Under the pieces are notes generated by a model that did not search any database, was not told the DNA's origin, and worked only from the letters and a program-made list of their open reading frames with translations. This document shows, piece after piece, positions 1-40,284 of a stretch of DNA of 40,284 nt. Source of the DNA: Spirosoma fluviale. GTDB taxonomy: Bacteria; Bacteroidota; Bacteroidia; Cytophagales; Cyclobacteriaceae. The stretch lies in the NCBI GenBank assembly GCA_945868725.1, contig CAMBMU010000017.1:1-40284 (forward strand), in the 5' to 3' direction. Made by a program: the position numbers and the translations under genes. How positions within the stretch are numbered: position 1 is the first letter of the stretch; each line of letters begins with the position of its first letter.

Positions 1-338
1 TCCTGGGCACGAAACTGAGCAATCTCTCCTATCAGTTGCACTGGCAAATCCTCGTCATACGGAAATTGAATGGCTCCTTTGGAAGTTACATACCCAGCCA
101 ATTCTTCTTTAAAATTAGTAACCCCTGAAGAGGTAGGGTAATATCCCAGATGGCTTTTGGCTGCAGCATAGTACACCAATACTTCTGTCGTCTTGAAGGC
201 CGGCATGTGGTAACTGATCACTTCTGTGGCTTCAGGTAAGGCTTGACGCAGGATTTCACGCATTTGCTGTAACTTGGCTTGGATTTCTGGAGCAAACCAA
301 GGAAAGTACTCTTGGATTGAATTAGGTTTGGGATTCAT
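1..338 (-). CDS. DUF1801 (YdhG-like) domain protein, 3' end cut by window edge
   Basis: The reverse strand from an ATG at 338 stays open to the window edge, giving 112 residues without a stop. It begins MNPKPNSIQEYFPWF and contains a helical region followed by EVISYHMPAFKTT and a LGYYPTSSG segment. This arrangement, with an aromatic/His 'Y-x-MP-x-FK' core, is typical of the DUF1801/YdhG family, a small alpha/beta domain found in frataxin-like proteins and in uncharacterised cytoplasmic proteins. Its biochemical role is not established. The gene is divergent from the MazG-like gene, with 39 bp between the starts. The C-terminus lies outside the window. Confidence 0.8.
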   Translation of the reverse strand, partial: MNPKPNSIQEYFPWFAPEIQAKLQQMREILRQALPEATEVISYHMPAFKTTEVLVYYAAAKSHLGYYPTSSGVTNFKEELAGYVTSKGAIQFPYDEDLPVQLIGEIAQFRAQ

Positions 339-377
339 ACGCTATAGAGTTCTATAGATGAAAAGCGGATTGAACTT

Positions 378-719
378 ATGGAAAAAAATGAACTTACGCT
401 CAATGAAGCGCAAAAATTAGTAGACCACTGGATCAAGACGGTGGGCGTACGCTACTTCAATGAACTGACCAACATGTCGCTCTTGATGGAGGAAGTAGGT
501 GAATTGGCCAGAATCATGGCCCGCACCTATGGGGAGCAATCCTTTAAAGAATCGGACAAAGGTCGTGCGATTGACGATGAGCTAGCCGATGTCCTTTGGG
601 TGCTGATTTGCCTTGCCAACCAAACAGGCGTGAACTTAACAGAAGCCTTGCAAAAGAATCTGGAGAAGAAAAATAGGCGCGACTTGACCCGCCACCAGGA
701 AAACGAAAAGTTGCGGTAA
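378..719 (+). CDS. MazG-like nucleotide pyrophosphohydrolase
   Basis: This is a 113-residue all-alpha protein. It has EEVGEL at residues 38-43 and DDELADVLW at 66-74, the paired acidic helices that bind Mg2+ in the MazG/dUTPase-like NTP pyrophosphohydrolase superfamily. Proteins of this size are single-domain MazG-like enzymes that hydrolyse (d)NTPs or related nucleotides to the monophosphate and pyrophosphate, a house-cleaning activity in the cytoplasm. The exact substrate cannot be read from sequence. It ends 13 bp before the stop of the convergent comB gene, so the two transcripts face each other with almost no spacer. Confidence 0.88.
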   Translation: MEKNELTLNEAQKLVDHWIKTVGVRYFNELTNMSLLMEEVGELARIMARTYGEQSFKESDKGRAIDDELADVLWVLICLANQTGVNLTEALQKNLEKKNRRDLTRHQENEKLR

Positions 720-732
720 CCGAATTAAGGCC

Positions 733-1446
733 TTAGCCTTCAATTACGCGTAAGGCTCCATCTCCTACCAATCCTACCACCTGATCGTACCGATTAAGTG
801 TCAAGCAAAAATCAATATCAGACTCAATACCATGATTTTGTAAGCGCTTGGCATGTGACGCTTGAGACAGGTAAGTTGCCAAATTTCCTCCTTCCAGAGA
901 AAATAAGGATCCCATGGCAAGAGCTCCGTCTTCTCGGTTGGAATGACTTTCTCCAAGCGCTTGAACCAAGGCACCTGCATAAAGCGAGTCTTCCAAATTA
1001 AATCGTCCCTTCCAGCCCGCACAGTGAATCAATACATCCAAATTTCGTGATTGAATGTAAGTTACTGTTGCCTGTAAATTGGGAAATGCGCCAATCAAAA
1101 CCGTAGCAGCACCTTTGGATTTTTCGAGGGCTACCGTGCCATTGGTCGTTGTCATCGCCAGTTTACGCCCTGCATAGGTTCCGTCAATATAGGCTACTGG
1201 AGAATTGCCCAATTCAAATCCCGGAGCAGTAAGTCCATCCCGCTCTCCAGCGATCAGGTAGCCTTGCGCTTGCATGGCCCGGCAAGATTCTAGATCCGCA
1301 AAAGGTAGAATCTCTGTTACCCCATGGGCCAGAGCAGCTACCATGGTAGAAGTTGCTCTAAAAATATCCACGACGACCACCAACTTACCGGTTACCTCGT
1401 GTAAGTGGATCAGCTCTGGACTAAAGCAAACTTCAATGGATCTCAT
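733..1446 (-). CDS. comB: 2-phosphosulfolactate phosphatase family protein (ComB)
   Basis: This 237-residue protein has the ComB signature segments: VVVVDIFRATST (23-34), GERDG (67-71), FELGNSP (77-83) and TTTNGT (99-104). In methanogens ComB removes phosphate from 2-phosphosulfolactate to give sulfolactate, an early coenzyme M step. Bacteria with comB do not make coenzyme M, so the product is probably used elsewhere, for example in sulfonate metabolism (inference). The gene is coupled to gcvT: the gcvT stop TAA overlaps the comB ATG (TAATG), so it is probably translated from the same mRNA. Confidence 0.88.
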   Translation of the reverse strand: MRSIEVCFSPELIHLHEVTGKLVVVVDIFRATSTMVAALAHGVTEILPFADLESCRAMQAQGYLIAGERDGLTAPGFELGNSPVAYIDGTYAGRKLAMTTTNGTVALEKSKGAATVLIGAFPNLQATVTYIQSRNLDVLIHCAGWKGRFNLEDSLYAGALVQALGESHSNREDGALAMGSLFSLEGGNLATYLSQASHAKRLQNHGIESDIDFCLTLNRYDQVVGLVGDGALRVIEG

Positions 1447-2540
1447 TATCCTTTGTATAAAGGGAATTTTTCTATTTGAGCCTTTAGATTTTTGTTACGG
1501 ATCTGGATGTAAATCTCCGTTCCCACCTTACTGTAGGCGGTTTGAACATAACCCATCCCAATTCCAAGACTCATACTCGGAGACTGCGTACCGGAAGTAA
1601 CTTCTCCAATCACCTTTCCAGCAGCATCCACGATTGGATAATGCCCTCTTGGGATACCCCGCTCCTGCATGATAAATCCTACCAACTTGCGACTTACTCC
1701 TGCTTCTTTTTGTTGCTTCAAGGCTTCGGAATTGGTGAAGTCTTTGGTGAATTTGGTGATCCAACCCAATCCTGCTTCAATTGGTGAAGTGGTATCTGTG
1801 ATGTCGTTGCCGTACAAGCAATAGCCCATCTCGAGCCTCAAGGTATCCCGAGCACCCAAGCCAATGGGCTTGATCTCGTAGCTAGCACCTGCTTCAAAAA
1901 TCTTTTTCCAAACTCGCTCCGCATCGGCGTTTTTCACATAAATCTCGAATCCACCCGCGCCCGTATAGCCTGTTCCTGAGATAATCACATCGGCAATCCC
2001 AGCAAAGTCTCCGATCGCAAAATGGTAAAACTTGATCTCTGAAAGAGACACGGAAGTCAAAGTCTGCATGGCTGCCGCAGCTTTAGGCCCCTGTACAGCA
2101 AAAAGACAATAGTCCTCGGATGCATTGCGAAGCGTGGCTCCCATCGTATTATGGCTTGAAATCCATGCCCAATCCTTGTCGATATTGGAGGCATTGACCA
2201 CCAGCATGTACTTCTCCTCTGCCATTTTGTATACAATCAAATCGTCAACAATTCCGCCCACTTCATTGGGGTAACAGGAATACTGGGCCTGACCGATCAC
2301 CAAAGTGGCCACATCATTGGAAGTGACTTTTTGGATCAAAGCCAAGGCATGGGGACCCTCCACAAAAAATTCACCCATGTGGGAAACATCAAATACACCT
2401 ACCCCTTGACGAACGCAGAGATGTTCTTCAATATCTGAACTGTAACGAACAGGCATCATGTAGCCTGCAAAAGGAACCATTTTGCCTCCTAAAGCCGCAT
2501 GCAGATCATTTAAAGGAATTGTTTTGATGGGTGTTTCCAT
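1446..2540 (-). CDS. gcvT: Aminomethyltransferase (glycine cleavage T-protein)
   Basis: This 364-residue protein begins [14 protein letters not shown]. The reading frame stays open further upstream to 2603, but the family start motif ([19 protein letters not shown]) sits right after this ATG, so 2540 is preferred. GcvT takes the aminomethyl group from lipoylated H-protein, releases ammonia and gives 5,10-methylene-tetrahydrofolate. Segments [20 protein letters not shown] and the C-terminal [17 protein letters not shown] fit the folate-binding fold and the GcvT C-terminal barrel. Genes for the H- and P-proteins are not in this window. A TACCTTTG -7-like box lies at 2567-2574, just upstream on the same strand. 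Confidence 0.95.
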
Positions 2541-2566
2541 TGGGTTGTAGTTGTTTTTGTCGTGGG

Positions 2567-2574
2567 CAAAGGTA
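2567..2574 (-). promoter_or_regulatory. Possible -7 box for gcvT-comB
   Basis: Read on the minus strand this is TACCTTTG, an exact match to the Bacteroidota -7 consensus TAnnTTTG, placed 27 bp upstream of the chosen gcvT ATG. No TTG is found at the expected 19-21 bp further upstream, so only half of the promoter is supported. Confidence 0.4.
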
Positions 2575-2623
2575 AGCAATGCCCTAAAAAATGGGGTAAG
2601 CAAGAAGATATATTTTGAGGTTG

Positions 2624-2656
2624 CGCATAAAAAAAGCAGCTAATTGAAGCTGCTTT
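2624..2656 (-). terminator. Intrinsic terminator after the A-type Fe-S carrier gene
   Basis: On the minus strand the hairpin AAAGCAGC / GCTGCTTT (arms 2649-2656 and 2633-2640, 8-nt loop) is followed by a run of T residues. It lies 22 bp after the stop of the gene at 2678-3004 and separates it from gcvT. Confidence 0.8.
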
Positions 2657-2677
2657 AGTTATTCTATTTTAGGTCGC

Positions 2678-3004
2678 TTAGACGGAGAAACTTTCCCCAC
2701 ATCCACAGGTACGGCTTGCATTCGGATTTACAAACTGAAATCCCTTGCCATTTAGCCCATCGGAAAATTCTAAGGTCGTGCCCACTAAGTACAAGAGGCT
2801 TTTTTTGTCTACCAAAATTTTGACTCCCTTGTCCTCAAATACATGGTCGCTTTCAACCAGTTGCGCATCAAAGCCCAACTCGTACATCAAACCCGAACAG
2901 CCTCCTCCTTTCACAGAGACGCGAATGTTCTCTTGCTCCATTCTCCCCTCTTCTTTTTTCAATTCAAGAATTCTCTCTTTTGCTTTGTCAGAAACGGTGA
3001 TCAT
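2678..3004 (-). CDS. A-type iron-sulfur cluster carrier (IscA/ErpA/SufA family)
   Basis: This 108-residue HesB/IscA-fold protein has all three conserved cysteines: C36 in VKGGGCSGL, and C100 and C102 in CGCGESF near the C-terminus. The family accepts Fe-S clusters from the SUF or ISC scaffold and passes them to apo-proteins in the cytoplasm. No other suf or isc gene is adjacent, so which subfamily it belongs to cannot be decided from context. It is divergent from the epimerase gene and is closed by its own terminator. A second A-type-like protein without the last two cysteines is encoded at 7287-7601. Confidence 0.92.
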   Translation of the reverse strand: MITVSDKAKERILELKKEEGRMEQENIRVSVKGGGCSGLMYELGFDAQLVESDHVFEDKGVKILVDKKSLLYLVGTTLEFSDGLNGKGFQFVNPNASRTCGCGESFSV

Positions 3005-3096
3005 ATCTTTATATCTTTACACTTTGGTTGGTCACTTCTTCTCAGTTAAACTGCTTACCGAAGAAAAAGATTCAAACAAAGATACTAATTAATGGC

Positions 3097-3513
3097 ATGA
3101 GGAAAATCGAACATCTTGGAATTGCGGTCGCTGACCTAAAAAAATCCAACGAACTCTTTCAGCGACTCCTGGGAAACCCTCCCTATAAATCAGAGACAGT
3201 TGCTACTGAGGGGGTTGAAACCAGTTTTTTCCAAGTTGGTGACACTAAAATCGAATTGCTTCAAGCTAGCACGGCTGATTCTCCCATCGCTAAATTCATC
3301 GACAAAAAATCCGAGGGCATTCACCACATCGCTTTTGATGTGGAAGACATCTATGCCGAAATGTCCCGACTGAAAGCCGAAGGTTTTGAGATTTTAAATG
3401 AGGTTCCCAAAAAAGGAGCCGACAACAAGATCGTGGTATTTTTGCATCCCAAGAGCACAAACGGCGTGTTGGTAGAATTGTGTCAAACAAATCCCAACCC
3501 AGAAAACCTCTAA
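3097..3513 (+). CDS. mce: Methylmalonyl-CoA epimerase
   Basis: This 138-residue vicinal-oxygen-chelate (glyoxalase-fold) protein begins MRKIEHLGIAVADL. The frame is open from 3028, but the VOC domain starts directly at the ATG at 3097, so that start is used. Metal ligands expected for the family are visible: H6, the HH at 76-77 in GIHHIAFDVED, and E127 in GVLVELCQ. The enzyme interconverts (R)- and (S)-methylmalonyl-CoA in propionate and branched-chain degradation or the succinate-propionate route. The mutase genes are not in the window. Another VOC-family lyase is less likely given the KSEGIHHIAFDV motif. Confidence 0.9.
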   Translation: MRKIEHLGIAVADLKKSNELFQRLLGNPPYKSETVATEGVETSFFQVGDTKIELLQASTADSPIAKFIDKKSEGIHHIAFDVEDIYAEMSRLKAEGFEILNEVPKKGADNKIVVFLHPKSTNGVLVELCQTNPNPENL

Positions 3514-3561
3514 AACACCTCCAAATTATCAATAGCCTTTACTGCTACAACTACAAAAAGC

Positions 3562-4590
3562 ATGTCTGAGAAAAGAACTGAAATAAGTGAATTGGGAGAG
3601 TTTGGCTTAATCGAGCAGCTCGCCAAAGGTGCGCTAGTCAAAAATCCATCCACAGTTAAGGGAATCGGTGACGATGCAGCGGTACTCGATGCTGGCGATC
3701 AAGTGACGGTAGTAAGCACCGACTTACTTTTGGAAGGTATACATTTTGACCTCGCCTACAGTCCTCTCCCTCACCTGGGTTTCAAGGCTGTCGCGGTGAA
3801 TGTATCCGATATTGCTGCGATGAATGCCATCCCGACCCAGATTACAGTCAGCATTGCTTTATCCAATCGATTTTCGGTAGAAGCAGTTCAAGCGCTATAC
3901 GAAGGAATATATGCCGCTTGCGAGCAGTACGGAGTGGATTTGGTTGGAGGCGATACCACAGCTTCCCGATCTGGGCTTGTAATTTCCGTCACAGCAATCG
4001 GTCAGGCCAAAAAAGAGCAACTCTCCTTTCGCTCAGGTGCCCAAGTAAATGACATTATCTGCGTGACCGGTGACCTCGGTGCGGCACTGGTAGGACTTCA
4101 GATTCTAGAACGAGAAAAGCAAGTGTTCCTCTCCAATCCAGAAATGAAACCCGAACTGGAAAAATACACCGTAGTGACAGGTCGTCAACTCCGTCCCGAT
4201 GCCAGAATGGACATCATTCACGAACTTCGTGAACTAGGCGTGGTACCGAACAGCATGATCGACATTTCCGATGGGCTGGCTTCTGAGATTTTTCACCTCT
4301 GCAAGGCCTCAAATGTTGGTGCGACGATTTACGAGGATAAACTGCCAATTGACAAGCAAACCTTTGATACCGCTGTGGAACTCAACCTCGACCCCATCAC
4401 CTGTGTGATGAATGGTGGAGAGGATTACGAATTGCTATTTACGATCGACCAAAAGGATTTCGCCAAACTCGAAAAACACCCCGATGTGCATTTTATTGGG
4501 CATATCACGAAAGCAGAAGAAGGAAAATACCTAGTTACCAAGAGCGGTACTGCGGTACAAATTAAAGCCCAAGGCTGGAAGCACTTCTAA
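3562..4590 (+). CDS. thiL: Thiamine-monophosphate kinase
   Basis: This 342-residue protein belongs to the AIR synthase/PurM-like ATP-dependent superfamily. GIGDDAA at 34-40, STDLLLEGIHF at 52-62, the KAVAVNVSDIAAMNA helix and GGDTTAS are hallmark ThiL motifs that bind Mg2+-ATP and thiamine phosphate. It makes thiamine diphosphate, the last biosynthetic step. Other thi genes are absent here. It starts 48 bp after mce on the same strand and may share its transcript. Confidence 0.95.
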   Translation: MSEKRTEISELGEFGLIEQLAKGALVKNPSTVKGIGDDAAVLDAGDQVTVVSTDLLLEGIHFDLAYSPLPHLGFKAVAVNVSDIAAMNAIPTQITVSIALSNRFSVEAVQALYEGIYAACEQYGVDLVGGDTTASRSGLVISVTAIGQAKKEQLSFRSGAQVNDIICVTGDLGAALVGLQILEREKQVFLSNPEMKPELEKYTVVTGRQLRPDARMDIIHELRELGVVPNSMIDISDGLASEIFHLCKASNVGATIYEDKLPIDKQTFDTAVELNLDPITCVMNGGEDYELLFTIDQKDFAKLEKHPDVHFIGHITKAEEGKYLVTKSGTAVQIKAQGWKHF

Positions 4591-4678
4591 GCCAAATGAT
4601 TCCTAATTAGTTTACAATAGGAACCATCCCTTTAAAAAATTGCCAAAGGAAGAAGCATTTTTTTTGTAGTAGAATTTG

Positions 4679-4701
4679 CTGTGGTCCGTGGTCTGTCAAC
4701 C
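4679..4701 (-). repeat. Solo core of the interspersed repeat family (copy D, diverged)
   Basis: Read on the minus strand, this 23-bp stretch matches the repeat core of copy A (12575-12597) at 18 of 23 positions, with GACAGAC and CCACAG identical. It lies in the 160-bp spacer between the convergent thiL and dtd genes. No terminal inverted repeats are visible around it, so it is probably a decayed or partial copy. Confidence 0.5.
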
Positions 4702-4750
4702 GTTGACCTTATGACCTTGCCTGGAATTGGTTGTCATTAATCTGAAAGGA

Positions 4751-5203
4751 TTACACCTTATTTTTGGTATCCATGATCAGGGTAACAGGCCCATCATTGA
4801 TCAGACTTACCTTCATGTCCGCACCAAAAGTTCCAGTACCGCTGGATTTACCTAACTCGGCCTCAAAGACAGCGATCGTTAGTTCGTAGAGGGGAAGTGC
4901 AATCTCGGGCCGTGCTGCTTTGATGTAAGAAGGTCGATTGCCCTTTTTGGTGCTTGCATGCAGGGTAAATTGGGATACCAACAATAGCTCTCCACCCACA
5001 TCCAGTAGACTTTTGTTCATCACTTCTTGTTCATCCGGAAAAATCCGAAGGTTGACTATTTTTTTGGCGAGCCATTCGATATCCTCTTTCCCGTCTGCCT
5101 CTTCGATTCCCAAAAGAACCAAGAGACCTGTTCCAATCTTGGATTTAACTTTTCCATCAATCGTCACTGAGGACTCTGAAACCCGTTGAATGACTGCAAT
5201 CAT
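4751..5203 (-). CDS. dtd: D-aminoacyl-tRNA deacylase
   Basis: This 150-residue protein is the usual length for DTD. It contains LLVSQFTLHAS, GNRPSYIKAA and a C-terminal NDGPVT. The SQFTL and GPVT motifs build the active site that hydrolyses D-amino acids from mischarged tRNAs using the tRNA 2'-OH. Its start overlaps the stop of the upstream epimerase gene by 4 bp (ATGA), which indicates translational coupling in a three-gene minus-strand operon. Confidence 0.95.
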   Translation of the reverse strand: MIAVIQRVSESSVTIDGKVKSKIGTGLLVLLGIEEADGKEDIEWLAKKIVNLRIFPDEQEVMNKSLLDVGGELLLVSQFTLHASTKKGNRPSYIKAARPEIALPLYELTIAVFEAELGKSSGTGTFGADMKVSLINDGPVTLIMDTKNKV

Positions 5204-5919
5204 GCTCCTAATTCTTGCATTTTACCAGATAGAAAGCAGTCCACACTGCTTTCTGAATCGCTTAGCGCCACATTAACCAAAGATTTGGCAACCACATGGT
5301 CCCGAATGGGGCGTATATTTTTTCCAAGCTTCAGCCAACTCAAAGGCATCATAAAAAAGGTGGCCACCTGTTCACCAAATCGAAATTCGTGCCTAGTTCC
5401 TAGCAAGAGTGAGGGACGGAAAAGGCCTAAATAGGCAAATTGAATTACTTTCAGATCACCCTCTGTCTCTCCTTTTACCTTGTTGTAAAAAATAGATGAA
5501 TTGGCATTTGCACCCATGGACGACACGTAGAGAAACTTGCTGGCACCTAACTTTTTTGCCCAGGAGGCAAACTCAAGCACCAAATCGTGATCTACCGCAT
5601 AAAATTTATCCTTGGAGCCCGCCTGCTTGATGGTCGTGCCCAAGCTACAAAAAGCATGTACGGTCACCTTTTTTTCTTGCAAGTCCAACACCAAAGTCTG
5701 GTATGCTCCTCCCAAAGACTGTGCATTGATTTTATCTTCCCAGGTCCAAGAAGTCAACTTAGGCATGTCCCCATCGATTTGGAGTAATTTCTCGTGCTTC
5801 AAGGCAAGGCTCCTTCGCCCCACACTGATCACATAACTGTAAGCAGGATTACGCAGGAGTTGATGCAGCAGCTGCATCCCAACTAATCCAGAAGTTCCAG
5901 AAATCAAAGCAGTGGTCAT
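5200..5919 (-). CDS. NAD(P)-binding epimerase/oxidoreductase, HTATIP2/YbjT-like
   Basis: This 239-residue Rossmann-fold protein of the atypical short-chain dehydrogenase type has GTSGLVG at 8-14, VSVGRRSL-like spacing after beta-2, and YVSSMGANANS followed by YNKVKGETE, where the Tyr and Lys fit the catalytic YxxxK. The late segment FRPSLLLGTRHEFRFGEQ resembles the HTATIP2/TIP30-like and YbjT families. The substrate is unknown; such proteins bind NADPH and may act as redox sensors or reductases. It is the middle gene of an operon and overlaps its neighbours by 4 bp on both sides. Confidence 0.82.
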   Translation of the reverse strand: MTTALISGTSGLVGMQLLHQLLRNPAYSYVISVGRRSLALKHEKLLQIDGDMPKLTSWTWEDKINAQSLGGAYQTLVLDLQEKKVTVHAFCSLGTTIKQAGSKDKFYAVDHDLVLEFASWAKKLGASKFLYVSSMGANANSSIFYNKVKGETEGDLKVIQFAYLGLFRPSLLLGTRHEFRFGEQVATFFMMPLSWLKLGKNIRPIRDHVVAKSLVNVALSDSESSVDCFLSGKMQELGA

Positions 5920-6539
5920 GAAGTCAAAGTTGAAGAAATTAATGGATAGATTTCAGTTTCGAGGTCTTTCTGTTTGTTTTTGGCATACCAAAGATGGGCG
6001 TCCTTCAAAAAATCCGCATAAGAAAGTCCTTTTGGATTTTGCTTGAAGGCGGAAAGACGGTCCATCAGGTACTTAGGTTTGGGACCCCATGTAAATAATT
6101 CCTGCTGCAAATCTGCGGTAATTGCGATCAGTTTGGGTACGGACCGATTTCCATTCGTCAAATAGGCATCCATCAATTTCGGATGCTCGTCACGAAGTAC
6201 AATTTTTAAAGAAATAAGCGGATTACACGCGGCAAGTTTAGCTAAGTGCGGAATCGACTGGGCAGCATCTCCGCACCAAGCTTCTGTGATCAGGAGCCAT
6301 ACTTGCGGCCGATTGACCCTCCGCACCAACTGGGCTAGCTCCTCTGAGACCTTGCTGGTTTTGTTCCATCGAACAATCCGCTGAAGACACATGCGGGTGT
6401 AGGCTAGGTATTCCTCGCTTTGATTGGCACCGGTGGTGCGGTTTTCCCCAACTAGCTGTTCGGTAAACTGAACAAATTCAGGGTAGGTAAACCCTCCGTC
6501 CACTAAGTCTGATGTGATGGGGTAGCTCAAGGGTTTCAT
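5916..6539 (-). CDS. Thioredoxin-family protein with a single active-site cysteine
   Basis: This 207-residue cytoplasmic protein has no signal peptide. WLLITEAWCGDAAQ places WCGDA at 88-92 where thioredoxins have WCGPC, so the second, resolving cysteine is replaced by alanine. A cis-Pro-like VPK (NRSVPKLIAI) lies about 45 residues later, as in the fold. This matches the thioredoxin_9-type family common in Bacteroidota and Firmicutes. With one cysteine it may form mixed disulfides rather than act as a classical dithiol reductase (inference). It is the first gene of the operon leading to the epimerase and dtd. Confidence 0.8.
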   Translation of the reverse strand: MKPLSYPITSDLVDGGFTYPEFVQFTEQLVGENRTTGANQSEEYLAYTRMCLQRIVRWNKTSKVSEELAQLVRRVNRPQVWLLITEAWCGDAAQSIPHLAKLAACNPLISLKIVLRDEHPKLMDAYLTNGNRSVPKLIAITADLQQELFTWGPKPKYLMDRLSAFKQNPKGLSYADFLKDAHLWYAKNKQKDLETEIYPLISSTLTS

Positions 6540-6583
6540 AGCATGGAATTTGACTAATAACCTTGGTGTCTTAGAATTAATTC

Positions 6584-6606
6584 AAAAAAATTGTATCAAA
6601 CAATTT
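6584..6606 (-). terminator. Probable intrinsic terminator after the membrane-anchored unknown gene
   Basis: On the minus strand, AAATTGT and ACAATTT (arms 6600-6606 and 6588-6594, 5-nt loop) form an A/T-rich hairpin that runs directly into T residues. It lies 48 bp after the stop of the gene at 6654-7175. Confidence 0.5.
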
Positions 6607-6653
6607 GATGCTAGTTCCTGAATTATTGATCGTGTTTTTTGGTAAAATCTAGC

Positions 6654-7175
6654 TTAAAAATAGACACTAATCTCCGCCTTAACTTTGCGAATTGCCAAGG
6701 CAATCGGGTCGTTTTTCCGATCAAAGGACTGGGTCAATACCACCTTTGCCAAGTCTACACCGGAAGCGGATGAATTCAATTGTTGACGGCTAACATTGAT
6801 CCGTGAGATCACCTCCTCCACTGCAATTCGCACTGCATCCCAAGTGTCTTCTGAAAAATATACTTGCTGGCTGGCATTGTGATTAAACTCCTCTCTGATT
6901 TCTGAGATGAGATGATGATGCAGCTCCTCAGCAGAAAACTGTCCAGGTATGGACCGACGGATCACTTGAGCTGGCGTAATGCGTTCCAGCAGGAGGCAAA
7001 GCCGTTCGGCCGCTTGAAGACGAATGGGAAGCACCACATTCGCTTGCTGGCTTCGTAGATCCAACTTTAATTTCTCCTGTTCCTTGGATAAAAAAGAAGC
7101 TACTACCAAATACATCCCATAAAGAACTGCTGCTGCAGGAAGAAGTATTTTTAAAAGATCTAGAAAGTAAGTCAT
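6654..7175 (-). CDS. Membrane-anchored protein of unknown function (DUF7935-like)
   Basis: This 173-residue protein has one N-terminal hydrophobic segment (about 7-27: LLKILLPAAAVLYGMYLVVASF), then a basic KEQEKLKLDLR stretch and a helical soluble domain that should face the cytoplasm. LPIRLQAAERLCLLLERITP and VYFSEDTWDAVRIAVEEVISRIN are patterns I associate with a conserved Bacteroidota family (DUF7935). No catalytic motif is visible, and I assign no function. It is divergent from the degenerate A-type carrier gene, with 111 bp between them. Confidence 0.65.
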   Translation of the reverse strand: MTYFLDLLKILLPAAAVLYGMYLVVASFLSKEQEKLKLDLRSQQANVVLPIRLQAAERLCLLLERITPAQVIRRSIPGQFSAEELHHHLISEIREEFNHNASQQVYFSEDTWDAVRIAVEEVISRINVSRQQLNSSASGVDLAKVVLTQSFDRKNDPIALAIRKVKAEISVYF

Positions 7176-7210
7176 GTCAAAATTTTAATTCGAATATCTA
7201 CAATTCTTTG

Positions 7211-7242
7211 TTGCCAAAAAACTTAGTAAACGAGTAATTTTG
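7211..7242 (+). promoter_or_regulatory. Bacteroidota-type promoter for the degenerate A-type protein
   Basis: TTG at 7211-7213 and TAATTTTG at 7235-7242 are separated by 21 bp. This matches the Bacteroidota -33/-7 arrangement (TTG-N19-21-TAnnTTTG). It sits 44 bp upstream of the ATG at 7287, and it is the best-formed promoter I found in the window. Confidence 0.6.
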
Positions 7243-7286
7243 TAATCCAAGTTGAATTAATCCCTAAACTTGGTGACTTTTAACCC

Positions 7287-7601
7287 ATGTTGACTCCCAT
7301 AGAAATAACGCCCAAAGCAGCTCTTGAAATCAAGCACATCATGGCTACCAAGAATATTCCCTTGGATTATTTTCTACGGGTAGGCGTCAAAGGTGGGGGT
7401 TGTGGTGGGATGGCTTTTGCCCTAGGTTTTGATAAATTAAAGCCCGAGGATCAGCGCTATGAAGTTCAAAATATCCCCGTACTAATAGAAAAAAAACACC
7501 TCATGTTTTTGATGGGGATGCAATTAGATTTTTTTGAGGGGGATGAAGCGAGAGGGTTCACCTTTACCAATCCAAGTATTCCCAAGCGGCATGACCTTTA
7601 A
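7287..7601 (+). CDS. HesB/IscA-fold protein lacking the C-terminal cysteine pair
   Basis: This 104-residue protein aligns end to end with A-type Fe-S carriers. VGVKGGGCGGMAFALGFD keeps the first cysteine (C39), and the segment up to RGFTFTNPS matches. Where the family has TCGCGESF, this protein ends NPSIPKRHDL, so two of the three cluster ligands are gone. The frame is intact, codon use looks normal and it has a good promoter, so it is probably functional rather than a pseudogene. It may bind metal through other residues, form part of a hetero-oligomer, or have a different role (inference). Confidence 0.82.
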   Translation: MLTPIEITPKAALEIKHIMATKNIPLDYFLRVGVKGGGCGGMAFALGFDKLKPEDQRYEVQNIPVLIEKKHLMFLMGMQLDFFEGDEARGFTFTNPSIPKRHDL

Positions 7602-7637
7602 TTTTCTTTGATAAAGCCCTACGGCCACCAGAAATTA

Positions 7638-8093
7638 CTACTCTTCAAAACCAGGTTTTACCTGATCCCAAAAGTCGTCCAAGGCAACTATTCTCGGTTT
7701 GAGGAAAGAAATGATGCGAGGCCAATCTTCTGAATTGAGGACATTGACCTCTTCTAAGACACATTCAATTTTGGAAGTGATTTGACCGAGGTCATTCGCT
7801 AAATGCAACTTCCAGGACCAGTCCTCCTGCAAGCACCCTTCAAGGATTTTTTTAAGTTGACTAAATTGATCGAGCACCAACTCCTGCATTTCTAGGTCAG
7901 CATGTCCCAGTTCGATGGCAATCGCTGCATGATCTCGCTCTGCCCGCATTCGGAAATAAATATCCTTCACCCCTGTTTTGTAATTGGGCCAATTGATTCT
8001 CCTTCCTTGTGCATTGGGAACGGGCTTCATGTATTGCCCAAAAGTTATCCAAAACTCCGTTCGGATTTTCGAGAGTTCCGCTCGAGTATACAT
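7638..8093 (-). CDS. DUF4268 domain protein
   Basis: This 151-residue protein begins MYTRAELSKIRTEFW. The frame extends upstream into folB, but the ATG at 8093 starts the conserved domain and lies 7 bp after the folB stop, so it is preferred. The RTEFWITFGQYMKPVP, GRRINWPNYKTGVKDIYFRM and ELGHADLEMQELVLDQF segments match DUF4268, a domain also found fused to restriction-like or DUF91 nucleases. No nuclease core is present here. The function is unknown. It is the last gene of the minus-strand operon with folB, the DivIVA-like gene and the WD40 gene. Confidence 0.75.
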   Translation of the reverse strand: MYTRAELSKIRTEFWITFGQYMKPVPNAQGRRINWPNYKTGVKDIYFRMRAERDHAAIAIELGHADLEMQELVLDQFSQLKKILEGCLQEDWSWKLHLANDLGQITSKIECVLEEVNVLNSEDWPRIISFLKPRIVALDDFWDQVKPGFEE

Positions 8094-8100
8094 CCTTCTC

Positions 8101-8469
8101 TCAAGTAAAATCCTCTGGATAGGACAAGCTGACCCCAGAAAAATCAACCAATCCTCCAATGGCAGGCTGCTGCTTTTTGAGGGTTATCCGGAGTTGGCTT
8201 ACCTCAGGATATGCTTCTCGGATGTCCTGAATGATGCTGTAGCCAAGATGCTCGAGCAACTTGACACGTTGGTTCATTCGAGTTTTTACCAGATTATAGA
8301 GTTGCGCATAGTCGATAGTGCCTTCTAGGCGGTCCGTCTCCATAGCCACCTTAAAATTGGTGTGTAGTTCTAAGTCCACCGTAAACCGATTGCCCAGCAC
8401 ATTTTCTTCAGGATATACGCCATGGTACCCAAAAAACTCCATCCCCTCAAGCATTACTTTTCCCATCAA
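8101..8469 (-). CDS. folB: Dihydroneopterin aldolase
   Basis: This 122-residue protein is the normal FolB size. It has GMEFFGYHGVYPEENVLGNRF (the substrate-binding Tyr and Glu region) and LKKQQPAIGGLVDFSGVSL, which carries the catalytic lysine region. It converts 7,8-dihydroneopterin to 6-hydroxymethyl-dihydropterin and glycolaldehyde in folate synthesis. Its first codons overlap the stop of the DivIVA-like gene by 4 bp. The other folate genes are not in the window. Confidence 0.93.
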   Translation of the reverse strand: MMGKVMLEGMEFFGYHGVYPEENVLGNRFTVDLELHTNFKVAMETDRLEGTIDYAQLYNLVKTRMNQRVKLLEHLGYSIIQDIREAYPEVSQLRITLKKQQPAIGGLVDFSGVSLSYPEDFT

Positions 8470-9479
8470 TCGAATTTATCAAAAAATGAACCTGTAGATG
8501 GTTTATTATCCTCTTTCTTTTGATCCTCTGGCACGGAGGATGAATCTTCCTGATCCACTTCCTCGGATTGAATTTTAGGCATGACCTCTAGCTCCTCTTC
8601 AAATGCTTCATCTAAGTCAGCTTCAACCTGTAAATCTTCTACCAAATCCTCAGAATCATCAAGAGTAGCAGCAACAAGTTCCTCATCAGAAATGGAATTC
8701 TCTTCTGAAATCAAATCATCCTCAACGAATTCCTGAGATGCAATGGGTTCCACTTTTTCTTCGCTAATGTGGTGCTGAGCTACATTCTGGGCCTGTTCTG
8801 CTTCTGGTAAGGGATCAACAGCACTAGCAGTACCTTGAGAAGCAAATGAAGCCACATTTGCAGCTGAAAAATACTTAGTTCGAGATTGCTCCTCAGCCTT
8901 ATACTGGTAAGCTTTGGCATCAATTCGTGAGAAGTGCGTTTCCGATAGATCGATTTGATTCAAGGCATCTTCTGATAGTCTGCGCAAGCTTTTGACCAAA
9001 GCCTCACGCTGTTCAACTAAGCCTTCGTAACTTTTGATAAGTCCCTTTACATGCTCGATCAAATCCCGCATGGTTTCTTTTGCATTTTCTTCTGCAGCTT
9101 GCGTAATCAATCTAGATTGCTCCTGGGAATAAGTTCCCAATTGCTCAGCGTAGCGCTGCGCCTCCTTGGTAGTATGTTCAGCTAGCTGATTTGCCTCTGC
9201 AATTATTTGATCTGCCGCCTCTGAAGCTTCATTCATAATGGCGGCTCCAGTATCCTCAGCAGTTTTAAGCGTTCTGAATAAGGAGTCCTCCACATCTTTG
9301 AGGCGCTTTGCTTCCCCTTCAACTTGTTGCAAGCGGCTTCGTAACTCCAAGTTCTCCTGGTTGACCTGTTCCATTGCCACACTCATCTCTTCTAGGAAAT
9401 CAGCAACTTGTTTTTTTTCATAGCCTCTAAATGAGGTTTTAAATACTTTTTGCCGAATGGCTGTAGGGGAAATTTTCAT
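8466..9479 (-). CDS. DivIVA-domain coiled-coil protein with acidic tail
   Basis: This 337-residue protein has an N-terminus (about 1-35, with FRGYEKKQVADFLEEM) that matches the DivIVA/GpsB lipid-binding domain, including the FxxYxxxxVDxFL-like pattern. A long coiled coil follows to about residue 180 (MNEASEAADQIIAEANQLAE repeats). The last 120 residues are very rich in Glu, Asp and Ser and end in GSFFDKFD. In Gram-positive bacteria DivIVA marks curved membrane at poles and septa; the role in Bacteroidota is largely unknown. It overlaps both neighbours by 4 bp, so WD40, DivIVA and folB are translationally coupled. Confidence 0.88.
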   Translation of the reverse strand: MKISPTAIRQKVFKTSFRGYEKKQVADFLEEMSVAMEQVNQENLELRSRLQQVEGEAKRLKDVEDSLFRTLKTAEDTGAAIMNEASEAADQIIAEANQLAEHTTKEAQRYAEQLGTYSQEQSRLITQAAEENAKETMRDLIEHVKGLIKSYEGLVEQREALVKSLRRLSEDALNQIDLSETHFSRIDAKAYQYKAEEQSRTKYFSAANVASFASQGTASAVDPLPEAEQAQNVAQHHISEEKVEPIASQEFVEDDLISEENSISDEELVAATLDDSEDLVEDLQVEADLDEAFEEELEVMPKIQSEEVDQEDSSSVPEDQKKEDNKPSTGSFFDKFD

Positions 9480-10396
9480 AGATTTTGTGCTTCAATTTGC
9501 CAAATTGCTATCGATCGGTCATCTGAAACCGAAACAATAACACCAGAATAGGTACTCCAAAAGACTTTATTTATAGAGGTTCCGTGACCTGCATTCCTAG
9601 CTTTATCGATAACTTTAAGCAGGTTGCGACTTGTCATCTCCCAAATTTTTAATGATTTATCCATCGAACAGGTCACTAGGTATTTGCCGTCTTCACGGAA
9701 AGATAAATAATTAATAGCATACAAATGCGCCACTACATTTTCCTCGAGCAAATAGCGGTCTGTGCTCCAAAATTTTAAACAGGCATCTCTTCCTCCTGAG
9801 ACGAGAATTTTCTCATCAGGACTGTAACCCAATGCAAAAACCGAGTTGCTATGACTCTCAAGACGGGCTATGGGTACTGCATCAGCAGCAAGATCTAGCA
9901 CCTGAATGCTGTGATCGCTGAAGCCCAAGGCCAAGTGTTTTTTTTCAGGAGCAATGGCAAGTACTCGAATGGATTTGCAAGAAAGCTTAACCTGTCTTTT
10001 CACTGCCCTTAGTTGCATATCAACCACAATAAGGACCCCGTCCCCAGTCGCAACAAATAGTTCGTCTCCAAAAACCTTTAAATCAAAAATAGCAGCTGAG
10101 CTCAATTTTAAATTCCAGCTCTCCATCTTTTCTTCCAAATCTATCACATGGATGCCCTCGTAGTTGTGACCTACAATTAAAAAATTTCGCTTTGGATCTA
10201 CTTCGAGGGCGTAGACTGAGTGCGGAAGTCGGGCGAGCAAGACCCCATCTTTTGGATGATCCAAATCCCACTCTACCACCATCCCATCACCGGCACCTGT
10301 ATAAAAATAACGAGGATCAGCTCCTTCTTTCAAGGCATATATGCAGTCATTGTGTCCAGTAAGGGTATGTAATTTGTTTACTTGGATTTTTGACAT
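9476..10396 (-). CDS. WD40-repeat beta-propeller protein
   Basis: The protein has 306 residues from the ATG at 10396 (MSKIQVNKLHTLTGHND). The frame opens at 10411, but those extra residues would use up almost the whole 38-bp gap to the divergent gene. Repeated WD units are visible, each with a GH and a D-x-(S/K)-(I/L)-(K/R)-x-W end: ALGYSPDEKILVSGGRDACLKFW, YLSFREDGKYLVTCSMDKSLKIW and a final DDRSIAIW. About seven blades are expected. No enzyme domain or signal peptide is present, so it is probably a cytoplasmic protein-interaction platform. It is the first gene of the operon with the DivIVA-like gene, which suggests a structural partnership (inference). Confidence 0.88.
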   Translation of the reverse strand: MSKIQVNKLHTLTGHNDCIYALKEGADPRYFYTGAGDGMVVEWDLDHPKDGVLLARLPHSVYALEVDPKRNFLIVGHNYEGIHVIDLEEKMESWNLKLSSAAIFDLKVFGDELFVATGDGVLIVVDMQLRAVKRQVKLSCKSIRVLAIAPEKKHLALGFSDHSIQVLDLAADAVPIARLESHSNSVFALGYSPDEKILVSGGRDACLKFWSTDRYLLEENVVAHLYAINYLSFREDGKYLVTCSMDKSLKIWEMTSRNLLKVIDKARNAGHGTSINKVFWSTYSGVIVSVSDDRSIAIWQIEAQNL

Positions 10397-10434
10397 ATCT
10401 TCGAACATCACTCTTAGCTGCGCCTTTAAGGCCT

Positions 10435-11064
10435 ATGCAAACAAAAATAGGAAAAATTGACTCTTCCTCAGCCTTGGCAGTGAAGATAATCGAATCGCTG
10501 TCGGAAAAGGATTTAGAATTTTTAAGTTTTCGAGAAAAACTTTCCTTTGCTAATATTTCTCACCCAGAACGGAAAAAGGAATGGGGCACAGCTAGACTTG
10601 CCATTCAGGAAGCCTTGGAACTACTCCAAATCCCTTACCCAGGCTTTTTTAAGGACGAGCATGGGAAATCACAACCCATGAATGGGCAAGGCTTTGTCTC
10701 CTTGACGCATACCCGTGGCTATGCGGCAGCCATATACCACCGAGAGCTTCCGGTAGGAATTGATATTGAGGTAATCCGAGAAAAGATTTTAAAGATCAGA
10801 ACCCGATTTTTATCGGAAAGCGAGTTGGAATTTCTTCAACCCCAGCCTGCTCATTACACCATGGCCTGGTCCGCAAAGGAATCTATTTTTAAATGTCATG
10901 GAAAAAGTGGCGTCTCGCTACGCGAAAATATCTTATTGGAACCCTTTACTCCAGACGCAACCTTGATCAAGGGGAAAATTCATGGGACAAATTTTAACGA
11001 TCACCACTATAAAGTGCAGGTAGAACAAAACGAAAATCATATCTTGACTTATACCATTTGGTAA
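10435..11064 (+). CDS. 4'-phosphopantetheinyl transferase superfamily protein
   Basis: The protein has 209 residues from the ATG at 10435 (MQTKIGKIDSSSALAV). The frame is open from 10390, but that would overlap the divergent WD40 gene. GIDIE at 108-112 supplies the Mg2+-binding Asp and Glu, and WSAKESIFK at 145-153 supplies the family's WxxKEA-like motif. The size fits the Sfp/HetI-like group. It transfers the phosphopantetheine arm of CoA to carrier proteins, most likely acyl carrier protein or a polyketide or lipid synthase carrier. Which carrier it serves is not shown by the context. Confidence 0.9.
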   Translation: MQTKIGKIDSSSALAVKIIESLSEKDLEFLSFREKLSFANISHPERKKEWGTARLAIQEALELLQIPYPGFFKDEHGKSQPMNGQGFVSLTHTRGYAAAIYHRELPVGIDIEVIREKILKIRTRFLSESELEFLQPQPAHYTMAWSAKESIFKCHGKSGVSLRENILLEPFTPDATLIKGKIHGTNFNDHHYKVQVEQNENHILTYTIW

Positions 11065-11086
11065 CCTTGATTTTTCTCTACCCCCC

Positions 11087-11668
11087 ATGAAATTATTTTT
11101 TGTCAGCTTACTCCTGTTAATCGGAATCAGTTCCGCTTCCTACAGTCAAAATTATACCCAACTTGCAGCAATCGATGCAGTCAGCGGGAGCAATAAAACC
11201 TTAGCCAGCTTGGCCAAAGAAAAAGGACTAGTCCTTATTTTTCATGATCCTTCCTGCCCATTTACCAAACTGTATGAAGCGCGAGTTATCGCGCTAGTAA
11301 CCAAATTTCAAGCGCAGGGAATAGGATTTGCACTTGTCCATCCACAAACGCAACCGAGCGAATCTGAACAAATTCGCCTACGTACCTACATCGAGGAAAG
11401 TGGACTTAACATGCCTTACCTAATTGATGGAGAACAAGCCTGGATCCAACTTTTTCAAGTAAGTAAAATCCCTAAAGTAATTCTGCTTGTGCCTGGCCAA
11501 ACTGGCCTTGAGGTAGTTTACAAGGGTGCAATTGATACTAACCCACAAGTAGAAAGCGCTGTAACGGAAAAATACTTAGAAATGGCGCTTGCTGAAGTAG
11601 TCAGGGGGAAAATGCCTACCAACGCTCAGGTTAGAGCTGTAGGATGTAATATCCGCATCTCTTATTGA
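11087..11668 (+). CDS. Secreted redoxin (thioredoxin-fold) protein
   Basis: This 193-residue protein has an N-terminal signal peptide (1-20, hydrophobic LLLLIGISS, cleavage near SYS-Q) that directs it to the periplasm or cell surface. The thioredoxin fold follows: LVLIFHDPSCPFTKLYEARV has one cysteine (C57, CPFT instead of CxxC), and VSKIPKVILL carries the cis-Pro. The C-terminal AVGCNIR (C187) resembles the redoxin/AhpC-TSA family of Bacteroidota, where a distant cysteine can pair with the first. It starts 22 bp after the transferase gene and may be co-transcribed. Its substrate is unknown. Confidence 0.8.
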   Translation: MKLFFVSLLLLIGISSASYSQNYTQLAAIDAVSGSNKTLASLAKEKGLVLIFHDPSCPFTKLYEARVIALVTKFQAQGIGFALVHPQTQPSESEQIRLRTYIEESGLNMPYLIDGEQAWIQLFQVSKIPKVILLVPGQTGLEVVYKGAIDTNPQVESAVTEKYLEMALAEVVRGKMPTNAQVRAVGCNIRISY

Positions 11669-12498
11669 CCTAAAATTCCCAGTAACTCTTGAACTTCATC
11701 TACTTTATCGGTTTCTCCCAATTTTTCAAATGCGGTGGAAAGATTTTTCAGGAATCGTAAGACAATCGCCAAGTTGCTGCAAGGATCAAAAAAAGCGGGC
11801 TGCGGGTCAATTTTTAGTTGTTCCAAGAAATTTTGAATGTCTTCCCTTGAAAAAATCACCCCTTTATTAAATGCATTGATGTAGAAACCAGAATCTTCTT
11901 GACTGTAGATCAATACAAAAAGGTTCGGGAGGTTGACCCCATAAATAGGTAGACCCAATTTCTTAGCTACCAACAGGTAGATGCTGCACAAGCTTATGGG
12001 GTTCCCTTTCTTGGATTCCAGCACCATGGAGAGCATGCTATTGCTCGGGGAATGGAAATTTTTGGTGTTTCCGGAAAATTGAAGCTGCTTGAATAAGACA
12101 TGATTCAGGATTTTTACCTGGTCTAAGGCCTGCAAGTCAGGGGAAAAATAGGTCCAAGTCTCTACATATAGTTGATGGATGGATGCCGTCAAGGTTTCTA
12201 ATTCCAAATCTGGATACTGGTAGGTATTCAAGATCCATAGTCCTTCCAAAAGGTCCTGATTTTCGGAATCTTTCCAATCTTGCAATCGCTCTTTAACCAA
12301 GCCAAACTGCAGGTCATGGACGAGCTCCTCCAATTCCTTCTGCAGGACAGGATTGAAACTCTCCTCCCATTTTTGTTCGAGGACCGGAATCACCGCTGCT
12401 CCCAGCCCAACTAATTTTTGGCGCACGTGCTGCTTTACTTCCCAGTCAGAGTCGTCCAAGAGTGAGATCATTGCATCAAGTTGAGATGGGGAAAGCAT
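11662..12498 (-). CDS. SirB1/transglutaminase-like protein with N-terminal HEAT-like region
   Basis: This 278-residue protein begins with HEAT-like helices at about 1-65 (WEVKQHVRQKLVGLGAAVIPVL). The remainder matches the SirB1/transglutaminase-like N-terminal family: LESKKGNPISLCSIYLLVAKKLGLPIYGVNLPNLFVL and FYINAFNKGVIFSREDI. The canonical transglutaminase Cys-His-Asp set is not clear, and SirB1 proteins are thought to be non-catalytic. The function is unknown. The gene converges on the redoxin gene and their 3' ends overlap by 7 bp. Copy A of the interspersed repeat lies just upstream of its start. Confidence 0.8.
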   Translation of the reverse strand: MLSPSQLDAMISLLDDSDWEVKQHVRQKLVGLGAAVIPVLEQKWEESFNPVLQKELEELVHDLQFGLVKERLQDWKDSENQDLLEGLWILNTYQYPDLELETLTASIHQLYVETWTYFSPDLQALDQVKILNHVLFKQLQFSGNTKNFHSPSNSMLSMVLESKKGNPISLCSIYLLVAKKLGLPIYGVNLPNLFVLIYSQEDSGFYINAFNKGVIFSREDIQNFLEQLKIDPQPAFFDPCSNLAIVLRFLKNLSTAFEKLGETDKVDEVQELLGILGQ

Positions 12499-12520
12499 GG
12501 GTATAAATTCTATTTATTAT

Positions 12521-12664
12521 GATTATCCGCAATTATGCCAGTGCTTAAGATTTGTTTGAATTACTGCGGATAATCGTCGACAGACGACTGTCCACAGACC
12601 ACAGCTCACCTAAATGAACTTCAATCCTTACTTTCTTTCGTTACTGGTAACAAAGCGGATAATC
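12521..12664 (+). repeat. MITE-like interspersed repeat, copy A (144 bp)
   Basis: The element begins GATTATCCGC (12521-12530) and ends GCGGATAATC (12655-12664), a perfect 10-bp terminal inverted repeat. A third copy of the motif (TGCGGATAATC, 12565-12575) makes a hairpin with the left end. The core from 12575 (CGTCGACAGACGAC, then GTCCACAG) and TAAATGAACTTCAA follow. A direct repeat CTATTTATT lies 2 bp outside the left end (12510-12518) and 3 bp outside the right end (12668-12676), like a target-site duplication. The whole unit aligns with the minus-strand copy B at 27171-27309. It has no coding capacity. Confidence 0.75.
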
Positions 12665-12724
12665 AGACTATTTATTTTAAAGGATAGCAATCGTATACGT
12701 CAGCCAGAGGCTTCGGTTCAATTT

Positions 12725-12760
12725 ATAAAAAAAACCTTCCTGAATCCAAGAAGGCTTTCA
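12725..12760 (-). terminator. Intrinsic terminator after the amidase gene
   Basis: On the minus strand, AAGCCTTC and GAAGGTTT form a hairpin with a loop of about 10 nt, followed by a run of T residues. It is 18 bp after the stop of the amidase gene at 12778. Confidence 0.75.
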
Positions 12761-12777
12761 TTTCGATTTAAGATAAA

Positions 12778-13578
12778 TCAGTTGATCTCAATTTCACTTT
12801 TATAGTCCTTAATAGAGCGGTAAATAGCTAAAGCCATGTATTCTTGCCCTTCCTTGGTCATCAAAAATCGTTCTTCTTCCGTGTTGGACAGGAATCCAAG
12901 TTCCACCAACACACTAGGCATGGATGGGGTCCATAGCACATAGAATGGGCCCTGTTTCACTCCTCTGCTTTTACGGCCTACCTTATCTCTAAACTGCGTT
13001 TCGATACGATCAGCCAGGGAAATACTATTGCCTACATAGGCCTTTTGCATCAAGTTAAACATCATGTAGGATTCTGGAGAGGTGGGGTCGAAACCTTCGT
13101 ATTCCTCTTTGTAGTTTTCTTCAAGAAGGATTACTGAATTTTCTTTCTTAACAATGTCAAAATTGGCATCAAAGTGCTTGGTTCCCATCACAAAAGTTTC
13201 GGTACCGAATGCAGTTTTATTTTCCGCAGCATTGGAATGGATGGCAACGAAAAGATCTGCCTTATTTACATTCGCAATGTTGGGGCGCTGCTTGAGTGTG
13301 GGAAAGCTATCGTCTGAACGCGTATAAATCACCTCCACATCAGGCATATTTTCCTTGATGTACTTTCCTACCAGCAGAGTAACAGCCAAGTTGATGTCTT
13401 TTTCTCGAGCACGAGACCCGATATTTCCAGGGTCAATTCCTCCGTGGCCCGCATCCAATACGATTTTACGCATCCGAAAAGCAGGCATCATCGTTTCATT
13501 CGGAATAAATCCACCGAACAAAAAAGGAACTAAAATTAGAAACCTTAACAGATTTTTTTTGGTAGTAAACCTTTCCAT
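12778..13578 (-). CDS. N-acetylmuramoyl-L-alanine amidase (Amidase_3)
   Basis: The protein has 266 residues from the ATG at 13578 (MERFTTKKNLL). The longer frame to 13710 would run into the divergent lptD. A hydrophobic N-terminal segment (9-24) acts as signal or anchor. The zinc amidase signature is complete: DAGHGG (H45), E59 in REKDINLAV, H114 in FVAIHSNA, and catalytic E226 in VLVELGFLSN. It cleaves the bond between MurNAc and the stem peptide during cell separation and wall turnover in the periplasm. It is divergent from lptD with 23 bp between starts, a pairing of two envelope genes. Confidence 0.94.
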   Translation of the reverse strand: MERFTTKKNLLRFLILVPFLFGGFIPNETMMPAFRMRKIVLDAGHGGIDPGNIGSRAREKDINLAVTLLVGKYIKENMPDVEVIYTRSDDSFPTLKQRPNIANVNKADLFVAIHSNAAENKTAFGTETFVMGTKHFDANFDIVKKENSVILLEENYKEEYEGFDPTSPESYMMFNLMQKAYVGNSISLADRIETQFRDKVGRKSRGVKQGPFYVLWTPSMPSVLVELGFLSNTEEERFLMTKEGQEYMALAIYRSIKDYKSEIEIN

Positions 13579-13601
13579 GAGGGCAATCGAGTTAACTTTA
13601 C

Positions 13602-16346
13602 ATGAAATTATTTTCAAAAATACTAAAAGCGAAAGCAGGGGTGTCGAGAATTCGGGTACTTTTTTTGGTTCTTCTAACCAGCTGTTTGGTGCACCTGAGC
13701 GCATCTGCACAGCAAACTACTCGACCTCAGCGAGAAAGGAGGGCTAGCTCCCCAATCGCTCCTACTATTCCAAGGGGTGATACCACGCTAGCCAAACAAG
13801 ATACGCTCGCTATTCTTGACTCGGCAAAAAATGTGCCTAAAAGTGAAATTGAAACTGAAATTCTGTATTACGCAGAGGACAGTATCATTACAGACTTTAC
13901 CGAAAACAAGGTTTACCTCTACAAAAAAGCATGGTTCGAATATGGAAAAATGCGCTTGGACGCCGACCGCATCGTCATCGACTGGAAGAATTCGGAACTC
14001 TACGCCTACGGCATCGCAGATAGCGTAGGAGTAGTGTCCGGCAATCCTTTCTTCAAAGACGGCAACTCGGTTTACGAGATCCGAAAGGAGATGCGCTACA
14101 ATTTCAAAACGCAAAAAGCCATCATCAAAGATGTGGTCACTGAGCAGCAAGATGGTGTGCTTCGTGGAGAGACAATTAAGAAAACTGAGGATGGCAGCGT
14201 GTACCTGGATCATGGTTACTACACGACCTGCAAACTGAGCAAGCCCCACTGGCACATCTCCTCCTCCAAAATTAAATCTATTTCGGGAAAGCAAGTTGTT
14301 TCCGGACCCTTTAACCTGTACTTCAATGGCATTCCTACTCCACTTGGATTACCGTTTGGACTGATTCCAGACACCCCTGAAGAGAAAGCGTCTGGGATAA
14401 TTTTCCCTTCCTATGGTCGAGAGCAAGTTCGAGGATTGAGCTTGAGAGACCTCGGCTATTACTTTGCTTTTAATGACTACATCCACCTACGGGTCACAGG
14501 TGATGTGTATTCCAAAGGTGGCTGGGGCATCAAATCCCAATCCATGTATACCAAGAAATATCGCTACAGTGGAGGGTTTAACATGGATTTTCAAAAATTT
14601 ATCAGTCCAGAAACGGAACTCATTCCGCTCAACTACAATACTTTCCGGGTACAGTGGAACCATAGTCCCATCACGCGAGGAACGGGACGGTTTTCTGCAT
14701 CGGTAAATGCGGGCTCCACGAGCTACTTCAACAATGTGGTTAACCCCAATAATTTTGCCAACAATGTCACGGGAGATCTGAATTCTAACATCTCCTACTC
14801 CAAAACTTTTGCAGGCACACCCTTCTCCATGTCGGCCAACCTTCGCCACTCCCAAAGTGTGCAAACAGGTGAAGTACGGTTGGACCTGCCAACCATCGGG
14901 ATCAACATGAATCGGCAGAGCCCCTTTCAAAATGTGAAGTTTGAACCCCTCAAAACGCTAAACATCGCATGGAACTTCAATCTCCAAAACTCAATTACTA
15001 ACCGCATCAATACCTTTGGACAAGCCAGTCCTGTAGATGGGCCTCAAACTATTCCTTTCAATCTAGATAATCTCGGTTTATTGCTTAGAAATGGAAATAA
15101 TGGAGCAAGAAATACCATCCCGCTAAGTTCCAATTTCTCTTTATTCAAGTATTTTACGGGTACTGCCTCTGCCAACTATACTGAACTCTGGTACATGCAA
15201 CGATTCAACTACAGCTACAACTCCACCACCGAGCGGGTAGAGCAGTTGAAGGAGGATGGATTTAATCGGGTTGGATTTTACAATACCTCTTTCGCCATGA
15301 ATACCAACTTTTATGGCTTTTACAACTTCAAGCCATCGGGCAAATTGCAAACCATTCGACATCATATCGCTCCTACTGTTTCCTTCAATTTCAATCCTGA
15401 CTTTTCTGATCCCGCCTACGGTTACTACCAAGAAGTTCAATCCGATAAATCGGGAAGGATTGCACGCTACTCCAGACACCAAGGATTGATCTTTGGGGAG
15501 GCTCCACTTGGAGAGTCCAGAGCCTTGAGTTTGGGTCTTCGAAATGTGCTGGAAGCCAAAATCAAAACCCAGACGGACAGCACAGAAGGAGAATTCAAGA
15601 AAATCCCGCTGTTAGAGGCCTTCAACATCAATACCGCCTACAACTTTGCTGCTGATTCCTTTCAGCTATCCCCTATTCAACTCTCAGCACGAACCACTTT
15701 ATTTGAGCAAAAGCTATCCGTCAACGTAAATAGTACCATTGATCCCTATGCTACTCTTTCTACACTTGGATCCGATGGAAAGCTTCGCTACAACAGTAGC
15801 CAAGAATTTGCCTGGAAAAAGGGACAGGGAATTGGAACCATTCGAAATGCCTCCTTAAACTTGAATGCTTCCCTGAATCCTCAGAAAGGTCAAAATCCTG
15901 GTCAGGTACGAGACGACCTTACCCAGGATTTTATTCAGCAAGGCGGCGTGATGAATGCCTTTGTCGAAAATGAAATCAACCGAATCGTAGCAGATCCAAG
16001 CCAATACATCGATTGGGAAATTCCTTGGAACTTAAGCTTAGGCTATAACCTAGCCTATGCAAAGCAGGTGAGTAATACCACCAATATCACCCAAGCGATG
16101 AATGTGAGTGGAGATCTATCCATATCTGAAAAATGGAAGGTGAATTTTAATACGGGATATAATTTTGACTCGAAGGAAATCACACAAACCATGATTGGCA
16201 TTGCAAGGGACTTACACTGCTGGCAGATGAATGTGAACTGGGTTCCGTTTGGAAGATTCACCTCCTACAACATTGATATCCGTGTCAAGTCAAGCATCCT
16301 GCAAGACCTGAAAGTTTCCAGAAGAAGAACCTTCTTTGATTTTTAA
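13602..16346 (+). CDS. lptD: LPS-assembly outer-membrane protein LptD (Bacteroidota type)
   Basis: This 914-residue protein has an N-terminal signal peptide (about 1-36, ending SASA-QQ) and a Pro/Ser/Thr-rich linker. A periplasmic OstA/LptA-like beta-jellyroll follows at about 80-230 (ITDFTENKVYLYKKAWFEYGKMRLDADRIVIDWKNSE split over strands). The rest is a large beta-barrel with alternating aromatic strands. The YYTTCKLSKPHWHISSSKIK region and PFGLIPDTPEEKASGIIFPSYG are typical of the LptD_2 family. It inserts lipopolysaccharide into the outer leaflet together with a lipoprotein partner (LptE) that is not encoded here. The last codons RRRTFFDF place an aromatic near the C-terminus, as expected for BAM substrates. 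Confidence 0.92.
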   Translation: MKLFSKILKAKAGVSRIRVLFLVLLTSCLVHLSASAQQTTRPQRERRASSPIAPTIPRGDTTLAKQDTLAILDSAKNVPKSEIETEILYYAEDSIITDFTENKVYLYKKAWFEYGKMRLDADRIVIDWKNSELYAYGIADSVGVVSGNPFFKDGNSVYEIRKEMRYNFKTQKAIIKDVVTEQQDGVLRGETIKKTEDGSVYLDHGYYTTCKLSKPHWHISSSKIKSISGKQVVSGPFNLYFNGIPTPLGLPFGLIPDTPEEKASGIIFPSYGREQVRGLSLRDLGYYFAFNDYIHLRVTGDVYSKGGWGIKSQSMYTKKYRYSGGFNMDFQKFISPETELIPLNYNTFRVQWNHSPITRGTGRFSASVNAGSTSYFNNVVNPNNFANNVTGDLNSNISYSKTFAGTPFSMSANLRHSQSVQTGEVRLDLPTIGINMNRQSPFQNVKFEPLKTLNIAWNFNLQNSITNRINTFGQASPVDGPQTIPFNLDNLGLLLRNGNNGARNTIPLSSNFSLFKYFTGTASANYTELWYMQRFNYSYNSTTERVEQLKEDGFNRVGFYNTSFAMNTNFYGFYNFKPSGKLQTIRHHIAPTVSFNFNPDFSDPAYGYYQEVQSDKSGRIARYSRHQGLIFGEAPLGESRALSLGLRNVLEAKIKTQTDSTEGEFKKIPLLEAFNINTAYNFAADSFQLSPIQLSARTTLFEQKLSVNVNSTIDPYATLSTLGSDGKLRYNSSQEFAWKKGQGIGTIRNASLNLNASLNPQKGQNPGQVRDDLTQDFIQQGGVMNAFVENEINRIVADPSQYIDWEIPWNLSLGYNLAYAKQVSNTTNITQAMNVSGDLSISEKWKVNFNTGYNFDSKEITQTMIGIARDLHCWQMNVNWVPFGRFTSYNIDIRVKSSILQDLKVSRRRTFFDF

Positions 16347-16418
16347 GCTCAGAAATAAATCTTTCGAGTCCTAATTCTCGTTAGCAATACCATATCCCTA
16401 ACTTCTATAACTGCTGCT

Positions 16419-17168
16419 ATGAAATCCCTTATCATTCCGATTTGCTTTGGACTCGTTTTTGCAAGTATTTTCTTACCAACTAGCGCTTCCGCACAACTTA
16501 ACAAGGTGCTCGACAAGGTGAGTGCGGCTACAGGGGGTTCTTCCAACCCTTCCCAAGCTGAAATGGCCAATGGACTTAAAGAGGCTTTGGAAAAAGGAAC
16601 TGGCCAAAGCATAGATCGACTTAATCTAGAAAATGGATTCCTTGGGAATCCTGCCATCAAACTTCCTTTTCCTGAAGAAGCTATCCAGGTGGAGCGCAGC
16701 CTACGGAAAATCGGCCTGGGCAACTTATGTGATCAATTGATCACCAGCATCAATCGAGCGGCAGAAGATGCAGTAAAAGAGGCGCGACCCCTATTTACAC
16801 AAGCCATCAAAGAAATGACTTTCAAAGATGTGCAAGGCATCCTTCTGGGCTCAGATCGTGCCGCTACCGACTATTTGCAGCGAAGTACTACGGATGGATT
16901 GAAAGTCAAGTTCGCTCCTCCCATTCAAGCAAGTCTGCAAAAAGTAGGCGCCACAGCCCATTGGGAAACGGTCATGTCTCGCTATAATAAAATTCCTTTG
17001 GTCAAGCCCGTGAATACGGACCTAACCGCTTATGTGACCGACAAAGCACTTCAAGGCTTATTTGTGGAGATTGCCAAAGAAGAATTGGCCCTGCGGAAAA
17101 ATAGCAATTTGAGATCCAGTCCCCTGCTTCAAAAAGTTTTTGGTTTTGCGGACTCGCAGAAAAAGTAA
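16419..17168 (+). CDS. DUF4197 secreted protein
   Basis: This 249-residue protein has a signal peptide (1-25, ending SASA-QL). The mature protein is alpha-helical and contains MANGLKEALEKGTGQSIDRL, FPEEAIQVERSLRKIGLG, FTQAIKEMTFKDVQGILLGSDRAATDYLQ and a late YVTDKALQGLFVEIAKEE, the conserved pattern of DUF4197. It is predicted to be periplasmic, with unknown function. It starts 72 bp after lptD on the same strand. A repeat core (copy C) and a perfect palindrome follow its stop. Confidence 0.87.
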   Translation: MKSLIIPICFGLVFASIFLPTSASAQLNKVLDKVSAATGGSSNPSQAEMANGLKEALEKGTGQSIDRLNLENGFLGNPAIKLPFPEEAIQVERSLRKIGLGNLCDQLITSINRAAEDAVKEARPLFTQAIKEMTFKDVQGILLGSDRAATDYLQRSTTDGLKVKFAPPIQASLQKVGATAHWETVMSRYNKIPLVKPVNTDLTAYVTDKALQGLFVEIAKEELALRKNSNLRSSPLLQKVFGFADSQKK

Positions 17169-17172
17169 AAAT

Positions 17173-17222
17173 CGTTCACAGACGACAGTCCACTGCCCAC
17201 AGCCCACTTAATTGAACTTCAA
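17173..17222 (+). repeat. Core of the interspersed repeat family (copy C)
   Basis: This 50-bp segment aligns with the core of copy A (12575-12624), sharing ACAGACGAC, GTCCAC, CCACAGC and TGAACTTCAA with a few substitutions. The terminal inverted repeats of the full element are missing. It begins 5 bp after the DUF4197 stop codon. Confidence 0.7.
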
Positions 17223-17272
17223 GTATAATTTTTTTTTTCATACTTGTAGTGAAATAAAAAACGACAAATCTC

Positions 17273-17310
17273 AATCTAAAAGGTCCCGCACGTGCGGGAC
17301 CTTTTAGATT
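17273..17310. terminator. Bidirectional terminator, 38-bp perfect palindrome
   Basis: The two 19-bp arms (AATCTAAAAGGTCCCGCAC and its exact reverse complement) abut at 17291/17292 without a loop. Each side ends in an A-run/T-run, so the same hairpin can stop transcripts from the plus-strand DUF4197 gene and from the minus-strand lysS gene, which converge here. Confidence 0.85.
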
Positions 17311-17330
17311 TTATAGAAAGGAAAAAGATA

Positions 17331-19037
17331 TCAATCAATAAGATCTACGAGTAGGCTTTCCCCTTCTTTGGTCACTTTTACCAATCCTTTTTGGGTTAAT
17401 CCTTTGATCGAAACATCCCACTTTTTTCCACTCAAACCGCTTTCCACCTTCAATTCTGGTAAGGAAGCAGGATGCTTGGCTTTCAAGAGTTCTAGGAGCT
17501 GCTTCTCCTCTTCTGTCAGTTCAACAGCCTTTTTCTCTGCACGCATCTGAGGGAAAAACAACACTTCCTGTATGGAAGAATTGTCCGTTAACAGCATGGT
17601 CAAGCGGTCAATTCCAATCCCCAATCCAGAGGTAGGTGGCATCCCGTATTCCAAGGCACGTAGAAAATCTTCATCCATGGCCATCGCTTCGTCGTCACCT
17701 CTAGCAGCAAGCTTCAACTGCTCCTCAAAGCGCTCGCGCTGATCGATCGGATCATTGAGCTCGGTGTATGCGTTGGCGATTTCTTTGCCATTCACAAACA
17801 ACTCAAAGCGCTCTACCAATCCTAGTTTGCTGCGGTGCTTTTTGGCAAGTGGCGTCATCTCAATCGGGTAGTCCGTAATGTAGGTGGGTTGAATCAAATT
17901 TGCTTCCACCTTGGCTCCAAAGATCTCATCGATCAATTTGCCCTTGCCCATAGAGGCATCTACCTCAATCTTCAATTGTGCACAGACCTTCCGAAGGCCC
18001 TCTTCATCGAGTTCACTTACATCTACACCCGTAAATTCCTTGATCGAGTCAAACATGGTCAACCGGCGATAAGGACCGGCAAAATCAATTTTCTTGCCTC
18101 CAACCGATACCTGAGTGACACCATGAATGGTCTGGGTTACTTTTTCGAGCAATTGCTCCACCATTTCCATCATCCAGATGTAGTCTTTGTAGGCCACATA
18201 GATTTCCATGGAGGTAAACTCTGGATTATGGGTCCGGTCCATGCCCTCGTTGCGGAACATCTTGCCAAACTCATACACCCCATCAAATCCACCCACGATC
18301 AAACGCTTCAGGTAGAGTTCATTGGCAATCCTCAAGAAAAGAGGCATATCCAGCGTGTTGTGATGCGTCTGAAAAGGTCGTGCTGCTGCTCCTCCATGTA
18401 CGGCCTGTAAGATGGGGGTTTCCACCTCAAGCCATCCATGGTCATCAAAGTAACGACGCATGTTGGAGATGATTTTGGAGCGAGTCACAAAGGTGTTTTT
18501 CACCTCAGGATTTACCGTGAGGTCCACATAGCGCTGTCTGTAGCGCTGCTCTGGATCGGTAAATCCATCGTGGATGGTTCCCTCCTCGTCTCTTTTTACA
18601 ATAGGTAGTGGCTTTACAGCCTTAGACAAGACCGTAAGTTTGGTGACATGTAAGGAGATCTCCCCTGTTTGGGTAGTGAAGATGTAACCAGTGACGCCGA
18701 TAAAATCACCGATACCCAGGAGCTTTTTGAAAACGGTATTGTAAAACTCTGGATTCTCAGCTGTGGAGATGTCATCTCTCCGCACATAGATCTGTAACCT
18801 GCCTGTGGAATCTTGAATCTCAGCAAATGAGGCGGACCCCATAATTCTACGGCTCATCAATCGCCCTGCTATGGAGATATCCTTGTAATCCGTTTTACTA
18901 TTTTCATAGTTCTTGTGGATATCATCCGCAGTGGCATTGATTACAAAAGACTCAGCAGGATACGGGTTGATGCCAAGGGAATAGAGTTCCTCTCGGTCTT
19001 TTCTTCGTTCCAGTTCCTGTTCGCTTAAAAGTTGCAT
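17331..19037 (-). CDS. lysS: Lysyl-tRNA synthetase (class II) with C-terminal extension
   Basis: This 568-residue protein has an OB-fold anticodon-binding domain (about 55-150), followed by the class II catalytic core with motif 2 FRNEGMDRTHNPEFTSMEIY and motif 3 GLGIGIDRLTMLL. It charges tRNA-Lys. A typical bacterial LysS ends soon after motif 3 near residue 500. Here about 60 further residues follow (TEEEKQLLELLKAKHPASLP through SLLVDLID), with a spacing that suggests a small winged-helix-like domain, seen in other Bacteroidota LysS. It lies 39 bp downstream of the proline dehydrogenase gene and may share its transcript. Confidence 0.96.
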   Translation of the reverse strand: MQLLSEQELERRKDREELYSLGINPYPAESFVINATADDIHKNYENSKTDYKDISIAGRLMSRRIMGSASFAEIQDSTGRLQIYVRRDDISTAENPEFYNTVFKKLLGIGDFIGVTGYIFTTQTGEISLHVTKLTVLSKAVKPLPIVKRDEEGTIHDGFTDPEQRYRQRYVDLTVNPEVKNTFVTRSKIISNMRRYFDDHGWLEVETPILQAVHGGAAARPFQTHHNTLDMPLFLRIANELYLKRLIVGGFDGVYEFGKMFRNEGMDRTHNPEFTSMEIYVAYKDYIWMMEMVEQLLEKVTQTIHGVTQVSVGGKKIDFAGPYRRLTMFDSIKEFTGVDVSELDEEGLRKVCAQLKIEVDASMGKGKLIDEIFGAKVEANLIQPTYITDYPIEMTPLAKKHRSKLGLVERFELFVNGKEIANAYTELNDPIDQRERFEEQLKLAARGDDEAMAMDEDFLRALEYGMPPTSGLGIGIDRLTMLLTDNSSIQEVLFFPQMRAEKKAVELTEEEKQLLELLKAKHPASLPELKVESGLSGKKWDVSIKGLTQKGLVKVTKEGESLLVDLID

Positions 19038-19076
19038 GGGATTGTCAGTTCAACTAGTTAATTACTTTTTCTTCAG

Positions 19077-20252
19077 TTACTTCAGTCTTCTCCGCTTCAT
19101 TTCTTTGCGGACCAGTTCAAACTCCCGACTGCTTTGACCGGCTATGGAGGAGTTTTCGGATGCACGCCTACTCAAGTAAGGCATCACTTTCTCTACGGGG
19201 CCATAAGGCACATATTTCACCACCCGATAGCCCGCACTCGCAAGGTTGTAGGAAATCGAATCACTCATTCCATATAGCTGCGAAAAGTATACCAGATCTG
19301 ATTTTGGATCGATTTGGTACTGGTCCATCAATTCGGTAAGTGTAAGCGTACTCTTATCGTTGTGCGTAGCGCAGACCAAATGAATTCCTTCTTGTGCAGC
19401 GTAGGCTATCGCCAAATCGTAATCTCGGTCTGTCGCTTCTTTGTTTGGCTGGATCGGATCAAGGTAGCCTTCTGCCAGTGCACGTGCGCGCTCTTTTTCC
19501 ATGTAGGCCCCACGAACGGGTTTGGCCCCTAAGAAGTAGCCCTGTTCTTTAGCCACCTGATGGTCTTTCTTTAGCCGCTCCAAAGAATCGTGTCGATACA
19601 TCTGGTAGGTAGTATAGACCACACAACGTTCTTTGTTGTAGATGGCCATGGCCCGGTAGGCCATATCGTCAATTACATCTTGAAACCAGCTTTCCTCGGC
19701 ATCCACCAAGATTTTTAATCCCAGGTCATGCGCTGTTTTGCAAAGTCGATCTACTCGATTTTCGAGTCGAGCCAAAGCATCTTGCTCGGTGGAAGTCAAC
19801 GACTGCTTTGCTTGAATTTTTTCTAGGATCCGATAATCCCCAAGTCCGGTCACCTTAAACACCCCAAAGGGCATGTAATCCGTCTTGGCAGATTCTACCA
19901 TGGTTTGGTAAATTTCTTCTGTTGTAGCTTCAAAACTCGCTTCATCTCCTTTTCCTTCTACAGAGAGGTCCAAAATGGAATGGACTCCATAGTTGGCTAA
20001 AAGTTGACAAGCCAATACAGTCTCTTTAATTGTTTCTCCTCCACAAAAATGCCCGAACATGGTTTTTTTGAGGATGCCTTTGATCGGTAGACGAAGTTGA
20101 AAAGAAAGGTTTGCAAGCTTTATTCCAAGGTTTGAGAGCCAATTTTTATTGAGTGTGGCAAAAATCAGATACATCTTTCGAAGATCTGCATTACTCTTGG
20201 AAGCAAAAGCAACTTCCAAATTCTCAAAAGAAATAGTGGGCTTGACGGGCAT
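19077..20252 (-). CDS. Proline dehydrogenase
   Basis: The protein has 391 residues from MPVKPTISFENLEVAF. An ATG 9 bp upstream at 20261 is possible, but it would lie almost at the transcription start predicted by the -7 box at 20271-20278. The TIM-barrel motifs of FAD-dependent ProDH are present: LKILVDAEESWFQ, VYTTYQMYRHDSLERL, GAKPVRGAYMEKERA and the C-terminal YVPYGPVEKVMPYLSRRASENSS with the conserved R-R-x-x-E-N that binds proline. It oxidises proline to pyrroline-5-carboxylate. It is a monofunctional enzyme; no P5C dehydrogenase gene is adjacent. Confidence 0.93.
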   Translation of the reverse strand: MPVKPTISFENLEVAFASKSNADLRKMYLIFATLNKNWLSNLGIKLANLSFQLRLPIKGILKKTMFGHFCGGETIKETVLACQLLANYGVHSILDLSVEGKGDEASFEATTEEIYQTMVESAKTDYMPFGVFKVTGLGDYRILEKIQAKQSLTSTEQDALARLENRVDRLCKTAHDLGLKILVDAEESWFQDVIDDMAYRAMAIYNKERCVVYTTYQMYRHDSLERLKKDHQVAKEQGYFLGAKPVRGAYMEKERARALAEGYLDPIQPNKEATDRDYDLAIAYAAQEGIHLVCATHNDKSTLTLTELMDQYQIDPKSDLVYFSQLYGMSDSISYNLASAGYRVVKYVPYGPVEKVMPYLSRRASENSSIAGQSSREFELVRKEMKRRRLK

Positions 20253-20270
20253 AGCGCGCATTTATGGGGG

Positions 20271-20278
20271 CAAATATA
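20271..20278 (-). promoter_or_regulatory. -7 box for proline dehydrogenase
   Basis: On the minus strand this reads TATATTTG, an exact match to TAnnTTTG, 18 bp upstream of the chosen ATG at 20252. I do not see a TTG at the -33 position. Confidence 0.45.
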
Positions 20279-20614
20279 GTAGAAAAACAGAGTCACTTGG
20301 GTTTTGTTTGGGAATTCAACCTCGGAAAAAAGCTGGATTTTTAGTCTGCAAGAAATCTTGACACAATTCCCCTTCGATTTCAGACAACAAACAACTTTTT
20401 CCTTCTTGAAAGATTAGCTATTCGGGAAATCTTGGTCATTTCAGATCTTTGCAGTAGGCTATGACTTTAAAAAAAAATATTTAAACCATTATTTCTAATT
20501 ATGAAAAAAGGGCAAAATTTTATTTTGAATCCAGAATTTCAATTCATTCAAATTAGAATTATTTAAAAGTTTGTCGCAATCCATTGAAGAAATGATAATG
20601 GAAATGCGTGAAAA
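20279..20614. other. Gene-free A/T-rich spacer upstream of the aromatic operon
   Basis: About 340 bp between the proline dehydrogenase promoter and the aromatic operon leader hold no convincing gene on either strand. It is A/T-rich with several poly-A tracts (for example near 20468-20480), and may hold regulatory sites I cannot identify. A 72-codon minus-strand reading frame at 20495-20713 is low-complexity, lies partly opposite the leader peptide and is not supported. Confidence 0.6.
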
Positions 20615-20622
20615 TAATTTTG
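20615..20622 (+). promoter_or_regulatory. Possible -7 box of the aromatic amino acid operon
   Basis: TAATTTTG is an exact TAnnTTTG match 31 bp upstream of the leader-peptide ATG, which would give a short 5' leader of about 25 nt. The -33 TTG is missing at the ideal spacing; the nearest TTG (20584-20586) is 28 bp away, so the assignment is tentative. Confidence 0.4.
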
Positions 20623-20653
20623 CTTTTAAAAAATTGCGGATTACCTTTACATC

Positions 20654-20749
20654 ATGTTCATCACAGCCGTAATCTGGTTTAGCTTCTTTTACTTTTATTT
20701 TCGACCTAAACATCGAATCGGAGCTGTGTATTGTCTAGCCAAAAACTAA
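20654..20749 (+). CDS. Aromatic leader peptide of a transcription attenuator
   Basis: This is a 31-codon reading frame with ATG at 20654 and TAA at 20747-20749. Codons 8-16 (20675-20701) read W-F-S-F-F-Y-F-Y-F, so eight of nine are Trp, Phe or Tyr; with F2 and Y26, ten of 31 residues are aromatic. It lies 66 bp upstream of a six-gene operon making phenylalanine and tyrosine, and an intrinsic terminator sits between them. This is the layout of a ribosome-mediated attenuator, as in the pheA and trp leaders of enterobacteria. When charged aromatic tRNAs are scarce, a ribosome stalled in this run would leave 20713-20725 free to form the antiterminator. Translation has not been shown; the call rests on composition, position and RNA pairing. 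Confidence 0.85.
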   Translation: MFITAVIWFSFFYFYFRPKHRIGAVYCLAKN

Positions 20750-20779
20750 AAAAACATCACATATAAAAGCCCGATTCGA
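20713..20779 (+). promoter_or_regulatory. Antiterminator structure of the aromatic attenuator
   Basis: TCGAATCGG-A-GCT at 20713-20725 can pair with AGCCCGATTCGA at 20768-20779, giving 12 base pairs with one bulged A (20722). The downstream partner contains most of the 5' arm of the terminator (20765-20774), so the two structures exclude each other. The upstream partner begins 12 nt after the last aromatic codon, just outside a ribosome stalled there. GCTGTG at 20723-20728 can instead pair with CACAGC at 20662-20667, a possible competing early hairpin. Confidence 0.75.
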
Positions 20780-20798
20780 AAGAGTCGGGCTTTTTTTT
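20765..20798 (+). terminator. Attenuator terminator upstream of the aromatic operon
   Basis: AAAAGCCCGA (20765-20774) pairs with TCGGGCTTTT (20785-20794) around a 10-nt loop, followed by T residues to 20798. It lies 17 bp before the ATG of the first operon gene and after a leader peptide, so it is placed to abort transcription of the operon rather than to end an upstream gene. Confidence 0.9.
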
Positions 20799-20815
20799 AT
20801 TTAACCGTAGGTACT

Positions 20816-21913
20816 ATGAAGCCGCACAAGCAAATTAAAGATTGGGGCCTTGGTCTCAGCAACCCAATGATCATCGGAGGCCCCTGCTCTGCAGAAACTC
20901 CCGAACAGATTGCACAAATCTGTTCCGAGATGAAGGAAAATCAAATCATCCCCCAGGTATTCCGAGCAGGAATTTGGAAGCCCCGCACACGACCTGGATC
21001 GTTTGAAGGCGTTGGAGAAGAAGGATTGAAGTGGATGGAGATTGTTCGAGATGAACTACATATTCCAGTCACAGTAGAAGTGGGTAATGCCGCTCACGTA
21101 GAAATGGCACTCAAGCACAACATAGAAATTTTATGGATTGGGGCGCGTACTACGGTTAATCCATTTGCAGTGCAAGAAATTGCAGAGGCCCTTCGCGGAG
21201 TAGATATTCCGGTAATGGTCAAAAATCCAATGAATCCAGACTTGGAGCTTTGGATGGGGGCTCTGGAACGCATGTATGCCGTGGGCATCACAAAGCTAGC
21301 GGCTATACACCGAGGATTTTCGGATGCTTATGACAAGCGCTACCGCAACAAGCCCAACTGGTCTATGCCAATTCATCTGAAGCGGGAGTGGACAGGGATG
21401 GAAGTAATCAACGACCCTTCACACATTGTGGGGCGTAGAGACGGCTTGCTAGAGGTTGCCCAAAGCGCCATGAATTTTGGCTTGGATGGTTTGATGATTG
21501 AAACCCACCACGATCCAGACAAAGCTTGGTCGGACGCCAAGCAGCAAGTTACCCCGCGCAGATTAAAGGAGATGATTGACTCCATTGATTTCAAGGAAAA
21601 CTTGGAAAACATGAAGCCAGATGAGAAGTTGTTCGATCTGCGACGCGCATTAGACCACTTGGACGATCAGCTTTTGGATATTTTACAAGAACGCTTTTCG
21701 ATTGTTGACCAGATTGGGGCCCACAAGCGAGCCCGCCACCTGACCGTATTTCAATCCGATCGATGGAAAGAGGTGATGGATTCCAGAACTGAAAAGGGAG
21801 TCAAAAAACAACTGAGCGAAAAATTCATGAAAGAACTGCTCTACTGCATCCATGAGGAGTCTGTCAAGCGTCAAGAAAGACAACTTCGGGAAGTGGAGCC
21901 AATCCAAAAATAA
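20816..21913 (+). CDS. DAHP synthase / chorismate mutase fusion
   Basis: This is a 365-residue bifunctional enzyme. Residues 1-260 are a type I-beta DAHP synthase with GGPCSAE, FRAGIWKPRTRPGSFEGVG (as separate motifs), VKNPMN, IHRGF and DPSHIVGRRDG. It condenses phosphoenolpyruvate and erythrose-4-phosphate, the first shikimate step. Residues 270-355 are an AroQ-type chorismate mutase (LRRALDHLDDQLLDILQERF, IGAHKR), turning chorismate into prephenate. The fusion joins the first step with the branch point to Phe and Tyr and usually allows prephenate or chorismate feedback. It is the first gene of the operon and lies directly behind the attenuator. Confidence 0.95.
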   Translation: MKPHKQIKDWGLGLSNPMIIGGPCSAETPEQIAQICSEMKENQIIPQVFRAGIWKPRTRPGSFEGVGEEGLKWMEIVRDELHIPVTVEVGNAAHVEMALKHNIEILWIGARTTVNPFAVQEIAEALRGVDIPVMVKNPMNPDLELWMGALERMYAVGITKLAAIHRGFSDAYDKRYRNKPNWSMPIHLKREWTGMEVINDPSHIVGRRDGLLEVAQSAMNFGLDGLMIETHHDPDKAWSDAKQQVTPRRLKEMIDSIDFKENLENMKPDEKLFDLRRALDHLDDQLLDILQERFSIVDQIGAHKRARHLTVFQSDRWKEVMDSRTEKGVKKQLSEKFMKELLYCIHEESVKRQERQLREVEPIQK

Positions 21914-21918
21914 AACAC

Positions 21919-21955
21919 AGCCCTTCTTCGCTATTCCATTGCTAGCGGGAAGGCT
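21919..21955 (+). other. Intra-operonic hairpin before aroB
   Basis: AGCC, TTC and CGCTA on the left pair with TAGCG, GAA and GGCT on the right around a 9-nt loop, with small internal bulges. No T-run follows, so it is not a standard terminator. It may stabilise the 3' end of the first cistron or be a processing site. Confidence 0.35.
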
Positions 21956-21986
21956 GCTAACTTTACCTCCTAGACCAATTTGATCT

Positions 21987-23030
21987 GTGGAAACCGTACT
22001 CTTCACAACTGACATTCAAAACTCCCTCGCAGAGGTGCTTCGGGCTCGAAGCTATTCCAGATTGGTAGTACTCACTGATGAGAACACCCGTGAGCATTGC
22101 CTGCCCTTGATTCAGGATGCTTTACCTTCAGATGTCCTCCTCATTACAGTACCTGCAGGGGAGCAGCACAAAACGCTGGAAACATGCTCCGTCATTTGGA
22201 CAGCAATGACCGAAGCAGTGCTCGATCGGCAGGCGCTAGTCATCAATTTAGGTGGTGGAGTGATTGGCGATATGGGTGGATTTTGCGCAAGCGTCTACAA
22301 AAGAGGGGTTCCATTTTTGACTATTCCTACTACACTACTTTCACAGGTAGATGCGAGTGTTGGCGGGAAACTAGGGATAGACTACATGGGATTTAAAAAT
22401 CACCTAGGAGTATTTCAACTTCCAGAAATAGTTCTAATCGCCCCTTCATTTCTCGCTACGCTCCCACCCCGCGAGTTACGTTCTGGCTATGCAGAAGTAA
22501 TCAAACATGGACTAATCCGAGATATTGCTTTTTTCCGGTCCTTACCTAGCCTCAATTGGGAAAAGCAAGACTGGACCCGGGTGATTCGGCATTCCGTAGG
22601 AGTTAAAAAAGCAGTAGTGGAGGTAGACCCTAAAGAAGCTGGACTTCGGAAAATTCTCAATTTTGGACACAGCATCGGTCATGCAGTAGAGTCTTTTTAC
22701 CTAACTAGTTCCAATCCACTCCTCCATGGGGAGGCCATTGCAATGGGGATGATCGCAGAGGGATTTTTATCCTTCGAGAAAATAGGATTGAGCTTCGAAG
22801 AACTAAACGAGCTAAGCCACAAGTTGCTCCAGGTATTTGGAAAAGTGACCTTGAATCCAAAAGACCTAGATGCAATCTTGGACCTCTGTGCCCAGGACAA
22901 AAAAAACGAAGGGAATACACAACTTTTCTCTCTTCTTCCAACCCTTGGGGATTGCAGCTTCAACATTCCCGTGACCTCTGAGGAGATCAAACATGCGATC
23001 ATCTACTACCAACAACTGCCCTTGGCCTAA
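21987..23030 (+). CDS. aroB: 3-dehydroquinate synthase
   Basis: This 347-residue protein starts at a GTG: an in-frame TGA lies at 21981-21983, so no earlier start is possible. The NAD-binding GGGVIGDMGGF is at 89-99, followed by YKRGVPFLTIPTTLLSQVDASVGGK (as motifs). Zinc-ligand regions are GYAEVIKHG, LNFGHSIGHAVE and LLHGEAIAMGM. It converts DAHP to 3-dehydroquinate, the second shikimate step. The stop TAA overlaps the aroA ATG by 1 bp (TAATG), so the two are translationally coupled. The GTG start and the hairpin upstream may lower its translation relative to the first gene. Confidence 0.96.
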   Translation: METVLFTTDIQNSLAEVLRARSYSRLVVLTDENTREHCLPLIQDALPSDVLLITVPAGEQHKTLETCSVIWTAMTEAVLDRQALVINLGGGVIGDMGGFCASVYKRGVPFLTIPTTLLSQVDASVGGKLGIDYMGFKNHLGVFQLPEIVLIAPSFLATLPPRELRSGYAEVIKHGLIRDIAFFRSLPSLNWEKQDWTRVIRHSVGVKKAVVEVDPKEAGLRKILNFGHSIGHAVESFYLTSSNPLLHGEAIAMGMIAEGFLSFEKIGLSFEELNELSHKLLQVFGKVTLNPKDLDAILDLCAQDKKNEGNTQLFSLLPTLGDCSFNIPVTSEEIKHAIIYYQQLPLA

Positions 23031-24283
23031 TGGATTATCAAAAAATACAGCTTTTGCAGCTCACACAAAAAAATGAGTTCTCGCGGGTGCACATCCCCCT
23101 CCCCTCCTCTAAGAGCGAATCCAACCGTGCATTGGTGATTGATGCCTTGACGGAAGGAAAAAATACGCTCAAAAATCTGGCAGAGGCCCGTGATACCCAA
23201 ACGATGATCCGGCTGCTGCGCACCAATCCAGCTGTTTTTGATGTGCTAGATGCAGGCACGACGATGCGATTTTTAACTGCTTTGGCAGCAGTCACCAACC
23301 AACAAAAAGTAATGACAGGCACACCTCGAATGTGCGAGCGTCCCATCGGTATTTTGGTGGATGCCTTGCGCAGCCTAGGTGCTGAGATACATTACCTAGG
23401 TGCCGAAGGCTATCCTCCTCTTGCTGTACAAGGATTGACTGAGCAACTCACCAATCAAATCCGAATTCGCGGAGATGTGTCCAGTCAATACATTTCGGCA
23501 CTCTTGATGATCGCCCCTGTTTTACCTCAAGGCTTGGAATTGGAACTTGAAGGCAAGGTTGGAAGCCGTACCTACATCGAAATGACCCTAGAGCTGATGG
23601 CACAGTTTGGAATTGTGTACAGCTGGGAAGAAAACACCATCAAAATCAGCCCTCAAACTTACCAATCCACCCAATTCACTGTGGAGAGCGATTGGTCAGG
23701 CGCCAGCTACTGGTTTAGCTTGTTGGCCTGTGCGGATGAAGGATCTTTTTTCCTAGAAGGGCTAAAGTCTCAAAGTCTCCAAGGAGATGCCGCCATAGTT
23801 GAGATCATGTCACATTTGGGAATACGAAGCAGCTTTCAAGAAGGCGGTCTACTCCTAGAAAAGCAAGCCGTATCTGGCCTCAAAGACTGGGATTTTACAC
23901 ACTGCCCAGACTTGGCTCAGACCGTAGCAGTTACCTGTGCTATTTTGGGTCAAAACACCGTGTTTACAGGACTAGAAAGTTTGCGTATCAAGGAAACAGA
24001 TCGAATCTATGCCTTGCAGCAGGAATTGGCAAAGTTTAATGCTGAATTGAGGGAAATAGCTGCCAACACTTTTCAAGTCATCCCATCGGTCACTATGCCG
24101 AGAATAGTGCAAATTTACACCTACGAGGACCACCGCATGGCCATGGCCTTTATGCCCTTGGTTACGAAAACCAAAGTACAGATTGAAGACCCAGAAGTAG
24201 TCAACAAATCCTATCCAAGCTTTTGGAAGCAGGTAGCCTTAACAGGCATTCATCAAGAATCATATAGTCCAGGCATCCTATGA
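23030..24283 (+). CDS. aroA: 5-enolpyruvylshikimate-3-phosphate (EPSP) synthase
   Basis: This 417-residue two-domain inside-out alpha/beta barrel has PSSKSESNRA (24-34), DAGTTMRFL (74-82), CERPIGILVDALRSLGA, SLRIKETDRIYAL and EDHRMAMAF. It adds enolpyruvate to shikimate-3-phosphate. In the phosphoenolpyruvate-site loop the usual NAGTAMRP is DAGTTMRF: Thr replaces Ala and Phe replaces the Pro equivalent to E. coli P101. It overlaps pheA by 4 bp and aroB by 1 bp. The shikimate genes aroD, aroE, aroK and aroC are not in this operon. Confidence 0.95.
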   Translation: MDYQKIQLLQLTQKNEFSRVHIPLPSSKSESNRALVIDALTEGKNTLKNLAEARDTQTMIRLLRTNPAVFDVLDAGTTMRFLTALAAVTNQQKVMTGTPRMCERPIGILVDALRSLGAEIHYLGAEGYPPLAVQGLTEQLTNQIRIRGDVSSQYISALLMIAPVLPQGLELELEGKVGSRTYIEMTLELMAQFGIVYSWEENTIKISPQTYQSTQFTVESDWSGASYWFSLLACADEGSFFLEGLKSQSLQGDAAIVEIMSHLGIRSSFQEGGLLLEKQAVSGLKDWDFTHCPDLAQTVAVTCAILGQNTVFTGLESLRIKETDRIYALQQELAKFNAELREIAANTFQVIPSVTMPRIVQIYTYEDHRMAMAFMPLVTKTKVQIEDPEVVNKSYPSFWKQVALTGIHQESYSPGIL

Positions 24284-25098
24284 AAGTAGCAATTCAAGGA
24301 ATTTCTGGGTCCTTCCACCACCAAGTAGCCCTTTTGAATTTTGGGAAAGAAGCCCAAGTTCTTCCTTTTTTGAGCTTTGAAGAGGTAGCCAAGTCGGTCG
24401 CCTCAGGAGCTGCGGAAGTGGGCATCATGGCAATAGAAAACTCTATAGCAGGTGCTATTTTACCGAATTACGATCTGATAGATCGCTATGAACTTTTTAT
24501 TCATGAGGAATATTACTTACCCATTTCCCATCAGTTCATGGCATTACCTGGGCAAACTATTGCCGATATTTCCGAGGTCCGCTCCCATCCCATGGCTTTG
24601 CTGCAGTGCAAAACTTTTTTCTCCCAACAGCCTCAAATTAAACTGATTGATGACTTAGACACTGCTTCAGTGGCCAAGCGCATCCAGGAGGAGAAACTGC
24701 GAGGGGTCGCAGCCATTGCTAGCGAAATCGCTGCTGAAACCTATGGATTAGAGATTCTAGCACCACATATTCAAACAGTACAAGATAATTTCACCCGGTT
24801 TATCTTTCTAACAAAAGAAAAATCAAAACGCAAGGAGGCCCCCAACAAGGTTTCCTTTAAAATTACCATCCGCAATGAGGCGGGTGGATTGGCAAAGCTC
24901 TTGACGATGCTAGCGGACAAAAACCTGAATTTGAGTAAAATTCAATCCATTCCTTTGATGGACAAGCCATGGGATTATGCCTTTTTTATCGATGCGGAAT
25001 TTGCTGCCGAGCAGGCCTACCACGAAGCTGTGGAGCAAATGAAAACGGAATATGGTGAATTAAAGATTTTTGGAGAATATAAGAGTAGAAAAGGATGA
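24280..25098 (+). CDS. pheA: Prephenate dehydratase
   Basis: This 272-residue protein has a catalytic PDT domain (1-180) with GIMAIENSIAGAI and the active-site T172-R173-F174 in DNFTRF. It decarboxylates and dehydrates prephenate to phenylpyruvate. An ACT domain follows at 191-272. Its usual phenylalanine-binding motifs GALV and ESRP are GGLA (202-205) and QSIP (222-225) here, so binding of Phe as a feedback ligand may be altered. No chorismate mutase domain is attached, since that activity is fused to DAHP synthase. It overlaps both neighbours by 4 bp. Confidence 0.94.
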   Translation: MKVAIQGISGSFHHQVALLNFGKEAQVLPFLSFEEVAKSVASGAAEVGIMAIENSIAGAILPNYDLIDRYELFIHEEYYLPISHQFMALPGQTIADISEVRSHPMALLQCKTFFSQQPQIKLIDDLDTASVAKRIQEEKLRGVAAIASEIAAETYGLEILAPHIQTVQDNFTRFIFLTKEKSKRKEAPNKVSFKITIRNEAGGLAKLLTMLADKNLNLSKIQSIPLMDKPWDYAFFIDAEFAAEQAYHEAVEQMKTEYGELKIFGEYKSRKG

Positions 25099-26249
25099 AG
25101 GGATTTGCAAACAGGATTCAAGGGGTAGAGGAATACTATTTTTCTGCCAAGCTACGGGAGGTCAATCGCCTGATCGCAGAAGGAAAGCCAATCCTAAATT
25201 TAGGAATTGGTTCACCCGATCTAGCACCCGACCGCAGCGTGATTGAAGCCTTAAAGTTCACGGCTGAAAATGAGCAGGCCCACGGGTACCAAGGGTATCA
25301 AGGTATACCACAATTGCGGGAGGCAATGGCTACCTATTATGAAAATGCATTTGGAGTGCAGCTGGATCCCAATGCTGAGATCCTTCCCTTGATGGGTTCA
25401 AAGGAGGGAATTTTTCAGGTAAGCATGGCCTTTTTGAATCCAGGAGATCAGGTACTAATTCCCAATCCAGGCTATCCCACCTACACAGCAGTCACCCAAT
25501 TGCTTGGGGCAAATCCGATTTACTACAACTTGGATTTGAGCAGGCAGGGGCGCCCCAATTTGGAGGAACTCGAACAACTGGATTTAACAAAGGTAAAATT
25601 GATGTGGATCAATTACCCGCATATGCCTACCGGAGCCGCGGGCTCAAAGGAACTACTTTTAGAGCTTATTGCCTTTGCAAAGCGGCATGCTATTTTACTG
25701 GTACATGACAATCCCTATAGCCATATTTTAAACCCCTCCCCTAAAAGCTTGCTGGCATTGCCAGGAGGCAAAGAGGTGGGCTTGGAACTCAACTCACTCA
25801 GTAAGACCTTCAATATCCCTGGCTGGCGTGTGGGCATGCTTTGCGGAAAAGCCGAATGGATTGAAGCTGCACTAAAGGTCAAATCCAACATGGATTCGGG
25901 CATGTTTTTGGGACTTCAAAAAGGTGCAATTGCAGCCCTTTCACTCGAAAAAGGCTGGTTTGACCGACAAAATGAAATCTATACTGCCCGTCGTAAGTTG
26001 GTTTGGACTCTTGCTGATCACTTGGGATTGAGCTATGACCGAGAAGCTACCGGCCTATTTGTCTGGTGCCGCGTACCTGCGGGCAGCTCTGCAGAGGAGT
26101 TAGTTGACCAGTTACTTTATGAAAAAAACATCTTCATTACTCCTGGAAAAATTTTTGGTTCGGAGGGAAACGATTATGTCCGAATCTCTCTTTGCCTCCA
26201 AGAGTTTAAAATCTTAGAAGCCATTAACCGCATCAAACCTATAAGCTAG
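25095..26249 (+). CDS. Class I/II PLP aminotransferase of the aromatic operon
   Basis: This 384-residue fold-type I aminotransferase has LNLGIGSPDLAP, HDNPYSH (D205, Y208) and SLSKTFNIPGWRVG with the PLP lysine at K237. Its position between pheA and tyrA indicates transamination of phenylpyruvate and 4-hydroxyphenylpyruvate to Phe and Tyr (inference from context). The conserved NPTG motif reads HMPTG (176-180), so Met177 replaces the Asn that normally hydrogen-bonds the PLP ring oxygen. The protein is otherwise full length and intact. LL-diaminopimelate or aspartate aminotransferase activity is a less likely alternative. Confidence 0.9.
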   Translation: MKGFANRIQGVEEYYFSAKLREVNRLIAEGKPILNLGIGSPDLAPDRSVIEALKFTAENEQAHGYQGYQGIPQLREAMATYYENAFGVQLDPNAEILPLMGSKEGIFQVSMAFLNPGDQVLIPNPGYPTYTAVTQLLGANPIYYNLDLSRQGRPNLEELEQLDLTKVKLMWINYPHMPTGAAGSKELLLELIAFAKRHAILLVHDNPYSHILNPSPKSLLALPGGKEVGLELNSLSKTFNIPGWRVGMLCGKAEWIEAALKVKSNMDSGMFLGLQKGAIAALSLEKGWFDRQNEIYTARRKLVWTLADHLGLSYDREATGLFVWCRVPAGSSAEELVDQLLYEKNIFITPGKIFGSEGNDYVRISLCLQEFKILEAINRIKPIS

Positions 26250-26250
26250 C

Positions 26251-27099
26251 ATGAAAAAAATACATTTGATTGGATTAGGCCTCTTGGGAGGATCCTTTGC
26301 CCTCGCTGCCAAACAAAAATTTCCAAACCTCCAGCTTACTGGTCAGGATACCAATCCACAGCACCTCCAAGATGCACTTGCATTAGGTATCATCGCGGAA
26401 GAGGCTTCCCTACCCGATGCGGATGCAGATCTGGTGATTTTAGCTACCCCAGCCAACAGCTTGGGAGAGCTACTTCTCAAGACCTTGGATCAAGTCGGCC
26501 CGAGTACCCTGGTCTTTGATTTGGGATCTACCAAAGCAAAACTTTGCAGTTTGGTAGCATCGCACCCCAAAAGATCCCAGTACCTCGCTGCCCACCCCAT
26601 CGCAGGAACTGAGTATTCTGGTCCTAAGGCAGCAAATGCAGAGCTTTTGGATAGAAAAGTGATGATTCTCTGTGAAATGGAAAAAACAGACCTTCACTTG
26701 AAGGAAAAAGCCTATCGTTTCTTTGATGCCCTGAACTTGAAACTTCGGTTTATGGATCCCGAAGAACACGATCGCCATTTGGCCTATGTATCCCATCTCT
26801 CCCACCTGACTTCATTTATGTTGGGCAAAACCGTACTCCAAAAAATGGAAGACGAGAAAAATATTTTTGATATGGCAGGGTCTGGATTTTCCTCCACCGT
26901 TCGCCTTGCCAAATCTAGCCCTGACATGTGGGCTCCCATTTTTATTGAAAACAAAGAGAATGTCTTGGCTTCTTTGGATGGATATATTGCAAATCTCAGT
27001 GCCTTCCGTGAAAAAATCGCAGCCGAAGATGGCGAGGGATTGAAAAAAGAAATGGAAGAAATCAACGCCATCCGTGGGATTTTGGATTTTGGAAAATAA
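26251..27099 (+). CDS. tyrA: Prephenate dehydrogenase
   Basis: This 282-residue protein has an N-terminal Rossmann domain with GLGLLGGS at 8-15, then DLGSTKAKL, HPIAGTEYSGP and the helical HDRHLAYVSHLSH that carries the catalytic histidine. It oxidatively decarboxylates prephenate to 4-hydroxyphenylpyruvate for tyrosine. It has no ACT or chorismate mutase domain. It starts 1 bp after the aminotransferase stop and is the last gene of the operon, which therefore covers both branches from prephenate. Confidence 0.95.
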   Translation: MKKIHLIGLGLLGGSFALAAKQKFPNLQLTGQDTNPQHLQDALALGIIAEEASLPDADADLVILATPANSLGELLLKTLDQVGPSTLVFDLGSTKAKLCSLVASHPKRSQYLAAHPIAGTEYSGPKAANAELLDRKVMILCEMEKTDLHLKEKAYRFFDALNLKLRFMDPEEHDRHLAYVSHLSHLTSFMLGKTVLQKMEDEKNIFDMAGSGFSSTVRLAKSSPDMWAPIFIENKENVLASLDGYIANLSAFREKIAAEDGEGLKKEMEEINAIRGILDFGK

Positions 27100-27119
27100 G
27101 TAATCAAGTAAGGATAGGT

Positions 27120-27138
27120 TAACTAGAGCAACTAGTTA
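27120..27138 (+). terminator. Weak hairpin after tyrA, possible terminator
   Basis: TAACTAG (27120-27126) and CTAGTTA (27132-27138) form a 7-bp stem with a 5-nt loop, 20 bp after tyrA. The T-rich stretch after it (27150-27160) is offset and interrupted, so termination here is only possible, not clear. Confidence 0.3.
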
Positions 27139-27170
27139 GCTTGGATAGGTTATTTATTTTAACACAATCT

Positions 27171-27309
27171 GATTACCCACTTTGTCACCAGTAACCAAAG
27201 ACAAATAAGGTTTGAAGTTCATTTAGATCAGCTGTGGACTGTCGTCTGTCGACGATTATCCGCAATAATTCAACTAGATTTTAAGCTACTAGTGAGATTG
27301 CGGATAATT
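27171..27309 (-). repeat. MITE-like interspersed repeat, copy B (139 bp)
   Basis: The reverse complement aligns with copy A along its whole length. It starts AATTATCCGC, carries the internal TGCGGATAATC, the core GTCGACAGACGAC and TAAATGAACTTCAA, and ends in a degenerate GTGGGTAATC. Relative to copy A it lacks 6 bp in the core and has one extra base in the left part. GTGTTA (TAACAC on the plus strand) occurs on both flanks. It fills most of the 263-bp spacer between tyrA and the Kelch gene. Confidence 0.75.
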
Positions 27310-27362
27310 AAATAACACTAAAATCTTTTCTTAACTTGGATACTTAATTCAATTCTATTTCC

Positions 27363-28331
27363 ATGCTACGATACCTTTTAGTTTTTCTTTTTCTAGGCTC
27401 CCTTCAAGCGGAAGCTCAGGACCTTTGGACTGCTGTACCTGCAAAAGCCGAGGCCAGTGCTCGACACGAAAGTTCTTTTGTTGCTTCTGGAGGCAAGCTA
27501 TATGCAGTTGGTGGTCGGGGAGCTCGTCCTGTAGAGGAATTTGATCCCAAAACCAACACTTGGGTCAAGCTGGCAGATGCTCCGATGGAAATACACCATT
27601 TTCAGGCAATTTCCTTTCAAGATGAACTCTGGATTGTAGGGGCGTTGACGGGCAATTATCCGCATGAAACTCCAATACCAAATATTTTGATTTTCAATCC
27701 CAAGTCGAAAACCTGGCGAGAGGGACCTGCACTTCCAAAAAACAGGGAGCGAGGTTCTGCAGGAGTAGTCGTTCGCCAAAATAAAATATACATGGTTTGC
27801 GGAATCCAGGACGGGCACTTCGATGGCTTTGTACGCTGGTTTGATGAGCTAGATCCAAAAACAGGAACTTGGAAATCCCTACCGAGTGCACCAAGAGCGC
27901 GAGATCATGTCAGTGCTGCCTTAGTTGATGGCAAACTTTACCTCGCGGGGGGACGAACCTCCTATGCCAAAATTGGCAAGGTGCTCGAGCTAACCAATAA
28001 GGAGGTGGATGTTTTTAATTTTAAGACAGAAACTTGGTCCACTTTGGAAACCGAGCTGCCCACGCTGCGTGCAGGAAACTCCAATTTGGGCATTGGTCCC
28101 TATTTGGTGGTCATGAATGGAGAAAGCTCCGCTCAAGGAACCTCTCATGCAGAGGTAGAAGTCCTCGACACCCGAAGCAATACTTGGAGCAAGTTACCCA
28201 ACCTACTACAGGGTCGACACGGCACTGGCACCGCCTTTTTAAATGGAAAAATCTGGGTTCATGCCGGTTCTGCCAATCGAGGTGGAGGACCTGAACTCAG
28301 CAGCATGGAAGTGCTGGACTGGAAGAAATAA
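27363..28331 (+). CDS. Secreted Kelch-repeat beta-propeller protein
   Basis: This 322-residue protein has a signal peptide (1-18, LLVFLFLGSLQAEAQ). About six Kelch blades follow, each with a Gly-Gly pair and a later Tyr/Phe-x-Pro-x-x-x-x-W: GGKLYAVGGRGARPVEEFDP with NTWVKL, KIYMVCGIQDG, KLYLAGGRTSY and KIWVHAGSANRGGG. Kelch propellers in bacteria serve as sugar-binding or N-acetylneuraminate epimerase-like proteins, or as surface interaction modules; neither can be chosen here. It is predicted to be periplasmic or exported. It lies downstream of the aromatic operon but is separated by repeat B. Confidence 0.88.
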   Translation: MLRYLLVFLFLGSLQAEAQDLWTAVPAKAEASARHESSFVASGGKLYAVGGRGARPVEEFDPKTNTWVKLADAPMEIHHFQAISFQDELWIVGALTGNYPHETPIPNILIFNPKSKTWREGPALPKNRERGSAGVVVRQNKIYMVCGIQDGHFDGFVRWFDELDPKTGTWKSLPSAPRARDHVSAALVDGKLYLAGGRTSYAKIGKVLELTNKEVDVFNFKTETWSTLETELPTLRAGNSNLGIGPYLVVMNGESSAQGTSHAEVEVLDTRSNTWSKLPNLLQGRHGTGTAFLNGKIWVHAGSANRGGGPELSSMEVLDWKK

Positions 28332-28403
28332 GGGCTTCAAAAAGCACATCTCCCTCTTTTCAGCTCCATTTTTCTTTAATTTCCAAGCGTAAAACCGGTT
28401 TAA

Positions 28404-29708
28404 GTGACCCCATCCCCACCTGCTACATCTGGCTCTGAAGAAAAGCTCCCTCGAAATCTTGGGCTTTGGGGTATTTGGATGTTGGTAGTCAATGGCTTGA
28501 TTGGCGCAGGAATTTTTGGACTTCCTAGTGGCGCAGCCGCTTTGGCAGGAGAATACAGTGTGCTGGTCTATGCGTTTTGTGCGCTCTTGATCTTACCCAT
28601 TATTTTGTGTTTTGCAGAGCTGGGAAGCTATTTCCGTGGTACGGGTGGTCCTATCCGTTATGGCACCTTGGCATTTGGCCCTTTTATAGGTTTCCAAGGG
28701 GGTTGGTTGTACTATTTGGCACGGTTGATTTCCTTCTCTGCCAACACGGTGCTGCTTACTGATTCCATTGCTTATTTTATTGCTGGGGCAGGTACGGGTA
28801 CGGGAAGGATTATTTCTTTGGCGGTGATTTGTGTGGGACTGAGTGTGATCAATGTGCTCGGGTCGATCGAATCGATACGCTCCATGACCCTGTTTACAGT
28901 CATCAAATTTGCTGTACTTATTCTCCTTCCGCTAGGAGGGTTTATCCTTTTGGGTTCGGAAGTGATTCCCAGTTTTGAGAGTTCCATTCCAGCCTCAGAA
29001 AATTTGGGAGCTGCTGCCTTGCTCTTGATATATGCTTTTGTTGGTTTCGAGGGAGCGGTAGTCCCAGCTGGTGAAGCCAAGCGCCCAGAGCGAGACATGC
29101 CCTTGGGATTGTTGCTCGGATTGGCCGTTGTTGCTGTCTTGTATATGGTCATCCAATTGGTATCTCAGGCTGCCTTGCCCGATCTTGCCAACTCTAAAAC
29201 TCCCTTATTGGATGTATCAGCAAGTCTTTTTGGGCCTGTCGGCGCTATCGTGTTGATGGTAGGCGTGGCCGCTTCGGTACTTGCCAACTTGGTCAGTTCT
29301 ATGTTTTCCGCTACCCGAGTGACCTATGCCCTTTCCTTAGAAAAATCACTTCCGCGCTGGTTTGGAGAGGTTCACAGCCGGTATTTAACTCCCGCTAATT
29401 CGGTCGTATTTTTTGGTATTGCTGCCTTTTTATTGGCTGCCTTTGGTTCGTTTAAGGTGTTGGCTGCGATGACCGTGCTGTCCCGATTATTTTTGTATGG
29501 CATGAGTTGTGCGGCTATACCCAAACTCAGATCTCAGTTTCGTGGGGAGGGACGATTTATCTTAAAGGGTGGCTATCTAATCCCCATTTTGGGAATTGGG
29601 GCATGCCTTTGGCTCATGCTGCAAGTGAGCGAGCGGTCGATTTGGATGACGGCGATTTTTATAGGCATTGGATCCTTGATGTATTGGGTAGGAAAGCGGC
29701 AGAGCTAG
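28404..29708 (+). CDS. APC-family amino acid permease
   Basis: This 434-residue inner-membrane protein has about 12 hydrophobic segments. The first contains GLIGAGIFGLPSGAAAL, the unwound helix-1 motif of amino acid-polyamine-organocation transporters. FVGFEGAVVPAGEAKRPERDMPLGLL is the conserved helix-6 region and following loop. The start is a GTG directly after an in-frame TAA, so the N-terminal MTPSPPATSGSEEKLPRN stretch is the longest possible. The likely substrates are neutral or other amino acids, which I cannot refine. Confidence 0.9.
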   Translation: MTPSPPATSGSEEKLPRNLGLWGIWMLVVNGLIGAGIFGLPSGAAALAGEYSVLVYAFCALLILPIILCFAELGSYFRGTGGPIRYGTLAFGPFIGFQGGWLYYLARLISFSANTVLLTDSIAYFIAGAGTGTGRIISLAVICVGLSVINVLGSIESIRSMTLFTVIKFAVLILLPLGGFILLGSEVIPSFESSIPASENLGAAALLLIYAFVGFEGAVVPAGEAKRPERDMPLGLLLGLAVVAVLYMVIQLVSQAALPDLANSKTPLLDVSASLFGPVGAIVLMVGVAASVLANLVSSMFSATRVTYALSLEKSLPRWFGEVHSRYLTPANSVVFFGIAAFLLAAFGSFKVLAAMTVLSRLFLYGMSCAAIPKLRSQFRGEGRFILKGGYLIPILGIGACLWLMLQVSERSIWMTAIFIGIGSLMYWVGKRQS

Positions 29709-29899
29709 TTCATTTTAGGCCCATTCTTACCGATTCTACCAACCTCCAATCCTCTTTTTATTTTGATTAAAAGCGTTTTTAAACGATTTTAATTACTTAT
29801 CTCGCAGCTTTTGAATTTTTTATTTTCGAGTTTAGCGTACTAATTTTTAAATCTAATCCGCTGTAGGATTGGTCATGTTTCACCTCAATTTTTTACTAC

Positions 29900-30247
29900 A
29901 TGAATGCATTAAAAAACAAAGTTCAGTTGATCGGGCACTTGGGTGCCAAAGTAGATCTCAAGCAGCTCGAGTCGGGCAAATTCCTAGGTCATGTGTCACT
30001 TGCCACCAATGAAAGCTACAAGACCCAAAAGGGAGAGAAGGTAGAAGAAACCATTTGGCATAACCTGGTGATTTGGGATAAGCCTGCGGAAAACCTAGCC
30101 AAATTTACCGATAAAGGCTCAGAAATTGCGGTGGAGGGCAAATTGACCAACCGGAGTTACACGGATAAAAATGGAGATAAAAAACTCATTACTGAGGTGG
30201 TCGTCCATGAGTTCCTCCTTCTTGACAAAAAACCAAAAGAGCTGTAG
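29900..30247 (+). CDS. ssb: Short single-stranded DNA-binding protein without acidic tail
   Basis: This 115-residue OB-fold protein begins MNALKNKVQLIGHLG and has ETIWHNLVIWDKPAENLAKF and KGSEIAVEGKLTNRSYTDKNGDK, the SSB core that binds ssDNA. It ends in FLLLDKKPKEL and lacks both the flexible linker and the DDDIPF-type acidic tip that recruits partner proteins. A fuller SSB is therefore probably encoded elsewhere, and this is a paralogue. It stands alone, with a 191-bp spacer before it and a strong terminator behind it. Confidence 0.92.
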   Translation: MNALKNKVQLIGHLGAKVDLKQLESGKFLGHVSLATNESYKTQKGEKVEETIWHNLVIWDKPAENLAKFTDKGSEIAVEGKLTNRSYTDKNGDKKLITEVVVHEFLLLDKKPKEL

Positions 30248-30263
30248 GATGGGAATCCAATGC

Positions 30264-30306
30264 CCTTGACTTGAAGAGAAGGCATCCCCTTCAAGTCAAG
30301 GTTTTT
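30264..30306 (+). terminator. Strong intrinsic terminator after ssb
   Basis: CCTTGACTTGAAG (30264-30276) pairs perfectly with CTTCAAGTCAAGG (30289-30301) around a 12-nt loop, followed by TTTTT. Confidence 0.9.
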
Positions 30307-30378
30307 CGTGGATTTGATAAAATGCCTCCCTCCAGAAATATGTTTTTGGTATCAAGGAACGAACAGCTGTATACTAAC

Positions 30379-31485
30379 TTAGTTTATGCTCGGTTTCCCT
30401 AAGATCATATGCAGCTCTTGGGCAGCCTTGGCATCGGGATATTCCAGTCCCAATAGTCGGAATATCGTTCTAGCGATCATGGAAGAATGCCACTGCCCTT
30501 GAATTTTCATTTCTCCAGAAGCTGGAGTATCTGGTCCCATGGCAATCATCCAGATTTGGCTTGCTTCTGGCAATTTTTCGCCATGGCTTTTCCAACTCGT
30601 CTTAGAAGTCCCCCTTCCATGATCTACGCTCACAATCAAGGTAGTTTTGTCCTTATAAAAAGGATCTGACTGCAAAGTTTCCCAAATCTCCTGGAGGTAC
30701 TTGTCTGTTTGCTTGGCTGACCAGAGGTATTGATCGTATTCCCCATCATGTGCCCAATCGTCCGTTTCTCCATAGGCGATGTACACTACCCTAGGCTTCT
30801 TCGTTTTGATGGTCTCCAAAGCAAAATGGTGTGTGAATGGATCCAAGCGAACTCCTTCCCAAGGACCTCTGATTTCTTGTTGTAGGCGATTTACTGTTTG
30901 CTCTACCGGAGTTAGGTTGGGCCCCTCTGCCAAATCAAATCCAGCATTTACAGGGACCCCACTTCGCTCCTCGTTTACGATGTAAGGAAATACATCCCAG
31001 CTTCCAAAGGCAAACACCTTGTCTTTGTAGGCAGGCATCTGATTGAGGTATTCCAAAAAGGTGACGTTGGGATTGTTGACTTTGTCGTTGGAGTTGATGC
31101 GGGCATCGTCGGCAAAGCCACTTAATGCTTCGTTGTAACCTGGGTAAGAAAACCACATTTTATTGCTATTGTCGACATTATTTCCATAAGCTCTGTTCCC
31201 ATAAAGCTGCCCTTTCTGGGCAACAGTACTCCAAAGGAATGGGAATAGCATCTCTCTTCGTTTAAGCGGATTAGCATCCCAAAATTCTTGCATTAGAGAT
31301 CCTGGAGTCTTAATCATCTCGGGATCATTCACCAAAAGGGAATCCGCCCCTTTAAACAATTCCTGCCAACGCAATCCATCCAACGTTATAAATACAATAT
31401 TTTCTGTTTTAGTCGTTTTCGTTTGAGCAGATAGCCCGAAGGAAAAACCAAAAACAAGAGCAATTACTATTATGTGCTTGATCAT
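30379..31485 (-). CDS. Secreted alkaline-phosphatase-superfamily hydrolase
   Basis: The protein has 368 residues from MIKHIIVIALVFGF. The longer frame to 31572 lacks a signal peptide at its N-terminus, so the ATG at 31485 is preferred. The signal peptide ends at about 20 (GLSA-QT). VFITLDGLRWQELFKG gives the first metal ligand (D36), followed by YGETDDWAHDGEYDQY and SVDHGRGTSKTSWKSHG, the metal-ligand motifs of the superfamily. A phosphodiesterase or sulfatase-like role in the periplasm is likely, with unknown substrate. The family includes AP-superfamily proteins annotated only as 'sulfatase-like'. Confidence 0.85.
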   Translation of the reverse strand: MIKHIIVIALVFGFSFGLSAQTKTTKTENIVFITLDGLRWQELFKGADSLLVNDPEMIKTPGSLMQEFWDANPLKRREMLFPFLWSTVAQKGQLYGNRAYGNNVDNSNKMWFSYPGYNEALSGFADDARINSNDKVNNPNVTFLEYLNQMPAYKDKVFAFGSWDVFPYIVNEERSGVPVNAGFDLAEGPNLTPVEQTVNRLQQEIRGPWEGVRLDPFTHHFALETIKTKKPRVVYIAYGETDDWAHDGEYDQYLWSAKQTDKYLQEIWETLQSDPFYKDKTTLIVSVDHGRGTSKTSWKSHGEKLPEASQIWMIAMGPDTPASGEMKIQGQWHSSMIARTIFRLLGLEYPDAKAAQELHMILGKPSIN

Positions 31486-31889
31486 AGCATATTTAATTTT
31501 TATGTGGTGATTAGACCTACTTGATATCCCACCATACACCTGTGGTGATCGCATCTGGACCATATCTTCCAATGGATGCCTTTGTGTCAGTAAAATTTTA
31601 TTTGAATTTTTAAATCAAGAATACAAATCTAAAGCATCTCTGTTCTTTAGCTATTAACCCTCTTTTACCAATACATGAATTAATTATAGGTTAACCCAAA
31701 TCAGAAAGCTAAAACCCAAACTTGATGGATTAATCGAAGATTATCGACTTAAAAAGGGTGTTTAAAATAGAAATATCCCTCCGGAAAAATGGTAAAAAAG
31801 CCAATACTACCGAGATTAATTTGATTAGGAATGAAATTGGAAAGAATCAGGCAATTGATAACAGTTTTATAAAAATCAGAGTTTGGTTC
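31486..31889. other. Gene-free spacer with a possible promoter
   Basis: About 400 bp between the phosphatase gene and the acetyltransferase gene hold no convincing gene. At 31624-31631 the minus strand reads TAGATTTG, a -7 consensus match that could drive the phosphatase from a leader of about 130 nt; no -33 TTG is seen. The rest is A/T-rich without hairpins I can support. Confidence 0.45.
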
Positions 31890-32567
31890 TTATTTTTCCA
31901 GTAAGTAGGTGCGTAGGTTTGCTCGCTCCACAAATCCCAATCTTTGGTACAATCGGTAGGCAGGTAGGTTGTCAGGATAGAGTTGGAGGTAAGGAATTTG
32001 ACGGTGCTGATGAATAAATTGGATAACATGAGGTAAGACAAGTTTTGCCAATCCCTTGCCTACGAATTCTGGATGCGTGCAAACTGCACTTACCTCGGTA
32101 TAGGGACCTGCCGCCAGCCGGGTTCCCGCCATGGAAACAAGCCTTCCTTCCACAAAATATCCGAAATACCCTCCAAAATCAATCGTGTTTTCTAAAAATG
32201 GTCCAGGCTTAGCCAACTGGGTTAATGCCAACATATCGGGGACATCTGCCGCACCAAGTGCCCGAATGTTTGAATCCAGGGGCAAGTTGATTGAAGGCTT
32301 TTCGAAGACCATTTGTAGCAAGGCATTGTCATTGCGTACCTTCCACATCGAATCCAAATCCAAAAATCCAGGGGTGAATACAATCACCCGCATGCCCGAA
32401 TCCATCTCCGCATGCAGCTCGGCTAGGTGTTCGTTATCGTAAAGTGGAAGTCCTGCAAAAAACCCAATCCTTCGGTCTATAAACCGTGCGGTTCCTTTGC
32501 CATAGGCAAAGGAGGCAGAGCCTGAATTTAAGGCAGACCAAATGGGATTGTTTAAGGGATGGAACAT
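31890..32567 (-). CDS. GNAT-family N-acetyltransferase
   Basis: This 225-residue protein has a degenerate N-terminal half and a C-terminal FR47-like GNAT domain. VSAVCTHPEFVGKGLAKLVLPHVI carries the acetyl-CoA-binding Q/R-x-x-G-x-G/A motif (here VGKGLA), and LQLYPDNLPAYRLYQRLGFVE is the typical end of the domain. It transfers an acetyl group from acetyl-CoA to an unknown amine. It lies 101 bp downstream of the metal-efflux operon on the same strand and need not belong to it. Confidence 0.88.
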   Translation of the reverse strand: MFHPLNNPIWSALNSGSASFAYGKGTARFIDRRIGFFAGLPLYDNEHLAELHAEMDSGMRVIVFTPGFLDLDSMWKVRNDNALLQMVFEKPSINLPLDSNIRALGAADVPDMLALTQLAKPGPFLENTIDFGGYFGYFVEGRLVSMAGTRLAAGPYTEVSAVCTHPEFVGKGLAKLVLPHVIQFIHQHRQIPYLQLYPDNLPAYRLYQRLGFVERANLRTYLLEK

Positions 32568-32668
32568 GCTTGAAATGGTAATCCAAATTTGATTAAAACG
32601 CCAACTTACTAAAGAAAAACCAGCAGCATCCTATTCAACCCTATTTTTAAAGGAAGTAAGGCCTTTTT

Positions 32669-33817
32669 TTACAGCAAATTAAATCCTCCCTTAACCAACA
32701 CCACGGCTGTGGAATCTAAGGCTGAGGCTGTGGAGATTGCTCGGTAATGCTTGCCTTTGGCTCCAGGAGTTACCTTGATTTTTTGTAAGGTGAAGGCGCC
32801 TGCACTTTTTGATTTCTGAACCAAAATGTAATGCTCCTCTCCTACTTCAATGATTGATTCTTCAGGAACAGCCAAAGACCGTTGGGGATCCAGCTGGATT
32901 CTTGCTTGCAAAAACATTCCTGGAGTCAATTTTGCTTCCTCCTTCTCATCGATTAGGTCCGCATGCACGTTGATCTGTCGCTGGTCGTTGATGGACTTGC
33001 CCACAACTTTTATCTTTGCCTTGATCACCTCATCCGGGCGATCAGGACTGGTAAATTCAACTACTTGACCAATATGAACCTTGCTTGCATCCTTCTCAAA
33101 AAGTACCAACTCCACATGAATATGTTCCTTACTGATCAAGCCAAGGGCCTTTGCTGCTGGAGGCAAAAACTGACCAGGGACAGCCACTACCTCCACAACA
33201 AATCCCGAGATCGGAGAGGGAACTGTAATTTTACTCCGCATGTTAGCTGGCGTTAACCCATCTGTATTGATTCCAATCATAGCCAATTGCTTTTTTAAGC
33301 TTTGCGCTTTAGCCAAAGCCGCTTCATAGTCAGCCGAAGCTTTTAGAAAGTTTTTCTGCGCCGAAATCTGTTCTTGCGCTAAGGTCTTTTGTCTTTCCCA
33401 TTCTGCTTTGAGATAGGCCAGCTGACTATTTATTTCGAGAAAATCTTGTTGCAAACGAAGAAAATCAGGATTCTCCAACGTAAACAACACTTCACCCCTC
33501 CGGACTTCCTGCCCTTCAATCAATTTCAGGTCTTGGACATACCCTCCAAAGTAGGTCGTGATTTCTCGCATCCCTTCTACCGGAATTTGGACCGTTCCTT
33601 GCACAGCAATTTCCTCTGAAAACTCTCCAGTATGCAATGGGCCCCACTCCATCTTCATGGTTTGAAACTGCGCTTCCGTCAGCTCAATTTCAGTAGATTG
33701 CTCGGTCACTTCGTTCACTTCTATGCCTGCTTCTGAAGAATCGTTTTTTGAGCACGAAGCGATCAAAAACAATCCTAGAATAAGTCTTATTGAGAATAAA
33801 ACACTTCTTGATTTCAT
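32669..33817 (-). CDS. RND efflux periplasmic adaptor (CusB/CzcB type) lipoprotein
   Basis: This 382-residue protein has a lipobox LIASC with C22 as the lipid-bearing residue, so it is anchored to a membrane facing the periplasm. A membrane-fusion-protein architecture follows: IPVEGMREITTYFGGYVQDL, the lipoyl-like half LIEGQEVRRGEVLFTLENPDFL, a coiled-coil hairpin (about 120-175) and beta-barrel regions with VVEFTSPDRPDEVIKAKIKVV. No N-terminal His/Met-rich metal-binding stretch is evident. It bridges the inner-membrane pump and the outer-membrane channel. It overlaps the pump gene by 4 bp. Confidence 0.92.
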   Translation of the reverse strand: MKSRSVLFSIRLILGLFLIASCSKNDSSEAGIEVNEVTEQSTEIELTEAQFQTMKMEWGPLHTGEFSEEIAVQGTVQIPVEGMREITTYFGGYVQDLKLIEGQEVRRGEVLFTLENPDFLRLQQDFLEINSQLAYLKAEWERQKTLAQEQISAQKNFLKASADYEAALAKAQSLKKQLAMIGINTDGLTPANMRSKITVPSPISGFVVEVVAVPGQFLPPAAKALGLISKEHIHVELVLFEKDASKVHIGQVVEFTSPDRPDEVIKAKIKVVGKSINDQRQINVHADLIDEKEEAKLTPGMFLQARIQLDPQRSLAVPEESIIEVGEEHYILVQKSKSAGAFTLQKIKVTPGAKGKHYRAISTASALDSTAVVLVKGGFNLL

Positions 33818-36800
33818 GAGATAGTGAAGTAAATAAGTTCGAGTTGATTGAGTAAATAATCTCGCTTGGCCTGAAGGTACTGCAGTTCAAGAGATTGGGA
33901 GTTTTCGATAAGTTGTACGTACTGGATAAAGTCAATCTCTCCTTCTGCAAAGGAGCGAATAGCCTGCTCACGCAACTGGTTTGCTAGCTGCATCCCCTCG
34001 GATTCATAATAACGGATCACAGCCTGCTGTTGATCCAAGGTAGATTGGAGCGCGAAAGTTTGGCTTTCCAAACGCGACCTAAAGCTAACTGCCTCTAGCT
34101 CCAGCTGTTGCTGTACTCTTTTGCTAGATTTAATTTTGGCCGATTGAGCACCAAAAAAAAGTGGGATTCCCAGACCTACTTCAAAACCGGGATAAATCTT
34201 TGACCCAGCAGCAAGATTGGTTCCTCGAAATAAATTGACCTTCACATCTGGAAGTAAGGTCTGCTGCTCTACTCTAGTTTGGTAAAATGCTTGTTGCTTG
34301 CCTGCCTCGTACCAAGAAAATCCTGGGTGACCCTCTTGCGTACCCGGTCTAGTTAATGTTACGGGACTTTGGGATACGGCGAGCTCTCCCTCCCATTGGA
34401 GAATGCTAGCCAACTGGACCAAGACATTCTTTTTTTCAGTTTGAGCCTCCGATTTACGAAGTCCAATTTCTTTTTGCTTACTCTCTGCAGTTAGTTTTTC
34501 AAGCAGCGTAGCATCGCCCATTTCCAGACGCCTCGCTGCCGATCGTGCAAAGGAAACATACAGGCTATCTAAATAGCCAAGCCTCTTCTCTAATTCCATC
34601 CAATACTGTGCCTGGACAAAGACTGCGCTTACTTGTTTTTTTAAAGCACGAACATCCATCTCTAACCGCAACTCTTCCTGACGATGACCAGCTTTCAAAA
34701 AATTCTTTTGCGTAGCATAGATAGTCGGAAATTCTAGTCCCTGTCGTATGCCCCATACCCTGTTAAAAACCCCATTTTCAGATATATCGTTTTGATCCTG
34801 AGCATGGTAGACCTCCGTTCGCCCTAGGTTCCAGGCTGTACCGGTCAATGCCTGTACCGACTCCAGTCGCTTCTGAGAGGCTTGCAACAGTGGATTTTGC
34901 TTTTCAGCAATAGAAAGTGCTTCCTCCAAAGTCATTTCCTTGGCTTCCTGCGCCCAGGAAAAGGCAAGAGGAGAAAGTAAGAATAAGAGAACCAATACCC
35001 CTTTTTTAGGAAGGTGAAGAGTGCTGGCTTTATCAGAATTGAACAAGACATAGAGTACTGGCAGTACGACCAAGGTTAGCAGGGTAGCTGAAATAAGTCC
35101 TCCAACCACTACAGTAGCAAGTGGTCGCTGCACTTCTGCTCCAGCTGAGCCCGATAGCGCCATCGGCAAGAAGCCTAAGGCTGCTGCCGAAGCAGTCAAG
35201 AGCACAGGACGCAAGCGCTCAGCAGCACCTACAGTCACCAGTTCGCGTAGGGAAGTAAATCTAGAAGCCATGGATTTGAAATGTTCAATCATCACAATAC
35301 CGTTGAGAACAGCAATACCAAAGAGTGCTATAAATCCTACACCAGCAGAAATACTGAAAGGCATATCCCGAAGCCAAAGCAATACCACTCCTCCGATGGC
35401 AGAAAACGGAATCGCTGTGTAAATCATAAAGGCATCTCGAGCGGAAGAAAAAGCGAAGTACAGCAACACAAAAATTAGGATAAGCGCTACAGGAACTGCG
35501 ATTAAGAGTCGATTTCTGGCCTGTTGCAAATTTTCAAACTGCCCTCCGTAATCCACTCGGTATCCCTCAGGAATGGTGACTTTGGATTTTACAATCGCTT
35601 GAATGTCGTCCACCACAGATTGAAGATCTCGATTTCGCACGTTGACACCCACCACTATCCTGCGCTGGGTGTTATCACGCGAAATTTTTGCAGGTCCCTT
35701 GGTATAGGTTATTTTGGCTAATTCGGACAAGGGAATGCTTCCTCCCATGGGTAGCTGAATGGCTGCATTCTCGAGATGTTCGATGTCTTTTCGAAAAGGC
35801 TTATCAAAGCGGATTACCAATTCAAATTGTTTTTCCCCCTCAAAGACTGTTCCTGCACTGAGCCCCGCAAAGCCCATGGTAACTACCTGGTTGATGGCGG
35901 CTACATTTAATCCATACTTCGCGATTTTGGCGCGGTCGTATTCGATTTTCATCTGAGGGAGCCCATCTACTTTTTCAAGAATGATGTCTGCCGCTCCTTC
36001 TACCCCCTGGATAGCGGATTCAATTTCCTCTGCCGTCTGCAACAATACATCCAGATCTTCTCCAATCACTTTGATCGCTAAATCAGCACGCACTCCTGTG
36101 ATCAACTCGTTGAAGCGCATCTCAATAGGCTGGGTAAACTCATAATCTAGACCAGGAATCGCCGTCAAAGCCTTTTTAAATTCCTCTGCCAACTCATCCT
36201 TGGTCTCTACAGTGGTCCATTCGCTGGGAGGATGTAGCGTCACAATCACATCACTCTCCTCCATGGACATGGGATCGGTTGGGATTTCGGCTGCTCCGAT
36301 ACGTGTCACTACCTGCTTTACCTCAGGGAATTTCATAAGAATTCGCTCCATCTCGGTAATGGTCTCTACCGTATTGGTCAAGCTAGTTCCTGTCTTCAAA
36401 AACGGTTGAATTACAAAATCTCCTTCGTCCAAGGTGGGTACAAACTCCGAACCCATGCTTGAAAAAATCAAAGCAACGCCTACTAGAAGGCTTCCTGCAG
36501 CTATCAGTACTGCTTTGCTGTGGTCCAAAGCCCAATGCAATACCGGCTTATAGACTTGATTTAAAAAATGTAGTAATCGGACCGAGATATTTTTGGGGCC
36601 TGGAACGCTCGATTTGAGAAAAATTGCAGAGACTGCTGGCACATAGGTAAGTCCCAAGATCATGGCTCCGATCAAGGCGAAACTAAATACCTCTGCCATG
36701 GGACGAAACATTTTGCCTTCCACCCCTGAAAGGGAGAGAATGGGAATGAAGACAATGATAATGATGATCTGCCCAAAAATCGCCGAATGCATCATTTTAG

Positions 36801-38139
36801 AAGATCCAGTGAAGGAAATCTTATCTTTTTCAACCTGCTTTTCTTGTTTAGTGAGCCCCACGAAAGCTTCCGATGACTTGCTAAACTGGTAAGCGATGTA
36901 CTCTACGATAATAACTGCGCCATCGATGATGATACCAAAGTCAATTGCCCCCAAACTCATCAAGTTGGCATCTACTCCAAACAGGTACATCATGGATAAG
37001 GCAAACAGCAAACTCAAGGGGATAACTGAGGCCACGACCAGCCCAGAGCGAAAATTTCCCAGCAGCAATACCACCACAAACACAACAATCAGGCAGCCTA
37101 AAACTAGGTTCTCCACGATTGTGAAGGTCGTGCGATCAATGAGTTCGGAGCGATCCAAAAAACCGTTGATTACAATCCCTTCTGGAAGAGTAGTCTCCAT
37201 TTCTGCAATCCTTGCCTTAACTCGGTCAATAGTTCCCTTGCCATCGGCCCCTTTGAGCATCATTACCTGTCCCAGCACTTTCTCTCCTTGGGCATTGGCA
37301 GTGATGGCTCCAAATCGGTTGGCATAGCCAAACTTTACTTCAGCCAGATCTCGTACATAAATGGGGCTTCCATTGCGGAGCTCCACCACGATGTTTTCGA
37401 TGTCCTCCAAACTCTTGACTTGACCTTCCCCACGGATAAAAAAGCTCTCGTTGGTTTTTTCAATGTAGCTGCCTCCAGCAATGGAATTGTTTTGCTGCAA
37501 GACAGCGTATACGGCTGCCAAATCAACTTCCATGGCCTTGAGTCGTTCTGGATTGATGGCCACTTCGTACTCTTTGAGGTAGCCTCCCCAGGTATTGACT
37601 TCGATGACCCCTTCGATGCCGGACAGGTTGCGGCGCACTACCCAGTCTTGAATCGTACGTAGGTCAGTGATGCTGTATCGGTCTTCGTAGCCAGGCTTGA
37701 CGTCGATGATGTATTGGTAGATTTCTCCAAGTCCTGTGGAAATAGGACCCATAAAGGGTTTGCCAAATCCTGCTGGAATTCTTTCTTCAGCGATCTTGAG
37801 GCGTTCTGCAATCAATTGCCTAGGCAAGTAGGTACCTAAATCCTCCTCAAATACCAAGGTCACCACCGAAAGACCAAACTTTGAAATGGAACGAATCTCC
37901 TTGATTCCTGGAAGGTTGGCCATCTCCAGTTCGATAGGATAGGTAAGAAATTTCTCTACATCTTCTGTGGCCAGGTTTCTAGAGGTCGTAATGACTTGAA
38001 CCTGGTTGTTGGTCACATCAGGTACCGCACCGATTGGCAAGTTGGCTAAGGCATACAACCCAAATCCAACCCATGCGGCAATAAACAGGGCAACGATGAA
38101 TTTATGTGAAATACTCCACTGTATAATCCGGTCAAGCAT
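33814..38139 (-). CDS. CzcA-type heavy-metal RND pump fused to TolC-like outer-membrane channel
   Basis: This 1441-residue protein has two parts. Residues 1-1040 are a complete heavy-metal RND pump with two porter loops and about 12 membrane helices. Helix 4 reads DFGIIIDGAVIIVEY with D400, D406 and E413, the proton-relay pattern of Zn/Co/Cd-type HME pumps rather than the Cu/Ag type. Residues 1045-1063 (KK, then VLVLLFLLSPLAFSWA-QE) look like a signal peptide with a cleavage site. Residues 1069-1441 are a TolC/CzcC-type outer-membrane factor (MTLEEALSIAEKQNPLL, long coiled coils, final LELIYFTIS). The gene runs in one frame through the junction. The same fusion is known in other Bacteroidota CusA/CzcA proteins. 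Confidence 0.93.
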   Translation of the reverse strand: MLDRIIQWSISHKFIVALFIAAWVGFGLYALANLPIGAVPDVTNNQVQVITTSRNLATEDVEKFLTYPIELEMANLPGIKEIRSISKFGLSVVTLVFEEDLGTYLPRQLIAERLKIAEERIPAGFGKPFMGPISTGLGEIYQYIIDVKPGYEDRYSITDLRTIQDWVVRRNLSGIEGVIEVNTWGGYLKEYEVAINPERLKAMEVDLAAVYAVLQQNNSIAGGSYIEKTNESFFIRGEGQVKSLEDIENIVVELRNGSPIYVRDLAEVKFGYANRFGAITANAQGEKVLGQVMMLKGADGKGTIDRVKARIAEMETTLPEGIVINGFLDRSELIDRTTFTIVENLVLGCLIVVFVVVLLLGNFRSGLVVASVIPLSLLFALSMMYLFGVDANLMSLGAIDFGIIIDGAVIIVEYIAYQFSKSSEAFVGLTKQEKQVEKDKISFTGSSKMMHSAIFGQIIIIIVFIPILSLSGVEGKMFRPMAEVFSFALIGAMILGLTYVPAVSAIFLKSSVPGPKNISVRLLHFLNQVYKPVLHWALDHSKAVLIAAGSLLVGVALIFSSMGSEFVPTLDEGDFVIQPFLKTGTSLTNTVETITEMERILMKFPEVKQVVTRIGAAEIPTDPMSMEESDVIVTLHPPSEWTTVETKDELAEEFKKALTAIPGLDYEFTQPIEMRFNELITGVRADLAIKVIGEDLDVLLQTAEEIESAIQGVEGAADIILEKVDGLPQMKIEYDRAKIAKYGLNVAAINQVVTMGFAGLSAGTVFEGEKQFELVIRFDKPFRKDIEHLENAAIQLPMGGSIPLSELAKITYTKGPAKISRDNTQRRIVVGVNVRNRDLQSVVDDIQAIVKSKVTIPEGYRVDYGGQFENLQQARNRLLIAVPVALILIFVLLYFAFSSARDAFMIYTAIPFSAIGGVVLLWLRDMPFSISAGVGFIALFGIAVLNGIVMIEHFKSMASRFTSLRELVTVGAAERLRPVLLTASAAALGFLPMALSGSAGAEVQRPLATVVVGGLISATLLTLVVLPVLYVLFNSDKASTLHLPKKGVLVLLFLLSPLAFSWAQEAKEMTLEEALSIAEKQNPLLQASQKRLESVQALTGTAWNLGRTEVYHAQDQNDISENGVFNRVWGIRQGLEFPTIYATQKNFLKAGHRQEELRLEMDVRALKKQVSAVFVQAQYWMELEKRLGYLDSLYVSFARSAARRLEMGDATLLEKLTAESKQKEIGLRKSEAQTEKKNVLVQLASILQWEGELAVSQSPVTLTRPGTQEGHPGFSWYEAGKQQAFYQTRVEQQTLLPDVKVNLFRGTNLAAGSKIYPGFEVGLGIPLFFGAQSAKIKSSKRVQQQLELEAVSFRSRLESQTFALQSTLDQQQAVIRYYESEGMQLANQLREQAIRSFAEGEIDFIQYVQLIENSQSLELQYLQAKRDYLLNQLELIYFTIS

Positions 38140-38199
38140 GTCTCCAGGTTTAGGATGGAATACAAAGTTCCCATTTGAACCTTAGCAATGGCTTTGGCT

Positions 38200-38222
38200 T
38201 TTCTTAAGGTTTCCTTAAGAAA
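38200..38222. promoter_or_regulatory. Probable response-regulator operator upstream of the metal pump
   Basis: TTTCTTAAGG and CCTTAAGAAA form a perfect inverted repeat with a 3-bp centre. The same bases make two CTTAAG half-sites 11 bp apart (38203-38208 and 38214-38219), one helical turn, with 5 bp between them. This is the YTTAAK-N5-YTTAAK pattern known for the PmrA/BasR branch of OmpR-type regulators. It lies 61-83 bp upstream of the pump ATG and overlaps the kinase stop codon. The OmpR-type regulator encoded at 39591-40259 is the natural candidate to bind it (inference). Confidence 0.6.
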
Positions 38223-39594
38223 TAGCACTAAAATCAAGGCGAAAGGTGCTTCCTTTGCCTATTTCACTTCGGACGGAGAGTTGAATTCCCGACTCTTGGG
38301 CAAGTTTTTTTACGATAGCCAAACCCAAACCTGTACCTGGAGTCCCACGATCCAAGGCTTCTTGTGCCCTAAAAAAAGGATCAAAAATTTGATCTAATTG
38401 CTCGGTAGCAATCCCACAACCCGAGTCAACTACTTCAATAAATGCTTCTTTCTCTCTCCCTACGCGTAGAAACACTTCATCTCCAGCTTGAGAGTACTTG
38501 ACAGCATTTTCCAAAAGATTCCCCAAAATCATCTCTAAGGATTTTTCATTGGTTCGCACATAAATAGGCAGGCTCAACAAGGATTGAAAAACTACTTTCT
38601 GTTGCTTTTCTAGAGAAAATTGATCGGCCAACTCTTCTAAAAAGGCAATGAGCTCCAACTCCTCTTTTACCAGGTTTTTACCATTCTCTACCCTTGCCAA
38701 AGCCAACAATTGGTCAATCATGGTACTCATTCGGTCAATACTTCCGAGGGCAGTTTTCACCTTTTGTTCGTATTCTTCGGCAGTTCTAGGCTTACGAATC
38801 AATACTTCTAGGGTGCCTCTCAGCACTGCAAGAGGCGTCCGCAATTCGTGAGATGTATCCGAGGTAAATTGCTGCTCTCGCTGCAAGGCCTGCTCGAGGC
38901 GGCCTAGCAAATTATTAATGGAGCGAGAAAGCTGCCCTATTTCATCGTTAGCACCCGTTTCAGGGATCCTTTCATTTAAATTTTCCTGGGTAATCTGATT
39001 GGTCTTTTGACTAATTTTTTCCAAGGGCTCAATACTTTTCCCTGCCAAATACCTCATGGTCAAATACAAGGAAATTAAGATTGAGGGATAAATCAGGAGC
39101 AAGACATTGCGTAGGTTATCTAAAAGCTCACGTGCATCAGCAAAGGATTTGGCTAATAAGAGGTATCCCTCTTGCTTTCCTGCATTGAAAAGAGGGATTT
39201 GCCGTTGTCGCACCTCTCGGGAACCTATTTTCTGAGTCCATGCCTCCTTATTTTCTGATTTTTCGGGCGAAAAACTGAGGTAGTTTTCATTCAGGTTGGG
39301 GGACCTATCCATGGAATTTCCTTCCATGTCTACGATTTCAATAAAAATTGGGTTCAACTGAATCTGTGCATGTTCCATCTCCTCCCACTCATCCATGTGG
39401 AGAAAACGGATTTTTCCATCGACTAAAAATATTTCCTCTTTGTGTTTATCAATCTCAAGTTGAAGTTCCCGATCAATATTGCGGATAACCGTATAGTTGG
39501 CTACCAGATAAATGATCAAAAACACTAGGGAAAAGATCAGGGCCGTCACCCAGGTCAATCTTCTAGCTATCCGTTCTTTGTAGGAAGTATTCAT
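38215..39594 (-). CDS. Membrane sensor histidine kinase, metal-responsive type
   Basis: This 459-residue protein has TM1 at about 13-33, a periplasmic sensor domain of about 128 residues and TM2 at about 162-181. A HAMP domain follows (IEPLEKISQKTNQI, ANDEIGQLSRSINN), then the H-box SHELRTP (H249), NLLENAVKYS (N-box), DSGCGI (G1) and GTGLGLAI (G2). The sensor region contains HMDEWEEMEH (66-75), rich in His, Asp, Glu and Met, which could bind a cation (inference). It is the CusS/CzcS-like partner of the regulator, which it overlaps by 4 bp. Metal pump genes follow directly. Confidence 0.92.
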   Translation of the reverse strand: MNTSYKERIARRLTWVTALIFSLVFLIIYLVANYTVIRNIDRELQLEIDKHKEEIFLVDGKIRFLHMDEWEEMEHAQIQLNPIFIEIVDMEGNSMDRSPNLNENYLSFSPEKSENKEAWTQKIGSREVRQRQIPLFNAGKQEGYLLLAKSFADARELLDNLRNVLLLIYPSILISLYLTMRYLAGKSIEPLEKISQKTNQITQENLNERIPETGANDEIGQLSRSINNLLGRLEQALQREQQFTSDTSHELRTPLAVLRGTLEVLIRKPRTAEEYEQKVKTALGSIDRMSTMIDQLLALARVENGKNLVKEELELIAFLEELADQFSLEKQQKVVFQSLLSLPIYVRTNEKSLEMILGNLLENAVKYSQAGDEVFLRVGREKEAFIEVVDSGCGIATEQLDQIFDPFFRAQEALDRGTPGTGLGLAIVKKLAQESGIQLSVRSEIGKGSTFRLDFSAIS

Positions 39595-40259
39595 CGATCT
39601 TTGGCCATGTATCCTACCCCACGAATGGTTTGGATGTAATCCTCCCCTTTCTTGAGTTGGAGTTTTTTTCTTAAGGAATTGATAAACACATCAATGATCC
39701 CAGTATTGTAGTCAAAGTGAATGTCCCACACACTCTCGATGATGCGTGTCCGTCGGCATACTTTGTTTTTGTTCCGTACTAGGTATTCGAGCAGTGCAAA
39801 TTCTTTTTGAGTAAGCGCCACTTCCTTCCCTTCCAGAAGAACCAGGTGTTTTTCTGGTTCCAAGGTAATGGGGCCCAACACAAGCTTTTCTGCTTCCTGC
39901 TCTCGGCTTCGCATTTGTACCCGAATGCGAACCAAGAGTTCTTCAAAGTGAAAAGGTTTTTTGATGTAATCGTTGGCACCACTTTGAAGCCCAAATACTG
40001 TTTCATCCACCGTATCTTTGGCAGTCAGAAAAATAATGGGGGTAAATGGGAATTCTTTGCGGAACTGACGGGTGAGCTCGACGCCACTCATGCCAGGTAC
40101 CATCCAATCCAGCAAGAGTAAATCGTAGTTTCCAGAGAGCGCAAGTTCCAAACCCACTTTCCCATTGTCTGTTACATCGACAGCGAAGGATTCCTCTTCC
40201 AAGCCTTGCTTGAGGAAATTGGATATTCCTTGCTCGTCTTCTACTACCAGGATTCTCAT
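39591..40259 (-). CDS. OmpR-family response regulator, metal-responsive type
   Basis: This 222-residue protein has a receiver domain (1-120) with the acidic pocket VVEDE, phosphorylation site D51 in LLLLDWMVPG and switch residues TAKD and IKKPF. It is followed by an OmpR-type winged helix (about 130-222) with LTQKEFALLEYLVRNKNKVCRR and YIQTIRGVGYMAKD. It is paired with the kinase (4-bp overlap) and likely controls the pump genes through the CTTAAG repeats at 38200-38222. Only 25 bp upstream of its ATG lie in the window, so its own promoter is not visible. Confidence 0.93.
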   Translation of the reverse strand: MRILVVEDEQGISNFLKQGLEEESFAVDVTDNGKVGLELALSGNYDLLLLDWMVPGMSGVELTRQFRKEFPFTPIIFLTAKDTVDETVFGLQSGANDYIKKPFHFEELLVRIRVQMRSREQEAEKLVLGPITLEPEKHLVLLEGKEVALTQKEFALLEYLVRNKNKVCRRTRIIESVWDIHFDYNTGIIDVFINSLRKKLQLKKGEDYIQTIRGVGYMAKDR

Positions 40260-40284
40260 GCTGTAAGTTTTCCTTATTTTTTGG

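Follow-up and report, generated by a model that had tools for sequence, protein, structure and literature searches.

The window, meaning the whole stretch of 40,284 nucleotides analysed here, belongs to a genome of 2.8 Mb that is 82% complete and lies in 164 contigs. Six genes run along its plus strand from 20816 to 27099 with overlaps or with gaps of at most 73 nt, and each matches the family expected of the phenylalanine and tyrosine operon that an earlier, sequence-only reading of this DNA had placed behind an attenuator (Table 1). The upstream neighbour, encoding proline dehydrogenase, occupies 19077-20261 on the minus strand; because of this orientation, the terminator in front of the operon does not serve an upstream plus-strand gene.

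Table 1. Features of the putative attenuator and of the operon behind it, in window coordinates.
Feature	Position	Strand	Evidence or remark
-33 promoter element TTTG	20619..20622	+	G of TTG at -32 from leader ATG in 77/80 elements
-7 box TACCTTTA	20642..20649	+	predicted +1 = 20654
Leader peptide ORF, 31 codons + stop	20654..20749	+	ORF translation, relatives, ORF statistics
Region 1, 5' arm of protector 1:2 (CACAGC)	20662..20667	+	pairing analysis
Aromatic codon run, codons 8-16 (WFSFFYFYF)	20675..20701	+	translation, tabulated relatives
Region 2: 20713-20725, antiterminator with region 3; 20723-20728, protector with region 1	20713..20728	+	
Intrinsic terminator hairpin 3:4, then T-run	20765..20794	+	pattern scan, folding, conservation
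Region 3, common to antiterminator and terminator	20768..20779	+	pairing, conservation
DAHP synthase / chorismate mutase fusion	20816..21913	+	PF00793, PF01817
aroB, 3-dehydroquinate synthase	21987..23030	+	TIGR01357 above cut-off
aroA, EPSP synthase	23030..24283	+	TIGR01356 above cut-off
Prephenate dehydratase (pheA type)	24280..25098	+	PF00800 above cut-off; NF008865 just below its cut-off
Class I/II aminotransferase	25095..26249	+	PF00155
Prephenate dehydrogenase (tyrA type)	26251..27099	+	NF006307 above cut-off; PF02153, PF20463

Attenuators of the E. coli type consist of a leader peptide with regulatory codons, a protector, an antiterminator and a terminator, with a biosynthetic operon downstream. 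In the window, the interval 20654-20749 translates as MFITAVIWFSFFYFYFRPKHRIGAVYCLAKN*, with the stop codon at 20747, and the peptide is hydrophobic. The 31-codon leader with eight aromatic codons out of nine that had been proposed is present, and no other ORF of the window matches it: eight aromatics within nine residues were unique to the leader among 423 ATG ORFs of 10-60 amino acids (215 on the plus strand and 208 on the minus strand of the whole window), the runner-up having six, and the maximum in 40 Markov-1 simulated windows never exceeded six. The short ORF thus carries a run of codons for the amino acids of the operon downstream, as an attenuator does.

An intrinsic terminator sits between the leader and the first gene. 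A pattern scan of 20200-21000 placed its stem at exactly 20765-20794, where shuffled sequence gives an expectation of 0.7 for the same scan; the stem comprises 13 pairs, and the folding energy of 20764-20796 is -20.7 kcal/mol (z -7.3). The competing antiterminator comprises 12 bp, with TCGAATCGG at 20713-20721 pairing with 20771-20779 and GCT at 20723-20725 pairing with 20768-20770. The protector is formed by CACAGC at 20662-20667 and GCTGTG at 20723-20728. The sequence-only reading had named all three pairings; each was recovered at its proposed coordinates, the antiterminator with a bulged A at 20722, and terminator and antiterminator are mutually exclusive since region 3 is common to both.

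Relatives' loci were gathered by a DAHP synthase scan, and the best 80 of 152 make up the close-relative sample. The nearest loci by DAHP synthase belong to MAGs titled Cytophagales, Cyclobacteriaceae, Bacteroidetes, Spirosoma fluviale and Algoriphagus, followed by named Algoriphagus species. The element was present in 78 of the 80 loci (75 by pattern and three by hand; 79/81 with the window) and absent from L004, which has an odd, longer match, and from L033, which has 195 nt upstream and a repeat insertion. The DAHP synthase match in L004 is 500 bases longer than elsewhere, through insertion or misassembly. A repeat-like insertion with CCATGCGAGATTCCATGTGACC lies just upstream of the DAHP synthase start in both L033 and L047; in L047 it falls between the terminator and the gene.

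With the window and L089, which came from the order-wide search described below, these relatives provide 80 elements. L083, L085, L087 and L088, minus-strand matches of that search read in their original orientation, yielded no leader for that reason and are duplicates of other loci in the sample. Codons were tabulated for 78 of them, leaving out L010 and L081 (indels) and padding L029 for a deleted codon. Codons 8, 9 and 11-16 were aromatic throughout, with a Ser at codon 11 of L061 as the sole exception; codons 9 and 16 were always TTT, codon 14 was always Phe and codon 15 always Tyr. Codon 8 was Tyr in 68 elements, Trp in five and Phe in five. When L010 is counted, six of the 80 elements (the window and five others) have Trp in the run, so that Phe and Tyr are the rule and Trp is a local variant. 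Of the mixed Phe, Tyr and Trp codons that had been pointed out, those for Phe and Tyr are general and that for Trp only local. On the DAHP synthase tree codon 8 requires five changes, one of them defining a Phe clade; some branches of Trp carriers are weak, and L029 was dropped from the Phe group since its 3-nt deletion shifts the register. By eye, L081 (Nitritalea; 1331-1480) has the conserved TTTTACTTTTACTTTCG DNA out of frame (LLLLS) and keeps an aromatic run just before it; its usual leader stop is lost, by compensated frameshift or sequencing error.

Stem conservation was evaluated in 31 aligned representatives, less than 93% alike, against 500 shuffles. For the terminator, 98.7% of cells were paired and four pairs had changed on both sides, as high as in none of the 500 shuffles. 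For the protector, 80.1% of cells were paired (1/500 shuffles as high) and 15 cells had changed on both sides (0/500), with a covariation score reached in 1/500; the number of its pairs with two-sided change, three (104/500), and its further pair types (283/500) were not beyond shuffles. At nt 10 of the protector, 12 rows have an A-U pair and 10 a G-C pair, a change that amounts to one event on the tree when rows with A-U or G-C only are considered. An element-by-element survey of 78 of the 80 elements (L064 and L081 left out) found the protector kept by other means as GCGC/GCGC (L012, L014), CGCTC/GAGC (L046) and CGGCTC/GAGCTG (L063), with a partner three bases further on in L089, and weakly paired in L002, L010, L023, L052, L057, L060 and L062. 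In a swap test over 64 distinct region 1/region 2 pairs, true partners averaged -10.03 kcal/mol vs -9.76 kcal/mol, and 186 of 10,000 permutations were as good, which lends the protector modest support. A protector that a stalled ribosome would mask is thus present in the window's clade, with the qualifications that these tests impose.

The antiterminator was near-invariant, with 97.6% of cells paired, and showed no compensatory change among the 31 representatives of the close family, as expected of a segment tied to two partners. Both the codon run and the three stems, on whose conservation in close relatives the sequence-only reading had staked its claim, are conserved; compensatory changes, which it had named as a check, were found in the terminator (the four pairs above) and in the protector, and not in the antiterminator. 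Sequence comparison establishes the leader, its codon run, the stems and the spacing to the promoter.

Since the near-invariant 2:3 pairing offers no covariation within the close family, we read distant loci. Forty loci from the order (181/194 genomes had a match) and 40 from the class (155/158) were hand-picked to spread over families, and a leader was scored as an ATG ORF with at least five aromatics in nine residues and a terminator within 160 nt, on the operon strand. Order-wide, leader and terminator occurred in 11/40 loci (12 leaders; reverse strand 0/40), namely in 8/9 loci of the window's own family and 3/31 of other families. Class-wide, they occurred in 11/40 loci (reverse strand 1/40); five class-wide loci are shorter than 6.5 kb (L162, L167, L177 with 443 bases, L181 and L183), and absence there says little. 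Leader ORFs with terminators thus precede aromatic operons in 22 of 80 hand-sampled loci beyond the 80 close relatives. For 10 of the 11 class-wide cases a next ORF of at least 90 amino acids was found, and all 10 begin, by eye, like prephenate dehydratase.

A competing 2:3 partner beat shuffles in 12/12 order-wide leaders (0 to 2.6% of shuffles match) and in 8/11 class-wide leaders (3% of shuffles or fewer), the second ORF of L160, which overlaps the first leader, being left out of the class-wide test. The test failed in L164 (11%), L167 (13%) and L185 (69%). By locus, a competing antiterminator of different sequence was found in 11/40 order-wide loci, eight of them in the same family, and in 8/40 class-wide loci. 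The evidence that an antiterminator excludes the terminator thus consists of conservation in the close family and of independent cases among the order-wide (12/12) and class-wide (8/11) leaders, and it suggests that the competing structure recurs in the class while the sequence differs. Distant protectors beat shuffles at 0.05 in only 1/12 order-wide leaders, with three more at 5.2-7%, and the protector may therefore be particular to the window's clade. Two side observations came from these surveys. L140, in order-wide genome G046, has two aromatic leaders in tandem, some 3.4 and 3.2 kb ahead of DAHP synthase; both have a terminator and a competing antiterminator of their own, and the pair may be a two-stage attenuator. 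In another genome (G050:C6:457479-460036), the close relative of the window's gene is preceded, 0.4 kb upstream and on the same strand, by a second DAHP synthase with 44% identity to the query.

The distant leaders bear on the possibility that the ORF encodes a functional membrane miniprotein and that the terminator is constitutive or leaky, with no sensing by ribosomes. The peptide's hydrophobic character and the strong conservation of RIG and the residues after it would suit such a protein. However, region 2, which is complementary to region 3, encodes RIGA, and the peptide ends vary, giving lengths of 26 to 31 amino acids. Distant leaders retain the aromatic run, the terminator and the competing antiterminator (20/23 tested) while the rest of the peptide differs, and in L081 the conserved DNA is, by eye, out of frame while an aromatic run is retained. 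We consider a miniprotein very unlikely.

Upstream of the leader, TTTG at 20619..20622 is what we take to be the -33 element of the Bacteroidota primary sigma factor. A sigma-70 type promoter was rejected: the scan gave two sites vs 1.9 in shuffles, none at the predicted start. The Bacteroidota TTG / TAnnTTTG promoter was used instead. A TAnnTTT[AG] box precedes the leader ATG in 80/80 elements, separated from it by 4 nt in 79 elements and by 5 nt in the remaining one; the final base of the pattern was widened to A or G after the elements had been inspected, and it is G in 50 and A in 30, including the window. The same 4-nt gap occurs in L112, L113 and L114, whose leaders otherwise differ, and is absent, by eye, from L115-L119 and from three trp leaders examined. 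In Flavobacterium psychrophilum, the sigma-A box TAnnTTTG is described as occupying -12 to -5 (PMC9723704). Because of that position and the 4-nt gap here, we place +1 on the A of the leader ATG. The leader transcript is therefore predicted to be leaderless, with a start that may differ by 1-2 nt.

Folding was computed for the RNA with a ribosome whose footprint reached 18 nt upstream and 12 nt downstream of the first A-site base. When the RNA of the window ended at 20790, the antiterminator had a probability of 0.89-0.97 with the A site on codon 8, 9, 11 or 12, and the terminator one of 0.89-1.0 with the A site on codon 13, 15, 16, 18 or the stop, or without a ribosome. Under a stalled ribosome, 2:3 fell from 0.9 (end 20790) to 0.34 (20791) and to near zero beyond; without a ribosome, the flip from 2:3 to 3:4 preceded this by one base. 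When a ribosome occupied the stop and folding was confined to the RNA downstream of it, 3:4 exceeded 0.5 at 20786. Minimum free energy folds of the complete region give the terminator, and at equilibrium the hairpin prevails in every ribosome state once free RNA reaches 20791. The equilibrium states thus differ by only a few bases of RNA length, so the choice between them would have to be kinetic.

These calculations were extended to the 80 elements. In RNA ending before region 4, 2:3 formed in 80/80 for each of seven A-site positions from codon 8 to codon 16, in 77/80 without a ribosome, and in 76/80 with a ribosome at the stop and pairing across it allowed. Near the stem end, one base before the hairpin prevails, 2:3 was favoured in only 23-37 of the 80 with the A site on codons 8-12. 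When pairing across a ribosome at the stop was excluded, region 2 paired with the leader start, at 0.94 in the window and above 0.5 in 70/80. Since 2:3 is favoured before region 4 even without a ribosome or with one at the stop, neither the on nor the off state would be reached without folding order or steric exclusion.

That the computed end state without a ribosome is the terminator would also fit a translation-coupling device, in which any lack of translation terminates transcription and amino acid sensing is minor; a leaderless start would likewise tie the element to the state of the ribosomes. Such a device leaves unexplained why the aromatic codons persist when the sequence around them changes, and we give it only a slight chance of being the element's main function. 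Least probable of all, to the point of being nearly negligible, is direct sensing of amino acid or tRNA by a riboswitch or T-box, with the ORF incidental: mutually exclusive stems do precede a biosynthetic operon, yet no Rfam family scored at its cut-off, whether in the window or in 20560-20830 searched with a relaxed threshold, and the codon run is the best-conserved part outside the stems.

The element is thus very probably a ribosome-mediated transcription attenuator of the classical 1:2 / 2:3 / 3:4 type that controls the six-gene Phe/Tyr operon, a reading that the sequence-only analysis had put forward and that analogous elements of different sequence before like operons elsewhere in the class support. 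For its operation, from the transcription start through stalling, kinetic folding order and termination to the response to amino acids, we infer the following sequence of events. Transcription would start on the leader AUG or no more than 1-2 nt away from it, and a ribosome would initiate on the 5'-terminal AUG. A lack of charged Phe-, Tyr- or (in this species) Trp-tRNA would make the ribosome stall early in the run, at codons 8-12, covering region 1 and leaving region 2 free. Region 2 would then capture region 3 before region 4 is made, the terminator would be delayed past the T-run, and the operon would be read. When aromatic tRNAs are charged, the ribosome would reach the stop at 20747 and come to lie between regions 2 and 3; behind it, region 2 would pair with region 1, and region 3 would be left to region 4, with termination in the T-run. 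The sequence-only reading had cautioned that a ribosome at the stop would not itself cover 20713-20725. The conserved protector, together with a ribosome positioned between 20725 and 20768, on which the off state would rest, offers an answer in the form of a model. In the window, codon 8 is Trp and Tyr first appears at codon 13, on the border of the stretch that is effective; the model therefore predicts that the window's species responds more strongly to Trp and Phe than to Tyr.

Trp supply in the same genome appears to be under a separate switch, since the locus with a trpE domain bears its own Trp leader, MTTNANMYGWWHHNSFLGRAQKAIAN, and terminator (L196:1303-1435); despite this leader, Bacteroid-trp (RF01692) has no covariance-model match at cut-off in the window or in its genome. 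Elsewhere in the genome, on the reverse strand of L197 upstream of hisG, a possible His-rich leader, MKSTAAILTFSLPAQELHLLHRFHHSS, lies close behind a TATATTTG box at the contig end, with no clear terminator by eye.

We compared the element with known systems. Phe_leader (RF01859) scored 15.7 bits vs a cut-off of 55 and Trp_leader (RF00513) 15.5 bits vs 41. The relaxed search of 20560-20830 (271 bases) produced 37 matches with E values of up to 10, none of which reached its cut-off; the highest-ranking, Thr_leader (20730-20799, 28 bits vs 55), was rejected, as it is below cut-off and spans the terminator. The element shares its general design with the E. coli Phe_leader and Trp_leader attenuators and differs from them in its mixed Phe and Tyr codons, its predicted leaderless start and the 21 nt between the antiterminator 5' arm and the stop codon. 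Like Bacteroid-trp, which is listed for Bacteroidetes (PMC2864571), it is a Bacteroidota leader; RF01692 matched in at least 5/59 genomes of the same genus group at E 0.001 or less, two of them over cut-off, and one trp leader, MKTIANKYWWWHSYSFQKEV in L153 (by eye), precedes a gene resembling the window genome's own trpE. Bacteroid-trp leaders have a Trp run and otherwise a different sequence, and in the three trp leaders examined the promoter box lies 9-11 nt before the ATG, vs 4 nt here.

Attenuation in Bacteroidota as such was already known. Besides Bacteroid-trp, the F. psychrophilum study describes strong indications of leader-peptide attenuation in front of amino acid operons and, at pheA and hisG, 5' elements that are conserved and structured and have no Rfam match (PMC9723704). 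The pheA element resembles that of the window in that the 5' region of a Bacteroidota aromatic gene is structured and conserved with no Rfam match, and differs in family and gene order; the section on it gives no leader sequence or mechanism (PMC9723704). Broadly, it and the pheA-first loci of this study are probably of one class. For Bacteroides thetaiotaomicron, long 5' UTRs are reported that contain short ORFs resembling leader peptides (PMC7366714), and attenuators have been predicted in Actinobacteria (PMC1262725). In the actinobacterium Streptomyces lividans, attenuator leader peptides for Trp, Leu, Ilv and others are described on leaderless transcripts (PMC8079986), as we propose for the window; their starts were measured, whereas ours is predicted. 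The points added here are the fixed 4-nt promoter spacing with the leaderless start predicted from it, the Tyr/Trp variation at codon 8, and the place of a ribosome at the stop between regions 2 and 3. The open-access text searched held no account of the window's element or of a leaderless Bacteroidota attenuator; subscription papers lay outside its scope, and the comparative study by Lopatovskaya and others may contain Bacteroidota cases.

The type of switch is thus well known, and the window's version is not in the RNA family database searched. Its mapped parts add detail to a kind of element that Bacteroid-trp and brief reports alone have so far represented in Bacteroidota. They also allow amino acid control to be tested in a phylum with atypical promoters and with translation starts not reliant on Shine-Dalgarno sequences (PMC9723704). 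More tentatively, and with the balance of probability somewhat against it, the elements may form a leaderless family in which the promoter is locked to the start codon and a 70S ribosome loads on the first nucleotide. Such a family would read both aromatic tRNA charging and 70S initiation, and some four exchanges between Tyr and Trp at codon 8 among the window's nearer relatives would have retuned its specificity. Leaderless mRNAs are reported to make up 5.5% in F. psychrophilum (PMC9723704), and about 3.7% of 5' UTRs in B. thetaiotaomicron to be shorter than 10 nt (PMC7366714). If the leaderless start is true, the element would be a natural assay for leaderless translation in Bacteroidota, and the Tyr/Trp exchange at codon 8 would be a natural experiment on sensor specificity.
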